From the IMG/VR virus record IMGVR_UViG_3300008108_000039, positions 1 to 64,000 of that record: a stretch of DNA of 64,000 nucleotides; one strand, written 5' to 3'. Made by a program: the position numbers and the translations under genes. Below, piece by piece: positions 1 through 64,000 of the stretch. Below the pieces are notes generated by a model. The model worked only from the letters and a program-made list of their open reading frames with translations, was not told the origin of the DNA and ran no database searches. Position 1 is the first letter of the stretch; each line of letters starts with the position of its first letter. The stretch comes from a virus.

Positions 1-178
1 AAATTTGCTTATTAGTTAATAGATGTTCTAATAGACTTTCTATAGCGTTAGTAGCAATTTCAGCAATTTCATCTGTATTAACATCAATATTGTCTAAAAC
101 AATTTTATTTCCATTATCTAAGTCAAAACAAGCAGAATCAAAATCAACTAACTCATTAGAATTTACTCTATCTACTAT
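1..178 (-). CDS. Partial hypothetical protein without a clear start codon
   Basis: An open frame runs from about 178 to the left edge with no stop. It encodes an acidic, protein-like sequence beginning near VNSNELVDFDSACFDLDNGN and continuing into NIDVNTDEIAEIA. It has no ATG, GTG or TTG start in frame. It lies in the +1 frame of the upstream 62-residue gene and overlaps its end, so it is either reached by +1 frameshifting, started at a rare codon (ATA/ATT), or separated by an indel. No function is recognised. Confidence 0.4.
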   Translation of the reverse strand, partial: MVDRVNSNELVDFDSACFDLDNGNKIVLDNIDVNTDEIAEIATNAIESLLEHLLTNKQI

Positions 179-356
179 CTAATGCTCTGTCAATTACAGT
201 ATACAATTCATCTTTAAGTTCTTCAAATTGGGTTTCATTAAGAATTGATGTTTGAGTGTTTTCTTCAATGTCACTAATCATTTTAATAACTTGTTCTACA
301 CTATAGAATCCAGGAAGCTGTTGTTTCAGCAATTCAATTGTTTGATTTTTTGTCAT
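168..356 (-). CDS. Hypothetical protein, 62 aa
   Basis: Small acidic protein starting MTKNQTIELLKQQLPGFYSV and ending RALDSR, predicted mostly helical by eye. It is first behind the promoter-like element at 378-401 and starts in the context AAAGTTATG. Its TAG stop is followed in the +1 frame by a further open reading frame. Not recognised. Confidence 0.7.
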   Translation of the reverse strand: MTKNQTIELLKQQLPGFYSVEQVIKMISDIEENTQTSILNETQFEELKDELYTVIDRALDSR

Positions 357-377
357 AACTTTAATTTTTATTTGAGA

Positions 378-401
378 TGAATGTATAACCTTTATTTTGC
401 C
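378..401 (-). promoter_or_regulatory. Phage promoter-like element (GGCAAAAT-N8-TACATTCA)
   Basis: On the minus strand GGCAAAAT (401-394) is followed after 8 nt by TACATTCA (385-378), 21 nt before the ATG at 356. The same two-box pattern with almost constant spacing precedes many other operons here. The second box resembles the Bacteroidota -7 element TAnnTTTG. Confidence 0.65.
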
Positions 402-408
402 TTTATAA

Positions 409-789
409 TTATATTAAATTATTTAACGTGTATTCAATAGCTGCTTCGTAGGCTTCTGTTGGTGAGTTGTACTCAAAGGAAGAGTATTCAAATTTTTCCT
501 GTTTTTCCATTGGGATTATTTCATACCTAAACTTCTTACCGACTGGCGTGGAGCTTATCCAAACACCATGCTTCTCATACAACCACCACTTTACTTCATC
601 AACGGTTGGGTAAACTTCGTTAAATATAGACCATTGGTTTTCTAAATCAGATTGTTTTATAGGCCTTATTTTTTCATAACTTTTATTTACAGCATTTTGT
701 ATCCTACAAATTGTACCTACTTCAAGATTTTGCTCAAATCCCTTTTCTTTTAGCAATTTAGCTATTGGATAGTTTACTGGTGTGTTCAT
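409..789 (-). CDS. Hypothetical protein, 126 aa
   Basis: Soluble protein rich in aromatic residues (EVKWWLYEKHGVWI) with a helical C-terminus (PTEAYEAAIEYTLNNLI). That tail resembles small uncharacterised proteins I know from Bacteroidota phages, but I cannot name a family. Its start overlaps the stop of the upstream gene by 4 nt (ATGA), so the two are probably translationally coupled. Confidence 0.75.
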   Translation of the reverse strand: MNTPVNYPIAKLLKEKGFEQNLEVGTICRIQNAVNKSYEKIRPIKQSDLENQWSIFNEVYPTVDEVKWWLYEKHGVWISSTPVGKKFRYEIIPMEKQEKFEYSSFEYNSPTEAYEAAIEYTLNNLI

Positions 790-1193
790 ACTTCAAATTT
801 TTTATATGTTTCTTCAAATGTGTCTGTTATTGATTCTTTGTCAGTTATAACACTACAACCATATTGCAAAGGGGAATCTTCAGACATATCTATATTTACA
901 GAATATTTAGTGCCAACACATTCTCTAATATATAAGTCATGGTCTTTTACTAAAGCGTAAGCTCTATTGGCAGCAGTTTCAAGTGCTTGTCTAACTACAT
1001 TAGCTGTGTATTCATTGAGCTGTTCAGGTGTGAAGAAATAGCCTTTTTGTTCATTTACCCACTCATCTATTCTTTCACCATTATTTGCATCAACTATTTC
1101 ATATTCTGGTCTTTCTTCACCACTATCGTACTTTTTCCAAAATTCTTCTGTAATTTCTACAGGTAAATAAACTGTTTGTTTAGTTGGTGTCAT
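786..1193 (-). CDS. Hypothetical protein, 135 aa
   Basis: Acidic protein beginning MTPTKQTVYLPVEITEEFWK, with no signal peptide, membrane segment or known motif visible. It overlaps the next gene by ATGA and belongs to a run of small accessory genes downstream of the large noncoding RNA region. Confidence 0.75.
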   Translation of the reverse strand: MTPTKQTVYLPVEITEEFWKKYDSGEERPEYEIVDANNGERIDEWVNEQKGYFFTPEQLNEYTANVVRQALETAANRAYALVKDHDLYIRECVGTKYSVNIDMSEDSPLQYGCSVITDKESITDTFEETYKKFEV

Positions 1194-1196
1194 AAC

Positions 1197-1415
1197 TTAT
1201 CGTTTTTTTTCTTTTCTCATATCATTATAGTATGGTGCTTGATGTTTACCCACTTTATCTATTGCAGTAAATCCATTTAAAACTTTATCAGTTCTACCAT
1301 GAACACAATAACCACAACAAGGAATAGTATTACACATCACCTTATCTGATATATTAGAAGTCCAAGCATTGCAATAAATTGGCTTGTTTTCAATCTTTAT
1401 TTCTTCTTGTGTCAT
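1197..1415 (-). CDS. Cys-rich small protein, 72 aa
   Basis: Contains clustered cysteines (YCNAW, MCNTIPCCGYCVHG), which suggests a metal-binding fold, and a basic tail (RKEKKR). No family is recognised. The start overlaps the upstream gene by 4 nt. Confidence 0.65.
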   Translation of the reverse strand: MTQEEIKIENKPIYCNAWTSNISDKVMCNTIPCCGYCVHGRTDKVLNGFTAIDKVGKHQAPYYNDMRKEKKR

Positions 1416-1708
1416 ATATCAAGTTTTAAGTTTGAGATGTATTCTTGAATCACTTTTAACATTCTTTGCACTTGTAAATGATGTGCAGAATCATAAGGGT
1501 CATATCCTTCATCAATTAATTCCTGTAATGGTTTTATATTCCCAGGAATTAAAGGAGTTGATTGGGATAGAAGAATTCGTAAAACATTTAATTCATGTGT
1601 CCATAACATTTTTTGTTCGTTAGTTAAAGCATTATTAATGTCTTTTTCCAACCCTTCCATTCTTTTGAGAATAGCTGTCTCGTTGATTACTACATATTCG
1701 TTATTCAT
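1412..1708 (-). CDS. Hypothetical protein, 98 aa
   Basis: Predicted mainly helical (EGLEKDINNALTNEQKMLWT, MLKVIQEYISNLKLDI). The ATG is embedded in ATGAATAA, so start and upstream stop overlap by 8 nt. The same junction recurs several times in the left 6 kb. Function unknown. Confidence 0.7.
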   Translation of the reverse strand: MNNEYVVINETAILKRMEGLEKDINNALTNEQKMLWTHELNVLRILLSQSTPLIPGNIKPLQELIDEGYDPYDSAHHLQVQRMLKVIQEYISNLKLDI

Positions 1709-1829
1709 CGTATTCGTGTTTACATTTTGAACAATAATATCTGTGTGTGTAATTTGAGTAAAAGGTAATAACCTTTTTATGACTTCCCCAATGAAAGAAA
1801 TGACAGAACCATATCTTAAGTTTATTCAT
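1701..1829 (-). CDS. Small zinc-ribbon-like protein, 42 aa
   Basis: Read directly from the sequence: an ATG at 1829 opens a 42-codon frame ending at the TAA at 1701. The product starts MNKLKIWFCHFFHWG and ends YYCSKCKHEYDE. The CxxC near the end and the C/H residues near the start could bind one metal ion. Its stop overlaps the start of the next gene by 8 nt (ATGAATAA), which supports it being real. Function unknown. Confidence 0.55.
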   Translation of the reverse strand: MNKLKIWFCHFFHWGSHKKVITFYSNYTHRYYCSKCKHEYDE

Positions 1830-1840
1830 AATACAATGTT

Positions 1841-2110
1841 TTATGTTGTTTTGATTTCGATTCTATGAACTTCATTTATTTCGTATTTCTTAAATAACAA
1901 ATCAACTTCTCTTTTAAAATAACCTTCAATTGTTATTTTACCTTGATGTATTTCAGGACAAACATATCTTTTTCCTAAAGTGTGCCTATAAATCCAATTC
2001 CAAGACTTTTTATCCCACCAATGTTTTCGTTTCCATTCATATAAAACAATCTGATAAACATTACCAATAAAATTATTAATAATTTCTACCTTGTATAATG
2101 GTTTATTCAT
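1841..2110 (-). CDS. Hypothetical protein, 89 aa
   Basis: I chose the internal ATG at 2110 (MNKPLYKVEIINNFIGNVY) over an upstream ATG at 2167, because 2110 sits in the ATGAATAA overlap typical of this region and the longer form would overlap the upstream gene by 65 nt. Basic, with several Trp residues (WKRKHWWDKKSWNW). No known domain. Confidence 0.65.
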   Translation of the reverse strand: MNKPLYKVEIINNFIGNVYQIVLYEWKRKHWWDKKSWNWIYRHTLGKRYVCPEIHQGKITIEGYFKREVDLLFKKYEINEVHRIEIKTT

Positions 2111-2666
2111 AATACAATATTTTAGGTCTTTGTTCTTTCCAAATTTGGATGAGTTCTTTTGTAACACGTCTTACATTTTTATAAATATACTCACCATGAA
2201 TTGATGTTGAGTTGGTATTTAAAGTTAACCATTCGGCAAACTCAGCCGTATCACTATCTGAATTAGGATGTGTTTCTTGGGATTTGTTGTAGCCCTCTAT
2301 AATACCATCTACATGCCAAATTATAGAATAGTCTCTATCTTTATTATTCTTATCTTTATACCAATTTAAAGAAACATTAGCTATTTCACAAGCCGTTTCT
2401 CCAATAATATCAACCTCATCCACCACTTTAGGAATATCAATGCTTGGGTTGTTAGTTGCTATTACTTTTTTCTGTAGTAATAAATCTATATCATTTAGTG
2501 TATCAATTTGCTCTAGTCCTATTGTAGCATCTACATATATTTCTATTACAATGTCACCTACTTGAACTTTGTCATCACTCACATAATAAGCCCTTCCATC
2601 TACAACTACCTTCTCGCAGATGTGCTCTTCACCTGTTGTCTTGTTGATTAATTTGTACTTATTCAT
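2103..2666 (-). CDS. Hypothetical protein, 187 aa
   Basis: The N-terminal part (MNKYKLINKTTGEEHICEKV) looks like a short beta-rich module often seen at the front of small phage proteins. The remainder is acidic with no recognised motif. It follows the 150-residue gene at 2677 after 10 nt. Confidence 0.7.
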   Translation of the reverse strand: MNKYKLINKTTGEEHICEKVVVDGRAYYVSDDKVQVGDIVIEIYVDATIGLEQIDTLNDIDLLLQKKVIATNNPSIDIPKVVDEVDIIGETACEIANVSLNWYKDKNNKDRDYSIIWHVDGIIEGYNKSQETHPNSDSDTAEFAEWLTLNTNSTSIHGEYIYKNVRRVTKELIQIWKEQRPKILYYE

Positions 2667-2676
2667 AATGTTTTAT

Positions 2677-3129
2677 CTATGTTAATGATGACTTCCGTAA
2701 AATGATTATTTTGTACCAACCATAACCGTTTGATGTTTCAACTCCATAAGGAAATACATCTTTATCATATTTAACCTCACATCTATCAAAAGGAACTCCA
2801 CTTTCATTTGCATTATTAACAAACCATTCTAAGAACTCATCATCAATAGCTTGTACACCATCATTGATTAAGTCTTGGTCTGTTGTTAGGATGATTATAT
2901 CTTGTTTAGAAGAATATTGAGCACCTCCCGAATTGTAAGGCTCATTTAATACTTTGTCTAAATACCATTGGTCAACACCTTCTTTAATTTCTTCTTCTGA
3001 TGTGATGTAGATGTTTACATTGTTCCAAAGTTGTGGGTTATTCATTGAAGAAAACATTAACTCTTTTGTAATTCTTCTTTGAACTAGCCTACTTGGTTTA
3101 TCCGTTGGTAATACGTGTATGTTTTTCAT
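2677..3129 (-). CDS. Hypothetical protein, 150 aa
   Basis: Acidic protein with the stretch DEFLEWFVNNANESGVPFD. The C-terminal half resembles the previous gene's DTAEFAEWLTLNTNS segment in layout (acidic, then EWF or EWL, then Asn-rich), so the two may be distantly related. It is the first coding gene after the large noncoding RNA region. Function unknown. Confidence 0.7.
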   Translation of the reverse strand: MKNIHVLPTDKPSRLVQRRITKELMFSSMNNPQLWNNVNIYITSEEEIKEGVDQWYLDKVLNEPYNSGGAQYSSKQDIIILTTDQDLINDGVQAIDDEFLEWFVNNANESGVPFDRCEVKYDKDVFPYGVETSNGYGWYKIIILRKSSLT

Positions 3130-3134
3130 ATTTT

Positions 3135-3945
3135 GTTTTTAAATAATTAGCACCCTCTTATCTTATTAACGTGCATTTCAGTTCTACACTGTAGTCCCTT
3201 TTAATAAGAGTAGGGTCACGTAGTTAACTGTGGGTCTTTCGGGGTTTCTGTTAGTTCCAAAGAACCTGCAATGAACCAAACCCTTAGTCTTATCATTGCT
3301 TTACAGCTTCAACCATTAACTACTTGCTGAGAACTTGTTCGTGTATACTTCCAGTATATCTCTATACATCTGGTACACGCCTATCATCTCTGATAGGTTT
3401 TTGAAACTGTAAGAGCAAGACCCTCTGTTACTGGACTAATTGTAACCGCAGGATTTATACTTGACCTATTATGTGGTATTTCCAAAGCCCACCACTCACA
3501 GTTTCAGGGATTTCATTAACCCTCGTTGATAACGACGCTCGGTATTTCTCCAACTACGTGTCTTACTATTACTCCACAAATCACGTGGTAGTTTCTGTGT
3601 CGCTAATTATCAACTACATCCAGATTATGTATTATGCTGGATGATTTTTAAGTTTAACCCTGTCACTCCAAGAATGTGAATACCCGTGATGCTCCTTAGG
3701 TTCATCTTTGGTAAGGCTTTCAAGTATCTGTCCCCAAACAACTCCATCTTGGTAGGGATTCTAATACTCACATTGTTTCTGTAACTCTCTTGAGCACGTT
3801 ACCCATGCAAAGGTTTTTATCCTTTATATTGGCTTGTTAATTCCTACCCCAAGTGTCCAGGCTTTTGAGTCATTTAAAAGTTAACAACATTAAACATGTC
3901 TTAACTTACTTATTTATTTGCTTTCAGCAGGGTTAATTATTTTCA
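3135..3945 (-). ncRNA. Large structured noncoding RNA candidate (about 800 nt)
   Basis: No plausible reading frame covers this stretch, and its base composition is clearly richer in G+C than its surroundings. On the minus strand it holds many helices. One hairpin at 3381-3398 (CCTATCA-GAGA-TGATAGG) has a GNRA tetraloop only on that strand. Others are near 3616-3640 (ATCCAG/CTGGAT) and 3427-3445 (GTTAC/GTAAC). Size, phage setting and ornate folding recall the GOLLD and ROOL classes of giant bacterial and phage RNAs, but I cannot assign it to either by eye. Confidence 0.6.
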
Positions 3946-3951
3946 AAGAAC

Positions 3952-4122
3952 TTATTTCTTCTTGTACATTGGATTTCCTTTTACTGAAGGATATCCTTTA
4001 TATAATGGTTTTGATGGTTTTACACCGCGAGTAAAATATTTTTTATCAGTTGTAGGACAAGATTGTTTACTACATGACATTAAAACAGAAATAATTACTA
4101 ATAACATTAATACTTTTTTCAT
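3952..4122 (-). CDS. Small lipoprotein, 56 aa
   Basis: The ATG at 4122 opens a 56-codon frame. Residues 1-16 form a short signal peptide (MKKVLMLLVIISVLMSC) with a lipobox ending at Cys17. The mature part is about 40 residues, basic and Pro/Tyr-rich, ending NPMYKKK. Expected location is the host membrane. It starts in AAAAGGTTATG behind the promoter at 4139-4162. A possible role is superinfection exclusion or lysis, but nothing in the sequence decides this. Confidence 0.7.
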   Translation of the reverse strand: MKKVLMLLVIISVLMSCSKQSCPTTDKKYFTRGVKPSKPLYKGYPSVKGNPMYKKK

Positions 4123-4138
4123 AACCTTTTATTTGAAA

Positions 4139-4162
4139 TAAATGTACAACTTTTATTTTGCC
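4139..4162 (-). promoter_or_regulatory. Phage promoter-like element (GGCAAAAT-N8-TACATTTA)
   Basis: GGCAAAAT (4162-4155) and TACATTTA (4146-4139) are separated by 8 nt and lie 16 nt before the lipoprotein ATG. The element sits directly behind the thyA stop codon. It may also drive the large RNA downstream. Confidence 0.7.
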
Positions 4163-4164
4163 TT

Positions 4165-5292
4165 TTAATTACTTAAAGGTGCTTTAATTGCAGGGTGTGA
4201 TTGATAGTTTCCTAACTGTATATCTTCTTCTAATAGACATCTTATAAAATCATCATTAGATAAGGCTGAAATAAATACACTTTTACTTAATGGTCCTATT
4301 CCGCATTCACCGCTTTCTGTTTGCCAAAATTCAGTGTTAATATTTAATGATGGTAATTCATAAGGTGTTCTTGTAACCTGTTCTTTAGCTTGTTCAATGT
4401 GGTTATTGTAAAGGTGTACGTCACCTAGGTTGCCAATCAATTCATCAGGTACCATATTAACTACTTTAGCTATAATTTCTAATAGTAGTCCATAAGATGC
4501 TATGTTGAATGGTAATCCAAGGAATGTATCTACTGAACGTTGATTCCACATTAGAGAGATTGCTCGTTTAGGAACGCCGTATTCGTCAAAATGAAATTGT
4601 TTGAAGTTAATACCACTTATATGTAGTTGTAAATCTCTACCACATACTTTTTTGTAAATTTCAAATCTTTCATCGTGACTCAACTCTCTCGTATAAACTT
4701 GAAATCCATAATGACAAGGTGGTAACACCATTTGGTCCAACTCACCTACATTCCACGCATTAACCATTAAACGTCTTGAATCAGGATTTGTTTTGAGTTC
4801 GTTGATTAGGTTTGCGATTTGGTCAATTGGTTGTTGCGATGATTTAGGGTCCCCGATAGTTTTAATTGGTTTTTTCCAACTTCTCCACTGCTTCCCATAC
4901 ACGGGTCCGAGTGACCCCCACGTCTTAGCAAACTCATCATCTGTTTTTATTTTGTTGATGAATTCACTCTTTAACATACCTCCTTCATCTTCAGAACTTA
5001 TTATTTTATTTTTAATACAGTAATTTTTCCAAGCATCTCCATCCCAAATATGACAATCATTATCCACTAAGAATTTAATATTTGTATCTCCACGTAAAAA
5101 CCATAGTAGTTCAGTTACTATACCTTTAAAGTACATTTTTTTAGTGGTTAATAGTGGAAATCCTTCACTCATCCTATGACGGATTTGTCTACCAAATACT
5201 GATAGTGTACTACCATTTCGAGTTTCCTTAACAACTCCGTTGTCAAGTCTGTCTTGGAGGAGTGATTGGTATTGACGGTCTATATTATTCAT
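4165..5292 (-). CDS. thyA: Thymidylate synthase
   Basis: Makes dTMP from dUMP using methylene-tetrahydrofolate. The catalytic Cys is in LPPCHYGFQVY (about residue 191), preceded by the nucleotide/phosphate motif SRRLMVNAWN. The N-terminus has the usual FPLLTTKKMYFKGIVTELLW segment. At 375 residues it is longer than typical bacterial enzymes, with extra sequence around residues 90-135 and in the C-terminal third. The start overlaps the upstream gene by 8 nt (ATGAATAA). It fits the nucleotide-supply role shared with dCTP deaminase elsewhere in the window. Confidence 0.96.
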   Translation of the reverse strand: MNNIDRQYQSLLQDRLDNGVVKETRNGSTLSVFGRQIRHRMSEGFPLLTTKKMYFKGIVTELLWFLRGDTNIKFLVDNDCHIWDGDAWKNYCIKNKIISSEDEGGMLKSEFINKIKTDDEFAKTWGSLGPVYGKQWRSWKKPIKTIGDPKSSQQPIDQIANLINELKTNPDSRRLMVNAWNVGELDQMVLPPCHYGFQVYTRELSHDERFEIYKKVCGRDLQLHISGINFKQFHFDEYGVPKRAISLMWNQRSVDTFLGLPFNIASYGLLLEIIAKVVNMVPDELIGNLGDVHLYNNHIEQAKEQVTRTPYELPSLNINTEFWQTESGECGIGPLSKSVFISALSNDDFIRCLLEEDIQLGNYQSHPAIKAPLSN

Positions 5293-5485
5293 TTTCGTTT
5301 TGTTTTAATTCTTTAACTATTTCATTACTTATTCCCTTACAAAAATCTCTTTCAAGGATATTCTTTAGTGCTTGTTCAGCATCAACACCACATTCATTGG
5401 TTGCCATTTCAATACACTCATCATCTGATTTACTAGACCAAAAAGTTAAGTGTTTAAGTAAATCACTTGAGTTAATATTATTCAT
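5285..5485 (-). CDS. Hypothetical protein, 66 aa
   Basis: Start taken at 5485 (MNNINSSDLLKHLTFWSSKS), because this ATG lies in the ATGAATAA overlap with the gene upstream; a longer frame from 5548 is possible but less likely. Acidic and helical, with four Cys spread out. Unknown. Confidence 0.65.
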   Translation of the reverse strand: MNNINSSDLLKHLTFWSSKSDDECIEMATNECGVDAEQALKNILERDFCKGISNEIVKELKQNENE

Positions 5486-5675
5486 GTTTTCTTTTAAATT
5501 CTTGATATATTTTTTCTTGTTGTTCTTTAGACATAAAGACGTAATCATTAAACGTTACGTCGTTCGTAATAAACTTAGCAAAATTTATTGCTTCTGATTT
5601 CATAAGATATTCAATTCTACTATTTTCAACCGATTGTTGAATATCAGGGTCATTTTGTATACTGTGTTTATTCAT
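5478..5675 (-). CDS. Hypothetical protein, 65 aa
   Basis: Small charged protein (MNKHSIQNDPDIQQSVENSR to QEFKRKHE). It overlaps the next gene by 8 nt. No motif recognised. Confidence 0.65.
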   Translation of the reverse strand: MNKHSIQNDPDIQQSVENSRIEYLMKSEAINFAKFITNDVTFNDYVFMSKEQQEKIYQEFKRKHE

Positions 5676-5698
5676 AAACTTCTATTGTTTCGTTGTTA

Positions 5699-5986
5699 TC
5701 ATAACCCCGACATGCCTGAAGAACTCTGAGTATTAACTGGTCTCCATTTGATGCCTGTTTCAGGTTCAACATAAAATCCTCCTTCTTCATCGAAGCCCGT
5801 TTCCCACTCACTAATTGGTTTTTTTCCGTTATCGTCAATCTCAAACCATTTTCCTTTTAATGAATATGCTGTATCTTTTACTTTTTCCCGTTCTTCGATG
5901 CAATGTAAACATTCTAACTCTTCTGATGAGTGTACACATACTACTCTTTCATGTAGAGGGTTCCATATCACATAAACTTTATCCAT
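5699..5986 (-). CDS. Hypothetical protein, 95 aa
   Basis: Contains a CxxC-like pair (LECLHCIEERE) and an acidic middle (ETGFDEEGGFYVEPETGIKW), and ends with SSSGMSGL. Overlaps the upstream gene by 8 nt. Function unknown. Confidence 0.65.
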   Translation of the reverse strand: MDKVYVIWNPLHERVVCVHSSEELECLHCIEEREKVKDTAYSLKGKWFEIDDNGKKPISEWETGFDEEGGFYVEPETGIKWRPVNTQSSSGMSGL

Positions 5987-6251
5987 AAACTTCTATTATT
6001 TTTACTGAGTCGTACATTAATGTAACAGTATCTTCATTTAGACCTAATGAAGGTCTACAATTTTTTAATAATACTAACTCACATATTCCTTTACATTCAA
6101 TATCTTCAACATAATCTGCTTTTGATAGATTATATGCTTTTTTCTGCCACTTATAGAAAAATTTTATATCCTCTTCATCAACAAGAGGTATGTCAAATCC
6201 ACAATTAAAAAATTTACCTTCAAACCATTTACCATTAATTTTTACTTTCAT
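5979..6251 (-). CDS. Hypothetical protein, 90 aa
   Basis: Beta-rich looking protein (MKVKINGKWFEGKFFNCGFD) placed directly after the macrodomain gene with a 2-nt gap, so probably co-translated with it. No family is recognised. Confidence 0.65.
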   Translation of the reverse strand: MKVKINGKWFEGKFFNCGFDIPLVDEEDIKFFYKWQKKAYNLSKADYVEDIECKGICELVLLKNCRPSLGLNEDTVTLMYDSVKIIEVYG

Positions 6252-6253
6252 AA

Positions 6254-6850
6254 TTATGGTTTATAAATGACAACAGTAACCTCACAATCTTTTAGTTCTG
6301 TTTGAATAATTTGTTTAATTCTTTCCCAATCACCGCCTGCAAGTCCTGCTCCAATTTTTGGTAATCCAATATGTTTGCCTTTAAATATATGATTAATTTT
6401 TCTCATACATAATGTTAGTGCTTCGTAGTCGAGTGGTTTAGAAACACCATCAACATGATTTTTACCATAGTGATATTGTGTATATGAATTCACAACTATA
6501 ATATCTTTAACATCTGGTTGGCCTAGCGACTTCGAGTTCATTGGATATGCAACTCCGGGTTCTGTAACTGCTGGATGTTTAAACCAAAGATATTGATGTT
6601 GATAATCAATAGTACCAAGTTTATTAATATTGCCTTTATTACCAGTTTTAATTTCCCATTCACCCTCGTCATCATAATCCCAATAAGATTCTCTTTCCAT
6701 GTCAAACTTATCACATCCAAATGCTTTCGCCATCTGTGGAGCAATACCGGCGCCCATAGTACAAAAACAATTTACACCATGCGTTATTACATCAAACTTA
6801 CCTTGTTTTGCTAATATAATCAAATCGCCTTCTATTTCCCTATAATTCAT
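6254..6850 (-). CDS. Macrodomain (ADP-ribose binding/hydrolase) protein
   Basis: Macrodomains bind ADP-ribose, and some hydrolyse ADP-ribosyl links or ADP-ribose-1''-phosphate. Visible signatures are the N-terminal strand EGDLIILAKQGKFDVITHGVN, the ligand loop NCFCTMGAGIAPQMAKAFG (residues 27-45) and the C-terminal IGLPKIGAGLAGGDWERI. The 198-residue length covers one macrodomain with an insertion around residues 50-110. It lies in the same block as PRPP synthetase and NAMPT, while a PARP is encoded at 53696-54907. A role in removing or recycling ADP-ribose is therefore a reasonable inference. Confidence 0.88.
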   Translation of the reverse strand: MNYREIEGDLIILAKQGKFDVITHGVNCFCTMGAGIAPQMAKAFGCDKFDMERESYWDYDDEGEWEIKTGNKGNINKLGTIDYQHQYLWFKHPAVTEPGVAYPMNSKSLGQPDVKDIIVVNSYTQYHYGKNHVDGVSKPLDYEALTLCMRKINHIFKGKHIGLPKIGAGLAGGDWERIKQIIQTELKDCEVTVVIYKP

Positions 6851-6868
6851 AACTCCATGTTTTTATTT

Positions 6869-7291
6869 TTAATCAATCACATCTATTAGATATTGACCGG
6901 ATTTCAATTTGACTTTATAACAACCTTCTTGACTTTCCATCTCTTTCATCCAAGAATCCCAATTGTTTTTGAGTAGTTCAACAAATGCATCGTTGTTTCC
7001 CCTGTCCTTGTATCTTTGGATATATTCGTCCTTTAATGAACTATCAGGATACACCAACACAAAATTAATTCCTCGAGCAACTAAAGCATCTCTAACATTT
7101 TTGTGTGATGAAACAAGAATCTTATCAACATCCGGGTCCTGAATATTTTTTTCAATGTGTTGAATGTAGTTTTCAGGAAATTTTCTCTTGTCAAATTTGG
7201 AACTATCACTATCCAACACCTTTTTACTTGTTGTGTTAAAATATGTTGTCTTTCCAACACCGGGAAATGCCGAATATACTTTTGTTTTCAT
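6869..7291 (-). CDS. P-loop kinase-like protein, 140 aa
   Basis: The N-terminus carries a Walker A motif (AFPGVGKTTYF, residues 8-18) followed by LDSDSSKFD, as in small nucleotide and polynucleotide kinases where an Asp follows strand 2. A later segment (KILVSSHKNVRDALVARGIN) matches the next strand-helix unit. It is next to prs with a 1-nt gap, so a role in nucleotide metabolism is likely, but the substrate cannot be read from the sequence. Confidence 0.75.
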   Translation of the reverse strand: MKTKVYSAFPGVGKTTYFNTTSKKVLDSDSSKFDKRKFPENYIQHIEKNIQDPDVDKILVSSHKNVRDALVARGINFVLVYPDSSLKDEYIQRYKDRGNNDAFVELLKNNWDSWMKEMESQEGCYKVKLKSGQYLIDVID

Positions 7292-7292
7292 A

Positions 7293-8204
7293 CTAAAAAA
7301 TATTTAGTTGTTTTAAATTAGTTTTTATCTGATTACCATAAGAATCTGATACATAATCACCTATAGTTCTAACTGAATCAGTAGAAAAAATACCATCAAA
7401 ACATTCATTAAGTTTATCAAACCCAGCACTAAATATGCCGTGTGTAATAATTAAATAAATTTTGCCATACTCATTAGGATGAACTACTGAACTTAACATT
7501 CTACTTTTCATAATTTCTTTTGCCAATTCAATAAATGTTCTTCCACCGTCACAAATATCATCAATAATAACAAAAGTTTTAATTGCATCGTAGACATTAA
7601 GTGGAATATAAGTACCTGTAATATTACCAGTTACTATATCACGGGTTTTATGTGCCGTTATAATATTACTAATATTAACTGATTTGGCAACGTCAGCGAT
7701 TTTTTTATAAGCACCAGCATCTGGTGAAACTAAACAGATATTATCTTTTGGTACACCGATTTGATTAATAGCCCATTCAACAAGAGTATGATTATTTATT
7801 TTTGTATAATTGTTAAGACATGCCTCTAAAACATCGCTATGAGGATCCATAACAACAACATTTGAAAAATTTTGACTATTAATAATAGGACAAATAACTT
7901 GTTTTAAATAATTAATACCACCTTCAACAAATTTTCTATCGCTTCTTGAACCAAGAAAATAAGGTACAAAAAGTTCTATTTTAAGTTGTTCATCCATATT
8001 TTTAAAAGCCTGATTAGCACAAATAATTAATTCTAAATCTGTAAAGGAATTTAACCTTGAAATGATTTGAATATTTCTAAATCCCCACATTCGTTCCACT
8101 GTGGAAACTATATCAACTGTTTGTTGACCATCTGGGAATTTAGATATTTTATATTTAATATCTGATTTACTACTATCTACTAAATTAAGTGTTAATGTAT
8201 GCAT
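7293..8204 (-). CDS. prs: Ribose-phosphate pyrophosphokinase (PRPP synthetase)-like
   Basis: Makes PRPP from ribose-5-phosphate and ATP. The PRPP-binding signature is visible as FVIIDDICDGGRTFIELAKE (about residues 211-230). The ATP/metal region is VVMDPHSDVLEACL near residue 115, and SPDAGAYKKIADVAK matches the conserved pyrophosphate-binding part. At 303 residues it is near the usual 310-320. PRPP is a substrate of the NAMPT encoded just upstream at 8575-9951, and the pair probably works together to make NMN. Confidence 0.92.
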   Translation of the reverse strand: MHTLTLNLVDSSKSDIKYKISKFPDGQQTVDIVSTVERMWGFRNIQIISRLNSFTDLELIICANQAFKNMDEQLKIELFVPYFLGSRSDRKFVEGGINYLKQVICPIINSQNFSNVVVMDPHSDVLEACLNNYTKINNHTLVEWAINQIGVPKDNICLVSPDAGAYKKIADVAKSVNISNIITAHKTRDIVTGNITGTYIPLNVYDAIKTFVIIDDICDGGRTFIELAKEIMKSRMLSSVVHPNEYGKIYLIITHGIFSAGFDKLNECFDGIFSTDSVRTIGDYVSDSYGNQIKTNLKQLNIF

Positions 8205-8243
8205 ATTTAATTATTTAATAAAAATTATTTGAGTTTAATAACA

Positions 8244-8486
8244 TTACCAATCTCCTCCAGCTCCACCACCACCAGTATCACCACCTCCAAAACCATCAAA
8301 ACTACTATTGTTTGATGAAAAGCTGTCACTTGATGAAGAACTATCAGAATCACTTAACATATTACCAATTAATGAACCAGCAATATCACCAAGCAATTCT
8401 GAATCAGTTACAGCTGACACTGCTGTTGATGTTAAAAATTCACTTACATTTTGTTTTGTTGTTTTTTTCTTACTAGGAGCGTTCAT
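8244..8486 (-). CDS. Low-complexity Ser/Gly-rich protein, 80 aa
   Basis: The basic N-terminus MNAPSKKKTTKQNV is followed by a helix, a Ser/Asp-rich run around residues 45-60 and a Gly-rich end GGGDTGGGGAGGDW. It is sandwiched between prs and the NAMPT gene. The Gly-rich tail with terminal Trp is common in small membrane-associated proteins. Function unknown. Confidence 0.6.
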   Translation of the reverse strand: MNAPSKKKTTKQNVSEFLTSTAVSAVTDSELLGDIAGSLIGNMLSDSDSSSSSDSFSSNNSSFDGFGGGDTGGGGAGGDW

Positions 8487-8574
8487 ATTTTATTGTTTTA
8501 AACGGTTACGAATTTCAGTTAATGTTGTTTGATTGTAAAAAATACCATTGTTGTAAATTGTTTGCAACTCACCA

Positions 8575-9951
8575 TTATTTTTTCTTTGTACCATCATCAG
8601 TTACTGGGTCTTTAAATATTTCTCTACCTACTGTTACTTGTTTATCCATTAGACCTACTTCACCTACTCCTGAATCACCAACTGATGTTGTTAATTCAAC
8701 ATAGGTTGCTTTCATTGCAAATCCGAATGTATCTCGGGTATTGTATTGATAGGTAAACGAACCTATACCTAATACTACGTTTGTTGATGCAAAGCCTTTA
8801 GCTTCTAATCTAGCACAAATTTCATCTGCTCTATCAATTGTAATACTATCACCATAAATTGCTCCAATATGTGAATCCAATACTTTGTAACCTTGTTCGT
8901 TTACTGTTCCACCAAATACATCCCAAAGAAGTTCGATTACTCCTTTCCATTCCGGTTTATCTTCTGATGGAAAATCGTTTCTATTTAATGATTCATTAAT
9001 ACCTTGTATAGAATTAATACCACAAAGAATATCAACAGGGTCACCACTATCAGGTCTGATTACTAACTTACCATCACGTGCTAAGATTTCTTCTTTTAAT
9101 GTAACAACGTGTTCAGTACATACTTTCCATAAATCCCACGTATCTGATACTATCGATAAAATACCAGTTGGATATGTTTCGATTAATCTACGGAATGTTC
9201 CTATTTCATCATCAGATCCTCCTGCACACATTACTGAATGTTCTGTTGCATTAACACTACCGCCTATAAATCCAGTTTCACCATAATATTTTCTTGCTCC
9301 GTGTAATGTTGGTAATGAATCTGTTCCACTAAATGATGTTAAATGACCAAGACCTGAACTGATAACAGCGTCAACTGAATCCATACCTCTCATTGAGAAA
9401 TCATGTCCTTGCCAATCAATAAACCAACTCTTTTCAGTATCTGTTTTCTCTTGCCACTTAGTTAATACCTTACGATATGTATGAGCAATAGTTGCTGATG
9501 TCATTGGTTTCCATAATAAATTAGATAGAATTGTCTCTAAGTAATTTGTCACCCAATAAAAATCAGGATGTGTATTGTAAATTGTTAATACAGGTACTTT
9601 AATTGGAACAAGGTTTCCTTCTTTAATTCCTTTAACGTGAATTGGTAGATAACCTAAATCATGTAATTTTTCAAAATGACTAACGTCGTAGTCAGTATCT
9701 AAATACATAGATAATTCACGTTTCATCTCTCCACAAACTTCTTCTTTTGGTTTAGAGAAAAATTCATTTTGAAACGCATCGTGAATTTGTTTCATTACCA
9801 TTTGTTGTCCAAATGAAACAACTTTGTCACAACCTTTAGGAGCGTATTTGTTGCTTCTAGGAGTGAAATTAGAATAAACTAAAGTAGTGTTCTTCGGATA
9901 CTGCTGATGATGTCCAGTTTTGTATCCATCTGTTAATAATAAAGGGTTCAT
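8575..9951 (-). CDS. nampT: Nicotinamide phosphoribosyltransferase
   Basis: Joins nicotinamide to PRPP to give NMN, the first step of NAD salvage. Signatures are the N-terminal TDGYKTGHHQQYPKNTTLVY with YSNFTPRS, FSGTDSLPTL (the Asp that favours nicotinamide), the phospho-accepting His in NATEHSVM (about residue 238) and the ribose-phosphate motif RPDSGDPVD (about residue 300). The length of 458 residues fits the family. It forms a cassette with PRPP synthetase. NMNAT, needed to finish NAD, is not seen in this window. Phage NAMPT genes are known from NAD-rebuilding anti-defence pathways. Confidence 0.95.
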   Translation of the reverse strand: MNPLLLTDGYKTGHHQQYPKNTTLVYSNFTPRSNKYAPKGCDKVVSFGQQMVMKQIHDAFQNEFFSKPKEEVCGEMKRELSMYLDTDYDVSHFEKLHDLGYLPIHVKGIKEGNLVPIKVPVLTIYNTHPDFYWVTNYLETILSNLLWKPMTSATIAHTYRKVLTKWQEKTDTEKSWFIDWQGHDFSMRGMDSVDAVISSGLGHLTSFSGTDSLPTLHGARKYYGETGFIGGSVNATEHSVMCAGGSDDEIGTFRRLIETYPTGILSIVSDTWDLWKVCTEHVVTLKEEILARDGKLVIRPDSGDPVDILCGINSIQGINESLNRNDFPSEDKPEWKGVIELLWDVFGGTVNEQGYKVLDSHIGAIYGDSITIDRADEICARLEAKGFASTNVVLGIGSFTYQYNTRDTFGFAMKATYVELTTSVGDSGVGEVGLMDKQVTVGREIFKDPVTDDGTKKK

Positions 9952-9972
9952 ATTTGTTTTAATTGTTTAATT

Positions 9973-10428
9973 TTAAAATAATTTCCACCAAGGTCGAGAT
10001 TTTATTTCTTCTAATTCAAAACTAACTTTTAAATCTTTAATTTCTTCTTTGTGTTTTACTTCTAAATCTTTTTGTTTCGTTTGCAGTTGAGTGATAGTTT
10101 CTTGTAAAGATTCTATCATTTTAAGTCTGCTATCGGCAAGTTGCTCTAATTTTAGGTTTTCTTTATAGTATATATCTTTATCTAGAATAACAGTATTTAT
10201 TTTTGTGTTAAGAGCCGTTATTTCTTTTGTTAATAATACTTCTTTTTCTTCAGTAGTAAAATTATGTACATAAAAATTAGTGCTAATATTACCGAAAGGA
10301 TGCCAGCGTGTATCCCTAAGTATAAAGCTTCCTTTTTCTTCTAGTATCTTATCTATTTTTTCTTTTAGTTCTTTAATATCATTTTGAGTCTTATCATACT
10401 CATCTTTTGGTAATGTAATTGTAATCAT
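9973..10428 (-). CDS. Coiled-coil protein, 151 aa
   Basis: Long heptad-like helices: residues 10-30 (YDKTQNDIKELKEKIDKILE) and 75-140 (rich in Leu, Lys and Glu), ending RPWWKLF. No enzymatic motif. It lies between the NAMPT gene and the possible caspase-fold gene. Function unknown. Confidence 0.7.
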   Translation of the reverse strand: MITITLPKDEYDKTQNDIKELKEKIDKILEEKGSFILRDTRWHPFGNISTNFYVHNFTTEEKEVLLTKEITALNTKINTVILDKDIYYKENLKLEQLADSRLKMIESLQETITQLQTKQKDLEVKHKEEIKDLKVSFELEEIKSRPWWKLF

Positions 10429-10433
10429 AATTT

Positions 10434-10982
10434 TTAATTGTTTAAATATAATCTTTGATGATTGTAAAATGCTACAGGATTATTTTCAACTAATAATCCA
10501 TAATTTTCTATAACATAGTTATTAATAACATCTAATGGTTCATTAATTACTTCACCTAATAATTGAGCAAAATAATTATTAGATTGATCTACTGTGTCTT
10601 GTGGTATATTTGGTAATCCACAATAATTGGCTTCGCCTACTTCACTAATAAACATCCCACTATAAAAACCATTTAGTTTATGATATTTCATAAATTTATC
10701 TGCGTTACACCATATTGAAATACATTCTTTACTACGTAATAATTCTACCATTGAATGATCAATTATATAACCATTATTACTTTTAAATTGTCCTATAGTA
10801 AATAAACCGTAAGGCGAACCATGACCTAACATTATAATACGTTCATATTCAGTTATCAATTTACTAACTTGTTGTTTAGTAGATCCTCCTCTGAGAATAA
10901 GGGCATCAGATATATTATGGTATATCTGACATAAAAAATCAGTGCTACTGTCATTTGGGTGTATAACTAAATTAGTATTCAT
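10434..10982 (-). CDS. Possible caspase-fold (CHAT/C11-like) protein, 182 aa
   Basis: A His-Gly segment after a hydrophobic strand (ERIIMLGHGSPYGLF, about residues 48-62) and a Cys after a second strand (ECISIWCNADKFMKY, about 87-101), followed by GFYSGMFISEVGEA. This matches the order and spacing of the catalytic His and Cys in caspase-like peptidases. The usual Gly-Thr and Gln-Ala-Cys-Arg consensus is not intact, so it may be a divergent member or a look-alike. It overlaps the next gene by ATGA. Confidence 0.45.
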   Translation of the reverse strand: MNTNLVIHPNDSSTDFLCQIYHNISDALILRGGSTKQQVSKLITEYERIIMLGHGSPYGLFTIGQFKSNNGYIIDHSMVELLRSKECISIWCNADKFMKYHKLNGFYSGMFISEVGEANYCGLPNIPQDTVDQSNNYFAQLLGEVINEPLDVINNYVIENYGLLVENNPVAFYNHQRLYLNN

Positions 10983-11239
10983 ATATCTTCATCTTCATAT
11001 TTACTTGATTTAAATGAATCTTCGTTTAGTTGAGTATTAATTTCATTTAATACTTCATCTTCTGCTGATTCAATCCAATCACTGATTAAGTCAAACATAC
11101 CTTTTTCATCACCATTAAGGTAATGGTTCATAAGATGTTCTGCTGATTCTTGAGAATATCTAACTAAATCGTAAGCAACTTGTGCTTTGATATTTTCAAT
11201 CTGCTCCTTATTAAGTAAGCGAAATTGATTTCTGCTCAT
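10979..11239 (-). CDS. Hypothetical protein, 86 aa
   Basis: Acidic helical protein (SRNQFRLLNKEQIENIKAQV to SSKYEDEDI). First gene behind the promoter at 11259-11282, starting in AAAAGTTATG. Unknown. Confidence 0.7.
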   Translation of the reverse strand: MSRNQFRLLNKEQIENIKAQVAYDLVRYSQESAEHLMNHYLNGDEKGMFDLISDWIESAEDEVLNEINTQLNEDSFKSSKYEDEDI

Positions 11240-11258
11240 AACTTTTGTTTTATTTATA

Positions 11259-11282
11259 TGAATATAAGAAAGGGGCTTTGCC
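11259..11282 (-). promoter_or_regulatory. Promoter-like element built into a terminator hairpin
   Basis: GGCAAAGC (11282-11275), 8 nt, TATATTCA (11266-11259), 19 nt before the ATG at 11239. The first box lies in the loop and stem of the terminator hairpin of the preceding gene (11269-11287). Confidence 0.6.
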
Positions 11283-11287
11283 CCTTT
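11269..11287 (-). terminator. Intrinsic-type terminator hairpin
   Basis: AAAGGGG and CCCCTTT arms with a 5-nt loop directly behind the TAA of the AAA+ ATPase gene at 11290. The U-run is short (TTTCTT), so it may also act as an RNA-processing or stability hairpin. Confidence 0.6.
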
Positions 11288-11289
11288 AC

Positions 11290-12330
11290 TTAAAACGCAT
11301 ACCCGTAATGGTATTGTTTTATCTCTTCGACTTTATACGTACTAATTACGTATTTCCCATCCTCACCCAATTTAATACCTCTTTCCCATACTTTAACCTG
11401 TACTGTATTTTCATCTATAACCCCAACTATTTCCCCTAAATCACTTCCATTTACATAAAAATCATTTCCATTATCAACATGACTTTGATTAAATTTTATT
11501 GGACTTATTTTAACATTATTTGTTAATTCAGGTTCTTTTTGACCTGGAGTTGTTTTATATATATTAAATCTAGGATCTAATATTCGAATATTGAATATAT
11601 CTTTGAATAGTTTAGGATCCTCATTATGAATATTAACCTCATCTATTATTGCCTTAACAATATCAACTGTAATTGTTTCTAATTGTAAAATAAATTCAAT
11701 TATTGATAGTCTATGTTCTAAATATATTAGTTTATCATCTATAATTTCTTTAATTGCTTCAAGTGGTAAATTTCCATATGTTTTTAAATAACGAAGACGA
11801 CCCGGTCTTTGAATCATATTTGAATTTAAATATAATTCATTTGTAGTTAATAAGAATACTCTACGAAAACCATTATCCAATACACCATCCATAACTGTTA
11901 ATATAGAATGATCTTTTTCATTGTACATTTTTTCATATTCATCAACAAATACTATTACATTTTGTTGAATATTATTAATAAAATTTGAAGTATTATCATA
12001 TCGAGTATGAATAACAATTACAGGCAAATTTAATTTGTTACATATTTGCTTTGCAGTAACTGTTTTACCAGTACCTTTAATACCATTAAGCAAAATACCT
12101 AAATTAGATGTTGTATTATTATAAGTTTTTTCTACACGATCAATGAAATCAGTTTCAATACCATATACTTTATAGGGAAAATCAAATTTATCAAGTATTT
12201 GAGATAAATACAATTCACCTGTTCTTTCATCTATTTCTAATTTATAAACTAATGGTTTTAGCTTTTCTACATTTTGAGATACTTCTCTAATAAAGAAATT
12301 GTTTGTTGACTGTTGCCATTGATTTTTCAT
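11290..12330 (-). CDS. AAA+ ATPase
   Basis: A 346-residue protein with Walker A GIKGTGKTVTAK (about residues 85-96), Walker B VIVFVDEYEK (about 128-137), a sensor-1 LLTTNE and an arginine-finger-like MIQRPGRLRY. This is the core of classic AAA ATPases of the BCS1/FtsH/proteasome-like group. The N-terminal 80 residues and the C-terminal 100 residues have no recognised domain. Such proteins are common in T4-like phages but the substrate is unknown. First gene behind the promoter at 12348-12371. Confidence 0.88.
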   Translation of the reverse strand: MKNQWQQSTNNFFIREVSQNVEKLKPLVYKLEIDERTGELYLSQILDKFDFPYKVYGIETDFIDRVEKTYNNTTSNLGILLNGIKGTGKTVTAKQICNKLNLPVIVIHTRYDNTSNFINNIQQNVIVFVDEYEKMYNEKDHSILTVMDGVLDNGFRRVFLLTTNELYLNSNMIQRPGRLRYLKTYGNLPLEAIKEIIDDKLIYLEHRLSIIEFILQLETITVDIVKAIIDEVNIHNEDPKLFKDIFNIRILDPRFNIYKTTPGQKEPELTNNVKISPIKFNQSHVDNGNDFYVNGSDLGEIVGVIDENTVQVKVWERGIKLGEDGKYVISTYKVEEIKQYHYGYAF

Positions 12331-12347
12331 AACCTTATTTTTTATTT

Positions 12348-12371
12348 TAAATATAAGACTAGAATTTTGCC
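12348..12371 (-). promoter_or_regulatory. Phage promoter-like element (GGCAAAAT-N8-TATATTTA)
   Basis: GGCAAAAT (12371-12364), 8 nt, TATATTTA (12355-12348), 17 nt before the ATPase ATG, which starts in TAAGGTTATG. Confidence 0.72.
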
Positions 12372-12539
12372 CTATTTAATCCACTCTTCTGCTCCTAATT
12401 TCATAGCTTGAGATGGAGATAAACTACTGTCTTCTCGCATATAAAGTAAAGCAGTGTAAATTAATTCTGCTTCTAAACCATATTCAGCGGCTTCTTCTAT
12501 AAAATTATTTATAGCTTTTAATTCGTCCTGTCTACCCAT
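12372..12539 (-). CDS. Small helical protein, 55 aa
   Basis: Found by reading the strand directly: ATG at 12539, TAG at 12372. Product MGRQDELKAINNFIEEAAEY to QAMKLGAEEWIK, acidic and helical. It fills the gap between the ATPase promoter and the next gene and has the codon use of its neighbours. The last 25 residues (SPSQAMKLGAEEWIK) are typical of small phage helical proteins. Unknown. Confidence 0.6.
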   Translation of the reverse strand: MGRQDELKAINNFIEEAAEYGLEAELIYTALLYMREDSSLSPSQAMKLGAEEWIK

Positions 12540-12566
12540 GTTATTATTTTAATATAAATATAGATA

Positions 12567-12860
12567 TTATTTCCAAAACACCCACCAAGGATTTTTAGGT
12601 TTATCTTCTACTTTAAATGGGCTTGTATTGTCATAGCATTTTACTACTCCACCATATCTAGCATTCATCATTTGAATAAATATCTGATGATGTTCAGGTG
12701 GTATCCTTCCAAAATCTGCTTTAATTTTAACATCTAAAACTTCAACTTTACCTTTATCAGTAAATAATTTTAGTTGTTCATGCATTTCAACTACAGTTGA
12801 TGATTTAACAGTTAAACGATGATCTCCATCTACTGCAACCCAGGGTTCATTCATATTCAT
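12567..12860 (-). CDS. Hypothetical protein, 97 aa
   Basis: Starts MNMNEPWVAVDGDHRLTVKS and ends with the basic-aromatic tail KNPWWVFWK, which several neighbouring small proteins share (SRPWWKLF, KKPWYKFW). Overlaps the upstream gene by 14 nt. Confidence 0.65.
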   Translation of the reverse strand: MNMNEPWVAVDGDHRLTVKSSTVVEMHEQLKLFTDKGKVEVLDVKIKADFGRIPPEHHQIFIQMMNARYGGVVKCYDNTSPFKVEDKPKNPWWVFWK

Positions 12861-13131
12861 TTTTTATTGAAAGTCCATAACCTATACTAAACCAACTAAA
12901 TTCTAATTCTGCTTGTTGGCGATTAAATTTATAAACATTTTGTATTTGTTTAATACTATATTCTTTCCATTTTTCATATTGATCCTTAGTTAATTTATTA
13001 TTTCGAAACCAATCAGGATCATCTTTAATTTCATCCCAAGTCTTCCCCACATAAGAAAGTTGATTATTGAGTAAGTGAATTGCTATGTTATTTTCATTAA
13101 GTTTTGATCGGCGTTGTAACAGACGTTTCAT
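12847..13131 (-). CDS. Hypothetical protein, 94 aa
   Basis: Basic N-terminus MKRLLQRRSKLNENN and a helical, Trp-rich middle (YVGKTWDEIKDDPDWFRNNK). No motif recognised. Confidence 0.65.
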   Translation of the reverse strand: MKRLLQRRSKLNENNIAIHLLNNQLSYVGKTWDEIKDDPDWFRNNKLTKDQYEKWKEYSIKQIQNVYKFNRQQAELEFSWFSIGYGLSIKNEYE

Positions 13132-13195
13132 GTAACAGTAATTTAGATACTCGTAAATATATGAACTATATTAAAAATATATAAATTTCGATTGA

Positions 13196-14290
13196 TTATT
13201 CATAGGAATCTCTATCTATATTAACCACCTTAGGAAATCGTAAAGAACCATCAACTGTCTTTTCAAAATATTTAACAGTAGCTTTTCTACCTATTAATGA
13301 ATCTTTAATATTCCATAACTCAGTTAAATATTCATGTGTACCATTTACTGCTGCATTAAATTCAATTCCTTCTTTAGTATTAAATATTAATGTACCTATC
13401 TTTCCACTTAAATTTCCAATCCCTTCAACATATCCTATAATAGTAAATTCATCATCAATAAACTGTTTTCGTTTTAATAAATATTTTGAACGTTTATTTT
13501 CATAAGATGAATTAGTTCTGATCATTTGACCTTCATAACCTTTCACTAAATATTCTTTATATTTATTATTTAATTCTTCTTGACTATTGCATTTAGTAGT
13601 TTCTACTACAACACAACATTCAGGTAAAGATAAATTATATAAAACTGATTTTCTATTTAGAAATATATTATCTTCTGATGGGAAATCATATATATAATAT
13701 TTAATAAAAGTTTTACTTAATTCTAAGTCAGCTGCTGTTGGTTTTGTTTTGCGAACGCAAGATATAATTGTATTAAAGTCAGCTACATCTTTTTCAGCAA
13801 ATAATTCCCCATCTAATATCATATCACCATTTTCTTCAAACAACGGTTTAAGCGATTCAAATATATGAGGCGCTGAAATAATAGGTTTACCATTTCGAGA
13901 CCACATACCATCTGATCTGATTATACATCTAACTCCATCGAGTTTTGGATCAGAAAGTAAGGGATATAGAATTTTATCCTTATAATCATTATAATCATGA
14001 GCTAACATTGGTTTAAAATATACAAGTGTATCTATATCATTTATATCTTCCCAATAACCTAATGCTTTACGTTTATCAAACATTGCTTGTGCTTCCGCAT
14101 CAGCTTGTTCAGCGGGGTTTGTTTCGTTTTTCTTTCCAATATTTTTACCTTCACAACACGTCCATTCAGATGTTACTTTTTGTCCATCTAAGAATCCACT
14201 TACTGTTCTAAAACATTCATCCTTTACTTCAACATACCATGTTGATACTTTACCTGTTACTGAGCGTTTGTACAATGTTGGCCAAATCAT
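13196..14290 (-). CDS. ATP-dependent DNA ligase with N-terminal WGR-like domain
   Basis: Seals DNA nicks. The adenylated Lys is in LLSDPKLDGVRCI (about residue 115, motif I). Later motifs are MILDGELFAE (motif III region), KGYEGQMIRT (motif IV) and KYLLKRKQF (motif V). The C-terminal 90 residues have the look of an OB fold. The N-terminal 80 residues (LYKRSVTGKVSTWYVEVKDE and KVTSEWTCCEGKNIGKKN) form a WGR-like module as found in other phage ligases. 364 residues is similar to T7-size ligases. First gene behind the promoter at 14307-14330. Confidence 0.93.
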   Translation of the reverse strand: MIWPTLYKRSVTGKVSTWYVEVKDECFRTVSGFLDGQKVTSEWTCCEGKNIGKKNETNPAEQADAEAQAMFDKRKALGYWEDINDIDTLVYFKPMLAHDYNDYKDKILYPLLSDPKLDGVRCIIRSDGMWSRNGKPIISAPHIFESLKPLFEENGDMILDGELFAEKDVADFNTIISCVRKTKPTAADLELSKTFIKYYIYDFPSEDNIFLNRKSVLYNLSLPECCVVVETTKCNSQEELNNKYKEYLVKGYEGQMIRTNSSYENKRSKYLLKRKQFIDDEFTIIGYVEGIGNLSGKIGTLIFNTKEGIEFNAAVNGTHEYLTELWNIKDSLIGRKATVKYFEKTVDGSLRFPKVVNIDRDSYE

Positions 14291-14306
14291 AATTTATATA
14301 TTTAAA

Positions 14307-14330
14307 TAAATGTAAGAAGGGGATTTTGAC
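14307..14330 (-). promoter_or_regulatory. Promoter-like element overlapping a terminator hairpin
   Basis: GTCAAAAT (14330-14323), 8 nt, TACATTTA (14314-14307), 16 nt before the ligase ATG. The first box is in the loop and 3' arm of the hairpin at 14319-14337. Confidence 0.7.
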
Positions 14331-14337
14331 AATCCCT
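14319..14337 (-). terminator. Terminator-like hairpin
   Basis: GGGATT and AATCCC arms with a short loop, a few bases behind the stop of the 66-residue gene at 14342, followed by CTTCTT. Shares bases with the promoter of the ligase gene. Confidence 0.5.
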
Positions 14338-14341
14338 AATG

Positions 14342-14542
14342 TTAGATATCAGGGACATGTTTATCTTTTTGCTTTTGTTTAAATTTAAGCCATTCAAGTT
14401 GATCATGTAAACTTGCTCCTCGTTGTGTTAATTCACTCCAAGATTCATCGTGTAGTGACTTTCGTTTATTTTTTTTCTTTAACGATTTGTCTACTCGTCT
14501 TGATGCTTTATCTTGGGCATCGTCTTTAGAAATAATTGGCAT
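14342..14542 (-). CDS. Basic small protein, 66 aa
   Basis: Lys/Arg/Asp-rich (DAQDKASRRVDKSLKKKNKR, WLKFKQKQKDKHVPDI). Possibly nucleic-acid binding from charge alone. No domain recognised. Confidence 0.6.
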   Translation of the reverse strand: MPIISKDDAQDKASRRVDKSLKKKNKRKSLHDESWSELTQRGASLHDQLEWLKFKQKQKDKHVPDI

Positions 14543-14551
14543 TTATTTTAT

Positions 14552-14779
14552 TTAAAAATTAAAAAATTTATTCTTCCCAATATTAGCTGCTTTTCTTTCG
14601 CCTTCAGTCCTTGGTCTAGATTCAGGTCTAGTTGTTTGTTTTGGTTTACGTCCTCTTGGTTTGGATTGTATTTCTTCAGGATTATCCCATCTTTGATTAC
14701 GTACTTTTTTTAAAAAATCCTCAAACACTTTTTTATTATATTCAGGATCTTCTTTAGGATATACGGGTTTATTATTCAT
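14552..14779 (-). CDS. Basic small protein, 75 aa
   Basis: Start taken at 14779 (MNNKPVYPKEDPEYNKKVFE) because this ATG overlaps the upstream TGA by 4 nt. The C-terminal half is an AT-hook-like basic tail (SKPRGRKPKQTTRPESRPRT), which suggests DNA binding. Function unknown. Confidence 0.65.
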   Translation of the reverse strand: MNNKPVYPKEDPEYNKKVFEDFLKKVRNQRWDNPEEIQSKPRGRKPKQTTRPESRPRTEGERKAANIGKNKFFNF

Positions 14780-14979
14780 GAAATATAATCTAAGATAAGT
14801 TCTTGGCCAAAACACATTTGCTGTAGTGTTCTAAATTTAGCTTCATCATCTAATGGTTTACATTCATTATAATCTTTACACCATACTAGTTCTCCACCAT
14901 ACATCATGCCACAAAAATATTCTAAATTAGAGTTCATTACGATGAACCATTTACGCTTTGGTTGTTTCTTCCCTCTCAT
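14776..14979 (-). CDS. Hypothetical protein, 67 aa
   Basis: Starts MRGKKQPKRKWFIVMNSNLE, with three Cys and a Met-rich middle (EYFCGMMYGGELVWC). Overlaps both neighbours. Unknown. Confidence 0.6.
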   Translation of the reverse strand: MRGKKQPKRKWFIVMNSNLEYFCGMMYGGELVWCKDYNECKPLDDEAKFRTLQQMCFGQELILDYIS

Positions 14980-15271
14980 ATTTTGAATCTGATATTTTTA
15001 ATCCACAATATAAATCTATCCATCTCATTTCACGATCAGCTATGAATTTTTTATAACGATATTTTTTCATTATAAATTTAGTACCCCAATTTCGCCAATC
15101 CTCATTTTGAGATTCAGTCATAGTGTATTGTTGAAACCAATCATCAGTTCTACCCTCAACATCTTCAAATTTAAGAGGATGACCTGCTATTTCAAACATC
15201 TTATCAATTATTTCCTTTAATACTAGTTTATTTTTATCTGCTCGTTTCATCTGTAGAGTTTTCTGATTCAT
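14951..15271 (-). CDS. Hypothetical protein, 106 aa
   Basis: Either ATG 15271 or ATG 15250 (MKRADKNKLVLKEIIDKMFE) could start it; both overlap the upstream gene. Helical and charged (TESQNEDWRNWGTKFIMKKY). No motif recognised. Confidence 0.65.
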   Translation of the reverse strand: MNQKTLQMKRADKNKLVLKEIIDKMFEIAGHPLKFEDVEGRTDDWFQQYTMTESQNEDWRNWGTKFIMKKYRYKKFIADREMRWIDLYCGLKISDSKYEREETTKA

Positions 15272-16454
15272 CTTCTATAATACCCCTAGTGTATAATTCT
15301 GGTGGGGCAAATGGTGAATTATTAGCAATAACCCTATGACTATGAGTACGAATATCTGCAAGTTCTTGCATTCTTGCAATTTGTTCAGGAGTAAGAGAAA
15401 GATCTTCTGTAGTAAATGATGCTAATTCTGGAGTCAATTGTGCTCTCAACTTGCGATGACGATCTATCATTTCATTATCCCGAGCAGTTGGATTTACATC
15501 ATTAATGAATGTTGGTGCTGTTGCTAATGCTACTGTTAGATCATTTCCATGATATACCCCAGGTGAAATATAAATTGCATTATTATTTGCTGTTCCAGTA
15601 ATCCCTATAGCTCCACTTACTGATATGGAACCTGTTACAGCATGAAAAGATGATACGTTTTGGGGTTGGGGATCTGGAAATAATGATAAATTGGTAACTT
15701 TATTTTTATTTACTTCTTCTCTAAGGATACCAAGTATATGAAAAGATATATTTTCATTTTCAAGTGGTTCAAATCTTTTATCTTCCTCATTCCAAAACGA
15801 AAATTCATCTTTTTCAGTAGGATTTAGATTTTTAAAAACAGCAAATTTCAATCCTGTTTTTTTATTAATATTATAAATTAATATACCATTCCCGCTATAT
15901 TTCATAAAATAATTTCCACTATCCATTGTAGTACACCACTTAGTACCAGAACCATATTTTTTAGAAGCAAATAATGATAATGGTTTTAACATTAACCATT
16001 CTTCATCTTCATATATTTTAATAATATTTTTTTCTAATTCTTTACTCATTAATTTAATCTCAGCAAGATCTATAGCTTTGGTTAAATCTTCCCAAGTTTT
16101 ATAAGAAGTAACATCTTTATTTTCAATTAAATTTTGTTCATTTAATTCTATAAATTTAAAAAATATTTTAAAATTAGAAGGATGATTAATGTTAAAACCA
16201 TATATAAAAAAACAGAATAATTTTTCTAATATTGGTGTTTCTAGAGTTTCCAAATAATTTGGATCTACTGTTGGAAGGGTCATTAATTGGCTTATTGTAA
16301 AACCTCTTTCATTTTTTGTGATAAACTTATAATTATTTTTATTTAAATTAATATATAATTCAACATATTTACTAGGGCATAAAAGCTTTAGCATATCAAT
16401 ATCACTTAAAGCTAAATGTTTATGTTGTTTCTTTAGTTCATCTATTCTTGACAT
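15234..16454 (-). CDS. Large protein with a W-C-T motif, 406 aa
   Basis: The N-terminal 130 residues are helical with short repeats like SPSKYVELYINLNKNNYKFI. The core (about residues 160-230) has KKYGSGTKWCTTMDSGNYFM followed by YSGNGILIYNINKKTGLKFA. I have seen this W-C-T plus Tyr/Gly layout in uncharacterised jumbo-phage and PcfJ-like plasmid proteins, but cannot assign activity. After residue 270 the sequence is Gly/Ala/Thr-rich and low in complexity, unlike the core, as if joined from another source. Confidence 0.75.
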   Translation of the reverse strand: MSRIDELKKQHKHLALSDIDMLKLLCPSKYVELYINLNKNNYKFITKNERGFTISQLMTLPTVDPNYLETLETPILEKLFCFFIYGFNINHPSNFKIFFKFIELNEQNLIENKDVTSYKTWEDLTKAIDLAEIKLMSKELEKNIIKIYEDEEWLMLKPLSLFASKKYGSGTKWCTTMDSGNYFMKYSGNGILIYNINKKTGLKFAVFKNLNPTEKDEFSFWNEEDKRFEPLENENISFHILGILREEVNKNKVTNLSLFPDPQPQNVSSFHAVTGSISVSGAIGITGTANNNAIYISPGVYHGNDLTVALATAPTFINDVNPTARDNEMIDRHRKLRAQLTPELASFTTEDLSLTPEQIARMQELADIRTHSHRVIANNSPFAPPELYTRGIIEDESENSTDETSR

Positions 16455-16463
16455 AACATTAAT

Positions 16464-17201
16464 TTATCTTGTTTTACCAACACTCAATTTACCATTATTA
16501 ATAATTAAATATTCGCCTGTAGTTTCTTGACAATCTATAAGATAATATCTACCACCCATTGCTTTCATAGCACCATTAAGATCAAGTTTGTTAACCCCAG
16601 TATGACCCACTATTTGAATATAATCTTTCTTTAATGATTTATCATGTTTTTTATTAGAAACCATTAATGATCTAGGTCTAATCCAAATAGGAGTTTGAGT
16701 TATATTATCACCATAAGAATCAAAACCATTAAAATCAAAAGCTTTAGGTTTATATTTAAACAGTTCATTTAAATCAGCTACAACATTTTCTTTAGACCAA
16801 CCATTGGAACCAAACACTTCATCCATGAATATTGGACTTACACCAGCGTGAGTAAATAAGAAATTATCAAAACTATAAGCCATTTGTAAATGGTATCTAT
16901 TTTCTTCTATAATTTGAGTTATTGATGGAGCTATTTTAGTTTGATAACCACTAGTACCATTATAACCAATTTCTGGGAAATAATGATAGTCATGGTTACC
17001 AATTAATAGTATAACTTCTTTACCTGATGTTTGTTTGTATTCAATAATTTCTTTAAAATTATGGATTTGTTCAACACCAGGAATATCAAATGAATCAAAG
17101 TAATCACCTACAAAGATGATTCTATCAGCATCTCGTTCTTGATTTACTATTAATTTCCAGAGTGATCGACCATGTGTATCACCAATTACAATTGTTTTCA
17201 T
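16464..17201 (-). CDS. Calcineurin-like metallophosphoesterase
   Basis: All metal-binding motifs of the family are present in order: GDTHG (residues 7-11), FVGDYFDSFD (about 30-39), LIGNHDYHYF (about 65-74) and VGHTGVNK (about 198-205). Length 245 fits serine/threonine phosphatases of the lambda-Ppp kind and related nucleotide phosphoesterases. The substrate cannot be told from sequence. It begins in TTAGGTTATG, only 4 nt behind the -7-like box at 17206-17213. Confidence 0.9.
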   Translation of the reverse strand: MKTIVIGDTHGRSLWKLIVNQERDADRIIFVGDYFDSFDIPGVEQIHNFKEIIEYKQTSGKEVILLIGNHDYHYFPEIGYNGTSGYQTKIAPSITQIIEENRYHLQMAYSFDNFLFTHAGVSPIFMDEVFGSNGWSKENVVADLNELFKYKPKAFDFNGFDSYGDNITQTPIWIRPRSLMVSNKKHDKSLKKDYIQIVGHTGVNKLDLNGAMKAMGGRYYLIDCQETTGEYLIINNGKLSVGKTR

Positions 17202-17205
17202 AACC

Positions 17206-17228
17206 TAAATTTAAGTATTAATTTTGAC
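17206..17228 (-). promoter_or_regulatory. Promoter-like element (GTCAAAAT-N7-TAAATTTA)
   Basis: GTCAAAAT (17228-17221), 7 nt, TAAATTTA (17213-17206), then GGTT and the ATG. This leaves almost no 5' leader for the phosphatase transcript. Confidence 0.55.
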
Positions 17229-17229
17229 T

Positions 17230-17460
17230 TTACCAAAATTTATACCAAGGTTTCTTAGGGGATTTTTTAGGAAGGGGAAGTCTTAAAGGACGATTTAATA
17301 ATAAATTAGCATGAGATTTTATTAGTTCCTTTTCTACTTTATTTAATTTTGTAGTATCAACATGAATTTGAACAGGGGCTTCAACACTACCCGCTGTTAT
17401 TTGGGTAGTAATAACGTGGTATTCTTTTCCTTTTATTATTACTGTACGAATCATAACCAT
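17230..17460 (-). CDS. Hypothetical protein, 76 aa
   Basis: Basic, beta-rich start (MVMIRTVIIKGKEYHVITTQ) and the KKPWYKFW tail that recurs in small proteins here. Unknown. Confidence 0.65.
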   Translation of the reverse strand: MVMIRTVIIKGKEYHVITTQITAGSVEAPVQIHVDTTKLNKVEKELIKSHANLLLNRPLRLPLPKKSPKKPWYKFW

Positions 17461-17478
17461 AAATATATTAAATTTAGG

Positions 17479-18027
17479 TTATTTTTTCTTATTAAGATGA
17501 ACTCCTATCCCTAAATTAAATGAATTAAAAGAATCCCAACCAATTCTAATACATGATATATCACTTGAAAATTGAACCATAGCACCACCAATAAAATCAT
17601 TATATCCTCTTTGTCTAGTATACCACAGTTCATTTGATAGATTTCCTATGCCTTTACCATTTAAATATCTTGTTGTAACCCCCATTCCAAATTTCATTAT
17701 CCATGCTATTCTAGGAGTAACTTTATTACCAACCAGCATGTAAATAGAACCATTTTTAGCATAAAAATTTTCGTATACTGATGAATAATTTGTTATAAAT
17801 CCTGTGTAGTCTTTTCCTTTATTTCCTTTATTAAAGAAAAATGAAACACCACCACCATAAATCATGTGTTTATCTTTACCTCTAGGCACCGTAAATTCAG
17901 CAAGTACACTATTTTTTGTACTTAAAGCTATTAATGCTGTTGCTGGATCTGATGTTTGGCTTTGTACTTTTGTAAGAGCAAATAATGTTACTAATGTAAT
18001 TAGTATTTTGTTTTTTAATCCCACCAT
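17479..18027 (-). CDS. Secreted outer-membrane-like beta protein, 182 aa
   Basis: N-terminal signal peptide (about residues 1-22, LVTLFALTKVQSQ with likely cleavage after QSQ). The rest is Gly and aromatic rich with alternating hydrophobic strands (HMIYGGGVSFFF, AWIMKFGMGVTTRYL, FNLGIGVHLNKKK), ending in a pattern seen in outer-membrane beta-barrels. A phage-coded envelope protein could alter the host surface, for example to block superinfection. This is inference from sequence style. Confidence 0.7.
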   Translation of the reverse strand: MVGLKNKILITLVTLFALTKVQSQTSDPATALIALSTKNSVLAEFTVPRGKDKHMIYGGGVSFFFNKGNKGKDYTGFITNYSSVYENFYAKNGSIYMLVGNKVTPRIAWIMKFGMGVTTRYLNGKGIGNLSNELWYTRQRGYNDFIGGAMVQFSSDISCIRIGWDSFNSFNLGIGVHLNKKK

Positions 18028-18524
18028 CTTGTAATGTTTTGTTCTAGTATTTTAAATAATAATTTATGTGCTCGTTTCTCATTTATATGACCCATATTCA
18101 TAGCTATACCTTGCTTAGTATTTATTTTGAATATATTTTTGTCTGATGATAATACCTGTTTGTATATAAGTGGATATTTTTTAAAATATTCATCAAATCG
18201 CTCTGATTTTAGTACTATATCTAATTCATAGTAGTCTGGGTGTGTTTTAGATTCTATCCAATTATAATCAGATTCATGATAATCCATGCATTCTTCTGCA
18301 TAGTATTCATTTTGAATTTTATCTATTAAACGAACACATAACATCATTATTTCAGCGTCGCGTTTAGCAGATCTATGTCTATCATGATAACCAATATATT
18401 CTGCTTGGTTTTTTAGTTTAAATTTGAGTATTTCAAAAATATACCAGTCATCCCAATCTTGGTCCTTCCATATGATTGGAAACCAACGAATTAGATTTTT
18501 AATTCTTTTAAAAAATTGTTTCAT
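18015..18524 (-). CDS. Hypothetical protein, 169 aa
   Basis: Basic N-terminus MKQFFKRIKNLIRWFPIIWK, then a helical body with DIVLKSERFDEYFKKYPLIY and the tail LLFKILEQNITRWWD. Related layout occurs in uncharacterised T4-like proteins. Its stop overlaps the next start by 13 nt. It starts 5 nt behind a -7-like box, so it could be read from a leaderless mRNA. Confidence 0.7.
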   Translation of the reverse strand: MKQFFKRIKNLIRWFPIIWKDQDWDDWYIFEILKFKLKNQAEYIGYHDRHRSAKRDAEIMMLCVRLIDKIQNEYYAEECMDYHESDYNWIESKTHPDYYELDIVLKSERFDEYFKKYPLIYKQVLSSDKNIFKINTKQGIAMNMGHINEKRAHKLLFKILEQNITRWWD

Positions 18525-18529
18525 AACCT

Positions 18530-18553
18530 TAAATATATAATAAAGATTTTGAC
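18530..18553 (-). promoter_or_regulatory. Promoter-like element (GTCAAAAT-N8-TATATTTA)
   Basis: GTCAAAAT (18553-18546), 8 nt, TATATTTA (18537-18530), then AGGTT and the ATG at 18524. It overlaps the last base of the holin-like gene. Confidence 0.7.
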
Positions 18554-18804
18554 TACTCTACAGAATCTGAATCTTTTTTACTATTAATCCATTTATCAAT
18601 TGAACCTATACCAAAGCAGGCAATAGTTAATATTTTAAACGAATCAAAAATAAATTCATTTACAACTAAATTTTTTCCTAACGCACCAGTTACCATGTCA
18701 ATGATAGCAAATATAACCATTATTAAGAATGACATAAACCCAATTACGGCTTTTTCGTTAATTGTATTTGAGTCATCGAACAAATTTTTAAAAAATTGTT
18801 TCAT
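18553..18804 (-). CDS. Small membrane protein, holin-like, 83 aa
   Basis: Two membrane segments: residues 17-39 (VIGFMSFLIMVIFAIIDMVT) and about 50-68 (FDSFKILTIACFGIGSID), a short loop between them and a charged C-terminus (SKKDSDSVE). Size and layout match phage holins, which form the lysis pore, but no lysin gene is adjacent in this window. It shares the first residues MKQFFK with the gene downstream. Confidence 0.6.
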   Translation of the reverse strand: MKQFFKNLFDDSNTINEKAVIGFMSFLIMVIFAIIDMVTGALGKNLVVNEFIFDSFKILTIACFGIGSIDKWINSKKDSDSVE

Positions 18805-18838
18805 ATTATTGATTTTAGTGGTTCATCAATAAATATGA

Positions 18839-18865
18839 ATAAAAAAAGCAACTAAACGTTGCTTT
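18839..18865 (-). terminator. Rho-independent terminator
   Basis: GCAAC-GTTTA-GTTGC hairpin followed by seven T residues on the minus strand. The stop codon of the gene at 18852 lies inside the hairpin. Confidence 0.85.
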
Positions 18866-19175
18866 CCTTTACTTTACGACCGCGTTTTTTACCTTCTACT
18901 ATTTTCTTAATTTCAGCACATAACTCATATTCTTCAAGTTCAGCTAAATCATTAATACAATTATTTAATACTTCTTTATATTGTGATTTACCAACACCAA
19001 ATATTAGTTGGTCTGTATTTTTAAAGGTAATTTCAAATATATCTATTTGATCTTTACCTCGTTTATAAGCACTTAAAATACATTTAGCCATTTTTAGAAT
19101 AAGATCTGAGTCTCTATTTTTTAGTTTAGAGTAGAACTCATTGCTATTTTTCATGTTTAAATAGTGACATGCCAT
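18852..19175 (-). CDS. Hypothetical protein, 107 aa
   Basis: Helical protein starting MACHYLNMKNSNEFYSKLKN with a basic tail (IVEGKKRGRKVKESNV). Ends in an overlapping terminator. Unknown. Confidence 0.7.
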   Translation of the reverse strand: MACHYLNMKNSNEFYSKLKNRDSDLILKMAKCILSAYKRGKDQIDIFEITFKNTDQLIFGVGKSQYKEVLNNCINDLAELEEYELCAEIKKIVEGKKRGRKVKESNV

Positions 19176-19187
19176 AGTTATAAATAT

Positions 19188-19655
19188 TTATTTATTTTTT
19201 CCTGTATAGGTATTAGTTAAGGAGTGACAATTAGGGCAAAGGAATCTTAAATTAGATAATTTATAATTCCAAGCATTACCATCAATATGATCTAAATGTA
19301 AAGATAATTTTTTACCTATCCACTCTGAAATTCCACATTCGTTACATTCTTGCGGAATAAGATTTTCTTGTATAATACGTTTTCTTACTGAAGCACGAGT
19401 TGCATAATCCTCTATACTAATTATTCTTTTTTTGAAATTCTTTTTTAATCCTTTACCTGATTGGTTTGTATTGTAACAACCATATTCTATAGCGTATCTT
19501 TTAAAGGTATTAATATGCAATCCTAATCTAGAAGCAGCATGTGACATTGATTCACTACTATTACATATATCAATGAACTCTTGTTGGGGAATATCTTTGG
19601 GTTTAATTCCTGATTTTTCCCAGCTATTTGGTTTTTTAGTATTATATTGTTTCAT
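19188..19655 (-). CDS. HNH endonuclease with N-terminal helix-turn-helix
   Basis: The first 60 residues contain an HTH-like segment (SMSHAASRLGLHINTFKRYA), as in intron-type DNA-binding modules. The C-terminal HNH core is ECNECGISEWIGK, then SLHLDHIDGNAWNYKLSNLR, then FLCPNCHSLT, with zinc-binding Cys pairs. It sits just downstream of the intron-bearing tRNA-Leu gene. It may be a free-standing homing endonuclease connected to spread of that intron, or an independent mobile gene. Confidence 0.88.
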   Translation of the reverse strand: MKQYNTKKPNSWEKSGIKPKDIPQQEFIDICNSSESMSHAASRLGLHINTFKRYAIEYGCYNTNQSGKGLKKNFKKRIISIEDYATRASVRKRIIQENLIPQECNECGISEWIGKKLSLHLDHIDGNAWNYKLSNLRFLCPNCHSLTNTYTGKNK

Positions 19656-19699
19656 ATCAATAAATATTGGTAAATACTAGAAACCAATATTTTTTTGTG

Positions 19700-19981
19700 T
19701 GCCCCCAACGAGAATCGAACTCGTACTCGCTTACTAAGCGAACAGGATTTTCTTACTACTATAGCTTTCGCTACCTTTTCAGTTTGTAGTCTGGACTATA
19801 CCTTCACCTTATTTTTCAACTTAGGTGTTCCGTGTCTAGTCTCTACACCTTCCCTTTCGGGCTTGGCTCGGTATTACCATTTTAAAGGCTTCACCGAATT
19901 TACGGAATTTTACTCTTTAGATTTCTCTAAAGGCACTCAAATAACTAAGTCCTGCGTGTCTACCTATTCCACCACAGGGGC
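19700..19981 (-). tRNA. tRNA-Leu(UAA) interrupted by a group I intron
   Basis: Exons 19947-19981 and 19700-19751. Acceptor GCCCCTG/TGGGGGC, D-arm GTG-GAATAGGTAGA-CAC, anticodon stem CAGGA/TCCTG with loop CTTAAAA once joined, long variable arm TCGCT-TAGTA-AGCGA, T-arm ACGAG-TTCGATT-CTCGT. The break lies after U34 of the UAA anticodon, the same site as in cyanobacterial and plastid trnL introns. Confidence 0.9.
19752..19946 (-). ncRNA. Group I intron (tRNA-Leu), about 195 nt
   Basis: Self-splicing intron, with features seen on the minus strand: P2-like hairpin CTTTAGA-GAAA-TCTAAAG, Q-like AATACCGAGCC, P6-like CCCGAAAGGG, R-like GTAGAGACTAGACACGG, S-like AAGGTATAGTCC, and a P9-like TAGC-GAAA-GCTA hairpin. 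The last base is G, as required, and GAGTGCC near the 5' end can pair with the exon GGACTT to form P1 with a U-G at the splice site. It has no open reading frame. The order and motifs fit the compact tRNA-Leu (IC3-like) group. Confidence 0.88.
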
Positions 19982-19984
19982 ATT

Positions 19985-20101
19985 TGCTGTCTTTCCAGCA
20001 GTCAGAAGAACTTGAAACTTACCTACGCACCAGTGAGGTATTCTTCATGTTTGTTCACAGAGCCTAAGCAGTGTCTAGTATGCTTTTGGTTGTCGTGCGT
20101 A
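19985..20101 (-). ncRNA. Structured element X, copy A (upstream of tRNA-Leu UAA)
   Basis: Closing stem TACGCAC (20101-20095) with GTGCGTA (20030-20024), inner hairpins AGCA/TGCT and GTGA/TCAC, a single-stranded linker, and a 3' hairpin TGCTG-GAAAGA-CAGCA that ends 3 nt before the tRNA 5' end. Conserved blocks with copy B at 23112-23230 include TTAGGCTCTGTGAA and CGTAGGTAA. Class unknown. Confidence 0.7.
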
Positions 20102-20196
20102 TCAATGATAGTTTATCCTTTTTACTCATCAAGTAATCCGTCCTATTGTAGGCACTTTGGCTCCTTAAAAACATACTACCAAACTAAACATCCTCG

Positions 20197-20353
20197 CTGT
20201 AAGGGAAGGATTCGAACCTTCATACGGTGATTCAATAAACGACATTTGTACTGCAGCTTGTGGTCAATCCTTATCGTTTATCTATTTCATTTTCCGCGCC
20301 CACGAGACGAGTGGGTGTGTATACCATGGTCTAGACTCTTTCACCACCTTACA
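20197..20353 (-). tRNA. tRNA-like RNA with enlarged D-loop and variable region
   Basis: Acceptor TGTAAGG (20353-20347) pairs with CCTTACA (20204-20198), and the T-arm GAAGG-TTCGAAT-CCTTC is perfect. D-stem GTG/CAC encloses an 22-nt loop. The next stem CCCAC/GTGGG has loop TCGTCTC, which lacks U33. The rest, about 75 nt, contains an 8-bp stem ATAAACGA/TCGTTTAT. It is not a standard tRNA and does not look like tmRNA. It could be a tRNA with an insertion, a decayed class II tRNA, or a tRNA-mimicking RNA. Confidence 0.5.
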
Positions 20354-20366
20354 ATTTTGTTTGATT

Positions 20367-20564
20367 TTATCTAGCTTCTTTATAAAGACGAATCAAAGTA
20401 AGTGCTATATCTACAGGAGCTAATATCCAACACATAATCACAAGACCTAAAGTATCAAGTCCTGGGCTAATGCCCAATCCTCCTGCCTGTACATCACGAT
20501 TCCATCTACGAAAAGTCATTATTAAACAATAAGCTAAACATATTAAATAATAGGTCCAAAACAT
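20367..20564 (-). CDS. Small membrane protein, 65 aa
   Basis: Two hydrophobic segments (residues 2-17 FWTYYLICLAYCLIMT and about 38-56 LGLVIMCWILAPVDIALTLI) around a short polar loop. Function unknown. It lies between the YkuK-like nuclease and the tRNA-like RNA. Confidence 0.65.
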   Translation of the reverse strand: MFWTYYLICLAYCLIMTFRRWNRDVQAGGLGISPGLDTLGLVIMCWILAPVDIALTLIRLYKEAR

Positions 20565-20576
20565 AATTTTTATTTT

Positions 20577-21035
20577 TTATTTTACAAGAGCATCAGCAGC
20601 ATACGTCATCATTGGACATTCACCTTTATGTCTTACTTTATATCCCATACCTGTTACAATACCTACAGCACTTGCTAATGCTTGATTTGAACGGTATTTT
20701 GGATCAGGATTAAGATCAATATCAATCCAAGTTGCTACTATACTTGTTTCATTTTTAATTGCTTCTGCCACTTCAACAGAAAACCATACTTCATTTAATA
20801 AACGAACTGTATTTTCTTTTTCACGTAATGTATTAAATCTTGAATATAATACATGAGCTCCTTTTCCTGGGCGTGAAAGTCCAATTACAATAGCATATAT
20901 TGTTTCGTTTTTTCTGTTTTGTGAATCACATCCAATAAGTATTTCTACATTATCGTGTTGTAATATGTATTCTTTTATATATTGTATTAGCTCAATTTTT
21001 TGATTTGAAGCTAATGTTTTAAACATTTTTTCCAT
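20577..21035 (-). CDS. RNase H-like protein of the YkuK (DUF458) family
   Basis: Residues 35-42 read EILIGCDSQNR, the first acidic position of an RNase H fold in YkuK-type proteins, followed by the strand YAIVIGLSRPGKGAHVLYSR. A later acidic segment is ATWIDIDLNPDPKYRSN. At 152 residues it matches the family. Activity is unproven in the family. The position beside Ro60, structured RNAs and tRNAs suggests work on RNA, which is inference from context. Confidence 0.8.
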   Translation of the reverse strand: MEKMFKTLASNQKIELIQYIKEYILQHDNVEILIGCDSQNRKNETIYAIVIGLSRPGKGAHVLYSRFNTLREKENTVRLLNEVWFSVEVAEAIKNETSIVATWIDIDLNPDPKYRSNQALASAVGIVTGMGYKVRHKGECPMMTYAADALVK

Positions 21036-21059
21036 AATTTAAAATTTAATAACTGAGAA

Positions 21060-21370
21060 AATTTAACTGAGTTTGTTTTGATATTTGCAGAATCGAAGTA
21101 ACTCAACTATAACTACAGCATTAATAAATTGACCGAGATTTCTGGGGTGAGTCGTTCGGTAGCTCCGAACAGCACCAGGGAATTTATACTCGTCGTCAAG
21201 TGTTTTTTAAGCACCAGTACACGTCCTCTACCCTGATAACTCGAGGGAAGTTGGTAGATTGTATTTAAAATGAGCGGCATGTAGCCGCGGTATTTAATTA
21301 CGAAGTACCTCACCTAATCCTTACTACGGTAATATTTTAATCAAAGATCTATTTGTTATATATAAATATA
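21060..21370 (-). ncRNA. Structured RNA downstream of the Ro60 gene
   Basis: A gene-free stretch of about 310 nt directly behind the Ro60 terminator. A box TATATTTA at 21363-21370 could start it. Helices include GCGGC-TACAT-GCCGC, GTTCGG-AGCTA-CCGAAC (flanked by GGTG/CACC) and a GAGTT/AACTC stem at the 3' end. It shares AGATCTTTGA near the 5' end and AATGCTGTAGTTATAG plus GAGTTACTTCG with the leader at 25150-25240. Bacterial Y RNAs are commonly encoded beside Ro60, so this is the best Y RNA candidate here. Confidence 0.55.
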
Positions 21371-21371
21371 C

Positions 21372-21392
21372 GGGCGGCGTTTTAAACCGCCC
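21372..21392 (-). terminator. Terminator hairpin after Ro60
   Basis: GGGCGG and CCGCCC arms around TTTAAAACG, about 5 nt behind the Ro60 stop codon. There is no strong U-run, and a TATATTTA box follows immediately, so termination and re-initiation may be combined here. Confidence 0.65.
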
Positions 21393-21397
21393 ATATA

Positions 21398-22939
21398 TTA
21401 TATTTCAATTGCTTCAATAGCTTTAATCAGTGCTTTTGGATCAATTTCTACTTTTTTAATCAGTTCATAAATGTCTGATGAATATCCGTAAATACCATAA
21501 ACTTTACTTCCTGGTTTAAACATTGTAGTTCCATATCCGCAAATATCTACTGAATATACATGCATATTTGCATATGCTGATTTTTCTATGTGATCTTTAC
21601 CTTGCATATCTGAAATTATAAACACACGATCATAGTTTTTTCCTATAGTTCTGAATATGCTTTCAAATGCTGTTCCATATCCTACTGATCCTTGTTGACC
21701 TAAGAATTGATTCTTAAGTGTATTTACACTATCAAGTGGGTTAAACTTAATTTGAGTAGTTCTATCAGCAAAATGATAAACATCGGCATTAATACCCTTA
21801 GCTAATGTAGCTGCAATTAATGCTGCTTTTGCAATAGCGGATTCTGAACCAGCATTTTTATTAGCTAATCTAATTCGTGAGGTCATTGAACCTGAACTAT
21901 CAAATATTACTGCTGTTTTTCCATGTGGAAATAATTCAGTTAAGTTTGGAATAGCTAACTCATAAGCTGTATTTAAAGCATTTATAAATGGTCTTGCTCC
22001 ACTTGCTCCAAATTCATCTAACATTATTTCTAATGCTAAATCAATTTGGTGAGGAAATACTAATGATTGCTTAATTAGAGCTTTATCAGTTAATAATTCA
22101 CAAGCACCTTTAATAACTTCGGATTTAGCTCCTGTTTTTAAGATGTTTCTTAAGTTACGTAGTAACGCTAAGTAACCAATCTTACGAGTTTCAATCAATT
22201 CAGCAAAGTTATCTTCTTTAGCTTCATTTAATACTGCTACAGCTTGTTCAGCAGTAATTTTTCCTGCTTTTACTTTAGCTGCTACTTCTTGACCTGCTTT
22301 AGTATTTTTATCTTCTACTGTGTTAAATTGCTTTAACTCACCTTTCATCAATTTAGCAAACACTGACTTCATCTTTTCAGAAGGTTTTGGGTGTACTAAA
22401 TTAATAATATCAACTAAAGATAAATCACGATTTTTAGCTTGATATTTTGCTAATTCATATTCATCAGCTGCTTCTAAAGCCGCTTTAAATCCTTTTTTGA
22501 TAGCGTTTGATAATTGTTTACCTGGGTTTCTAGCTTGATAGCATGCTGCTATTTCTAGCATATCATCTAAACGATAGATGACACCACCAGCATTTGCTTT
22601 TCTTTCTCTTTTAGAGAAGAATCTAGCACCTAAACTATCACCAGCTAATACTTTAGCTAATTCTACAGCACCAAAGTGTGTAACAGTTCTTTGACCCATA
22701 ACACTACGAGCATATACCATTGCTTTTGCAGCGAATACTTTATCAGTTTTAGCTACTTCAGCAATAACATTAGCAAAACGTTGTTCGCGTTCACCTAGTT
22801 TTTCATAATACTTATTATCCAAACCTGTAGCTAAAATTGCTACTAGTTCAGTTTTTGAATCATATTGATAACCATTTCCACCTTGGTGGTTTACAACTGT
22901 TTGTACAGTTGGTTTTGCTTTTGCATTAAAACGTGCCAT
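21398..22939 (-). CDS. rsr: Ro60-like TROVE domain RNA-binding protein
   Basis: Ro60 proteins are ring-shaped and bind the ends of misfolded RNAs and Y RNAs. The N-terminal about 330 residues are helical repeats typical of the TROVE ring. Residues about 340-513 form a von Willebrand A domain with the MIDAS motif in AVIFDSSGSMTSR and a second metal loop IISDMQGKD. Length 513 fits bacterial orthologues. It lies amid tRNA genes and beside a structured RNA; phage Ro60 genes beside tRNA clusters are also known in mycobacteriophages. Possible jobs are tRNA quality control or steering a nuclease. Confidence 0.94.
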   Translation of the reverse strand: MARFNAKAKPTVQTVVNHQGGNGYQYDSKTELVAILATGLDNKYYEKLGEREQRFANVIAEVAKTDKVFAAKAMVYARSVMGQRTVTHFGAVELAKVLAGDSLGARFFSKRERKANAGGVIYRLDDMLEIAACYQARNPGKQLSNAIKKGFKAALEAADEYELAKYQAKNRDLSLVDIINLVHPKPSEKMKSVFAKLMKGELKQFNTVEDKNTKAGQEVAAKVKAGKITAEQAVAVLNEAKEDNFAELIETRKIGYLALLRNLRNILKTGAKSEVIKGACELLTDKALIKQSLVFPHQIDLALEIMLDEFGASGARPFINALNTAYELAIPNLTELFPHGKTAVIFDSSGSMTSRIRLANKNAGSESAIAKAALIAATLAKGINADVYHFADRTTQIKFNPLDSVNTLKNQFLGQQGSVGYGTAFESIFRTIGKNYDRVFIISDMQGKDHIEKSAYANMHVYSVDICGYGTTMFKPGSKVYGIYGYSSDIYELIKKVEIDPKALIKAIEAIEI

Positions 22940-22987
22940 TTTACTACTAATTTAATTGTTAGAGAATATTAATTGCTTTTTACTTAA

Positions 22988-23012
22988 TAAATGTAAGACT
23001 ATCTTTTTTGAC
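22988..23012 (-). promoter_or_regulatory. Promoter-like element before Ro60
   Basis: GTCAAAAA (23012-23005), 9 nt, TACATTTA (22995-22988), 48 nt before the Ro60 ATG and directly behind tRNA-Leu(UAG). It would allow Ro60 to be expressed apart from the tRNA array. Confidence 0.6.
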
Positions 23013-23026
23013 AACCAAACTTTTTG

Positions 23027-23108
23027 TGCCCAGAGAGAGACTCGAACTCTCACGCCTTTCGGCACCAGTTTCTAAAACTGGCGTGTACTGCCATTTCACC
23101 ACCTGGGC
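23027..23108 (-). tRNA. tRNA-Leu(UAG)
   Basis: Acceptor GCCCAGG/TCTGGGC, anticodon stem CCAGT/ACTGG with loop TTTAGAA, class II variable arm, T-arm GAGAG-TTCGAGT-CTCTC. Not interrupted, unlike the other tRNA-Leu. Confidence 0.93.
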
Positions 23109-23111
23109 ATA

Positions 23112-23230
23112 GAGTGGGCCTTTCCCCACGGTCAAACAAGCTTGAAATTTACCTACGCACAGTGAGGTACTTGTTGTGATCATTCACAGAGCCTAACCCT
23201 TTACTAGTATAGTTTCGGTTGTCGTGCGTG
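23112..23230 (-). ncRNA. Structured element X, copy B (upstream of tRNA-Leu UAG)
   Basis: Same layout as copy A: closing stem ACGCAC (23229-23224) / GTGCGT (23160-23155), inner GTGA/TCAC hairpin, and the 3' hairpin GTGGG-GAAAGG-CCCAC ending 3 nt before the tRNA. The 3' hairpin arms differ at nearly every position from copy A yet still pair, which is covariation evidence for a folded RNA. Confidence 0.7.
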
Positions 23231-23238
23231 TCATGCTG

Positions 23239-23334
23239 TAGTCAGGACAGGATTCGAACCTGCAGTGTAGGACTTATTTTTTTTTGCCTCTATCCGTTAC
23301 GGAACACCCTTTAGCCAATTTGGGACACCTGACT
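23239..23334 (-). tRNA. tRNA-like sequence with disrupted anticodon region
   Basis: Acceptor AGTCAGG/CCTGACT, D-arm CCC-AAATTGGCTAAA-GGG and T-arm GCAGG-TTCGAAT-CCTGT are sound. The middle contains TCCG-TAA-CGGA and a run of nine A residues instead of a 5-bp, 7-nt anticodon arm. Possibly a decayed class II tRNA. Confidence 0.5.
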
Positions 23335-23337
23335 GTT

Positions 23338-23583
23338 TTATAAGCCATCTTCCCAACGCCCTAAAACTAGTTGAGGAATTATTCCGGTATTCTCTTTCTC
23401 AAATAAACTTTCATCAAATTTAAAATCAACAACTATTTTTTCATCGCTTACCCAATTTTTACCAAAATCTTCAATAGTTAATTCGGCACCATATTTAACT
23501 AACAATGCTTTTAACTCATTATAAAATAATTGTTGCTTTTCAACAGTTGAATTATATTGCTTTTCCTTGTTCATATTATACAA
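23338..23583 (-). CDS. Hypothetical protein, 81 aa
   Basis: Acidic protein embedded in the tRNA array (MNKEKQYNSTVEKQQLFYNE onwards; ATG 23583 or 23574). No domain recognised. Ends 3 nt from a tRNA-like sequence. Confidence 0.6.
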   Translation of the reverse strand: MYNMNKEKQYNSTVEKQQLFYNELKALLVKYGAELTIEDFGKNWVSDEKIVVDFKFDESLFEKENTGIIPQLVLGRWEDGL

Positions 23584-23639
23584 ATTAGTGCTATTATAGC
23601 CATTGTTTTTAGTTTTTATTTTTCGTAGTCTTTATATAA

Positions 23640-23728
23640 ACGTAGGGTTGCAACCCCTAACTGCCTAAGTGTCATACACCTCCTGCTTGGACATTTATAT
23701 TGCGTCTAACCAATTTCGCCACCTGACT
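23640..23728 (-). pseudogene. Decayed tRNA-like sequence
   Basis: The 5' half is tRNA-like (AGTCAGG TG GCG-AAATTGGTTAGA-CGC) and almost repeats the 5' end of the tRNA-like sequence at 23239-23334. There is a T-arm-like TAGGG-GTTGCAA-CCCTA, but the 3' acceptor does not pair and no anticodon arm forms. Confidence 0.45.
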
Positions 23729-23735
23729 ATCTTAG

Positions 23736-23807
23736 AAGCCTCGGAGGAACTCGAATCCCCAACGTTCTCCTTAGAAGGGAGACATTCTTCCATTGAATTA
23801 CGAGGCC
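23736..23807 (-). tRNA. tRNA-Arg(UCU)
   Basis: Acceptor GGCCTCG/CGAGGCT, anticodon stem TCTCC/GGAGA with loop CTTCTAA, T-arm GGGGA-TTCGAGT-TCCTC. Confidence 0.9.
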
Positions 23808-23812
23808 AAATG

Positions 23813-23884
23813 AGCAGGTAGTCAGAATCGAACTGACATCTCGAGTTTGGAAGACTAGAGCACTAACCGTTGTGCTATACCTGC
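23813..23884 (-). tRNA. tRNA-Gly(UCC), first copy
   Basis: Acceptor GCAGGTA/TACCTGC, anticodon loop CTTCCAA on stem CTAGT/ACTCG (one mismatch), T-arm GTCAG-TTCGATT-CTGAC. Confidence 0.88.
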
Positions 23885-23890
23885 AATTCA

Positions 23891-23968
23891 AAGACAAACC
23901 TCGGCCTTGTATACCGACTTGGAAACCCTTTAGCTAGCCACTAACACTGATTGTAGTCTATTTGTCTT
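23891..23968 (-). other. Folded inter-tRNA spacer (8-bp closing stem)
   Basis: AAGACAAA/TTTGTCTT closes a 78-nt unit with a D-like ACT/AGT and a TCGG/CCGA hairpin. It has tRNA size but no valid anticodon or T-loop. One of several such closed spacers. Confidence 0.5.
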
Positions 23969-23972
23969 TTTG

Positions 23973-24056
23973 AGCCGAGCAAGAGATTCGAACTCTCAGT
24001 GGACTTTCGTCGCCTGCTTACAAGGCAGGTGCAATCAACCATTATGCGAACTCGGC
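23973..24056 (-). tRNA. tRNA-Thr(UGU) with extended variable arm
   Basis: Acceptor GCCGAGT/GCTCGGC, anticodon stem CCTGC/GCAGG with loop CTTGTAA, T-arm GAGAG-TTCGAAT-CTCTT. The variable region is about 15 nt with a GAC-GAAA-GTC hairpin, unusual for a threonine tRNA. Confidence 0.85.
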
Positions 24057-24064
24057 ATTATTTG

Positions 24065-24133
24065 TAGCGTATACTAGTGTCGATCTAGTCTAAAATCGGA
24101 TATGAGCCAATTTTGGTCGCCGGACCATACGCC
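24065..24133 (-). tRNA. tRNA-Met(CAU)-like, small D-arm
   Basis: Acceptor GGCGTAT/ATACGCT, compact D-region GGTC-CGGC-GACC, anticodon stem ATTGG/CCGAT with loop CTCATAT, T-arm ACTAG-ATCGACA-CTAGT. 69 nt. CAU could also serve as an isoleucine tRNA after modification. Confidence 0.65.
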
Positions 24134-24137
24134 AAGT

Positions 24138-24274
24138 AAAACACTGCTGGGATACCCGTCTCGTCCCAATCTTAACGGCTTTATTGAAGTTTTATGATGC
24201 ATCGGCCGAGGGTGATACTGCTTTTATTCTCATTCGGTTTGTCGACAACCAGCCTGAGAGTCAGTCAGTGTTTT
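24138..24274 (-). other. Folded inter-tRNA spacer (9-bp closing stem)
   Basis: AAAACACTG (24274-24266) pairs with CAGTGTTTT (24146-24138). Inside are TTGGGA/TCCCAG and a self-complementary GTCGAC hairpin. No coding potential. Confidence 0.5.
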
Positions 24275-24276
24275 GT

Positions 24277-24348
24277 TGCGGTGGGCTAGATTCGAACTAG
24301 CGATTTTGACCTTATGAGAGTCACGAGATGACCACTTCTCTACCCCGC
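24277..24348 (-). tRNA. tRNA-Met(CAU)
   Basis: Anticodon stem TGACT/GGTCA with loop CTCATAA, T-arm GCTAG-TTCGAAT-CTAGC. The acceptor GCGGGGT/CCACCGC has mismatches. Lacks the three G-C pairs of initiator tRNA, so an elongator is likely. Confidence 0.8.
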
Positions 24349-24360
24349 AATATAAGTTTG

Positions 24361-24433
24361 TAGTGATGACGAGACTCGAACTCGTAACCTCGATGGTATA
24401 AGCATCTTGCGCTGACCATTGCGCCACATCACC
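24361..24433 (-). tRNA. tRNA-Ile(UAU)
   Basis: Acceptor GGTGATG/CATCACT, anticodon arm GATG-CTTATAC-CATC giving UAU, T-arm ACGAG-TTCGAGT-CTCGT. Reads the AUA codon, frequent in A+T-rich phage genes. Confidence 0.88.
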
Positions 24434-24443
24434 AAATTTAAAT

Positions 24444-24508
24444 AACTACTTACTCTATATAACCACCATCCACGTCATGCGCTGGTTGAGCTCAGCCAGC
24501 AAGTAGTT
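24444..24508 (-). other. Folded inter-tRNA spacer (8-bp closing stem)
   Basis: AACTACTT (24508-24501 region) and AAGTAGTT close a 65-nt unit holding a CTGG/CCAG hairpin. No anticodon or T-loop. Confidence 0.5.
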
Positions 24509-24516
24509 TGTTTAAG

Positions 24517-24590
24517 CCGGAACAACGGGATTCGAACCCGTACCGCACACCGTGACAAGGTGGCATTGTAAACCATTCAACCATGCTCCG
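24517..24590 (-). tRNA. tRNA-Asp(GUC)
   Basis: Acceptor CGGAGCA/TGTTCCG, anticodon loop TTGTCAC on stem CCACC/GGTGT, T-arm ACGGG-TTCGAAT-CCCGT, discriminator G. Confidence 0.88.
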
Positions 24591-24594
24591 GAAT

Positions 24595-24698
24595 AAAGTA
24601 AGAAAGTTCATTACGTCTAACAAACCAGTGTTTCTACTTTGGCTCAATCGAATTATGATCACTTCACGATGTGTTGCATTTCGTCTACTTCTTACTTT
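24595..24698 (-). other. Folded inter-tRNA spacer (10-bp closing stem)
   Basis: AAAGTAAGAA (24698-24689) pairs with TTCTTACTTT (24604-24595), enclosing about 84 nt with further short helices. Lies exactly between tRNA-Asp and tRNA-Glu. Confidence 0.5.
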
Positions 24699-24699
24699 G

Positions 24700-24771
24700 T
24701 ACTCCCGACGAGAATCGAACTCGCATTTTCAGATCGAAAATCTGACATCCTAACCATTAGATGACAGGAGC
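24700..24771 (-). tRNA. tRNA-Glu(UUC)
   Basis: Acceptor GCTCCTG/CGGGAGT, anticodon stem TCAGA/TCTGA with loop TTTTCGA, T-arm GCGAG-TTCGATT-CTCGT. Confidence 0.92.
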
Positions 24772-24789
24772 GTAATGATGAAAGAATAT

Positions 24790-24866
24790 TGGTACAGTTT
24801 CAGCCGGAATTGAACCGGAAAGTTTAAACCAAAATTAAATGCCCACCATGGGCGCGAAGTAACTGT
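24790..24866 (-). tRNA. tRNA-Gln(UUG), divergent copy with encoded CCA
   Basis: Acceptor ACAGTT/AACTGT followed by ACCA, anticodon stem TTTAA/TTAAA with loop TTTTGGT, T-loop TTCAATT on CCGG/CCGG. Two bases seem extra between T-stem and acceptor. Possibly weakly functional, since a cleaner Gln(UUG) lies at 25947. Confidence 0.65.
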
Positions 24867-24887
24867 GGTCCTTACTATTCATCAATG

Positions 24888-24973
24888 TGGGAGTAACAGG
24901 AATCGAACCTGTACCTCTGCAGGCTGCGGTTTTACAGACCGTGGTGGCTAAAGCCAGTATCCACCTTACTCCC
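24888..24973 (-). tRNA. tRNA-Tyr(GUA)
   Basis: Acceptor GGGAGTA/TACTCCC, anticodon stem ACGGT/ACCGC region with loop CTGTAAA, class II variable arm, T-arm ACAGG-TTCGATT-CCTGT. Confidence 0.92.
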
Positions 24974-25010
24974 AATTTGTAGAAGAATGCTTAGAAAAGT
25001 TTGTTTTGGT

Positions 25011-25079
25011 TGTAAATGCGGGACTCAAACCCACGCGTTTTTCTTGGAAGGAAAATGATCTATCTCTGATCTAATTTAC
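25011..25079 (-). tRNA. tRNA-Gly(UCC), second divergent copy
   Basis: Acceptor GTAAAT/ATTTAC, D-arm GATC-AGAGATA-GATC without the usual GG, anticodon stem TTTTC/GAAAA with loop CTTCCAA, T-arm GTGGG-TTTGAGT-CCCGC. The gene is bracketed by two extra nested helices in the flanks (GAAAAGTT/AACTTTTC and TTGTAGA/TCTACAA, at 24977-25108). Confidence 0.65.
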
Positions 25080-25109
25080 GAAGTAACTTTTCAATTTACT
25101 ATCTACAAT

Positions 25110-25235
25110 AATTTTGCTGAGAATGACTAGAAGAGTTGTTTTTCAATTTAGATTTACAAGTCTACGAAGTAACTCTATCTATAACTACAGCATTTGTATT
25201 TTCAAAGATCTTTTATTCTTATTTTTCTTATACAT
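25110..25235 (-). ncRNA. Leader RNA related to the Ro60-adjacent RNA
   Basis: Immediately behind the promoter at 25236-25259. Contains AGATCTTTGA, AATGCTGTAGTTATAG (25194-25179) and GAGTTACTTCG (25175-25165), all shared in the same order with 21060-21370. No tRNA or gene is visible in it. Confidence 0.5.
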
Positions 25236-25259
25236 TAAATATACAATAAAAATTTTGCC
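25236..25259 (-). promoter_or_regulatory. Promoter-like element inside the tRNA array
   Basis: GGCAAAAT (25259-25252), 8 nt, TATATTTA (25243-25236). Would drive the left half of the tRNA array and the leader RNA. Confidence 0.7.
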
Positions 25260-25275
25260 AAAAGATATTTTTTTG

Positions 25276-25347
25276 CGCTTTCGGAGAATTACGATATCTC
25301 GGCCTCGAATTTAACAAATTCTTGCTCTGCCTCTGAGCTACGAAAGC
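25276..25347 (-). tRNA. tRNA-Asn(GUU)
   Basis: Acceptor GCTTTCG/CGAAAGC, anticodon stem AGAAT/ATTCG (one mismatch) with loop TTGTTAA, T-arm with loop ATCGTAA, discriminator G. Confidence 0.88.
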
Positions 25348-25352
25348 GAATG

Positions 25353-25425
25353 TGGAGATACCAAGACTCGAACTTGGATTACCTGAGTATCAGTCAGGCG
25401 TGATAAACCATTCTACTATATCTCC
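25353..25425 (-). tRNA. tRNA-Ile(GAU)
   Basis: Acceptor GGAGATA/TATCTCC, anticodon stem CCTGA/TCAGG with loop CTGATAC, T-arm CCAAG-TTCGAGT-CTTGG. Confidence 0.92.
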
Positions 25426-25429
25426 ATGG

Positions 25430-25462
25430 GGTCCGATACTAGCTTTCCATCACACTCGGACC
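25430..25462 (-). other. Spacer hairpin
   Basis: Seven-base-pair stem GGTCCGA/TCGGACC with a 19-nt loop between tRNA-Ile(GAU) and tRNA-Ser(GCU). Confidence 0.45.
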
Positions 25463-25486
25463 AAGATGTGCGTCATACTAGGTTTG

Positions 25487-25572
25487 CGGAGAGCATTGTA
25501 TCGAAACAAATACCGTGTTAGGGTACCACTCGCTTAGCAGGCGGTGACAGCAACCTTACTGTTTTACTCTCC
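25487..25572 (-). tRNA. tRNA-Ser(GCU)
   Basis: Acceptor GGAGAGT/GCTCTCC, anticodon loop CTGCTAA on a stem with two mismatches, class II variable arm, T-loop TTCGATA. Discriminator G, as in serine tRNAs. Confidence 0.82.
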
Positions 25573-25633
25573 ATTTTGGCAGTTTTTAATTCATATCGAG
25601 GGAAGGAGATACCAGCTCCAAAACTCGGAAGGT

Positions 25634-25706
25634 GGGTGTAAGAACGGTATCGAACCGTCTTCCCTGGCTCCACAAACCAGTGCATCACCTTAATGCTTCA
25701 AACACC
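25634..25706 (-). tRNA. tRNA-His(GUG)
   Basis: Anticodon stem CTGGT/GCCAG with loop TTGTGGA, T-arm GACGG-TTCGATA-CCGTT, acceptor GGTGTTT/TTACACC. C73 is typical of histidine tRNA. One extra base between T-stem and acceptor. Confidence 0.85.
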
Positions 25707-25712
25707 ATGTAA

Positions 25713-25774
25713 AGAGAATCAGAACACACAATACGGATGAATTCTATGTTCCCGGACATTGCTGGTAATTCTCT
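25713..25774 (-). other. Folded inter-tRNA spacer (7-bp closing stem)
   Basis: AGAGAAT/ATTCTCT closes about 48 nt between tRNA-His and tRNA-Ser(UGA). Confidence 0.45.
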
Positions 25775-25777
25775 CTG

Positions 25778-25861
25778 TGGAGAGTGACGGACTCGAACCC
25801 CCACGCCGTGTTACCGACTTCACTGTTTTCAAGACAGCTAACTACTCCTTTAGGACTCTCC
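25778..25861 (-). tRNA. tRNA-Ser(UGA)
   Basis: Acceptor GGAGAGT/ACTCTCC, anticodon stem GCTGT/ACAGT with loop CTTGAAA, long variable arm, T-loop TTCGAGT. Confidence 0.88.
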
Positions 25862-25866
25862 TTATT

Positions 25867-25945
25867 AAACATATCACCTGTTCTACGCACATTTTTACTT
25901 TAGTTTATATCAGCTAAAGTGCCGTGCCAGCTACGAACTATGTTT
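25867..25945 (-). other. Folded inter-tRNA spacer (nested hairpin)
   Basis: AAACATA/TATGTTT, then GTTC/GAAC, GCAC/GTGC and CTTTAG/CTAAAG stack in order to a single loop. 79 nt, tRNA-sized, but no T-loop. Confidence 0.55.
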
Positions 25946-25946
25946 G

Positions 25947-26017
25947 ATGCCACAGAAGGGGTCGAACCTTCAACAAGAGAGCCAAAATCTCTTATGTTAC
26001 CATTACACTATGTGGCA
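25947..26017 (-). tRNA. tRNA-Gln(UUG)
   Basis: Acceptor TGCCACA/TGTGGCA, anticodon stem AGAGA/TCTCT with loop TTTTGGC, T-arm GAAGG-TTCGACC-CCTTC. Confidence 0.92.
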
Positions 26018-26025
26018 GTGTGTTG

Positions 26026-26097
26026 AGCAGCAAAAGAATTTCGAAATCTCAACCTTCACATTGGCAATGTGACGCTCTGCCTTTGAGCTATTGCTGC
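26026..26097 (-). tRNA. tRNA-Gly(GCC)
   Basis: Acceptor GCAGCAA/TTGCTGC, anticodon stem TCACA/TGTGA with loop TTGCCAA, T-loop TTCGAAA. Confidence 0.92.
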
Positions 26098-26103
26098 TTA
26101 TTG

Positions 26104-26175
26104 TAGAAGATGGGAATTTTGAAATCCCGACCCTCGCCATGTAAGGGCGATGCTCTGCCTCTGAGCTAATCTTCT
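26104..26175 (-). tRNA. tRNA-Val(UAC)
   Basis: Acceptor AGAAGAT/ATCTTCT, anticodon stem TCGCC/GGCGA with loop CTTACAT, T-loop TTCAAAA. Confidence 0.92.
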
Positions 26176-26258
26176 AGATGTCAGCTGTTTAAGGTACAGC
26201 TGCGACTCAAACCTGAAGGTTAGTTATATATTGGAAACCTACCTACAATCTACCGGCG

Positions 26259-26331
26259 TGGAGAAGGTGGAACTCGAATCCACAACCTCATGCTTGCAAA
26301 GCACGTGCTCATCCACTAGAGCTTCATCCCC
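26259..26331 (-). tRNA. tRNA-Ala(UGC)
   Basis: Acceptor GGGGATG/CTTCTCC (one mismatch), anticodon stem CGTGC/GCATG with loop TTTGCAA, T-arm GTGGA-TTCGAGT-TCCAC. The 80-nt gap before tRNA-Val holds only a CAGCTGT/ACAGCTG hairpin. Confidence 0.9.
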
Positions 26332-26337
26332 ATTGTG

Positions 26338-26412
26338 TCGGGTAGAGAGGACTCGAACCTCCACGATGCCTTCGCCCCAAACGAAGTGACCTAGCCATTG
26401 GTCCACTACCCG
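26338..26412 (-). tRNA. tRNA-Pro(UGG)
   Basis: Acceptor CGGGTAG/CTACCCG, anticodon stem CTTCG/CGAAG with loop TTTGGGG, T-arm GGAGG-TTCGAGT-CCTCT. Confidence 0.93.
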
Positions 26413-26428
26413 AAATATTATTCTACCG

Positions 26429-26498
26429 AGGTTAAGGTGAGAATTGAACTCACTCCGTAGATTTTGCAGATCTACCGGCCGCCACGACCAACTTAACC
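26429..26498 (-). tRNA. tRNA-Cys(GCA)
   Basis: Acceptor GGTTAAG/CTTAACC, anticodon stem TAGAT/ATCTA with loop CTGCAAA, T-arm GTGAG-TTCAATT-CTCAC; short D-loop. Confidence 0.9.
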
Positions 26499-26505
26499 TT
26501 ATTCG

Positions 26506-26578
26506 TACTCCCGGACTGACTCGAACAGTCATTACTAGATCCGTAGTCTAGAGTTCTAATCCATTGAACTACAGGAGC
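26506..26578 (-). tRNA. tRNA-Arg(ACG)
   Basis: Acceptor GCTCCTG/CGGGAGT, anticodon stem CTAGA/TCTAG with loop CTACGGA, T-arm GACTG-TTCGAGT-CAGTC. Needs A34-to-inosine editing to read CGU/CGC/CGA. Confidence 0.92.
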
Positions 26579-26588
26579 ATATAACTTG

Positions 26589-26660
26589 CACGCACGTAAG
26601 GACTCGAACCTTCATTTTCGCTTTTGGAGAGCGACGTTCTACCAATTGAACTACGCGCGC
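26589..26660 (-). tRNA. tRNA-Trp(CCA)
   Basis: Acceptor GCGCGCG/CGTGCGT, anticodon stem TCGCT/AGCGA with loop CTCCAAA, T-arm GAAGG-TTCGAGT-CCTTA, discriminator G. Confidence 0.92.
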
Positions 26661-26675
26661 GTTTTTATCAATATG

Positions 26676-27113
26676 TCAAAGATCCTTTAGATAATCTTGT
26701 ATAGTTATATTTTGTTCTTTTTCTAAGTAGTGAAACTCAGAATGACAATTTCTACACAAAGTAATACATTTTTCTATTTCATTCCAAAATTTTTCTTTAC
26801 CTAAATAATAATTACTACTAATATCAAACTTTTTGTTTTTAGGATCTAAATGATGAAAATCTAAAATATACCATCTTTTATCTCCACATTTAGAACAAGT
26901 ACATGTTTTTTTATATTCAACAAAAATGTTTTTCTTTTTCTTAGTTACACTTTTATTTTTTTCTAATTGTATTTCTCTGTTTTCGTAATACCAATCTAAA
27001 TGTTGTTTTTTAGTACATTCACGACAGGCTTTTTGTTTACCATCACTTTGTATTTTATTATTATTAAATTCACTCAGTTCTTTTTGTTGTTTGCATTTAT
27101 TACATATTTTCAT
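26676..27113 (-). CDS. HNH endonuclease
   Basis: An N-terminal zinc knuckle (MKICNKCKQQKELSEF and KACRECTKKQ) is followed by the HNH core: TCSKCGDKRW, ILDFHHLDPKNKKF, ITLCRNCHSEFHY. 145 residues, one compact free-standing nuclease. It interrupts the tRNA array between tRNA-Trp and tRNA-Lys, which fits a mobile homing-type gene. Confidence 0.9.
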   Translation of the reverse strand: MKICNKCKQQKELSEFNNNKIQSDGKQKACRECTKKQHLDWYYENREIQLEKNKSVTKKKKNIFVEYKKTCTCSKCGDKRWYILDFHHLDPKNKKFDISSNYYLGKEKFWNEIEKCITLCRNCHSEFHYLEKEQNITIQDYLKDL

Positions 27114-27176
27114 AATTATTGTTTATAATAAATATATAGCTTTTAATAAATATTACAAATTAAAATACATTTTTTG

Positions 27177-27248
27177 TGCCCCCTACCGGTAACGATCCGA
27201 TCCTGGTATATTAAAAGTATACTGCTTACACCTGTTTGCTAAGAGGGC
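27177..27248 (-). tRNA. tRNA-Lys(UUU)
   Basis: Acceptor GCCCTCT/AGGGGGC, anticodon stem GTATA/TATAC with loop CTTTTAA, T-arm ATCGG-ATCGTTA-CCGGT. Confidence 0.88.
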
Positions 27249-27332
27249 ATTTATTTTGTTCCCTCTTGCTTCAGAGGGACTACTTATGTTTTCGTTTAGT
27301 TGTCTTTCGTTTCATTTTCTTATAGTTTGTGT

Positions 27333-27404
27333 GGTACCCCTCGGTTCCGACCCGAGTCCTGAAGATTTTCAGTCTTCCGCTTCTACCAAGTTAGCTTGAG
27401 CACC
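27333..27404 (-). tRNA. tRNA-Phe(GAA)
   Basis: Acceptor GGTGCTC/GGGTACC, anticodon stem GAAGA/TCTTC with loop CTGAAAA, T-arm CTCGG-GTCGGAA-CCGAG. First tRNA of the array in transcription order. The spacer toward tRNA-Lys has a TCCCTCT/AGAGGGA hairpin. Confidence 0.9.
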
Positions 27405-27409
27405 ATTAA

Positions 27410-27443
27410 AAAAGCCCTGATCTTTTGAACCAGGGCTTTGTAA
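27410..27443 (-). terminator. Rho-independent terminator before the tRNA array
   Basis: AAAGCCCTG and CAGGGCTTT arms with an 11-nt loop, followed by a T-run on the minus strand. Would separate the preceding small-gene operon and RNA from the tRNA array. Confidence 0.88.
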
Positions 27444-27479
27444 TTTTGTTTATATATTTTTAAACATCTATATTACATT

Positions 27480-27570
27480 GCCCGGGTATACTAGGTTTGC
27501 CTTGCACATCCGTATTAATCGAATTAAAGCAATACCCTAGCGCTAACGTACTTCTACGTTCGTTTTGCCA
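27480..27570 (-). ncRNA. Possible small structured RNA
   Basis: The gene-free stretch between the 72-residue gene and the terminator has AACGTA-GAAG-TACGTT, a GGGTAT/ATACCC stem and a TTAA-TTCGA-TTAA hairpin. It could be a 3' untranslated region or an independent RNA ended by the terminator at 27410. Confidence 0.4.
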
Positions 27571-27652
27571 TGTTATTGTATGTAATATGTTTGTTTTCAT
27601 TTGTTGCGTCTATAAATATATACAAATCTTAATTCCCGATAAATATACTAAC

Positions 27653-27871
27653 TTACTTTGCCATCTCCAAAACTACTTCTACTATTTTTGATTCGCTTGC
27701 TGCTTTTACTTCAAAATTCTGTTCTGATCTTTCTGTCAGATGTTTTGTTATAGTAGCTTCTGCTTCAGTTACTGACATTGCGTCTACTAAGTAATTTGAA
27801 CTGTGTTTTTTTAATTTACCGTTTTCGTCTTCTACAGTAAATTGTACTTTTACATTAAAAAATTGTGCCAT
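27653..27871 (-). CDS. DUF4494-like protein, 72 aa
   Basis: The segment NYLVDAMSVTEAEATITKHL matches the conserved heart of DUF4494 proteins, a small family found mainly in Bacteroidota and their phages. This copy is about half the usual length. Function unknown. It is useful as host evidence. Confidence 0.7.
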   Translation of the reverse strand: MAQFFNVKVQFTVEDENGKLKKHSSNYLVDAMSVTEAEATITKHLTERSEQNFEVKAASESKIVEVVLEMAK

Positions 27872-27873
27872 AA

Positions 27874-28107
27874 TTATTGTTGTTTATATGTTTCGTTGTA
27901 GTATTGTTCTGCTTCTGATGAAAACCTATATGGTGACAAGGCAAGTGCAGCTTTTTTTATTTGCTCCTCAAACATTTGATTGGCTTGTTTAAGAATGTCG
28001 TGATGTTTTACAGCATATTCTCCTAAACTTAATTCCTTACTTTCTAATTGAATCAAAAGTTTGCGGTGTTCTTTAGCATACCAATCTACTGCTGTCTGTT
28101 GTATCAT
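27874..28107 (-). CDS. Hypothetical protein, 77 aa
   Basis: Helical, with AVDWYAKEHRKLLIQLESKE and a polar tail ending YNETYKQQ. Shares its first residues MIQQT with the gene upstream. Unknown. Confidence 0.65.
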   Translation of the reverse strand: MIQQTAVDWYAKEHRKLLIQLESKELSLGEYAVKHHDILKQANQMFEEQIKKAALALSPYRFSSEAEQYYNETYKQQ

Positions 28108-28316
28108 TATTTACAATATTTTAATAGTGCGTTAAAGTTTATGAATCCGATTTCTTGTGCGTGTTCCATTGAAAATGTATGTCTTTGTACATCAAGACCT
28201 TTTTCTATAACAACATGAACCATTGAAGAAAAATAATTTACTTCAATTGAAGTGACATGGTGTGTACCAGATAAATTCATACCCCAACATATAGATTTTT
28301 TTGTTTGTTGTATCAT
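28107..28316 (-). CDS. Hypothetical protein, 69 aa
   Basis: Beta-rich by eye (TSIEVNYFSSMVHVVIEKGL). Overlaps its upstream neighbour by 4 nt. Unknown. Confidence 0.65.
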   Translation of the reverse strand: MIQQTKKSICWGMNLSGTHHVTSIEVNYFSSMVHVVIEKGLDVQRHTFSMEHAQEIGFINFNALLKYCK

Positions 28317-28633
28317 AGGTTTACTCCATGTGTCTTTTTCAATATCATATTCGCCTTGTAGTCATATAGGTATGGTCTGTATTTATAGAGTTTATTTGCA
28401 AATTGTGTTCTTGTTTTCATATCTTCATATGATTCATCTTCCATTCTACGTGGAGGACAACTCATAAAATAATCAATATCATCATTGGTTATTTTTTCTT
28501 GATTGGCAAACATCATCATTTTGGTAAATCCAAGAGAACCAATCATAGGCATTCCTGCTCTATAAGCTTCTACAATCTCTTTTGGTAGTTTAAATTCATT
28601 AAATTTTTGTGCTAATTCTGGTCTATTTAACAT
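28313..28633 (-). CDS. Hypothetical protein, 106 aa
   Basis: I place the start at 28633 (MLNRPELAQKFNEFKLPKEI), because the alternative ATG at 28648 directly abuts the -7-like box TATATTTA (28649-28656) and would not be on the transcript. Helical with a conserved-looking MSCPPRRMEDESYEDMKTRT. Unknown. Confidence 0.65.
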   Translation of the reverse strand: MLNRPELAQKFNEFKLPKEIVEAYRAGMPMIGSLGFTKMMMFANQEKITNDDIDYFMSCPPRRMEDESYEDMKTRTQFANKLYKYRPYLYDYKANMILKKTHGVNL

Positions 28634-28648
28634 ATTTTTTATTTGCAT

Positions 28649-28670
28649 TAAATATACAAAAAATTTTGCC
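28649..28670 (-). promoter_or_regulatory. Promoter-like element (GGCAAAAT-N6-TATATTTA)
   Basis: Same two boxes as elsewhere but with a 6-nt spacer: GGCAAAAT 28670-28663 and TATATTTA 28656-28649. Confidence 0.55.
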
Positions 28671-28680
28671 TAAACCAAAA

Positions 28681-29283
28681 TTATATTATTCCTAATGCTC
28701 TCATGTTATCTAAATGTTTTCTTTCATCTACATCCCAAACATGAGGTACAGCTTTAACTTCAGTATTATCTTCAATATGACGTACTTGATCAGGAGTTAA
28801 TGGATCAGCTACTAATAAAAAATAGTCATTATAACACAACAATTCTAAATTATCAAGTAAATAATTAAATTTATTACCATCTTTAAAATTCAACAATAGT
28901 GGTATTTTATAATCAGTTACTCTACGCTCACAAAAACCACAAGTATAACACTCTTCCTTTAAATAACCTTCAGTAATTAATTTTGTTTTGATTTTTTCAG
29001 GAGTAAATGACTCCCATCCAGTACCAGTTTCAATTATAAGTTTAACATTAGGTGATTTTTTTCTATTGGGTAAAAATTTGGGAATACCCTTACCACATTG
29101 GTTTTTATGAGAATCAAATAATGTAGGAGAATTAATATCATTTTCATCCACTCTAAATAACTTAGCAAATGGTTTGTAATGTTGATATGAACATCCTAGA
29201 TATTTTGCAGCAGCTCGATTAGATTTTGTAAATCGCATTGCTCGCAATATATCTTCTTTACTTAGTGGCTTTGGTTGACGCAT
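28681..29283 (-). CDS. HTH plus degenerate HNH-like protein, 200 aa
   Basis: The N-terminal helix-turn-helix MRFTKSNRAAAKYLGCSYQH resembles the HTH of the HNH nuclease at 19188-19655. The middle has a Cys pair (ECYTCGFCERR) and an HNH-like fold outline (LLNFKDGNKFNYLLDNLELL, then CYNDYF), but the catalytic His of the DH motif and the second Cys pair are missing. It may have kept DNA binding and lost cleavage. C-terminal 50 residues have no counterpart. Confidence 0.65.
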   Translation of the reverse strand: MRQPKPLSKEDILRAMRFTKSNRAAAKYLGCSYQHYKPFAKLFRVDENDINSPTLFDSHKNQCGKGIPKFLPNRKKSPNVKLIIETGTGWESFTPEKIKTKLITEGYLKEECYTCGFCERRVTDYKIPLLLNFKDGNKFNYLLDNLELLCYNDYFLLVADPLTPDQVRHIEDNTEVKAVPHVWDVDERKHLDNMRALGII

Positions 29284-29689
29284 TTTTGATATTGTTTACA
29301 ACCTCCCATAGATCAGATGGGTTATTTAATATAACAGGATTATCGTCTTTATCTCTTAGTTCATTAATGGAACCATTAAGATTTAATCTTTCATAAACAT
29401 AGAAAAATATAACTGACGCTGCTTGTTTGCCGAAATGTAGTAATATCAAATTATCTATTATTTCATAGAAAGATTCATCATATTTGCTTAAGTCAATACT
29501 AAAATCATTTTCAACTAAAGAAGTTCTAACATTTGCTCTCTCTAAGGCAACAATAATTTTTTCGAATGTTTCTTTATTTAAATTATATTCGCTTTTTTTC
29601 TTACGTTTTAAGGATAAATCCGTACCAATCATTATCTCAAGAGTTTGTTTGATACTTTGAGCATGTTTTTCACCTTTATTTTCTTCCAT
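29258..29689 (-). CDS. Hypothetical protein, 143 aa
   Basis: Helical, charged N-terminus (KRKKKSEYNLNKETFEKIIV) and a hydrophobic core segment LHFGKQAASVIFFYVYERLN. Overlaps the next gene by 26 nt. Unknown; the setting next to ClpP could suggest a virion role. Confidence 0.65.
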   Translation of the reverse strand: MEENKGEKHAQSIKQTLEIMIGTDLSLKRKKKSEYNLNKETFEKIIVALERANVRTSLVENDFSIDLSKYDESFYEIIDNLILLHFGKQAASVIFFYVYERLNLNGSINELRDKDDNPVILNNPSDLWEVVNNIKNASTKATK

Positions 29690-29691
29690 AA

Positions 29692-29991
29692 CTATAATTT
29701 TTTAATTAAATCTCTACACTCAATACATTTGTCATATTTTTCTTTTTCGATAAAATATTCAAGTGCTAATTCAAGAGAAGATTTAAATTTATCTTTATTT
29801 AGTTGTATATAAAAATCTGAATCTGCTACATCAAATAATTCTATATTTGATTTTTTATATTTAACAGCTTCTTTTACTGCGCTTACAACCTCACCAATTA
29901 CTGCTTCTTTTATATTAGGTATATCATTCAACTGTTCATATGAAGCACCAGGTTGAACATAAACTTTAAACACTGGTATTTTACGTCTCAT
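29692..29991 (-). CDS. Hypothetical protein, 99 aa
   Basis: Starts MRRKIPVFKVYVQPGASYEQ, and the C-terminal half forms two helices with a CIECRDLIKKL end. The last part resembles the C-termini of neighbouring small proteins. Unknown. Confidence 0.65.
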   Translation of the reverse strand: MRRKIPVFKVYVQPGASYEQLNDIPNIKEAVIGEVVSAVKEAVKYKKSNIELFDVADSDFYIQLNKDKFKSSLELALEYFIEKEKYDKCIECRDLIKKL

Positions 29992-29994
29992 AAA

Positions 29995-30324
29995 TTATAT
30001 TTTTGGTTCCTCTGGAGCAGGAGGTAATTCAGGGGCTACAGAAGGAGCAACATTTTCTCCCTTTAAAGCATTTTTAATTAGCAATCTTATATCTTGAATA
30101 CTAATTAAAAATCCAATTACATTAGCATAAGGTACATCAGTATCAACATTTGCTGTCATTTGATATTGAGACAACCCAGCATTTAGTCTTGATTGTAATT
30201 TTTGTATCATAGTAGCTTTAGCATCCCCCTCAAGTGTTTGGGATAATACAAATTGTACTTTAATTCCTTCTTTTGTAGGATTTTTATTAACTGATACTTT
30301 TAATTTGGGTTTTACTTCTGCCAT
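29995..30324 (-). CDS. Hypothetical protein, 109 aa
   Basis: Beta-like N-terminal half (KLKVSVNKNPTKEGIKVQFV), a hydrophobic segment NVIGFLISIQDIRLLIKN and a Pro-rich tail ending PPAPEEPKI. Unknown. Confidence 0.65.
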   Translation of the reverse strand: MAEVKPKLKVSVNKNPTKEGIKVQFVLSQTLEGDAKATMIQKLQSRLNAGLSQYQMTANVDTDVPYANVIGFLISIQDIRLLIKNALKGENVAPSVAPELPPAPEEPKI

Positions 30325-30347
30325 TGTGTATGTTTATATATAAATAT

Positions 30348-30905
30348 TTAAATTACTTCATCAATTATACCTAAACTTAATGCTTCTTCAACATCTAGGT
30401 ACCATTCTTTTTGCTCTTTTCGTATATTTTGTAATGTTTTTAAAGGTATTTTGGTATTTTCAACAATTATATCATCATATATTTTCCATAATCGTTTACC
30501 CTCTTTTAATTCTTGTTCATGATATTTCATTTTTTCTTGTCCTGTATTCCAACTTATTTCATGATACATAAAAGTAGTGCGTTTAGTAGCATAACGATAA
30601 TGTCCACAAGTAGCAATAGCAAATCCCATTGACATTGCCTGACCATGTATATACATATGTACTGGTGTAATTGAGTTTTCAATGGCATCAATTATTCCCA
30701 TCCCATCATATACGTTCCCACCTGGGGAATTTAAGGTGAATTTTATAGGGTCACGATTTTCTTTAGCTTTATTTTTGTCTTCATTATTTATTTCATAAAT
30801 TAATCCTATTACTTCACATGCTGATTCACCATCAATTTCTCCAAGAGTTATAACTCGACTTAAATATTCTTGTTTGCGTTGGGGAGAACGAAGTGCTTTT
30901 GCCAT
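30348..30905 (-). CDS. clpP: ClpP-like serine protease
   Basis: ClpP folds into a barrel-shaped peptidase. The nucleophile Ser is in HGQAMSMGFAI (about residue 99), the His in FMYHEISW (about 124) and the third residue probably lies in the DD of KIYDDII. Oligomer-contact motifs SPGGNVYDGMGI are present. 185 residues. No Clp ATPase is adjacent. In phages such proteins often act as prohead proteases, so a role in head maturation or in partnering a host Clp ATPase is possible. Confidence 0.9.
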   Translation of the reverse strand: MAKALRSPQRKQEYLSRVITLGEIDGESACEVIGLIYEINNEDKNKAKENRDPIKFTLNSPGGNVYDGMGIIDAIENSITPVHMYIHGQAMSMGFAIATCGHYRYATKRTTFMYHEISWNTGQEKMKYHEQELKEGKRLWKIYDDIIVENTKIPLKTLQNIRKEQKEWYLDVEEALSLGIIDEVI

Positions 30906-30937
30906 AGATTATTTTTCAATAAATATATTATTAAAAT

Positions 30938-32095
30938 TTAATCTTTTAAAAGCTGATTAGTATAATACAATGAGTTATTATCTATTAATTGATTATTTAG
31001 TTTATCCATTCCAGATATATCTAGTTTAAATATATCTAATTCAAAAGTACCAATAGCTCCACTATTTGCTATAATTTCAGGAAATTGATATAAAAAGTCT
31101 AAATGATTATTAGTAAATTTAGTTCCATCCAAATAAATTAATATCTGATTTGTTTTAGGAGAATTATATGGTTTAATACGTTCTGATAGATTAAACTTTG
31201 TATTATTTTGTTCAGATGTAATATATTCGTATATACCATTATCAGCATATACTTCACCAAACAATTCAATAATAGATAATAAATTATAATGACAATTTTC
31301 TATAATATATCCAATATCATACTTTGCTTTAAACTCTCTACTACCCCATTTTCTTATAAAATTACGGTTTGAACAACGTTCAATTTGAGCAGTTTTAGCT
31401 TGATATTCATCTGAAAATCTAGACGTTTTAGATACAAAATGGTAAGTAATAGCATCTAATGATGTTATTAGATTCATACCCAATAATTTCCATCTTAAAA
31501 TTAAGTCATCATCTTCACAAAACATTGGATTATATAGATTATCTAAACCACCAATTTCAAGGTATTTGTCTTTAGGCATACACATAAAAAATACAATACC
31601 CGGTTCAGTTTTATCCTTATATTGTTCTGTTAATTGAGAAGCATATTCATAAAATTTATTTAAATCAAATTTTTCTAATTCTACTCCTAAATCATAAATC
31701 ACTTTACCAGGACGTTCGTGTCCTGCAAAAATAGGGGGTTCAATTGTAGTATAAGATACTACTGTATCTGGGTTGCAATGTTTTTCTAAATTTTCAATAA
31801 ATCCAGGAGCAATAACAATATCATTATGAAGAAATGCTATATATTCCTTAGTTGCTAATGAAGCAGCTTTATTAAAATTATCTGAAAAGTTACCAGGCAA
31901 TTCACTCCACCAACATTTTACATTTGGATCTTGGGATTGAATTTCTTGTAACCATTCATTAGTACCATCAGTACTGTTGAAACTGCTAAAACATATTTCC
32001 ACTTCAGGATAAATTGCTCTAGTTGTTTGATAAAAATGTTTGTTGTAGTCTAAATTATTTTTTAAAGCTACTAATAATGATATTTTATTTTCCAT
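30938..32095 (-). CDS. Family 2-like glycosyltransferase, 385 aa
   Basis: GT-A start SLLVALKNNLDYNKHFYQTT, then CFSSFNSTDGTNEWLQEI and the metal-binding D-x-D-like position in YIAFLHNDIVIAPGFI (about residue 95). The second substrate region has MFCEDDDLILRW. The C-terminal 150 residues are unique. Last gene of the glycan operon in transcription order. Confidence 0.88.
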   Translation of the reverse strand: MENKISLLVALKNNLDYNKHFYQTTRAIYPEVEICFSSFNSTDGTNEWLQEIQSQDPNVKCWWSELPGNFSDNFNKAASLATKEYIAFLHNDIVIAPGFIENLEKHCNPDTVVSYTTIEPPIFAGHERPGKVIYDLGVELEKFDLNKFYEYASQLTEQYKDKTEPGIVFFMCMPKDKYLEIGGLDNLYNPMFCEDDDLILRWKLLGMNLITSLDAITYHFVSKTSRFSDEYQAKTAQIERCSNRNFIRKWGSREFKAKYDIGYIIENCHYNLLSIIELFGEVYADNGIYEYITSEQNNTKFNLSERIKPYNSPKTNQILIYLDGTKFTNNHLDFLYQFPEIIANSGAIGTFELDIFKLDISGMDKLNNQLIDNNSLYYTNQLLKD

Positions 32096-33005
32096 GTTGT
32101 AATTTTTTTATTTGATCTTGAATAAATCCAAGAACACCAGTATTAAAATTTTCTCGTTGTTCAGATACATCTCTTTTAACTAATAAATTTTTATAGTAAT
32201 TAGAAAAACCATTTACAGTATCGGTTCTTAAAGGACCAATACCATATTCAAATACTATTTGTCCATCTAAACGATATTGGGAAAAATCATATCCTAATTT
32301 AGTAGCATTAGATGCAACTATCATACTATACCAATCATAAGCACCATATCCTTTCCATTCATCTGGTATTTGACATAATTCTTCATAAAAAGCTTTATTA
32401 TATACATCAAACCATCCTGCCCACTTTATTTGGTCAAGTTCTGTTAAACCAACTGTATCAGAAAAAGTATGTAGATAATGATCAACATCAAATATATCTG
32501 TTGTTTTTTCCCATCCATAATGAGGACCAACAGCAAATTTAGGATGTGTTAATACTTCCCAAGTATTGTCCCACATTCTACAAATTTGAGGTGTTAATAC
32601 AAAGTATTTATTTTTAATTTCTCTAACAGCCAAAGTTAAATAATTTAATAAATACTCACTAAAGTACATATCAGGACAAATACTAATATAATATTCTGTT
32701 TCAGGTTCTATAGCATCACGTTGTAAATCTAAATGCCCCCATAATTCATCACCTTCATATATAAACATATCATGCTGATAATCTTTTAATAATATAGATA
32801 TTGTTTTATATTTCTCAATAAAATATTCTTTAGGTAGTTTACTTGCTTCCCAGTTAATTAAATGACTAGATAAATTTAAAGCTGATTTAATTTTTATATT
32901 AACATCAGGTTGTAAAAAATACTTTGATTTTTTTAGTTGGGTAAATGTTAATAAAGCGTAATCAATTTCCCAAGGCATTATATGATATGTAACTGTTATA
33001 TTCAT
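32085..33005 (-). CDS. Probable glycan-operon protein, 306 aa
   Basis: Not assigned with certainty. Segments such as YYISICPDMYFSEYLLNYLT and WAGWFDVYNKAFYEEL look like a GT-A type sugar transferase, with ICPDM as a possible metal site. It overlaps both neighbours in the glycan operon. It may transfer or modify a sugar. Confidence 0.6.
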   Translation of the reverse strand: MNITVTYHIMPWEIDYALLTFTQLKKSKYFLQPDVNIKIKSALNLSSHLINWEASKLPKEYFIEKYKTISILLKDYQHDMFIYEGDELWGHLDLQRDAIEPETEYYISICPDMYFSEYLLNYLTLAVREIKNKYFVLTPQICRMWDNTWEVLTHPKFAVGPHYGWEKTTDIFDVDHYLHTFSDTVGLTELDQIKWAGWFDVYNKAFYEELCQIPDEWKGYGAYDWYSMIVASNATKLGYDFSQYRLDGQIVFEYGIGPLRTDTVNGFSNYYKNLLVKRDVSEQRENFNTGVLGFIQDQIKKLQHGK

Positions 33006-33799
33006 TTTAATTTATTATATATTTCTTTGATACCTTGTTCTAATCCAATATAAGATAATGAGTATTTAGAAACATATTCACTCTTATAATCATTACCATT
33101 GTTTCCTAATATAATATCAACTTTATAGTCATCTAATTCATTTATTATATTAGCTATTTCTAATAAAGTATAATTTTTATCATATGAACAATAATCTTCT
33201 ATATGTAATTGATATTTGTTTGTTGTTATATAATGTTTTATTAATGTAATAAAATCCTTCATATAAAAAAAAGTCATTGCTTTATTTTCATAAACCTGTA
33301 AAGATTCTTTATTAATATATCTTTTAATATTAGACTTAATAAATCTAGTATCTAATTCATTCTCATCAAATAACCCAAATATTATTATATTAAAAAAATT
33401 AGGTGTTGATATTACTGAGGTTCTAATTATTGATTTACTAAGGCTATATGGAGTAGAAATAAAGGTAGATGGGGTGTAAGTAAAATGATTAAGTTCAACT
33501 CCTGAACCAAAATTTATAAATTTATCATAATTAGTATGTCTAAATTTATATAAATTAAAGTATATTTTTGTATTAATATCTTTTACTTCCTCACTATCCT
33601 CTTTTAATCGATGACCTCCTACAATGGCACAATGTAATACAACGTCAAAATATTTATTTTTAAAAAATTCTTCCATAGCATTAACATCAATCAAATCAAA
33701 ATCAGCTCTTGTAAGTGCTATTACTTCGTATTTATCTTTTAAAGCATTATACAATGATTTACCTATATAACCATTAGCTCCTGTAATTAATATTTTCAT
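33002..33799 (-). CDS. NAD-dependent epimerase/dehydratase (SDR), 265 aa
   Basis: Rossmann fingerprint ITGANGYIGKSLY (residues 4-16), then VVLHCAI and a Y-x3-K-type position near TPYSLSKSIIR. Extended SDR family acting on nucleotide sugars. In the operon it follows aldolase, dehydrogenase and carboligase, so it could be the last reductase of a branched-sugar pathway (YerF-like role). That is inference from context. Confidence 0.85.
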   Translation of the reverse strand: MKILITGANGYIGKSLYNALKDKYEVIALTRADFDLIDVNAMEEFFKNKYFDVVLHCAIVGGHRLKEDSEEVKDINTKIYFNLYKFRHTNYDKFINFGSGVELNHFTYTPSTFISTPYSLSKSIIRTSVISTPNFFNIIIFGLFDENELDTRFIKSNIKRYINKESLQVYENKAMTFFYMKDFITLIKHYITTNKYQLHIEDYCSYDKNYTLLEIANIINELDDYKVDIILGNNGNDYKSEYVSKYSLSYIGLEQGIKEIYNKLK

Positions 33800-34794
33800 T
33801 TTTTAAGTTTTTGAGCTACTTCTAAAATTAAATCTTCTTGACCAGCAACTAATTTTCTATTACCTAATTCAAATATTAGTGATGAATATTCAATACCATA
33901 TAATTTAGACGCTTTAATAATTGGTTTTTCAAAACCCGAAAATAAGCGATTTAAACCAGTTAAAACGTTTACAGGTGTAGATACCGGAGCTTGTGGTACC
34001 AAATATTCCATCACTTTATCCGCTTCTATAATAACTTTTTTGAAATCAATATTAATATCAAAATCCGATTTTTCTAATACTGGAATGAGCATTTCTAAGT
34101 GTGCATTACCAGCTCCGGCTCCAAAACCCCTAATACAAGCATCAATATATTTAGCACCACATTGAGCCGCTATTAATGAATTTGCTGTAGCTAAACCTAA
34201 GTTATCGTGAGCATGAAACCCAAAATCAATATCCAGGATATAACTTAACTCATCCATTCTTTCCTTAACATTAGATGGTAAATAAGTTCCTGTTGAATCC
34301 ATTATAATAACAGCATCAGCACCATATTCCTCCATTGTTTTGGCATTTCTAATTAATGTATCAATATCAGCTAAGGCACTCATCATTAATACACCAAATA
34401 CTTCTTTATCTTTATTTTTTAAATATTCAATGTGAGATTTAGATAAAGTAGCTTCCGTACAATGAGTAGCTACTCTAAATACATCTACTCCAATATTAAT
34501 TGCTTTTTCAATATCTTTCTTTACTGTAGCAATTCCTGGAATGATATGAACTCCTAATTTAGATGTTGTAAGATTTTCTCTAGCAGTCGTTAACATTTCT
34601 TCATCAGTAAGAGGTGATTGTCCTATCAATAATGATGAAGCTCCTAAACCGTTACCATGACCAACTTCAACAATAGGAATACCAGCACTATTAGCAAATT
34701 GACAATATCTCTTAATACTATCTAAAGTAATAGTATGTTTTACAGCATGGTTACCATCTCTTAAAGATGAATCTGTTATTATAATTTCATTCAT
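33796..34794 (-). CDS. 4-hydroxy-2-oxovalerate aldolase (DmpG/MhpE family)
   Basis: Cleaves 4-hydroxy-2-oxopentanoate to pyruvate and acetaldehyde. HMG-CoA-lyase-like metal TIM barrel with SSLRDGNHAVKH (residues 9-20), VEVGHGNGLG, FGFHAHDNLGLATAN (His pair near residue 195) and CIRGFGAGAGNAHLEML. 332 residues, near the usual 340. It is coupled to an acylating dehydrogenase with a 1-nt overlap, as in DmpFG complexes. Here the pair sits in a sugar operon. Confidence 0.92.
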   Translation of the reverse strand: MNEIIITDSSLRDGNHAVKHTITLDSIKRYCQFANSAGIPIVEVGHGNGLGASSLLIGQSPLTDEEMLTTARENLTTSKLGVHIIPGIATVKKDIEKAINIGVDVFRVATHCTEATLSKSHIEYLKNKDKEVFGVLMMSALADIDTLIRNAKTMEEYGADAVIIMDSTGTYLPSNVKERMDELSYILDIDFGFHAHDNLGLATANSLIAAQCGAKYIDACIRGFGAGAGNAHLEMLIPVLEKSDFDINIDFKKVIIEADKVMEYLVPQAPVSTPVNVLTGLNRLFSGFEKPIIKASKLYGIEYSSLIFELGNRKLVAGQEDLILEVAQKLKK

Positions 34795-35642
34795 TATATT
34801 AATTTTTTAGTCACTTCAATAGCAGCACAATTAATAATATCTAAATTACCTGCATATTCAGGTAAATAATCACCTGATCCTTTTACTTTAATACTAAGTA
34901 CTAATATATCATCATTTAATGTTGGTGGCATTACTAATTCATAGTAAGGAATATATGTTTGTAATTCTTTTATTTTATCGTATATTTTAGGAACTAAATT
35001 AGTAAAATCAACATCTTTAACCTTTAAGAACATTGTTGTTTGCATATCAACACAAGGTTCAGCTGGGTTAAGGTTTAAGATTACTTTGCAATTAGGACAT
35101 TTTGTAAATTGATGAATAGCTCTCTCAGTAGTATGAATATAATTATCAATATTAATTCTAGTAGCCATACCTGCACTTTTAGATGCTATTTGAGATACTA
35201 CTTCAATATACTCTAATCCCTCACAATATTGAGATATTAAATTAAGCATAGGCATTGATGCTTGACCACCACAAGTAATCATATTTACATTTCCTTCATT
35301 TTTAGCTATATCAGCATTAATACTAGGAACACATAAAGGACCTATTTTAGCTGGTGTTAAATCTATTACTATTATTCCTTGTTCTTTAAAAATAACAGCA
35401 TGCTGTTTAGCATCAGCAGCACTTGTGCAATCATAAACTACATCACAACATTTAGGATTATCAATAAAATATTTGATACCCTTATCAGTAACAGGTATTC
35501 CTTTATCTTTAGCAATTCTAATTCCATCAGAATCCATTCTGCGTCCTGCAAATATAACAGGAGTAATAAAGTCTGTCTTTAATATTTTAAGTAATAAATC
35601 AGTTCCTATATTACCAGTACCTATAATTCCTGCTTTAATCAT
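34794..35642 (-). CDS. Acetaldehyde dehydrogenase, acylating (DmpF/MhpF family)
   Basis: Converts acetaldehyde and CoA to acetyl-CoA. Rossmann IGTGNIGTDLLLK (residues 7-19), YDCTSAADAKQHA, and active-site Cys in NMITCGGQASMPML (about residue 122). 282 residues. Partner of the aldolase next door. In O-antigen-type clusters these two genes often accompany a ThDP enzyme and an RfbH-like dehydrase, as they do here. Confidence 0.92.
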   Translation of the reverse strand: MIKAGIIGTGNIGTDLLLKILKTDFITPVIFAGRRMDSDGIRIAKDKGIPVTDKGIKYFIDNPKCCDVVYDCTSAADAKQHAVIFKEQGIIVIDLTPAKIGPLCVPSINADIAKNEGNVNMITCGGQASMPMLNLISQYCEGLEYIEVVSQIASKSAGMATRINIDNYIHTTERAIHQFTKCPNCKVILNLNPAEPCVDMQTTMFLKVKDVDFTNLVPKIYDKIKELQTYIPYYELVMPPTLNDDILVLSIKVKGSGDYLPEYAGNLDIINCAAIEVTKKLI

Positions 35643-37432
35643 CTTTTTATTTGTTTAGATTTTTCACTAACTCCAATAATCATTTCTTTTTTTACTATTT
35701 CAAATGGAAGTAATGGAGACATTTCTTCAATAGGAGGAGCAAATATACTACCATCTTCTTTAAGAACTCCTTTTACTTTAGGAATAAAATCCTGTTCTGG
35801 ATCCATAAACACTTCTAATACTGTAGCTTTATTATTATTTATGAATGCATTTACTACAGTATCAAAATCGTCCCATTTCTTTAATCCATAGTAATTATAT
35901 CCAAAGGCAGGCATTAATTTGCTAAAATCAGGTAACCCTACACCTGTTTTTTTATCTACATTTACATAATTTCCTTTAAATAGCATCTTTTGAGTATGCT
36001 TAATCATTAAGTATCCATCATTATTGAATATTACTATTTTTACAGGTAAATTATTCTCTACAATAGTATGTGCTTCTTGTAAATTCATCATCATCCCACC
36101 ATCACAATTTAAACATAGTACAGGTCTATCAGGACATGCTAATGCTGCTCCTAAAGCTCCAGGTAGGCCATATCCCATTTCTCCCAAACCTAATGATGTA
36201 AACATTGTTTGATTAGGTTTTAACTTAATTGCTTGATGGCCACTTAATAAAGCAGTACCCATATCAGTTACTATGATATGGTTGTCTTTTAAATGATCAG
36301 ATAATCTATCTATAAATTTATATGAATTAAGATAACCATTATCATTATGAATATTTTCATCTACCCAAGGATATTTTTGTTTTATTTCGTTACAATAGTT
36401 AACCCATTCTTCTTTGTAGCCCCAAATTCTGTAAGAATTATCTATAAGCTTATTTATAACGTATTTACAATCAGTTTGTATATAATTTACATTATATTTA
36501 TTTCCTTCATTTTTATCAATATCAATAACTATAATCTTAGCGTTTCTAGCAAATTGACTAAAGTCATATCCTACCTGAGGTAAAGCTAATCTACTACCTA
36601 ACACAATTATTAAATCAGCATTTTGTACTATAAAATTAGCTGCTCGTTGTCCATATAATCCAAAACGACCAAAAAAATTAGGATTATCATTATCTAATAA
36701 ATCAATACCTGACCAGGTTAATAGTGTGGGTATTCTTAATATTGAATTAAGTTGTTTAAATTTATCTTTTGCTCCAGATAATTTAACACCGTGCCCTCCA
36801 ATTACAACAGGACGTTTAGAAAAATTAATAGATTCAATAATTTCATCAACACTAAGTTGACTACCCGAAACATTTAAAAAAAGCGGATAATCAGGCCATA
36901 CTTTCTCTTCAACCATTTTAGCTTGTAAATTCATTGGTACATCTAACCAACAAGGACCTGGTCTTCCCATAGTTGAAGAGTCATATAATATTTCTAAAAT
37001 TGCTTGAATATCATATTCATCATTAAAAGCTATAGCACATTTAGTAACATCTTCTACCATTTTAGTTATGTTTAGACCCTGTGTGCCATACATTCTAAGA
37101 TGTTCTTGAGTACTTACATAATTATAATTTTCTTGTCCTGAAATAATTAACCCAGGAATTGAATCAGCCCAATTACTAACAACACCAGTCACAGCATTGG
37201 TTGCTCCTCCTCCTGCTGTTACTAATGCTACAGATAATTTACCTGATGCTCTGTAATAAGCTCCCATTGCTAATACAGCAGCCTGTTCATTATGAACATT
37301 AATAATTTTAGTATAACCTAATTTATTAATTGAATCAAATATATGTGAGTTAGCAGATCCTATAATACCAAATGCAGTATTAATTTCTTTTCTTTTTAAA
37401 AACTCTGCTATTACATCACTTACTTTTACCAT
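35639..37432 (-). CDS. ThDP-dependent carboligase, acetolactate-synthase-like
   Basis: All three domains of the family are present. The catalytic Glu is in VHNEQAAVLAMGAYYRA (about residue 48), the middle domain has RPVVIGGHGVKLSGA, and the ThDP/Mg site is LNCDGGMMMNLQEAH ending with FNNDGYLMI (about 440-475). 597 residues. In a sugar operon with a 3-dehydrase, the best-known relative in role is YerE, which adds a two-carbon acetyl unit from pyruvate to a keto-sugar in yersiniose A synthesis. Whether this copy does so is inference. Confidence 0.88.
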   Translation of the reverse strand: MVKVSDVIAEFLKRKEINTAFGIIGSANSHIFDSINKLGYTKIINVHNEQAAVLAMGAYYRASGKLSVALVTAGGGATNAVTGVVSNWADSIPGLIISGQENYNYVSTQEHLRMYGTQGLNITKMVEDVTKCAIAFNDEYDIQAILEILYDSSTMGRPGPCWLDVPMNLQAKMVEEKVWPDYPLFLNVSGSQLSVDEIIESINFSKRPVVIGGHGVKLSGAKDKFKQLNSILRIPTLLTWSGIDLLDNDNPNFFGRFGLYGQRAANFIVQNADLIIVLGSRLALPQVGYDFSQFARNAKIIVIDIDKNEGNKYNVNYIQTDCKYVINKLIDNSYRIWGYKEEWVNYCNEIKQKYPWVDENIHNDNGYLNSYKFIDRLSDHLKDNHIIVTDMGTALLSGHQAIKLKPNQTMFTSLGLGEMGYGLPGALGAALACPDRPVLCLNCDGGMMMNLQEAHTIVENNLPVKIVIFNNDGYLMIKHTQKMLFKGNYVNVDKKTGVGLPDFSKLMPAFGYNYYGLKKWDDFDTVVNAFINNNKATVLEVFMDPEQDFIPKVKGVLKEDGSIFAPPIEEMSPLLPFEIVKKEMIIGVSEKSKQIKR

Positions 37433-38409
37433 ATAAAGTTTTTCTTATAATATTCTACTATTTTAGGGAGTTCTTCATTAAATATTCTTTTAGGTTTCCA
37501 ACCAAACGCTCTTAATTTAGAATCATCTAAAGAATATCTAACATCTTGTCCTGCTCTAGAATAAGTTAAATCTAAATACGAGTTAAACATTGGTAATTTA
37601 GGTTTACCTCCTTCATATTCAAAAATTACTTTCGCTACCGTATCATAGTTTGATTGTTCAAACCCACCAGCTATATTAAATATTTCATTTGATAATCCAA
37701 ATTCAATAATAGTAGTTATAGCATCTGCTGTATCAGCAGCGTGTAACCAATTACGAACTGGGGTTCCATTATTATGTAAAGGTATTTTTCTTCCTAATTT
37801 TAAATGCTGTACTGCTTTAGGGATTAGTTTTTCAACATATTGACCTATACCATAATTGTTAGTTGGTCTAACTATAATATAAGGTATATCATATGTTCTA
37901 GCCCACGATAATATTAATAAATCAGCTGCAGCTTTAGTTGCTGCATATGGATTTGATGGTTTTAAAATATCTTTTTCTGTATGTGAACCTTCACTTATAT
38001 CACCATATACTTCATCAGTACTAAATTGAATTAATGTTGGTGTTCTAGAACTTTCTTGTCTATAATTTCTAATTAATTCAAGTAAGTGATGTACTCCATC
38101 TATATTTGAATGAATAAAAGTTTCGCTATTAGTTATTGAATTTCCAACATGAGTTTCAGCTGCCGTATTAATGATGTAATCACAATCATGTAAAAATTCT
38201 ATATCATTAATATCTTTTTGTTCAAATCTAAAATTTGAATGTCTACTAAATTCATTTAGTAAAGAAGGAAATACAGCGTTATAATCCATAGAAGCGTATG
38301 TTATTTTATCTATTCCTCTAACATACCATCCTTTTTTAAGACAAGCTCTGGTAACATAAGAACCTATAAATCCTAAACATCCAGTTACGTATACTACTTT
38401 TGTACTCAT
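37426..38409 (-). CDS. rmlB: dTDP-glucose 4,6-dehydratase-like
   Basis: Rossmann VTGCLGFIGSYVTRA (residues 9-23), the pattern FSTDEVYGDISEGSHTE with catalytic Asp-Glu, and Y-x3-K in NPYAATKAAADLL, then RPTNNYGIGQYVEKLIPK and GTPVRNWLHAADT. These are RmlB hallmarks; product is the 4-keto-6-deoxy sugar. It overlaps the ThDP enzyme by 7 nt. Could feed the C-methyltransferase at 40216. Confidence 0.92.
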   Translation of the reverse strand: MSTKVVYVTGCLGFIGSYVTRACLKKGWYVRGIDKITYASMDYNAVFPSLLNEFSRHSNFRFEQKDINDIEFLHDCDYIINTAAETHVGNSITNSETFIHSNIDGVHHLLELIRNYRQESSRTPTLIQFSTDEVYGDISEGSHTEKDILKPSNPYAATKAAADLLILSWARTYDIPYIIVRPTNNYGIGQYVEKLIPKAVQHLKLGRKIPLHNNGTPVRNWLHAADTADAITTIIEFGLSNEIFNIAGGFEQSNYDTVAKVIFEYEGGKPKLPMFNSYLDLTYSRAGQDVRYSLDDSKLRAFGWKPKRIFNEELPKIVEYYKKNFIW

Positions 38410-39239
38410 TTAAAATAATTTTGACAGTGTTTTATAAATTTAAAAACATTTTTGTGCATCTCCAACTTTATTTTTTCAATTTCATCAAACATCATAGGTA
38501 AAGTTTCTAACGCTCTAGGAATATCTTCTTCACCATACGCAATACCATATTTATATAATTGTGAACCATTTAGCCATTCGTCTTTTGTTTTATTTCCATC
38601 TGGTATTACTATGCTAATACAACCGCACATAGCCGCTTGAGTAAATATAAATGTATAATTGTCATAGCAATAAAATCTTTCAGTTCTATTAAATAAATTA
38701 GCTAATCCTGTTAAATCTCCTGCTGCTTCAAATGGAATAAAAAATGAATCTGTTGGATGAATTAATGTTGTTGGTTTAGCTTTTCGGATTGTGTAACAAC
38801 TACCTTTACGTTCATAATTCATATTTGTAAATATATCACTATGAAATTCTAAAATAAATAGTTGGTTATCTTTTTGTCCTAAATAATCATTATAATAATA
38901 ATCCATATACCAATACACTAAATCTGACTTAGAATAGGTTTCAGCTGCTTGTTGATCAAACGGACCTAATATCCATCTAACCACATTTTTAGCATTTAAA
39001 GGATTACCTTGTATTCCTTCAGGATATATTACTACAGTATTATCTAAATCATTAAGTATCTCCTGAGTAATTAAGGGTGTGTTATAATCAGAGCAAGTAT
39101 AAAAATCATCTTTAATATGAATAGGCATTAAATAAGCCTCAGAACCATTAGAATTAAGCATATCACATAACTTATGCATTACTTTAATCCCACCTACCCC
39201 AGGACTATAATCATATGTGTATATAACAAATTTTTTCAT
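38406..39239 (-). CDS. Glycosyltransferase-like (GT-B), 277 aa
   Basis: The N-terminal YTYDYSPGVGGIKVMHKLCD is the usual GT-B start, and the nucleotide-binding helix is TQAAMCGCISIVIPDGNKTK. The family is uncertain. Tight coupling with neighbours by 4-nt overlaps supports a role in the same glycan. Confidence 0.75.
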   Translation of the reverse strand: MKKFVIYTYDYSPGVGGIKVMHKLCDMLNSNGSEAYLMPIHIKDDFYTCSDYNTPLITQEILNDLDNTVVIYPEGIQGNPLNAKNVVRWILGPFDQQAAETYSKSDLVYWYMDYYYNDYLGQKDNQLFILEFHSDIFTNMNYERKGSCYTIRKAKPTTLIHPTDSFFIPFEAAGDLTGLANLFNRTERFYCYDNYTFIFTQAAMCGCISIVIPDGNKTKDEWLNGSQLYKYGIAYGEEDIPRALETLPMMFDEIEKIKLEMHKNVFKFIKHCQNYFK

Positions 39240-39973
39240 TGCGGGTAGGATAAATTTTCATTTTGAAACCAATATACGTTTTTAGAATACTGTTCTTCTC
39301 CCATACAATGGTTAGCATCAGGAGTGTAAGGTAATTCTATTATTCTTGGTTTATCCATAGCATGAGCTATCACTGCTGGAGCTGATAAATTAGCTATCAC
39401 TAAACTTGCTGAATTGATAGCTGTAAACCATTCATCCAATGTTATTACTTTATAAAATTTAATTCTATTGTTATAAGGAAATTCATTATAATCATTTATA
39501 TTAGATGATATAAATAATATATTTTCATCTCCATATTCATCTAAAACACGATCATAAGGAAATGAAGGATTTCTCATTACATTTGCTTTGCGTTGGATTA
39601 ATACTTTTCCTTCTAAATCCGGATTTATTTTACCCCAATTAATCCATTTATATTCTTCATTGATAGGAAAATCAAAAGTTTTACTATATAATTCAGACCA
39701 ACAAGTTTTATATAACCAAGGTGAATTAATATATTGACCTAAATCAATACTTCCTTCTTTTGGACCATCTGATATTAACAATTCATTAATATAACTTTGC
39801 TGCTCTAATATAGGTTTTAATTCAGCATGAGTATTTTGAATACCAAATTCCCAACCAATATCATACATATAAACATTGGCTTTAGTTCCATTATGTTGAC
39901 ATATATGTTTTACAGCAAATAAAGAATGAAGAAAATCTCCTAATCTCCCTCCCATTGAAAAACTACTTACCAT
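39236..39973 (-). CDS. Heptosyltransferase-like (GT9-type) protein, 245 aa
   Basis: Begins VSSFSMGGRLGDFLHSLFAV, the Gly-Asp start typical of GT9, and has SASLVIANLSAPAVIAHAMD, matching the C-terminal nucleotide-sugar site (S/T-P..H-A..). Shorter than usual (about 320-350). Probable sugar transferase. Confidence 0.7.
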   Translation of the reverse strand: MVSSFSMGGRLGDFLHSLFAVKHICQHNGTKANVYMYDIGWEFGIQNTHAELKPILEQQSYINELLISDGPKEGSIDLGQYINSPWLYKTCWSELYSKTFDFPINEEYKWINWGKINPDLEGKVLIQRKANVMRNPSFPYDRVLDEYGDENILFISSNINDYNEFPYNNRIKFYKVITLDEWFTAINSASLVIANLSAPAVIAHAMDKPRIIELPYTPDANHCMGEEQYSKNVYWFQNENLSYPQ

Positions 39974-40214
39974 ACATTTTGGTTGAACCCTGTTTATATA
40001 ATTTTTGTAATTTACCTGTTTCTATCATTTCGTTTAATTTCTCATCTATTTCCTGAATTAAATCAGTGCGATAAGAATTAGCTACATTAGTAATACGTGT
40101 TGCATTTGCAATTTGTGTGTCTGTAGCATCTTTATTTCTTTTAATATCCTCAGCCATCCAAATGCGAATGTTAGTAATGGTGAGTTTATCAATCAAATTT
40201 CCAATTGTATCCAT
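39963..40214 (-). CDS. Small DUF4254-like protein, 83 aa
   Basis: MDTIGNLIDKLTITNIRIWM resembles the start of DUF4254 proteins, found beside glycosyltransferases in Bacteroidota. This copy is short and helical with a basic end. Function unknown. Confidence 0.55.
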   Translation of the reverse strand: MDTIGNLIDKLTITNIRIWMAEDIKRNKDATDTQIANATRITNVANSYRTDLIQEIDEKLNEMIETGKLQKLYKQGSTKMYGK

Positions 40215-40215
40215 A

Positions 40216-41427
40216 TTAACCTATTATTTCAAATTTAGGACAAGGTACTATAAATTTACCTCCCCCATTTAAATATTTTTTTTCTCTTTGAACAAATTCA
40301 TTTATAAAATGCCAAGGTAATACCAACATGTAATCTGGTTTCATTTCTCTAACTGCTTCTTCTGATAATATTGGAATATTAGTTCCAATTGTTTTTAACC
40401 CATATTTGTAAGGAGAACGTTCTGCAATAGCATCAATTAAAGTGTGATCTAAACCAAACCATTGTAATAATGTATTTCCCTTAGTTGAAGCTCCATAACC
40501 ACAAATCTTTTTACCTTTTGCTTTTTCTTCTTTAATAAAATTTACAGTTTGTTCTTTTAACGCTTCAATATTCTTCATAAATTGTTCCCATACCTCAGGA
40601 TTACTAATGTTATAATGAGAATTTTCATATTCAAGTAATGATTGTATTCTAAAATTACAAACATCCCTCAAAGGACCTGTACCAAATGAATTTATATTAG
40701 CTTTATTTTTTTGAACATATACTCTAAAACTACCCCCATTAACATCATTTAAGCTACAATCTACAATTTTTAAATCATGTTTAGCAAATAGTTTTTTAAG
40801 TGAATTTAATGAATAATAATAAGCATGTTCATGACAAATATTATCAAATGCTAACTGTTGCAACATTAATGGGGTATAAGATAATTGTAATACCCAAACA
40901 CCATTATCATCTAATACCTTATTAATATCTTCAACAAATGAGTGGGGATTTATCAAATCGTAAAACATAGCAATTGTAGTAATTACTTTTGCTTTTTTAG
41001 TAGATGCAAAAAGATATGCTCTATGACTAAAATAATCTTGAACAATCATATTAGCCACCTTAGATGATTCAGCTACAAAAGTATCATCAGCTGGGTCTAT
41101 TCCTATTTTATAATATGTATTAGGTACTTGTTTAAGTAAAGTACCATCATTACAAGCAATATCTAACCAAATATCTCCTGTTTGATGTTTTACTCTTGAT
41201 ATAATTTCCCCAACAACATTACTTAATTCTCTAATCATAGTAGTATTAATACCACTTCTATACCAATACTTTCCCCACATAGTATTAGATGGAGCTACTT
41301 CAATTAAACGAGCAGCACCTATACTTTCATCTATTTCTAGATCTAGTCTATATTTTTCTTTACCAATATAATCTTTATCTGATTTTATAAAGTCAGATAC
41401 ATAATGTTTACCTAAGTTTACTATCAT
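40216..41427 (-). CDS. Sugar C-methyltransferase (NovU/TylC3-like)
   Basis: SAM-binding domain at residues about 95-190 (WLDIACNDGTLLKQ). The family signature ICHEHAYYYSLNSLKKLF (about residue 197) carries the catalytic His-Glu-His, and a C-terminal Rossmann domain has KICGYGASTKGNTLLQWFGL. The Cys-rich N-terminal zinc domain of full-length relatives is missing; only YRSGINTTM remains of the linker. It adds a methyl branch to a keto-deoxysugar. Confidence 0.88.
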   Translation of the reverse strand: MIVNLGKHYVSDFIKSDKDYIGKEKYRLDLEIDESIGAARLIEVAPSNTMWGKYWYRSGINTTMIRELSNVVGEIISRVKHQTGDIWLDIACNDGTLLKQVPNTYYKIGIDPADDTFVAESSKVANMIVQDYFSHRAYLFASTKKAKVITTIAMFYDLINPHSFVEDINKVLDDNGVWVLQLSYTPLMLQQLAFDNICHEHAYYYSLNSLKKLFAKHDLKIVDCSLNDVNGGSFRVYVQKNKANINSFGTGPLRDVCNFRIQSLLEYENSHYNISNPEVWEQFMKNIEALKEQTVNFIKEEKAKGKKICGYGASTKGNTLLQWFGLDHTLIDAIAERSPYKYGLKTIGTNIPILSEEAVREMKPDYMLVLPWHFINEFVQREKKYLNGGGKFIVPCPKFEIIG

Positions 41428-42395
41428 TGTTGTAATAATTTTATATCGTTTTTAACCATTTTTGAAATCATTTCACTAAATGATGTTTTAGGTTCCCATC
41501 CTAATTTTTGTTTTGCTTTAGAAGCATCTCCTTTTAAAACATCTACTTCTGCAGGTCTAAAAAATTTTTCATCTTTAATTACATACTTAGACCAATCATC
41601 AATTCCTATAGTTTTAAATGATTCATTTAATAAATCTCTAATACTATGAGTTACACCTGTCGCTAAAACATAATCATCAGGTTCATCTTGTTGTAACATT
41701 AGCCACATTCCTTCTACATAATCAGGAGCATATCCCCAATCTCTAATAGCTTCTAAATTACCTAATGCTAGGTTTTCAGACATACCTAAATAAATTTTAG
41801 CTACACCGTAAGTTACTTTTCTTGTAACAAATTGCTTACCACGTCTTTCAGATTCATGATTAAATAAAATACCACTACAGTTATACATTCCGTAAGACTC
41901 TCTATAATTTTTACAAATCCAATGACCATATAATTTAGCTACACCATATGGAGAACGAGGATAAAATGGAGTAGTTTCTTTAGCTGGATTTTCAACCATT
42001 TTTCCAAACATTTCAGATGATGATGCTTGATAAAATCTAATGTTTGATTTTTTATATTCTCGAATAGCTTCAAGCATCCTTAAAACACCTACACCAGTTG
42101 TATTAGCTATTACTTCAGGAGTACCCCAACTATCTTCCACAAGTGATTGTGAAGCTAAATTATATATTTCGTCAGGATCTGATTCTTTAATACATCTAAC
42201 TAATGAATTTTGATCAGCTAAATCCCCCTTAAGAATATTTACTTTACCTATTAAATGAGCAGTATTCGTTCTATCTTCATTTGCTTTACGTCTTTCCATT
42301 CCAAATACTTCATACCCTTTAGATAACAAAAAATCACATAGATGACTACCATCCATCCCATTGAAACCAGTTACTAATGCCCTTTTTTTACTCAT
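41424..42395 (-). CDS. gmd: GDP-mannose 4,6-dehydratase
   Basis: NADP-binding VTGFNGMDGSHLCDFL (residues 8-23) with ERRKANEDRT for NADP, FYQASSSEMFGKMVENPAKE with Ser-Glu, Y-x3-K in RSPYGVAKLYGHW, and LFNHESERRGKQFVTRKVTY, which is diagnostic for Gmd. 323 residues. Produces GDP-4-keto-6-deoxy-D-mannose, a plausible substrate for the dehydrase overlapping its start. Confidence 0.96.
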   Translation of the reverse strand: MSKKRALVTGFNGMDGSHLCDFLLSKGYEVFGMERRKANEDRTNTAHLIGKVNILKGDLADQNSLVRCIKESDPDEIYNLASQSLVEDSWGTPEVIANTTGVGVLRMLEAIREYKKSNIRFYQASSSEMFGKMVENPAKETTPFYPRSPYGVAKLYGHWICKNYRESYGMYNCSGILFNHESERRGKQFVTRKVTYGVAKIYLGMSENLALGNLEAIRDWGYAPDYVEGMWLMLQQDEPDDYVLATGVTHSIRDLLNESFKTIGIDDWSKYVIKDEKFFRPAEVDVLKGDASKAKQKLGWEPKTSFSEMISKMVKNDIKLLQQ

Positions 42396-43704
42396 ATTGT
42401 TTTATAAATTTATCTAAAATGGTTTCTATATAATCTGTTTTTTCCTTATTAATTACAGGTGATGTTCCTAAAAAGAATGTATCTGTAGTTACTTTCCTAG
42501 CTACAGGATATAATTCAATTATATCTTTAGGGTTAGCTAAATGTGTATAAGCAGGTTGTAACATAATATTACCTGCAAAATAAGGTCGTGTTTGTATTTT
42601 ATTTGCTTCAAAAAACTTACAAATATCAGAACGTTTAAATGGAGCATCATCTTTAACAGTTACTGGGAACGCAAACCAATCAACATCTGCTCCAGGTTGT
42701 GCTTTATGTAAATGAAAATATTGTTCATATCTGCTAAAAGCTGTAAATAAGTTTTTATAATTTTCTCTACGCTTAATACCTATTTCTTCTAATTTTCCCA
42801 TTTGAACTAAGCCAATAGATGCTTGTAATTCAATTGGTTTTAGATTATACCCTATTTCTTCATAAACGTATTTGTGATCAAATATATCATTGGGTAATGC
42901 GGGAAGCCAATTATTAAAGCGACAATCACAAGTTCCATTTTCAAGTAAATTTTGTTTACCTACACAATAACATCCTCTACCCCATTCTCTAAAACTACGA
43001 ACAATACGTTCTGTTTCTATATCATTCATAGCTACAAATCCACCTTCACCCATTGTGATATGATGAGCTGGATAAAATGAACAACTAGCCATTTTACCAA
43101 ATGATCCTAGTGGTTTACTATCAAATGTAGTTCCTAGAGCATCACAACAATCTTCTAATAGAATTAAATTATATTTTTTAATTATTCCCATTAAACGATG
43201 CATATTAGGTGGATTTCCTAATACATGAGCAAAAGTAATAATTTTTGCATCTGGGTTGTTACGGCATGCTTGTTCTACTTGGTCTAAATCTAAATTTAAT
43301 GTTTCTAATTCAATATCAACAAATATAGGAGTAAATCCTACTTGTAATATAGGATTAATTGTAGTTGGAAAACCAGCTATGGGAGTAATTACTTTAGTAC
43401 CTTTAGGTAAATTTAAACCACGTTTAGAAGTTAAAGCTAACATCATTAATAAATTAGCACTTGAACCACTATTTGTTAATATACCATATTCTTTACCAAA
43501 CAATTTAGGAAATTTACGTTCAAATTTAATTGCTTCTGCTCCTAATACTAACCATTCACCTAACAATGTTTTAACAGCTGCTACGTATTCAGCTGAAGAA
43601 AAATAAGGTCCAGCATATTGAACCCAATCCTTACCAGCTTCCCATGTTTTATCAGCATGTTTTTTGCTAATATATTCTTCTACCAATTTTAGAATATCTT
43701 GCAT
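42388..43704 (-). CDS. rfbH: RfbH/DdhC-type sugar 3-dehydrase (PLP and Fe-S)
   Basis: DegT/DnrJ/EryC1 fold with His in place of the PLP Lys: SFYPAHHITMGEGG (about residue 214), the mark of the 3-dehydrases E1 and ColD that remove the C3 hydroxyl. Cysteines for a 2Fe-2S cluster follow in REWGRGCYCVGKQ and NGTCDCRFN (about 242-262), which points to the E1 (CDP-hexulose-3-dehydrase) type rather than ColD. Active-site Asp in LEDCCDALG. 438 residues. Its reductase partner is not seen here. Adjacent to gmd with an 8-nt overlap. Confidence 0.92.
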   Translation of the reverse strand: MQDILKLVEEYISKKHADKTWEAGKDWVQYAGPYFSSAEYVAAVKTLLGEWLVLGAEAIKFERKFPKLFGKEYGILTNSGSSANLLMMLALTSKRGLNLPKGTKVITPIAGFPTTINPILQVGFTPIFVDIELETLNLDLDQVEQACRNNPDAKIITFAHVLGNPPNMHRLMGIIKKYNLILLEDCCDALGTTFDSKPLGSFGKMASCSFYPAHHITMGEGGFVAMNDIETERIVRSFREWGRGCYCVGKQNLLENGTCDCRFNNWLPALPNDIFDHKYVYEEIGYNLKPIELQASIGLVQMGKLEEIGIKRRENYKNLFTAFSRYEQYFHLHKAQPGADVDWFAFPVTVKDDAPFKRSDICKFFEANKIQTRPYFAGNIMLQPAYTHLANPKDIIELYPVARKVTTDTFFLGTSPVINKEKTDYIETILDKFIKQYE

Positions 43705-44516
43705 TAGATTATTTCATTTAATTTAAATATTTCTGTAATGCTATCAATTATATTTTGTTCGTAATCAACATAATTAAGAGCTAATTTATAATTATCATTA
43801 ATAATATCTAAACGTTCATTGTAATAATTTTCATCTAGTTGATTTACTTTAACTATCAATTCATCAATATTATTAAATATAATAATTCCTTCTGGCCTAA
43901 AAAAATTAGATATTGATGTACATCCCCAATATACCGGAATGGTTTTTAATAAAAAACAGTCTAATATTTTTTCTGTAAAGTATCCATTATGTGAAGTATT
44001 TTCTATAGCTACTCCAAACATTGAATTACCAAATACTTCTTCTTTACCTATTCTAGCTTTTTCAATATTGTGTCTATCTCCATATGTAGCATAAAAATTA
44101 GTAGGTATTTTTATTTCATTTTTTCTATCTAATAATTCGTGTCTTAATGATTGACCGTGTGTTTTCAATAAAGTGCCTCTTAAATGAGATAACTCAAAAC
44201 GTTTTTCATGTGGTTGTTCATATTGAAAAGGTTTAAACCAAGTATGTCCAAAAGGTAAAAACACAGCATTTTCACAATTGTTTATTACCTTATCATCCCA
44301 TGTTAATATACATGAAAATAAATGTTTATTGGTAATAGCCCAATCATGTAATCCAAAATATTCATTTGGTTCCTGAAGTACTAATACATTAATATCAGAT
44401 AATTCTTCTGATTTTTCAGGTATAGCATCTACAAATAAAGAAAAATCTATATGTTCAAGATGTGATAATTTTTTTCTGAATATTTCTATATCGAAGTAAT
44501 TAACTTTTAATTTCAT
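43704..44516 (-). CDS. Family 10-like (fucosyltransferase-type) glycosyltransferase
   Basis: Contains the GT10 signature: FGVAIENTSHNGYFTEKILD followed by KTIPVYWGCTSISNFF (about residues 160-195), the GDP-sugar binding part. 270 residues, short for the family. A GDP-sugar donor fits the neighbouring gmd. Confidence 0.85.
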   Translation of the reverse strand: MKLKVNYFDIEIFRKKLSHLEHIDFSLFVDAIPEKSEELSDINVLVLQEPNEYFGLHDWAITNKHLFSCILTWDDKVINNCENAVFLPFGHTWFKPFQYEQPHEKRFELSHLRGTLLKTHGQSLRHELLDRKNEIKIPTNFYATYGDRHNIEKARIGKEEVFGNSMFGVAIENTSHNGYFTEKILDCFLLKTIPVYWGCTSISNFFRPEGIIIFNNIDELIVKVNQLDENYYNERLDIINDNYKLALNYVDYEQNIIDSITEIFKLNEII

Positions 44517-45139
44517 AATGTGCTATAATAATTGTTTTGTTTTTCTTGTCTTTCTATTGTTTTAGGATGGATTAAACATAATTCATCAAGTGGGGGAAAA
44601 CTAGTTAGTAAATTATATCCTTGCAACACTTCATGTACTTTATTTTTCCAAGTTATATTTCCATTATTTTTCCAAATGCGCCACTGAAAGTCAGGAAAGT
44701 TTACTCTATTATTTTCTACTATCCATCCCCATTTTTGGATATGTTCTTTAGTTAAACCTTCTACTGTATTAATTCTAGGGACTAAAAAAACATCTGTATC
44801 AGAATTATGTTCTAATATAATAGGTAAATTTACTATTAAATCAACATGAGGATATTCATCTGCATCAATTTGGAATATATAATCTCTAGTACAATGTTTA
44901 CTTAAATTGTTTTTAAATAAAGCAAAATCATTATTTAATGGATACCATATTCTATGATATTCATAAGATGTATTAACATTATATTTTTCTGCTACTAGTT
45001 TTACTTCTGATGTAGCTGTAGTATCTAATTGGACTACAATTTCATCTTCAGGACGAATATATTTGTTTAATAAATCTAATAAACGTTCTAATTCAACATG
45101 TTCATTACATGCTGTAATCGCATAACTAATTGAAGGCAT
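44513..45139 (-). CDS. Family 2 glycosyltransferase, 208 aa
   Basis: GT-A fold start ISYAITACNEHVELERLLDL, then a metal site D-x-D in IFQIDADEYPHVD (about residue 92) and a WRIWKNNGNITWKNKVHEVL acceptor region. Short single-domain transferase, first transferase after the GT4 pair. Confidence 0.85.
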   Translation of the reverse strand: MPSISYAITACNEHVELERLLDLLNKYIRPEDEIVVQLDTTATSEVKLVAEKYNVNTSYEYHRIWYPLNNDFALFKNNLSKHCTRDYIFQIDADEYPHVDLIVNLPIILEHNSDTDVFLVPRINTVEGLTKEHIQKWGWIVENNRVNFPDFQWRIWKNNGNITWKNKVHEVLQGYNLLTSFPPLDELCLIHPKTIERQEKQNNYYSTL

Positions 45140-45143
45140 AACA

Positions 45144-45536
45144 TTATATTTGATTGAAATATCCTATATATTCAAGAGCATCCATAAATTCATTTTGCTC
45201 ATATTCTTTTTTAGTTGTCATATCTGCTTTTCCATCTCGGGCTTGTACAGCAGACCATTTCCAATCATCTACTGATGTTCCCTCAGCAAATACCATTGAT
45301 TTATCTTCTAACATTACACTATTGGGATACCAATATTTACCCTCTCCATCTTTATACCTTAAAGCTATATATAATTCAGGTAGAGCAAATTCCATTTCTT
45401 CAACATTTTTATCTGTAATGGTATTATTGGAAGTAAATCCACATCCCATACAAATCCAAATAATTACTCTACCATCTGTTATTTCGCTACAGGCGTTTCC
45501 ACCACATTTAGCACATGTTATAAGTGATTCTTTCAT
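45144..45536 (-). CDS. Zinc-ribbon protein, 130 aa
   Basis: N-terminal four-Cys zinc ribbon (ITCAKCGGNACSE and IWICMGCGFTS), then a beta-rich domain with YWYPNSVMLEDKSMVFAEGT and DDWKWSAVQ. Similar zinc-ribbon proteins occur in T4-like cyanophages, with no known role. Sits within the glycan operon. Confidence 0.75.
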   Translation of the reverse strand: MKESLITCAKCGGNACSEITDGRVIIWICMGCGFTSNNTITDKNVEEMEFALPELYIALRYKDGEGKYWYPNSVMLEDKSMVFAEGTSVDDWKWSAVQARDGKADMTTKKEYEQNEFMDALEYIGYFNQI

Positions 45537-45592
45537 AATTTAATGTGTTATTTTGAAAAATATATATTACTCCACCTGTATTATTTGTCATT

Positions 45593-45907
45593 CTAGTATA
45601 TTTGTTTTTCTAAATCATCATTTTCTACGGAATATTGTTTTTTTAAATCTTCTACTATTATTTTATCAATTTTTTCTATAGCTTCTTTTGATAAATTCTT
45701 TCTAGCTATAATATCAAAAGGATTATTTTCAAATTGTAATGACTTAGCAAAGTCATAAGGATCAGTAGGATTTAATATTAAAGCTCTAATAACAGGATTA
45801 CAACTTACTTTATTCTGTACAGCTTCTTCTACTAATTTTTTAAATCTTTTGTTTTGTTGTTTATATTGTTGTCTTTTTTCAATCCAACTTTTAATAAATT
45901 TAAACAT
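45593..45907 (-). CDS. Hypothetical protein, 104 aa
   Basis: Basic, helical N-terminus (MFKFIKSWIEKRQQYKQQNK) and an acidic C-terminus. No domain. Between two sugar-related genes. Confidence 0.65.
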   Translation of the reverse strand: MFKFIKSWIEKRQQYKQQNKRFKKLVEEAVQNKVSCNPVIRALILNPTDPYDFAKSLQFENNPFDIIARKNLSKEAIEKIDKIIVEDLKKQYSVENDDLEKQIY

Positions 45908-45909
45908 TG

Positions 45910-47205
45910 TTATTCAGTTTTTAATTTAGGTAATTCTATTTTCTTTAATTGAGGTAATTTAAATTGAGTTTGTTTTGGGACTTTAGCATCTAAAATAGCA
46001 TCTAATTTTTCAGCCATTTTATCTAAACTAAATTCAGTACGTGAACGATAAGCTTGTCTTTTAGCTCCTTCATTATATTTTTTATAATTTTTATAAATTT
46101 CTTCTAAAGCATCAGATCCTTCTTTTTCACCTACTGTAAACCACTGTGATTCAGATAAAATCATATTTTGTACTACAGCAGAAGGGTGAACTTGAGTTAA
46201 TGCACCTCCTACTAATGGAGTAAAATCAGGATCTAAGAAATCTAAATGAGCACTCCAAGCTGAGGCCAGTACTGGTTTTTGAGATAATGTAGCTTCAAGT
46301 AATGGCCTACCATAACCTTCACCTTTAGTAAATGACACGTGTGTCTTAATTTTAGGATGATTGTACAGTTCATTTATTTCTTCATCACTAAATTCTCCAT
46401 GAAGTAAATAAATTGATGGTAGTTTTCCTTTTACTGAGTTTTGAATAGCTCTAATTTTATCTAACATTTCTTCTCTATCCATAACACATGGAGTTGCAGA
46501 TTGTGTTTTTAAAATTAAAGCAGGTTGTTTAGGTTTATTTTTAAATGTTTCAAGAAATATTCTTACTAATCCAGATACATTTTTTCTATCTTCATTCATT
46601 TCACCTTGCAACCAATGTCCTACAAATAAGAAAGCATATTCTTCAGGAATTTCATCTATAAATTCAAATAATTCTTTATTTTTGAATTCTTCAATTTTTT
46701 TATAAATGTTTGTATTAACACCTTCAAATAATACTTCTACTGGTGCTTTTAATTCTATAAGTGATTCTACTTGTCCTGTTTGTTGATTACGTTTTTCAAA
46801 TTTAGAGTTTTGGAATACTTTTTTAGCATGCTCCGATGATACTAAGGTTAAATTCATTCTATTTACTCCTTCAATCCAACTAGGATCACATAAGGTAGTT
46901 TCAATACCTGCTGTCATACCTATATTAAACTTACCTACCTGTTGAAATTCATTAGGTACTGTTATTTGCATCCAAATATCAGGTTGTTTTGGTAGTTGAT
47001 TATTTACCATAATACATGATGCTATTTTTTCATGATCTGGATTTCCTGGTTTTAAAAAACCAAATGGTGTGTTTCCCCATCTTTGAGGTAATACTTTTAC
47101 ATCATATTTGTTTGTATTAATGATAGATAATACTACATCTCTTGAGCGTGCGCCATATCCACTGAATGTATCAATAGGGCAACTTATAACGAATAATGGT
47201 TTCAT
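45910..47205 (-). CDS. Family 4 glycosyltransferase, 431 aa
   Basis: GT-B fold: N-terminal PIDTFSGYGARSRDVVLSII, and the C-terminal donor site SFTKGEGYGRPLLEATLSQK with the E-x7-E arrangement, then PVLASAWSAHLDF. The Lys/Pro-rich tail is LPQLKKIELPKLK. One of two adjacent GT4 enzymes likely building the same glycan. Confidence 0.9.
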   Translation of the reverse strand: MKPLFVISCPIDTFSGYGARSRDVVLSIINTNKYDVKVLPQRWGNTPFGFLKPGNPDHEKIASCIMVNNQLPKQPDIWMQITVPNEFQQVGKFNIGMTAGIETTLCDPSWIEGVNRMNLTLVSSEHAKKVFQNSKFEKRNQQTGQVESLIELKAPVEVLFEGVNTNIYKKIEEFKNKELFEFIDEIPEEYAFLFVGHWLQGEMNEDRKNVSGLVRIFLETFKNKPKQPALILKTQSATPCVMDREEMLDKIRAIQNSVKGKLPSIYLLHGEFSDEEINELYNHPKIKTHVSFTKGEGYGRPLLEATLSQKPVLASAWSAHLDFLDPDFTPLVGGALTQVHPSAVVQNMILSESQWFTVGEKEGSDALEEIYKNYKKYNEGAKRQAYRSRTEFSLDKMAEKLDAILDAKVPKQTQFKLPQLKKIELPKLKTE

Positions 47206-47206
47206 A

Positions 47207-48667
47207 TTATTTTGCGATAACGTGTTTTACAAAATGTTTTGGTTGTTTAAGTGATTCAACAGGAATAAATTCAAATTGGTATCTTGGTGTCCATTTTTCA
47301 AAAGTTTCATCAATAGCACTAATTACATTTTTAGACATCCATCTAGCTGATTCCATTGATTCATCTGATGTAACCCATTCACGAGCAGCTTTACATTGTT
47401 CCTCATATACTTCAGGAGTTTCTATTTTAGTTTTATATAAAGCCATTATTTGATCAGCTATATCAAATGGTTCAGCTCTATCATCGAATATATAAGGTGT
47501 AGGAGGAGAACCAACTAAAGATAAATTAGATGGAAATACGGGATAAGCCCATTTACCATGTTTTTTATATTTGCCTCTATGATTTGAACCAAATTCTTCT
47601 GTAAATTGAATCCATTTACCATTTTCATCTTCAAAACGCATTTGATCTTGCATACCACCTGTTACAGTAGCAATAATTGGTTTTCCACACATCATTGCTT
47701 CAGTTAATGATAATCCCCAACCTTCATTAGATGAAACTAAGGCACAACCATCAGTAGCATTATAAAGTAAATTCATAATATTAGCTGGATATCTTCCTTG
47801 GTCAAATATAATTTGAGCTCGTTCATCATATCCAAATAGATTATCTTTTACGGCTTGTAAATCAGTTCCATTATCATCTACTACTTGGGTATGGAGTACT
47901 AAAGCACATTTTTTAGCTTGTTCATCTGTTAATTTGTCAATGAATATCTTCCAAGCTAATACTAGATCAGGTACAGATTTACGGCGGATGTTACGCGCAT
48001 TATATAGTAGAGTAAAATCATACTTTTTTTCTCCATACAATTGCTTTTTAAATTCTTCCAAAGTTAAATACTCAGTTTTATCTTTAGTAATAGGAAAAAA
48101 TATTTCTTCATTAATTCCGTGAGGAACATATTTAATTACTTTTTCAGCTGATAATTCAACTCCTAATACCGATCTATTTATGTTTTCTGTTTGTTTACTA
48201 ATTGCAAGTAAGGCATCACATGATTCATAAAATGATTTATTATACATTGGGTAAGGTAAATCATCCCAAATATTTAAATAAATAATAGGTATTTGTTTTC
48301 TAATCTCATACTCCATTTGAAATAACCAAATCCAATATCTAGGATCAGTAAACATCATAATAGCATCGGGACGTTCCATTTGTATTAGTTGTCTAACAAT
48401 TTCTGGGCTGCCATAACCATCTGTAGGATATAAAAATACACTAGCATCTTCAATACTAGCTATTTTATTGGTGTCTGCGTTTAGATCAAATTTTTGACCT
48501 TTATCAGGGTGAGTAATAGCACCTCCTAAATTTACCCAATTATAGTGATGTGCTGTACCTAAAACGATTTCTCTAGCCATAGTGGAAACACCACTTGTCA
48601 TTCGGATATCGTCACATAGTAATAGGATTTTTTTGCGTTGAGCTTGTGGAATATAACCTTCTTTCAT
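47207..48667 (-). CDS. Family 4 glycosyltransferase, 486 aa
   Basis: GT-B fold with LLCDDIRMTSGVSTMAREIV at the start and donor site VSSNEGWGLSLTEAMMCGKP followed by IIATVTGGMQDQMRF. Near the front of the glycan operon, so probably an early step or a separate target such as a virion protein or DNA. Confidence 0.9.
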   Translation of the reverse strand: MKEGYIPQAQRKKILLLCDDIRMTSGVSTMAREIVLGTAHHYNWVNLGGAITHPDKGQKFDLNADTNKIASIEDASVFLYPTDGYGSPEIVRQLIQMERPDAIMMFTDPRYWIWLFQMEYEIRKQIPIIYLNIWDDLPYPMYNKSFYESCDALLAISKQTENINRSVLGVELSAEKVIKYVPHGINEEIFFPITKDKTEYLTLEEFKKQLYGEKKYDFTLLYNARNIRRKSVPDLVLAWKIFIDKLTDEQAKKCALVLHTQVVDDNGTDLQAVKDNLFGYDERAQIIFDQGRYPANIMNLLYNATDGCALVSSNEGWGLSLTEAMMCGKPIIATVTGGMQDQMRFEDENGKWIQFTEEFGSNHRGKYKKHGKWAYPVFPSNLSLVGSPPTPYIFDDRAEPFDIADQIMALYKTKIETPEVYEEQCKAAREWVTSDESMESARWMSKNVISAIDETFEKWTPRYQFEFIPVESLKQPKHFVKHVIAK

Positions 48668-48674
48668 AACGTTA

Positions 48675-48875
48675 TTATTCTGTTTCTTTTTTTAATGTTG
48701 TGTCTAATTGATTATGGATTTGTTTTCTAAATTCATCATTTGTTAGGTATAAGAACATAGCACGTTCTGTTAATTTTTGAACGCTAAATTTGTACTTAAC
48801 ACAGGCAATTTTGAATTGTTCAAACAAATCCTCAGGGATTTTTACACTTGTAAGTTGCATGTTTGATTTTGCCAT
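48675..48875 (-). CDS. Ribbon-helix-helix-like DNA-binding protein, 66 aa
   Basis: Short beta strand TSVKIPEDLFEQFKIACVKY and a second helix FSVQKLTERAMFLYL match the Arc/MetJ pattern. It directly precedes the glycan operon and could regulate it. No operator was identified. Confidence 0.6.
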   Translation of the reverse strand: MAKSNMQLTSVKIPEDLFEQFKIACVKYKFSVQKLTERAMFLYLTNDEFRKQIHNQLDTTLKKETE

Positions 48876-48904
48876 AATATATTATTTGATATAAATATAT
48901 ACAA

Positions 48905-49849
48905 CTATACTAAAACTGCAACTTTATCACAAAGATCTGGCTTGTCTCTGTAGGGACACCATTTGCAACTACTTTCACCTACATTTTTAAGATACGACTT
49001 TATTTGAGGTTTACCAACTTCATTAAAACAATCTTTAATAAAAGATTGGAAATTATCTATTGTTTGTTTACGTTTATTTTTTCCACTTGCTGGTTTGAAA
49101 GATTGTACTCTTGGAATAGCATATTCGGATTGCTCCCAGATTTTTCGTTTAACAATAAAGAATTCAACTTCAATTTTTTCCACATCAACATTAAATTGTT
49201 GCGCAAAAAACTGCTTGTATAACAATACTTGAGCGATTTTAGAATTATCTCTTTTGTCATTATCTGACCATCCTCTGGTAGATGTTTTGATGTCATATAT
49301 ATAAATTTTATCTAATTCTTCATCATATAATACAAAATCAATAAATCCTTTTAAATAAATATTATTACCCACATTTACTAATAAAGGCATTTCTATACCT
49401 AGTAATTTTACTTTACGTATAGTAAATAATTTATTTCTGTTTTTCTTAATCCAATCTAATATAGCAACAGCATCTTCAAAAAATTCTCCCATTTGAACAG
49501 GATCACTAAAATGAGTACCTACTGCTTTATATTCTTTAGAATAAATTGTTGAAAATTTTTCCTTAAACAGTTTAATTAGATCCATTCTATCAGCAGCTGC
49601 TCCACTCTCATTGTACATTATTGTAATGTAGTCTTGTAATGTTTCATGAAATGCTGTACCAAATACAGTATGTATACTTGCTTGATATGGTTGTTTATTT
49701 TCTACATAGGTAAGATACCATTGATGTGGACATTTATTCCATATTGAATATTGAGAATAAGAAACACTACGTTGATATTCATAGTTTATTTCTGATGGTT
49801 TATAATTCTTAATTTTAACTTCAACCTCAGATAATTTTTTCTTAGCCAT
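48905..49849 (-). CDS. PD-(D/E)XK nuclease, Cas4/RecB-like
   Basis: N-terminal YSQYSIWNKCPHQWYLTYVE with one Cys, FGTAFHETLQDY, and the nuclease core FIDFVLYDEEL then IYIYDIKTSTRG (D and E/D-x-K, about residues 165-185). C-terminal Cys trio SSCKWCPYRDKPDLCDK completes a likely 4Fe-4S cluster as in Cas4 and AddB. Probably a 5'-3' exonuclease in recombination and repair. 314 residues. No Cas1 or CRISPR is near. Confidence 0.88.
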   Translation of the reverse strand: MAKKKLSEVEVKIKNYKPSEINYEYQRSVSYSQYSIWNKCPHQWYLTYVENKQPYQASIHTVFGTAFHETLQDYITIMYNESGAAADRMDLIKLFKEKFSTIYSKEYKAVGTHFSDPVQMGEFFEDAVAILDWIKKNRNKLFTIRKVKLLGIEMPLLVNVGNNIYLKGFIDFVLYDEELDKIYIYDIKTSTRGWSDNDKRDNSKIAQVLLYKQFFAQQFNVDVEKIEVEFFIVKRKIWEQSEYAIPRVQSFKPASGKNKRKQTIDNFQSFIKDCFNEVGKPQIKSYLKNVGESSCKWCPYRDKPDLCDKVAVLV

Positions 49850-50129
49850 ATATTTTCCTAATTGCTTTACCTAATTCTTGATCATTAGGATATTGTTTAA
49901 CTAAATCTTGAACAGTGTTAAGAGTAGTAATTTCTTTTTTTAAATATTGAGCTAAGTCAAGTGCTTCTTCATAAGCATGTTGAAGCATATTTTGATGATT
50001 ATTTTGTTCTAATGTAGTATTATACTTTTTTAACCCACGATCTGCTCTTAAAGCAAGATCTTTCATTACTGAAGTTGTAATCTTATCATCCGGGGTACAT
50101 ATAAGATTAAGTGATGTTATTGTATTCAT
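49842..50129 (-). CDS. MazG-like nucleotide pyrophosphohydrolase candidate, 95 aa
   Basis: LALRADRGLKKYNTTLEQNN and HAYEEALDLAQYLKKEI match the RGxxKY and E-E-x-L-D-x-x-x-Y-L patterns of phage MazG-type all-helical NTP pyrophosphatases. It could clear unusual nucleotides or ppGpp. Single domain. Confidence 0.7.
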   Translation of the reverse strand: MNTITSLNLICTPDDKITTSVMKDLALRADRGLKKYNTTLEQNNHQNMLQHAYEEALDLAQYLKKEITTLNTVQDLVKQYPNDQELGKAIRKIYG

Positions 50130-50689
50130 AATAAATTAAATTTTAATATTTCTTTGATTGCTTGTTTTCCATCTTCATTTATTTGTCTAGTACCTACACC
50201 TGCAAAATTCTTTGGCAATGAAGGGATAATGTATATTGGGAGGAATTTTTTTACAAGATATGAATACACATACCATTGTTTAAAATTTTGTTCATATAAA
50301 TAAACTGATTTATTGTTGTTTATAGCCATTTGAACTGCCCATCCAGTTCCACCATCTACTAATTTATCTGATCCTATAACTAAACGTCCAACAGCATATA
50401 TTGCTTCTGCATTTTTTACTTGAAACCAATTTCTACACAATAAATTTCTAACGTAAGGGTTATATTTAATTTTATATAACGGACGTTTAATTGGTTTTTC
50501 ACATAATAATACTTGTTGCCATCCTTCTTCTAATTGTTCAGATGTTAATACTACTGGATTTTCTCCATATTGGGTATGGCCTTGAAAAGAATATGCTATG
50601 GTTTTTACTTTATATTCTTTTAATTGATTTTCCCATTCCATATCAGAACCGGGGCATCCTCCACTATGACAAATATAAGTTTTATCCAT
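50126..50689 (-). CDS. SLOG-like Rossmann protein, 187 aa
   Basis: Begins YICHSGGCPGSDMEWENQLK, the glycine-rich nucleotide-binding loop of SLOG/YspA-type proteins, and has VDGGTGWAVQMAINNNKSVY, matching the second loop. Such proteins bind or modify nucleotides; some link to defence signalling or NAD derivatives. Specific role unknown. Confidence 0.7.
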   Translation of the reverse strand: MDKTYICHSGGCPGSDMEWENQLKEYKVKTIAYSFQGHTQYGENPVVLTSEQLEEGWQQVLLCEKPIKRPLYKIKYNPYVRNLLCRNWFQVKNAEAIYAVGRLVIGSDKLVDGGTGWAVQMAINNNKSVYLYEQNFKQWYVYSYLVKKFLPIYIIPSLPKNFAGVGTRQINEDGKQAIKEILKFNLL

Positions 50690-51071
50690 TAATTTGAGAT
50701 GTTATATTTTCAACTTCATTTTTAGAAAGCATTCTGATGTATTCTTTAGCTTCTTTTTTAGATACTTCAAAATAAGTAGCTACTGCTTTTACTTCATCAA
50801 CATCATAATCTTCTTTTTTAGAGGCTTTAATATACTTTAAATATTTGTATTGTTTAGGAATAAGATCTTTATATAGATTATAAAGATACTCTCCTTTCAT
50901 TTGCCAAGTATTCTTTTGTACTATATTAACTACCTCACAGTAATCAGGGTCCATACTAAGTATTCTATTACACATCCAGTTATTGAAACTATTTTTTTCT
51001 TCTTCAGGAATATATTTCCACTCTTCTTTAGTTAATGTTATTCTTTTTATAGTATCAAAAATATTAGCCAT
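50682..51071 (-). CDS. Possible clamp-loader small subunit (gp62-like)
   Basis: Size (129 residues), helical composition (MANIFDTIKRITLTKEEWKY and DVDEVKAVATYFEVSKKEAK) and position beside the clamp-loader gene suggest the T4 gp62-type small subunit. No catalytic motif is expected. Mainly a context call. Confidence 0.5.
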   Translation of the reverse strand: MANIFDTIKRITLTKEEWKYIPEEEKNSFNNWMCNRILSMDPDYCEVVNIVQKNTWQMKGEYLYNLYKDLIPKQYKYLKYIKASKKEDYDVDEVKAVATYFEVSKKEAKEYIRMLSKNEVENITSQING

Positions 51072-51326
51072 TTAGTAAAATTTCGTTGTTCCACTATCTT
51101 TAGCTACTTTAAGTTGCATTTTAAGATAATTTACTTCATTTTTTAAATTATAAACATCAATTTGACTTGCTCTTAATTCTTTTTCTATTTCTAATTGATG
51201 AGATTTAATATCAAGAAATACAGTTTCACTTAGATTTCTTTCAATTATTAACTTTTGAATAACACTGTTTAAACGTTCTATCTCACGTTTACGTTTATTA
51301 AATAGATTTGTTAGCATTCTTACCAT
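51072..51326 (-). CDS. Coiled-coil protein, 84 aa
   Basis: Continuous heptads from residue 10 to 75 (RKREIERLNSVIQKLIIERN, VYNLKNEVNYLKMQLKVAKD). Overlaps the upstream zinc protein by 29 nt. Unknown. Confidence 0.65.
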   Translation of the reverse strand: MVRMLTNLFNKRKREIERLNSVIQKLIIERNLSETVFLDIKSHQLEIEKELRASQIDVYNLKNEVNYLKMQLKVAKDSGTTKFY

Positions 51327-51540
51327 AGAATTGTTTTAAAGGTGCTTGAATAAATTCTTCAAGTAATACTCCACATTTGTCACAAGCGATTAATTGAATA
51401 GGAACTATTCTATCTTCAGGTAAACCTGATATTAATCTAGATTCTTTACGAATATACATTACATCTTTAAATGTAGGATTACCGCACTCGCATATTAAGG
51501 GAGTTGTAGCTGTTATATTAAGCTGTTGTGGTTGATTCAT
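51298..51540 (-). CDS. Small zinc-ribbon protein, 80 aa
   Basis: Two Cys pairs (LICECGNPTF and IACDKCGVLL) about 45 residues apart. Resembles T4-like small zinc proteins of unknown function. Overlaps the clamp-loader 3' end by 1 nt. Confidence 0.65.
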   Translation of the reverse strand: MNQPQQLNITATTPLICECGNPTFKDVMYIRKESRLISGLPEDRIVPIQLIACDKCGVLLEEFIQAPLKQFYGKNANKSI

Positions 51541-52461
51541 TATAATATTTGTTTTTTAGTTGTTTCTAATATTTTAGCTATACAAGCAGCAAAGTTTATT
51601 TCTTTATCTGGCACTACACCTGCTCGCCAAATAAAATCATCTAATATAACTGATAGTTGGGCATCATTTCCATAACTAAATTCAGATAAATTATCAAACA
51701 TATAGCGATAAGCTGTTTGAAAGTCGTCAACTTGCGCGTCAGCTACAAGTTGGCGGATTTGGTACCAAGCATTTTTCTCGCGTTGTTTTAGTATTTGAAC
51801 TAATGGTTTACACCAATTATCATCTAATTTATCAACTACTAATATAGTTTCTCCTGATAATGGATCAAGTATAGAGTTTTGTTGTAATATTTTAATAATT
51901 GATCTTACATCAGGATAAAATGTATTTACTACCTGAGCAATATCTTCCATCTTATACATTATTTTTTCAACATCTAAAATGTTGGTGCAAATATGTTTTG
52001 CAACAGCACCTTTAGATGGTGGTTTTAATATATGAATCTCACAACGTGATTGAAGTGGTTCAATCAATCGTTCAATATAATTACACGTTAATATAAAACG
52101 AGTATATGCTGAGTATTCTTCAATTAGATTACGTAATGCTGCTTGAGCGGGTTGTGTTAAAAAATCAGCTTCATCTAATATAACAACTTTAAGTGGTTGA
52201 AATGATGACTTTATCCCTAATAACATCAATCCCATTTTCATCACTAGCGTTAAGATAGAGATAATCACATTTGATATTTTTAACAATTAATTTAGCTAAT
52301 GTTGTTTTACCTGTTCCTGCTGTGCCACTAAATATAAAATGGGGTATATCATTAGTAGCAATACAAGCAGCAATACGAGCTTTAATATCATCGTTACCTA
52401 TATATTGTTCTAATGTTTGGCTACGAAACTTTTCAATCCACAGTGTATGTTCTCTTTTCAT
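51540..52461 (-). pseudogene. Clamp-loader large subunit (gp44-like), split by a +1 frameshift
   Basis: Two overlapping frames encode one AAA+ clamp loader. The first (52461-52189) has KREHTLWIEKFRSQTLEQYI, Walker A SGTAGTGKTTLAK and NASDENGIDVIRDK. The second carries FQPLKVVILDEADF (Walker B), LTCNYIERLIEPLQSRCEI (sensor 1 and Arg finger) and the C-terminal collar. The natural join is near 52205-52212, where reading must slip +1. About 6-7 residues normally between helix and Walker B also seem missing. Either an assembly or natural deletion, or programmed frameshifting. The gene is essential in T4 relatives, so it may still be made. Confidence 0.85.
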
Positions 52462-52465
52462 AACT

Positions 52466-52489
52466 TAAATATATAATTTTTATTTTGAC
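52466..52489 (-). promoter_or_regulatory. Promoter-like element (GTCAAAAT-N8-TATATTTA)
   Basis: GTCAAAAT (52489-52482), 8 nt, TATATTTA (52473-52466), only 4 nt before the clamp-loader ATG at 52461 (leaderless candidate). Confidence 0.7.
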
Positions 52490-52493
52490 AATT

Positions 52494-53057
52494 CTAATAC
52501 TTAGATGACTTTTCTAAATTATCCTTCCACCATAGTGGTTGAAGATTAGTATAATGAAAGCATTGTTTTTGTTGCTCATAATCAGATAAATCAAATGATA
52601 CACATGGTCTAATATGATCTATATGCCATCCCTTTCTACCATAATTTTCCCAATTCATACCTTCAGTAAATTTGGAAGCAATATGTTGTTTAAATTTTTC
52701 CATACTACATCCCAACATATCCATTGTTTTAGCACCTTTAGAATTAGTATGAAGAGCAGCTCTTAAACGTTCTCTTAGGTTATGTGCTATCCTATATTCT
52801 ATATTAGTAGATAATTTTTCTTTAAACCACTCATTCATATACCCCGGACGATCTCTTAACCATTGTTTAACTTGATCGTTTTGTTTTTGTTTAAATTCAG
52901 GATTTTGTTCTTTATATTCTTTAAAATATCTTAATCGTTTTTCTTTATGTTTATGATATGATTTATTATCCATTTTGCTTTTACAAGTAGTACAATAATT
53001 ACTTGTTCTACCTACAGGCAATTCAATTTTACATTTAAAACATTTTTTAACTTCCAT
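52494..53057 (-). CDS. HNH endonuclease, 187 aa
   Basis: Zinc knuckle MEVKKCFKCKIELPVGRTSN / YCTTCKSKM at the start, and the HNH-like core GWHIDHIRPCVSFDL and FHYTNLQPLWWKDNLEKSSK at the end. A free-standing nuclease common in T4-like phages and giant viruses. It lies just upstream of the disrupted clamp-loader gene. Confidence 0.88.
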   Translation of the reverse strand: MEVKKCFKCKIELPVGRTSNYCTTCKSKMDNKSYHKHKEKRLRYFKEYKEQNPEFKQKQNDQVKQWLRDRPGYMNEWFKEKLSTNIEYRIAHNLRERLRAALHTNSKGAKTMDMLGCSMEKFKQHIASKFTEGMNWENYGRKGWHIDHIRPCVSFDLSDYEQQKQCFHYTNLQPLWWKDNLEKSSKY

Positions 53058-53129
53058 ATTATTATCGTTTCCAATAAATATATGAAAGCTAGAAAAATAT
53101 CGAATTATATTAAAAGTTGTTTCATAAAA

Positions 53130-53690
53130 TTATACTACTGTATATTTTGTTTTATTAATACTAATTTCAGATATAGTGTTGTATTTTACGCGACGGATAG
53201 CCTCATATGATTGTCCTTTTTTAGCTTCAACCATATCTTTTACCATTAAATAATCTAATTTTGTATCATTTAAATCTTTTAAATAACGACAAACCATTTT
53301 TCTATTATCTTTATTTAATTTCGTAAATGTAATACTAAAGATTTTGCCTCTACTATTTTCAATTAATTGTTTAGTTGTATTAACATCAATTACACCTCCA
53401 TTAGTAATTTGTACTTTAGTTTTAGTAGATTTTTTAAATGGGGTTGGATTAATAGGATTTTTAGGATCATAATATATTCTATATGAACCATTATCTTCAT
53501 AATTAAATATACCTTGATCAGCAAAAAACGCCATAGTTGTTGAGACTTGTTCTTGAAACCAAGAATAATGAGGATATTTTTTACGAAGTTCCTGTTTAAT
53601 TTCAAGAGTAGTAATAGTGTTATTAGCATGAAGAAGTTCCTTAGCTACTGTTTCAATTAAATCAATTTGATAAGATGTTAAAGTGTTCAT
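53130..53690 (-). CDS. Hypothetical protein, 186 aa
   Basis: The N-terminal part (TSYQIDLIETVAKELLHANN and TLEIKQELRKKYPHYSWFQE) looks like a winged-helix domain, and the middle (GGVIDVNTTKQLIENSRGKI, SITFTKLNKDNRKMVCRYLK) resembles the DUF2693/SH3-like module known from Bacteroidota phages (IYSITFIKKDGTIR type). Function unknown; possibly nucleic-acid binding. Confidence 0.65.
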   Translation of the reverse strand: MNTLTSYQIDLIETVAKELLHANNTITTLEIKQELRKKYPHYSWFQEQVSTTMAFFADQGIFNYEDNGSYRIYYDPKNPINPTPFKKSTKTKVQITNGGVIDVNTTKQLIENSRGKIFSITFTKLNKDNRKMVCRYLKDLNDTKLDYLMVKDMVEAKKGQSYEAIRRVKYNTISEISINKTKYTVV

Positions 53691-53695
53691 ATTGT

Positions 53696-54907
53696 TTATT
53701 TTAAATGTATAATATATTTGATTCTATTTTGATGTTCATGATAAGCAATAATCTCAGAATTGAGTAATCCATTTCCTGCATTCACATGAGTACTGTCAAA
53801 ACCTCTTTCACTTAAATTTTTATAATTTAAAGTAAATGAATTACCTCTATACCAACCATTATAGATATAAGGGTTACCTGTGTGGACTTCATATATTAAA
53901 AGTATAGTATCTTTATCATAACCTGTATAGTTAAGTGATTTATCTGTTACTTCTGAAAAGTAGTTACCTTCACCATATGCTTTTCCACTAAATTGAAAAT
54001 TTCCTGCAGGGCGAATTTTAAGACCTTCTCTTAAGATAGGAATAACTGATGTACAGCGAGTACCATGAATGAGATATCGTGTTTGTTTATTGTTTTGCTT
54101 ATCAATCCAGTTTGTAAAACGATTATCTTCCCAAGCTTTTTCAACAGCATAAACACTTTCAATACGTTTTCTACGACTTGTATTTAATTGGTTAATTATG
54201 TATTGAATTTCTTTTTCTTTAGTATGGTCACATTTTTTTAATTTAATACCTAAAGCTTCAAGAAATGTTTGTTGTTCTTTATTTTCCTTTTTGTCTTCAT
54301 CTTTCTTAGTATCTTGAAACATAGATACTTGAGAAGATATAGCGTCAATATTATCTTGTTCTTGTACTAATGTTTTATCTAAATTAATATTAGGAAGAAT
54401 ATTATGTCTAACATTAGACATATAACGAGGAATAATAGTATAAAGTTCAATTAATTTATCATTAATTGCTTTTTCATTTTTTCTATCTATTTTAGATAAA
54501 TCATCAAGAATTTTTTGTGCTTCATCAATTTGTTTTTGACTAACTTTATCACATTTTACTGAATATGTTTTTTTAACTAGATCATTAGTGTAATTCCTCA
54601 TTAATGTGATAAAGTTATCAATTTGATTATCTTCAATACGTAAATAAGAATCAGTACTTTTATCTGTTTTTTCTTCAACTTTAACTGATACTAAAGCTGT
54701 AACGTCTGTATATCCTTTATCTATTTTTTCATTATATATATTTTTCCATTTTGAAATAGGTTTATGAAGAGTAGTTTTAGTGGAATCAATTCTACCATAG
54801 TTAATAGTAAAAGTAGGGCCACCTTCATAAATCATTTCATAATACTTGTTGTTATTAGCCCCAGTTACCATAATTAACTTGGCATATTTTTTATCAACTG
54901 AATTCAT
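53696..54907 (-). CDS. WGR-PARP poly(ADP-ribose) polymerase-like protein
   Basis: Transfers ADP-ribose from NAD. The N-terminal WGR domain (residues about 10-85) contains YEMIYEGGPTFTINYGRID. The middle has a helical part typical of the PARP regulatory domain (IPRYMSNVRHNILPNINLDK). The catalytic domain has His in LIHGTRCTSVIPILREGLKI (about 279), Tyr in AYGEGNYFSEVTDKSLNYT (about 316) and Glu in LNSEIIAYHEHQNRIKYI (about 388), the H-Y-E triad of true PARPs. 403 residues. The window also encodes a macrodomain, PRPP synthetase and NAMPT. Confidence 0.92.
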   Translation of the reverse strand: MNSVDKKYAKLIMVTGANNNKYYEMIYEGGPTFTINYGRIDSTKTTLHKPISKWKNIYNEKIDKGYTDVTALVSVKVEEKTDKSTDSYLRIEDNQIDNFITLMRNYTNDLVKKTYSVKCDKVSQKQIDEAQKILDDLSKIDRKNEKAINDKLIELYTIIPRYMSNVRHNILPNINLDKTLVQEQDNIDAISSQVSMFQDTKKDEDKKENKEQQTFLEALGIKLKKCDHTKEKEIQYIINQLNTSRRKRIESVYAVEKAWEDNRFTNWIDKQNNKQTRYLIHGTRCTSVIPILREGLKIRPAGNFQFSGKAYGEGNYFSEVTDKSLNYTGYDKDTILLIYEVHTGNPYIYNGWYRGNSFTLNYKNLSERGFDSTHVNAGNGLLNSEIIAYHEHQNRIKYIIHLK

Positions 54908-54930
54908 AACAAATTATTTATAAAACAAAA

Positions 54931-56553
54931 TTACATTCCAAATTCTGCCATTCCACCTAAATCATCTTTTTTCTTATCTTCAGGTTTTTCATGAATTACA
55001 GCTTCAGTCATTAGTAATGTAACAGCAGCGTGAGCAGCATTTTCAAGAGCACAACGTACTACTTTAGTAGGATCCATAATACCTGATTTGAAAGCATCAA
55101 CTGTTGTATTATTTGCAATGTCAGGAACAACTGATTTATCTGTTTTAGAATTTAATTTATCCCACCATTCTTGAGGATCTTCTCCTGCATTTTTAAGGAT
55201 TTGTTTAAATGGTTTAGCACAAGCTTGGAATATAATTGATACACCTTTACTTTTATCATCCTTACCCATCACATCAAGTACTCTTCTAGCATGTAATAAA
55301 GCGATACCTGCACCTGGTAATATACCTTCATCAAGAGCTGCTTTGGTAGCTTGTAAAGCATCATCTAAGCGGTCTTTCTTTTCTTTCATTTCAATTTCAG
55401 TACCACCACCTACATTAATAATAGCTACTCCACCAACCATTTTACCTAAACGCTCTTGCAATTTTTCAACGTTGTATGGTGTAGTTTCTTTTTCTAATTG
55501 ATTTTTTAAAGATAAAATACGTTCTTCAATTTTCTTAGGATCTCCTTTACCATCTACAATTGTAGTAGCTTCTTTACCTACAGTAACAATTCTAGCTTGA
55601 CCTAACCAATCTGTATTAAATTTGGATAATGACATACCTCTTTCTGGGGAAACAACAGTAGCACCAGTTAATATAGCTATATCTTCTAACATTTGATTTC
55701 TTAAATCACCAAAGCCAGGTGCCTTTACAGCAGCTACTTTCAACGCTCCTCTACCTTTATTCATTACAAGAGTTGCTAATGCTTCACCCTCAATGTCTTC
55801 AGCAATAATAAGTAAAGCTTTTTGTTCAGCTGATACTCTTTCTAATAGATGCAATAAATCTTTAATTACTGTTATCTTTTTATCATAAATTAAAATAAAA
55901 GGATCATTTAAAACAGCAGTCATTGAATTATTGTCTGTAATAAAATAGTGTGATTTATATCCTCTATCGAATTGTAATCCTTCTACCACTTCAAGTGATG
56001 TTTCACCAGTACGTGATTCTTCTACTGTTACTACTCCATCTCTACCTACTTTATCTAAGGCAGTAGCTACTAATTCTCCAATTTCAGTATCACCATTTGC
56101 AGATAATGTTGCAATTTGTTTAATTTGTTCTTCGCTAGTAATGTCTACAGACATTTCTTTCAATTCATTAACTACAGCTTTAACTGCTTCTTCAATACCT
56201 CTTTTTATTTGAGTAGCATTAGTTGAAGCATATGTTGTTGCTTCTAATGCGTGAGATGCTATTGAATGTGCTAACACAGTTGAAGTAGTTGTACCATCAC
56301 CAGCTTGATCAACTGTTTTTTGTGCTGCTTGTTTAATAACAGTAGCAGCCATATTTTCAATTGGATCTTCTAAAACAATTGTTTTAGCAACAGTGACACC
56401 ATCTTTGGTTGATGATACTTCATTGTGTTCTTTTTCAATTAATACATTACGTCCAAAAGGACCCATAGTAATAGAAACAGCTTTGTTAACTTTATCAATA
56501 CCTTTTTGTAGTTTTTCTTTCGCCTCGCGGTCGAAACTAATTATTTTACTCAT
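54931..56553 (-). CDS. groEL: Chaperonin GroEL
   Basis: Near full length (540 residues; typical 545). ATP site [15 protein letters not shown] (about 85-99), the conserved [12 protein letters not shown] start and the apical domain ending APGFGDLRN. It ends GGMAEFGM without the Gly-Gly-Met tail repeats of bacterial homologues. Encoded with its own GroES two genes upstream. It probably folds large phage structural or replication proteins. Confidence 0.98.
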
Positions 56554-56737
56554 ATTTTGTTTCCTTTATTTTATATTTGTTTTTATTTAAATCCAGTTGT
56601 ATATATTCATCACATTTCCAACAATTCGATTTAGGCATATTGTCAAAATTTCCTCCAATTCCATCATGTTGCCCATAATGTATTTCATTTATAATTCCAC
56701 ATTTAGGGCATTCTATATCTATGTCGTAGGAGGTCAT
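56546..56737 (-). CDS. Zinc-ribbon-like protein, 63 aa
   Basis: Cys pairs ECPKCGIINE and NCWKCDEYIQ. Sandwiched between GroEL and GroES genes with short overlaps. Unknown. Confidence 0.65.
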   Translation of the reverse strand: MTSYDIDIECPKCGIINEIHYGQHDGIGGNFDNMPKSNCWKCDEYIQLDLNKNKYKIKETKYE

Positions 56738-57015
56738 ATTTTATTATAAATTTTATATCCTGCAAACCAATATCCTACTGGTTTAGCATAAACAAATTGT
56801 TTTTTAAATATTTCCCATTTACGGTTTGAAGAATTTTTAGTTGGCACCTCAGCAGAAGTTGGTATGTCGTAAGATTCAGGTTTATTACACTCTGGATAAT
56901 GTTTATTTATTCCATGGCAATTAATGCAAAATTTATTTGAGTGCATATATTGCCCTCCTCCTTGAGGTACATTTACAACATCACTTACTTCTGTATTTCT
57001 AAACTTACGTGCCAT
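56734..57015 (-). CDS. Hypothetical protein, 93 aa
   Basis: Contains a Cys-rich segment KFCINCHGINKHYPECNK and an aromatic tail (VGYWFAGYKIYNKI). Directly abuts GroES. Function unknown; placement in the chaperonin operon is the only hint. Confidence 0.65.
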   Translation of the reverse strand: MARKFRNTEVSDVVNVPQGGGQYMHSNKFCINCHGINKHYPECNKPESYDIPTSAEVPTKNSSNRKWEIFKKQFVYAKPVGYWFAGYKIYNKI

Positions 57016-57308
57016 TATTTTTCTAAAATTACTAACAAATCAGATTCTTTCATTACAACATATTCTTCACCTTCAATGGTCATTTTAGTTCCACCAAAAG
57101 CAGGAAATACTACTGTTTGACCAACTTTAATTTTTGTTTCAATAAATGCTTCTCCAGTAACAGAAAAAATACCAGGTCCTACTGCTACCACTTCACCCAT
57201 AAGTGGTTTTTCCTTACCCATATCAGGTATTAAAATGTTACCATACATTTCTTCTGAGTTGTCATTTTGTTTAATTACAATGTGATTGTGTAATGGTACT
57301 ATTTTCAT
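57015..57308 (-). CDS. groES: Co-chaperonin GroES
   Basis: 97 residues with the GroES fold: KIVPLHNHIVIKQ start, a shortened mobile loop EEMYGNILIPDMGKEKPLMG, the roof part GEVVAVGPG and KVGQTVVFPAFGGTKMTIEG. Makes the lid for the phage GroEL in the same operon. Confidence 0.97.
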   Translation of the reverse strand: MKIVPLHNHIVIKQNDNSEEMYGNILIPDMGKEKPLMGEVVAVGPGIFSVTGEAFIETKIKVGQTVVFPAFGGTKMTIEGEEYVVMKESDLLVILEK

Positions 57309-57358
57309 AATAAAAATTTATTTAATAAATATACAATAATTTTATATAGTTTCCAAGT

Positions 57359-58087
57359 TTAGTTAGCTAGATTTGCTAATACTATATAAGAGGATTTATG
57401 TCCTTCTTTATTTTCAAAATCTAATTTTATGGCTCCCTGATCAGAAATAAAAGCTTTTCCTGTTGAATCTGAGTTAGCGTCAAATATAGATTTAATATAA
57501 TCAGCATTAAATTTTAATATATTTGATGGTATTGTTAAATTTGGTATAGGTATTTCAAATTGTATTTTATTTGAATGACCTTCTGGTTCTCCTAAAGTAA
57601 ATTTAACTTTATGTTCACTATCTTTATTTGTATATGCTTGAATAAGAGTTGTATCAGAATTTAATGCTTTTTTAGCTTTAACCCAGTTACTAACTAATTC
57701 AGGTGTAATGTCAAATTCATAATCACTTTCAAATTCATTTATTGAAAAACTAGCATTTGGAGCTAACATTAAATTAGCTAATGCATATTCTAAATTATAT
57801 TCATTATCTGCTATCAATAATCTAGTAGCAATATCATTATGAGATTGTAGGTCTATAGTGATAAATTGGTTACAAATATTAATTAACTTTAAAAATTTAG
57901 ATGTATCAAATATTAAAAATTCACTATCAGTAAATTCGAAAGGAGCAGTAATTATACCTACCATATCTTTAGTAGGTGAAAATGTTTTGATAGTAACTAC
58001 ATTATCTTTTACTGTCCATCTTACTTTCTCACCAATTCCATCTAAATAGTATTTATAAACTATTGATAATAACGATTGTTTTTCCAT
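57359..58087 (-). CDS. DNA sliding clamp (gp45-like)
   Basis: Homotrimeric T4-type clamp that tethers DNA polymerase. 242 residues (T4: 228). Starts MEKQSLLSIVYKYYLDGIGE; features strands KDNVVTIKTFSPTKDMVGII and a conserved end GAIKLDFENKEGHKSSYIVL. It is next to DNA polymerase and clamp loader in operon order, which supports the call. Confidence 0.85.
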   Translation of the reverse strand: MEKQSLLSIVYKYYLDGIGEKVRWTVKDNVVTIKTFSPTKDMVGIITAPFEFTDSEFLIFDTSKFLKLINICNQFITIDLQSHNDIATRLLIADNEYNLEYALANLMLAPNASFSINEFESDYEFDITPELVSNWVKAKKALNSDTTLIQAYTNKDSEHKVKFTLGEPEGHSNKIQFEIPIPNLTIPSNILKFNADYIKSIFDANSDSTGKAFISDQGAIKLDFENKEGHKSSYIVLANLAN

Positions 58088-58088
58088 A

Positions 58089-58427
58089 TTATTTCCAAAG
58101 TATTTGAATTAAAATTATTGCAATTCCTAGGCCTAAACAAATGAGTGTTTTAAGTGTTAATGGTTCTTTAAACATATAATGAGACATAATAGAAAATACT
58201 ATTACCCCAATACCAAATCCAATTAATCTACTAGGCCATATTTGGCCATCATAAGCTAATACAAAATTACGTACCGAATACATAAATAGCAGTGAAATAG
58301 GTATTCCCATACATGCTACTAAAAAAGTATTATTTTTAAACCACTCATATTTAATTTGTCCTTGTAACTGGAAAAATGTAAGTATTTGGGCTAGTAAACC
58401 GAATAATATTCCTTTTATTAAATTCAT
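58089..58427 (-). CDS. Four-helix membrane protein, possibly small multidrug/DMT-like
   Basis: Start taken at 58427 (MNLIKGILFGLLAQILTFFQ), 5 nt behind the -7-like box at 58433-58440. About 112 residues with four hydrophobic helices, the last two VIVFSIMSHYMFKEPLTLKT and LICLGLGIAIILIQILW, with a Glu-Pro-Leu-Thr pattern seen in DMT/SMR transporters. Odd to find inside a replication operon. Confidence 0.65.
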   Translation of the reverse strand: MNLIKGILFGLLAQILTFFQLQGQIKYEWFKNNTFLVACMGIPISLLFMYSVRNFVLAYDGQIWPSRLIGFGIGVIVFSIMSHYMFKEPLTLKTLICLGLGIAIILIQILWK

Positions 58428-58432
58428 ATTAC

Positions 58433-58456
58433 TCAATATACGACTATTATTTTGAC
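58433..58456 (-). promoter_or_regulatory. Promoter-like element (GTCAAAAT-N8-TATATTGA)
   Basis: GTCAAAAT (58456-58449), 8 nt, TATATTGA (58440-58433), overlapping the DNA polymerase stop codon and lying 5 nt before the membrane-protein ATG. Confidence 0.65.
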
Positions 58457-61182
58457 TAGACAAATTTAAAAAATTTAGAAGCATTCTCATGCATTGATGG
58501 AAAATCCCATTTTAAATCTTCATAAATGCCTACTAATTTATTCATTAATGTTGTTTCAAATCCTTCATCTCTATCAGCATATTGCTCAATAAATTGAGTA
58601 ATAAATTCGGGATCATTACCTGTAAATCCTATAACATCTATCCTATATGGGTTATTTTTTAATTGAATATATTTCATTTTATCTCCTTCAGTAAAACATG
58701 AATATTGTTTATCTAATTTTTTAAATCGTAATAAATCATTGTACCAAATAGCAGCTTTAGTATTAATAGGAGCTTTTAATTTTAATGTGCTAAATATTTC
58801 ACCTACTCCAGGTTTACGCTCAATATAATTAGATATTTGTTTTACTCCGGTTGGTTTAGCAATTTCAGCTATAGGAAGATTTTTAACATATTTTTTAAAA
58901 TCAGTAATTTTTTTATCTATATCTTTTTTAGGATACCCTTGTAATATTGATTCAATTATTTGAGACCCAAATTTTTTATATAATGGAGTCATATTAGATT
59001 TCATAAGATCAAGACCCATCATTACTAGTTCTTCCGTAGGTACTCCTTCTTTATTTACAATAAGCATTGCATATCGACGTTTACCCGCAAAATACCCTCT
59101 CTCAATTACAACTTCTTGCTTTAATTCAAAATAATGTTTTTTATCTATATTAAATAAAGGTTTAACTAGTTTATTTAAATTATCGTTTGCTGCTTTTTGA
59201 ATCTCATTTGCAATTTCTAATACAGCTTTAACGTATTCATCTTTAGTTTTAAGATCAGGATAACGTTGTAATACTAAATCTTTAACTTGTATAAATAACG
59301 AATCTGTATCTGATGTTACAACATAATCTTTATCTTTAGTATTTAATTGTTCATTCATCCATTTATTAACAAATCTAATTGATTCTTGAGTTACACGTTG
59401 TCCTGTTAATGTAATAGCTTTAGATATCATTTTATGACCATCAGTATAACGCCATCCATTAATAGCATAACATCCATAAACGTCATTTAATTTAATTTTA
59501 TAGGCGTGTTGACGACGATTATAAAATTCTCCTTTAATTACATCACCAGCTTTATATGCTTTTTTCATTAAATTTTTATACTCAACACGTTTATCAAACC
59601 AATCAGATAATACTTCACATACTACTGATGAACGATCTGTTCTAAACATAGCACCAGATGCTGCTATATTAATATTATTTTCCTCTATAAATTTTATAAT
59701 TTGCTTTACAGATACTTGTTGTTGATTTACAGTTCTATTTTCATTTAATCTTTCAATAGTAATTAATTGTTCAGGATCCATTTGTTTTAGATCAATTAAT
59801 GTCCAATTATTATCATATTTGTCTTTATTTACTATTCGCCCAATAAAAGTTTCAATACCTATATTCAAAGAACGAATAATAGAAGGATATAGTGAAGTAA
59901 AATCTAAATCAATAACCCATTCATATAATCCTGGTACTGGATCTTTAAGATATCCACCAGCATATTCCTCATTTTTAATTATGTTAGCTGTATGAAATTG
60001 ATTTATTTGTTTTGTTTCATGAACAAATACATTTACTAATCCATTTCCTACAATACTTACAATATATCCAGTCCACTTTCTACCTGTACCTGGTTTACTT
60101 TTTACTTCATCCTCTATTTCAAATACATTTGATTTCAATGATGGGTTAGTAGTTGTTGGTTTATTTGGTGAAATTATACCTTGACGTTTTAGGTATGTTA
60201 ATATTGCTCCATCATTTAATGCTGTTGATAAGTAAATATTATCATAAGGTACATGACATAGATGACAAATAGCAATTGTTAATTCTATAAATTTAAATTT
60301 ACTTTCTAATTTAATTAATATTTCAACATCACGAAGATTATATTCTATAAATTGATTAATATCTTCTCTAAATAATCTATCAAGACTACCTTCATATGGT
60401 ATTTTACCTAAATTAACATATTTAGTTCCTATATCTCCTAATTTATATGATTCTTCTTGTTTAGCATTATATTTTTTAAACAATAACATGTAATCTAAAT
60501 GGTTAATACCTCCTATTTCAACTGGAGCTTCCATAATGGGATTACCACCTATTTTTATTTTACCAATAGGGGATAACCTTGTTGCTTCAATAGTACCTAA
60601 TTGATTTTCTATTCTACAATACAGATATGGAATATCAAAATATTCACTATTCCATCCGGAAATTACAGTTGGGTCTAATTGTTCCCATAGATTTAAAAAT
60701 GATGATAATAATTCTTTTTCATTATTAAATGGAATAATAGCTCTATTATCTTCATTTATTGTTTGTAATTGTTTTTTTTCATCTAAAATTAAACAGTAAT
60801 ATTTTTGAGTGGTATTATCATAAACAGATATAGCAGTAATTTTAGTAGGAGCATTTCTTATTAGTTCTGGTGTTAATGCTCCTGCAATTTCACACTCAAT
60901 ATCTAAGTAAATAATATTTTGCCACTCAGCAGTATCATCACTATCTTTGTACTTATCAATTAATACTGAAGTACAAGCATCTAGATCTGATTCATATAGT
61001 GATTTATCTTTCCAATCATATTTACTTAATGCCGTAGCCCGTTTACCATCTAATGTATGGTATTGACCTTCAGGATCTATTTTATATCGTGGGCGAATAT
61101 ATTTAAATTCACTCCAACCAGTCTTATCATCGCGTAAATGAAATGTGTAAGTCGTCCTATCGTAGAAAATTGATTGATACAT
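58456..61182 (-). CDS. Family B DNA polymerase (gp43-like)
   Basis: Replicative polymerase with proofreading. Start taken at 61182 (MYQSIFYDRTTYTFHLRDDK), because the upstream ATG at 61218 lies inside the terminator of the preceding gene. 3'-5' exonuclease motif IIYLDIECEI (about residue 104) and WNSEYFDIPY. Polymerase motifs A DLDFTSLYPSIIRSLN, B KLNDVYGCYAINGWRYT and C VTSDTDSLFIQV. 908 residues, close to T4 gp43 (898). C-terminal thumb continues with FFELKQEVVIERGYFAGKRR-like segment. Intact. Confidence 0.97.
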   Translation of the reverse strand: MYQSIFYDRTTYTFHLRDDKTGWSEFKYIRPRYKIDPEGQYHTLDGKRATALSKYDWKDKSLYESDLDACTSVLIDKYKDSDDTAEWQNIIYLDIECEIAGALTPELIRNAPTKITAISVYDNTTQKYYCLILDEKKQLQTINEDNRAIIPFNNEKELLSSFLNLWEQLDPTVISGWNSEYFDIPYLYCRIENQLGTIEATRLSPIGKIKIGGNPIMEAPVEIGGINHLDYMLLFKKYNAKQEESYKLGDIGTKYVNLGKIPYEGSLDRLFREDINQFIEYNLRDVEILIKLESKFKFIELTIAICHLCHVPYDNIYLSTALNDGAILTYLKRQGIISPNKPTTTNPSLKSNVFEIEDEVKSKPGTGRKWTGYIVSIVGNGLVNVFVHETKQINQFHTANIIKNEEYAGGYLKDPVPGLYEWVIDLDFTSLYPSIIRSLNIGIETFIGRIVNKDKYDNNWTLIDLKQMDPEQLITIERLNENRTVNQQQVSVKQIIKFIEENNINIAASGAMFRTDRSSVVCEVLSDWFDKRVEYKNLMKKAYKAGDVIKGEFYNRRQHAYKIKLNDVYGCYAINGWRYTDGHKMISKAITLTGQRVTQESIRFVNKWMNEQLNTKDKDYVVTSDTDSLFIQVKDLVLQRYPDLKTKDEYVKAVLEIANEIQKAANDNLNKLVKPLFNIDKKHYFELKQEVVIERGYFAGKRRYAMLIVNKEGVPTEELVMMGLDLMKSNMTPLYKKFGSQIIESILQGYPKKDIDKKITDFKKYVKNLPIAEIAKPTGVKQISNYIERKPGVGEIFSTLKLKAPINTKAAIWYNDLLRFKKLDKQYSCFTEGDKMKYIQLKNNPYRIDVIGFTGNDPEFITQFIEQYADRDEGFETTLMNKLVGIYEDLKWDFPSMHENASKFFKFV

Positions 61183-61187
61183 AACCT

Positions 61188-61210
61188 TAAATTTAAAATG
61201 GGGCTTTTGC
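61188..61210 (-). promoter_or_regulatory. Promoter-like element inside a terminator loop
   Basis: GCAAAAGC (61210-61203), 7 nt, TAAATTTA (61195-61188), then AGGTT and the polymerase ATG. The first box is the loop and 3' arm of the hairpin at 61200-61217. Confidence 0.5.
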
Positions 61211-61217
61211 AGCCCCA
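61200..61217 (-). terminator. Terminator hairpin after the SHAEG-repeat gene
   Basis: GGGGCT and AGCCCC arms with loop GCAAA, 5 nt behind the stop at 61222, followed by ATTTT. Confidence 0.75.
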
Positions 61218-61221
61218 AATT

Positions 61222-61971
61222 TTATACTAATCTTATCAAAATAAAGCTTCCGCTTCGATATAATCCACCTCTTGGAACTCCACCAGCGGCTGCTGCAGCA
61301 TCATTAGCAAAGTTTAAACTAGATGATACTTGAGGCATTACTATTACTTGGCTACCAGAAATAGACATTGCATAGTTAGTAGCAGAATTATAAAAAAATG
61401 TAATACTAGATGAATCAAAACGAGCTAAATCTCGTCTATTTGATACACTACCATTACCTATTACAAATAAAGATGAAGTGTTATCTAATATATTATATTG
61501 TCCTACTACTGTTTGACCTAATCCTTGAGCTACTGTGTATATACCTTCTGCGTGTGAATATGATCCAGAAGCTATAGTGCCAAGTCCTTCAGCATGAGAC
61601 GCAATACCTATTGCTTGTGTTTGGTTACCTTCTGCGTGTGATGATAAACCAGAAGCTACTGTACTTTGTCCCTCAGCATGGGCATTAAAATTATTAGCTA
61701 ATGTACTAATACCCTCAGCATGTGAATAAGCAAAAGCTGCTACTGTATTAAATCCTTCAGCATGAGCAAAGGTAGATGCTGATACATTATTTCCTTGAGC
61801 AAGTGAACCAGTAATTACTTGGTTACCACTAAATCTATTACTTCCTGTAGTTGCAAAATATGAACTGGATACTCCTAAACCTTCTAAATAGATGAAATTT
61901 CCATCCATTTCTTGATAGGTTAATTCTGATCCTTTAGGATTATTTCCTATTATACGAGTAATTAAAGGCAT
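61222..61971 (-). CDS. Tail-fibre-like protein with SHAEG repeats
   Basis: Residues about 60-160 hold six repeats around the core (S/N)HAEG, for example TFAHAEGFNTVAAFAYSHAE and SSHAEGNQTQAIGIASHAEG. These left-handed beta-roll (YadA-head-type) repeats build trimeric fibres. The N-terminus has LITRIIGNNPKGSELTYQEM, typical of virion adhesins. It ends in a small hydrophobic strand. Probably a receptor-binding or whisker-type fibre. It is isolated among nucleotide genes. Confidence 0.8.
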   Translation of the reverse strand: MPLITRIIGNNPKGSELTYQEMDGNFIYLEGLGVSSSYFATTGSNRFSGNQVITGSLAQGNNVSASTFAHAEGFNTVAAFAYSHAEGISTLANNFNAHAEGQSTVASGLSSHAEGNQTQAIGIASHAEGLGTIASGSYSHAEGIYTVAQGLGQTVVGQYNILDNTSSLFVIGNGSVSNRRDLARFDSSSITFFYNSATNYAMSISGSQVIVMPQVSSSLNFANDAAAAAGGVPRGGLYRSGSFILIRLV

Positions 61972-62006
61972 TATTGTAAATTATTTACGTATAAATATAC
62001 GAATAT

Positions 62007-62528
62007 TTACAATCTTTGCTTATCTCCTTGCCATTGCCCATTATATTTTTCAGTAGATTCACATTCGTGAAAATAGATTTGAGCAACTCTTGCATCTTTT
62101 TCAATAAAAATTGGTTCAGTTACCATCATTATTGTACCCATATTATCAGTTTCAAATCCAGGATCAAATACAGGACTATTAATCAAAGCCCCATTTCTCC
62201 ATAATGATGATCGTTGTTTAATAAAGGCTACACGGTTATCAGGAATTTTGCATCCTTCCCAAAATGTAATATCATATGTATAAGGATGCAATAACCATCC
62301 ATCTACTCCATCTAAGTTAATTATTTCTACTGGTGTATAAGTAGTTAATTGGGTTTTATTTTTTAATACTTTACCAATTGGACCTTGGGCATAAGCACTA
62401 CCTCCAATTTTATTACCTACTTTATTTACAGCTTTTAGTGATAAGTCATAACCAACTTGTGCTGGTTTTCCTTTAGTATGTTCTAATTTAAGTAAACCTT
62501 CGTCTATAATCTGAGATGAATTAAGCAT
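62007..62528 (-). CDS. dcd: dCTP deaminase / dUTPase-fold protein
   Basis: Turns dCTP into dUTP, feeding thymidylate synthase. Trimeric dUTPase-fold signature VGYDLSLKAVN (about residues 25-35), catalytic region IKQRSSLWRNGALINSPVFD (about 104-123) with a Ser-Ser-x-x-Arg, and GFETDNMG. The N-terminal MLNSSQIIDEG matches Dcd. 173 residues. Whether it also cleaves dUTP is not decided by sequence. Confidence 0.9.
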   Translation of the reverse strand: MLNSSQIIDEGLLKLEHTKGKPAQVGYDLSLKAVNKVGNKIGGSAYAQGPIGKVLKNKTQLTTYTPVEIINLDGVDGWLLHPYTYDITFWEGCKIPDNRVAFIKQRSSLWRNGALINSPVFDPGFETDNMGTIMMVTEPIFIEKDARVAQIYFHECESTEKYNGQWQGDKQRL

Positions 62529-62553
62529 AACTTTATTTTATTTTTAAATTTAA

Positions 62554-63342
62554 TTATTTTTCTTTATATTTCCAAATAAAACCACCTGCACTTTTTTGTT
62601 TACCTCTACAACAAGCATATATACCGGTACTGTCTATATTATAAAATCTTCCTGCTTCAGACTGAGATGTCCATTCTTTAATAAAATTACCTTGTAAATC
62701 ATATTGACCAACACATTTATTCCATCTACTATTTTTTCTCATTTTTTCAATAGTGGTGGTAGATTTAGATTTTTTATTTAGTTCTATTCCTGCTTTTATT
62801 TTATCTTTCACCCACTGAGGTCTTGTTTTGTTAGATAAATAATGATTTGGATCTTTATTTTTTTCTGTTTTTTCTAAATTAGGTCTATTGATCATTTCTG
62901 ATAATTTATCTCCAAAATTTATTGGTTTGGATTTGTTAGATAATGCTTTTGAAACTAATAATCTACTTTCCATTGATCTAATTTTGCCTGTTGTCTTTAA
63001 AGAATGATCAATTTTCATTTGTTCAGTTCTTACAACACCATTTCCTCCTTCTCCTCCTTTAGTTAAATTTAATCCAAATGTATTATTGTTATAATGATAA
63101 GAATTATAATGATTTATCCAATATATTTCACGATCATTTAATTGGTCTTCGTTACATTCTTCTATTATTTCAAATATATGCTTATCCCAACCATATTTTT
63201 GAAGCGAATTATATATTTTAGTTTGTTTATTATTTTCCTTTAAATGTTTATAGTTTTTAAATCTACTAATAATATTTTTACTTTTACCTATATAAATTGC
63301 TCCTAAAGGATTGGTAATTTTATATATTCCACATTTTATCAT
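62554..63342 (-). CDS. GIY-YIG homing endonuclease with NUMOD modules
   Basis: GIY-YIG catalytic domain: CGIYKITNPLGAIYIGKSKN (residues 4-23), Arg in SRFKNYKHLKEN, Glu in LNDREIYWINHYNS. NUMOD3-like helices follow (MESRLLVSKALSNKSKPINF and KTRPQWVKDKIKAG), and the C-terminal IENR/NUMOD1-like DNA-binding end is QYDLQGNFIKEWTSQSEAGR. Free-standing (not in an intron), placed between folE and dcd. Confidence 0.92.
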   Translation of the reverse strand: MIKCGIYKITNPLGAIYIGKSKNIISRFKNYKHLKENNKQTKIYNSLQKYGWDKHIFEIIEECNEDQLNDREIYWINHYNSYHYNNNTFGLNLTKGGEGGNGVVRTEQMKIDHSLKTTGKIRSMESRLLVSKALSNKSKPINFGDKLSEMINRPNLEKTEKNKDPNHYLSNKTRPQWVKDKIKAGIELNKKSKSTTTIEKMRKNSRWNKCVGQYDLQGNFIKEWTSQSEAGRFYNIDSTGIYACCRGKQKSAGGFIWKYKEK

Positions 63343-63387
63343 AATATATTGTTTGCAATAAATATGTGGTGCTTGTAGAGAACAACA

Positions 63388-64000
63388 TTATTTCATGGGT
63401 GTTCCATTCATGTGGATAGCTGACATTAATTCTTCTCTAACAAGATTATCTTTTTCAAGAAAGACACCGCTGAATTTATTTGTGGTCATTGTAGAACCAT
63501 GCTTTATTCCCCTTGAACTACAGCATGTATGTTTACAAGCAATACTTACTGCTACTGATGGACAATCCATTTTAGTAGCTAAATAATCATGAATTTGTTG
63601 TGTTAATGATTCTTGCATTTGTGGTCTACGAGAAAACCATTCAACAATACGATTTAATTTACTTAAACCTATTACTTGTGCACCTGGTACATAGGCTAAT
63701 GTAGCATAACCTGTAAATGCAAGATTATGGTGTGCACACATACTAACAATAGGAATACCTGATTGAATTACTAATCCATTATATCCATCATCATTAGGGA
63801 ATACTGTAATATTTGGTTCGTCAGTAATACTACCTACAATTAAATCTTTAAGCCATGCTTTAGCTACACGACGAGGAGTATCTACTGTTTGTCTATCAGC
63901 TTCATAATCAAAACCAACGGCATTTAGGAATTGTCCATATGCTTCGGCAGCTTTATCAATCATTTGCTCAATTTGTTCTGGTGTACGAGCTAAATTACCA
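63388..64000 (-). CDS. folE: GTP cyclohydrolase I (partial, 5' end outside window)
   Basis: The open frame continues upstream past an ATG at 63963 to the window edge (GNLARTPEQIEQ), so the true start may lie beyond. Zinc ligands Cys and His in IVSMCAHHNLAFTGYA and CKHTCCSSRGIKHGS. TP-x-R-V-A-K signature DTPRRVAKAWLKDL, and product-site IGLSKLNRIVEWFSRRPQMQ. Makes dihydroneopterin triphosphate for folate (supporting ThyA) or for 7-deazaguanine DNA modification. Confidence 0.94.
   Translation of the reverse strand, partial: GNLARTPEQIEQMIDKAAEAYGQFLNAVGFDYEADRQTVDTPRRVAKAWLKDLIVGSITDEPNITVFPNDDGYNGLVIQSGIPIVSMCAHHNLAFTGYATLAYVPGAQVIGLSKLNRIVEWFSRRPQMQESLTQQIHDYLATKMDCPSVAVSIACKHTCCSSRGIKHGSTMTTNKFSGVFLEKDNLVREELMSAIHMNGTPMK

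What the first reader, a model, noticed from the sequence alone, without database searches (positions are those of the whole stretch)
3135..3945. About 800-nt ornate noncoding RNA candidate in a phage
This is the only long gene-free stretch outside the tRNA region. It is richer in G+C than its surroundings and dense in helices, including a stem capped by a GAGA (GNRA) tetraloop readable only on the minus strand. Giant phage RNAs such as GOLLD and ROOL have this size and genomic setting. I cannot match it to either by memory, so it may be a new class.
Basis: partly seen in the sequence, partly recalled or inferred. Interest (0 to 1): 0.85.

Follow-up and report, generated by a model that had tools for sequence, protein, structure and literature searches.

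The report
New large phage noncoding RNA family
A stretch of about 810 bases in a large phage genome encodes a long, intricately folded RNA that makes no protein and belongs to a common but, as far as I could find, uncatalogued RNA family of phages that infect Bacteroidota; what it does is still unknown.

Summary
Window 3139-3951 holds no gene, is G+C-rich, and carries on the minus strand a long structured RNA that matches no Rfam 15 family. Two covariance models built without the window each give one significant window hit, exactly here: 5' domain 3651-3944 (75.7 bits, E=6.6e-19) and central domain 3314-3402 (49.8 bits, E=1.8e-8). Helices covary: 52 double changes against 16 in shuffles (central and 3' domains), 34 against 11 (5' domain). 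A 20-base core motif matches at least 120 stretches of IMG/VR contigs, one or two per phage examined; the crAss-like isolate Cellulophaga phage phi14:2 has the 3'-half form intact. Neighbouring genes are not shared, no reading frame is conserved, and a boxA-like signal starts the RNA. Members are mosaics of a few modules; many carry a tRNA-like element, this one does not. It is not GOLLD or ROOL: 6 of 32 carrier phages have a separate true GOLLD. Best reading: a trans-acting ornate phage RNA working like GOLLD/ROOL. That function is inferred. Identity as a conserved structured RNA about 0.95; mechanism about 0.5.

The parts
3139..3951 (-). whole RNA, about 810 nt, 5' end near 3951, 3' end near 3142-3139 (ends inferred)
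   Evidence: no gene; W-blind models R1 and R2 hit here
3940..3951 (-). boxA-like signal GTTCTTTGAAAA, directly after the stop codon region of ORF 3952-4122
   Evidence: only GTTCTTTGAAA in the window (0.07 expected); such motifs enriched upstream of relatives (16 of 85 against 1.6 expected). Equation with boxA rests on my knowledge of rRNA leaders
3651..3944 (-). domain I: P1 (3928-3936 with 3654-3662), P2 (3914-3920 with 3735-3741), P3 hairpin (3743-3758), P2b (3722-3727 with 3680-3685)
   Evidence: R2 hit 75.7 bits, E=6.6e-19; covariation; coordinates
3668..3753 (-). likely pseudoknot: P3 loop ACCAAGA (3747-3753) with UCUUGG (3668-3673)
   Evidence: complementarity kept in the relatives but nearly invariant, so little covariation
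3403..3524 (-). module with hairpin GGG..CCC (3507-3522) and stem GAAACUG/CAGUUUC (3499-3505 with 3403-3409)
   Evidence: 34 nt at 97% identity shared with L155 and L233
3380..3397 (-).
   Evidence: all six pairs of the family consensus change on both sides while the loop stays mostly GNRA
3340..3379 (-). D2: outer stem CGUGUA/UACACG enclosing hairpin GUAUA-GAGA-UAUAC
   Evidence: R1 hit 3314-3402, 49.8 bits, E=1.8e-8; coordinates
3326..3336 (-). AAGUUCUCAGC, near-invariant; UCUC is complementary to the GAGA loop of D2 (contact inferred)
   Evidence: conserved columns in alignments A1-A3
3220..3323 (-). P8 stem GUAGUUAA/UUAACUAC (3316-3323 with 3220-3227) enclosing a variable insert, here module AAGGGUUU..AACCCCGAAAGACC
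   Evidence: seven of eight P8 pairs change on both sides; insert 79% like L167 over 164 nt
3152..3216 (-). P9 stem ACCCU/AGGGU plus UCUUAUU/AAUAAGA
3142..3158 (-). conserved 3' end AGAGGGUGCUAA..
   Evidence: invariant GUGCUAA in the class-B relatives

Best explanation
The region encodes, on the minus strand, an untranslated structured RNA of about 810 nt that belongs to a widespread family of large phage RNAs, so far known from phages of Bacteroidota. SHOWN: homologues, covarying helices, shared module order, lack of coding, one or two copies per phage, patchy presence, unshared gene neighbours, boxA-like start. INFERRED: it is made as a stable RNA during infection, kept from Rho termination by boxA-type antitermination; it folds into a compact body in which P1, the P3-loop pseudoknot, the GNRA hairpin P4 and the D2/UUCUC contact set the architecture while variable arms are displayed at fixed positions; and it acts in trans as a scaffold or assembly, as GOLLD and ROOL are thought to, on a host translation or RNA target. 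The tRNA-like elements attached in many members point towards tRNA or ribosome biology.
For: Covariation of central and 3' helices: 52 cells changed on both sides against 16.4 shuffled, 0 of 500, slid controls at most 17. Domain I: 34 against 11.0, 0 of 1000. Models built without the window hit it once each. No coding. Genes on either side are not shared among relatives. One or two copies per phage. boxA-like start. Isolated phage phi14:2 has the 3'-half form.
Against: No expression data. The window's free-energy minimum contains only P4, the outer D2 stem and part of P9. The pseudoknot and loop contact are nearly invariant, so covariation cannot test them. Patchy presence and loss to a remnant in phi4:1 and phi17:2 show that it is dispensable. 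Nothing here tests assembly or a target.
Confidence: 0.55

Rival explanations
1. Cis-acting element: a long leader that promotes read-through or processing of whatever lies downstream (tRNA arrays or genes), in role like a put RNA or a boxA leader.
For: boxA-like motif; 37 of 85 relatives have an ARAGORN tRNA within 700 nt downstream; the RNA ends 10-20 nt before the next start codon in the window.
Against: Downstream genes are not conserved; 33 of 85 have no tRNA within about 2 kb either side; one or two copies per genome; far larger and more conserved than known antiterminator RNAs (own knowledge).
Confidence: 0.17
2. Counter-defence decoy: the RNA, with its tRNA-like parts in many members, titrates a host nuclease or RNA-binding defence factor.
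For: tRNA-like elements with irregular, often enlarged anticodon regions follow the core in many relatives (65 candidates); patchy presence and mosaic arms fit an arms race.
Against: The window's RNA has no tRNA-like element; the most conserved parts are the junction and loops, not an exposed bait; no defence partner identified.
Confidence: 0.14
3. Ribozyme or intron-like mobile RNA that inserts between genes.
For: Patchy distribution, module exchange, 3' remnant in phi4:1 and phi17:2.
Against: No match to group I, group II or self-cleaving ribozyme families of Rfam; sits between genes, not inside them; the remnant is not a clean excision; no maturase or transposase gene seen beside it.
Confidence: 0.07
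4. Not a functional RNA: a GC-richer stretch of decayed coding or tRNA sequence that folds by chance.
For: Isolated z-scores of this size can arise by composition.
Against: Covariation and window-blind model hits.
Confidence: 0.03

Closest known systems
GOLLD RNA (Rfam RF02032)
   Same: Large, ornate, in phages, often near tRNA islands, conserved part plus variable part, tRNAs sometimes inside; function unknown (PMC12286853)
   Different: No covariance-model match in this genome; six phages that carry the new RNA have a separate GOLLD elsewhere; no sequence similarity between three of those GOLLD loci and the new RNA
ROOL RNA (Rfam RF03087)
   Same: Large, phage or prophage encoded, near tRNA islands, pseudoknots and kissing loops, function unknown (PMC12286853)
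   Different: No match in this genome or 31 other carriers (without a positive control); none in the Rfam scans
Group I intron (Rfam RF00028)
   Same: Structured RNA in phage genomes; one lies in this window at 19771-19957
   Different: No match to the RNA described here
Y RNA-like A, YrlA (Rfam RF02553)
   Same: A tRNA-like module joined to another structured part; a Ro60-type (TROVE) gene lies in this phage
   Different: No match; far larger; the window's member has no tRNA-like module

Membership tests
GOLLD (RF02032) | Covariance-model match at gathering score (150 bits) | tested here: not met
   No match in the window's record, while the same search finds GOLLD at E 1e-77 to 1e-96 in six carrier phages;
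GOLLD (RF02032) | Phage or prophage location near tRNA islands | tested here: inconclusive
   In a phage; this copy is about 19 kb from the island; 37 of 85 relatives have a tRNA within 700 nt downstream
GOLLD (RF02032) | Homo-oligomeric RNA cage | not testable with these tools
   Needs cryo-EM or native mass measurement
ROOL (RF03087) | Covariance-model match at gathering score (99 bits) | tested here: not met
   0 of 32 records (that search had no positive control); none in Rfam scans
OLE and HEARO | Covariance-model match | tested here: not met
   Part of the Rfam 15 scans, no match
Group I intron (RF00028) | Catalytic core match | tested here: not met
   No match in 3000-4200 up to E=10, although the same tool finds one at 19771-19957
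YrlA / Y RNA | Covariance-model match | tested here: not met
The new family described here | Domain I (P1-P3 and P2b) | tested here: met
   Model built without the window: 75.7 bits, E=6.6e-19, next hit 0.05
The new family described here | P4 GNRA hairpin plus D2 and UUCUCAGC | tested here: met
   Model built without the window: 49.8 bits, E=1.8e-8; only significant hit in the 167-kb record
The new family described here | Compensatory changes in the proposed helices | tested here: met
   0/500 shuffles, slid controls far lower; 0/1000; R-scape itself not available
The new family described here | Transcribed as a stable RNA | not testable with these tools
   No expression data available

The most novel reading that the evidence does not exclude
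A third major class of ornate phage RNA beside GOLLD and ROOL, sometimes in the same phage as GOLLD, built as a mosaic of exchangeable modules, common in large and crAss-like phages of Bacteroidota, and forming a defined RNA-only or RNA-protein assembly that acts on host translation.
Probability: 0.35. Interest if true: 0.9.

Novelty: new variant of a known kind. Interest (0 to 1): 0.76.

Why it matters
Large bacterial and phage RNAs of unknown function are few, and the known ones (OLE, GOLLD, ROOL, HEARO) have proved structurally or mechanistically surprising. This one is common (at least 120 IMG/VR stretches share one exact 20-base motif), absent from Rfam 15 and from the papers searched, and its 3'-half form occurs in a sequenced isolate with a cultured host, Cellulophaga phage phi14:2, where it is annotated as three small genes on the other strand. 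That makes expression, structure and knockout experiments feasible. The isolates phi4:1 and phi17:2 keep only a remnant, giving a natural comparison.

Tried and rejected
Protein-coding reading: rejected. Membership in Rfam families: rejected; weak hits (Entero_CRE, SNORA24, bxd_4) lie below gathering and are taken as chance. BLAST of the window against 50,697 phage genomes: nothing at 1e-5; at E<=5 only short pieces, of which the phi14:2 one and the Rhizobium module look meaningful. A genome-contig scan with a domain-I pattern found nothing; with the D2 motif four hits, of which L226 (Sphingobacteriales MAG) and L227 (labelled Mollicutes MAG) show the full family pattern and L225 and L228 lie in unrelated coding-like DNA. 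Degenerate-pattern hits L088, L089, L095, L096, L098, L102-L105 were false positives. The terminal pairing AAUAAUUA/UAAUUAUU in the window's free-energy minimum was considered as a closing stem and set aside, because the comparative P1 uses the neighbouring 5' strand. The GOLLD loci as a source of the RNA were tested and rejected. A Ro60 (TROVE) partnership was considered: 5 of 40 carriers against 0 of 42 unmatched comparison phages, too weak to claim. Literature searches found no description; most subscription papers and preprints are not held.

Full report
WHAT IS THERE. Window 3130-3951 is a gap without any minus-strand ORF of 50 aa or more, in a record where most genes run on the minus strand. 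The longest ORF on either strand is 57 aa, and stop-free runs in the sense strand equal those of shuffled sequence. G+C is 0.38 against 0.30 for the window. The minus strand folds better than shuffles (z -3.5), the plus strand less so (z -1.8). The window is part of a 167,479-base virus record with thymidylate synthase, family-B DNA polymerase and 24 ARAGORN tRNAs. Rfam 15 gives no match to the region at gathering score, and up to E=10 only three chance-level hits.

FINDING RELATIVES. BLAST against phage genomes gave nothing at first. Fetching 80 IMG/VR loci through the neighbouring thymidylate synthase and comparing them with the region gave a weak two-part match in L056, lying in a tRNA cluster. 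The shared strings became exact patterns for scans of viral contigs, which brought in further loci with the same 5' domain (L082, L084, L085, L087, L091, L093, L094, L097, L100, L101, L106, L107). Several of these shared a second motif, GUUGUUCCCUUGAGAAAGGA. These relatives show the modules of the 3' half of the window's RNA.

STRUCTURE. Domain I (window 3651-3944): P1 UUAACCCUG/CAGGGUUAA, P2 CAAAUAA/UUGUUUG, hairpin P3 with ACCAAG in its loop, P2b AUACUU/GGGUAU. The P3 loop complements CUUGG just before the 3' strand of P1, so a pseudoknot is likely. In 13 sequences (the window included) these helices hold 34 cells changed on both sides, against 11.0 +- 2.8 in shuffles, none of 1000 as high. 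In 18 relatives (window not included) the helices P4, D2, P8 and P9 give 52 double changes against 16.4 shuffled (0/500), 90.8% of cells paired, and at most 17 double changes when the partner is slid. P4 is striking: all six pairs change on both sides while the loop stays mostly GNRA. The D2 helices and the inner half of P9 are nearly invariant and so say little either way. The window's own free-energy minimum contains only P4, the outer D2 stem and part of P9, so the comparative evidence, not the folding energy, carries the model.

IS THE WINDOW A MEMBER? Two covariance models were built without the window. R1 (P4+D2, 22 sequences) hits the window at 3314-3402 minus, 49.8 bits, E 1.8e-8, the only significant hit in the whole 167-kb record (E 4.7e-8, next 0.64). 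R2 (domain I, 11 sequences) hits 3651-3944 minus, 75.7 bits, E 6.6e-19, next 0.05. So the RNA is a composite of about 810 nt: domain I plus the 3' half. L097 has the same composite layout; L091 has domain I followed by a terminator-like hairpin; L155/L233 have only the 3' half. That the two halves are one molecule is inferred from their adjacency in the window and L097. E-values come from a shortened calibration and are rough.

MOSAIC ORGANISATION. Different parts of the window RNA have different best relatives: L091 (70% over about 300 nt of the 5' part), L097 (80% over 77 nt), L155/L233 (97% over 34 nt), L167 (79% over 164 nt), L133 (76% over 85 nt of the 3' end). One module, AAGGGUUU..AACCCCGAAAGACC, also sits alone in an intergenic gap of 193-kb Rhizobium phages. 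Many members are followed not by P9 but by a tRNA-like element with normal acceptor and T arms and an irregular, often enlarged anticodon region (65 candidates, 70-168 nt; some of these are ordinary tRNAs).

DISTRIBUTION AND SETTING. In 31 records examined the D2 motif occurs once or twice in 27. Among phages chosen only for related thymidylate synthase, 2 of 50 have an R1 hit and 3 of 50 an R2 hit at E<=0.01, two of the latter weak; presence is patchy. The isolate Cellulophaga phage phi14:2 (Crassvirales, Steigviridae) has the 3'-half form at about 2910-3378, where three small genes are annotated on the opposite strand; phi4:1 and phi17:2 keep only the P9 hairpin. A Sphingobacteriales MAG contig also has it. 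Hosts are therefore Bacteroidota where known from an isolate. Neighbouring genes are not shared. A boxA-like UUCUUUGAAA starts the window RNA and is about ten times commoner upstream of D2 than elsewhere in the loci; part of that could come from tRNA arrays.

COMPARISON. The closest known kind is the large ornate phage RNA, GOLLD and ROOL, which form RNA-only cages and often lie near tRNA islands, with unknown function (PMC12286853). Membership fails: no GOLLD or ROOL match here. GOLLD itself is present separately, at E 1e-77 to 1e-96, in 6 of 32 carrier phages, and the three of those GOLLD loci that I compared show no significant similarity to the new RNA. So it may work like GOLLD/ROOL but is a different family.

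MECHANISM. Shown: a conserved, non-coding, structured RNA, not tied to one neighbour. Inferred: a stable transcript made with antitermination, a compact body with displayed variable arms, action in trans on host translation or RNA metabolism, possibly through self-assembly. A phage Ro60 (TROVE) gene occurs in 5 of 40 carriers and 0 of 42 comparison phages, but the comparison is not matched and most carriers lack it, so this is a lead only.

LIMITS.

Noticed in passing
window 19700-20000, minus strand (intron core 19771-19957): A tRNA-Leu(UAA)-like gene split by a group I intron (RF00028, 75 bits, E=4.2e-19), with an HNH endonuclease gene at 19188-19655 directly downstream. ARAGORN and the fast Rfam pass missed it.
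   Followed up: partly
window 20190-20366, minus strand: A tRNA-like element of roughly 160-170 nt with ordinary acceptor (GTAAGG/CCTTAC) and T arm but a greatly enlarged middle; similar to the tRNA-like elements that follow the RNA core in relatives.
   Followed up: partly
window 21398-22939, minus strand: A TROVE-domain (Ro60/Rsr) protein of 513 aa beside the tRNA island; Ro60-type genes occur in 5 of 40 phages carrying the RNA and 0 of 42 comparison phages.
   Followed up: partly
L253 2475-2560 (Rhizobium phage RHph_N28_1, about 76.6 kb): The module AAGGGUUU..AAACCCCGAAAGACCCACAG, part of the window RNA (3224-3319), stands alone between genes in 193-kb Rhizobium phages; no Rfam match.
   Followed up: partly
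L245, L246, L247 and records of L161, L174, L094: Six phages of the new-RNA set also encode a clear GOLLD RNA, showing that one phage can carry two large ornate RNAs.
   Followed up: partly
L133 2254-2658 and L169 180-505: Two of the carrier phage contigs encode a tmRNA (Rfam RF00023) close to the RNA.
   Followed up: no
L229 3106-3431 (KC821624.1, Cellulophaga phage phi14:2): The minus-strand genes gp007-gp009 lie on top of the RNA and are probably not genes.
   Followed up: partly
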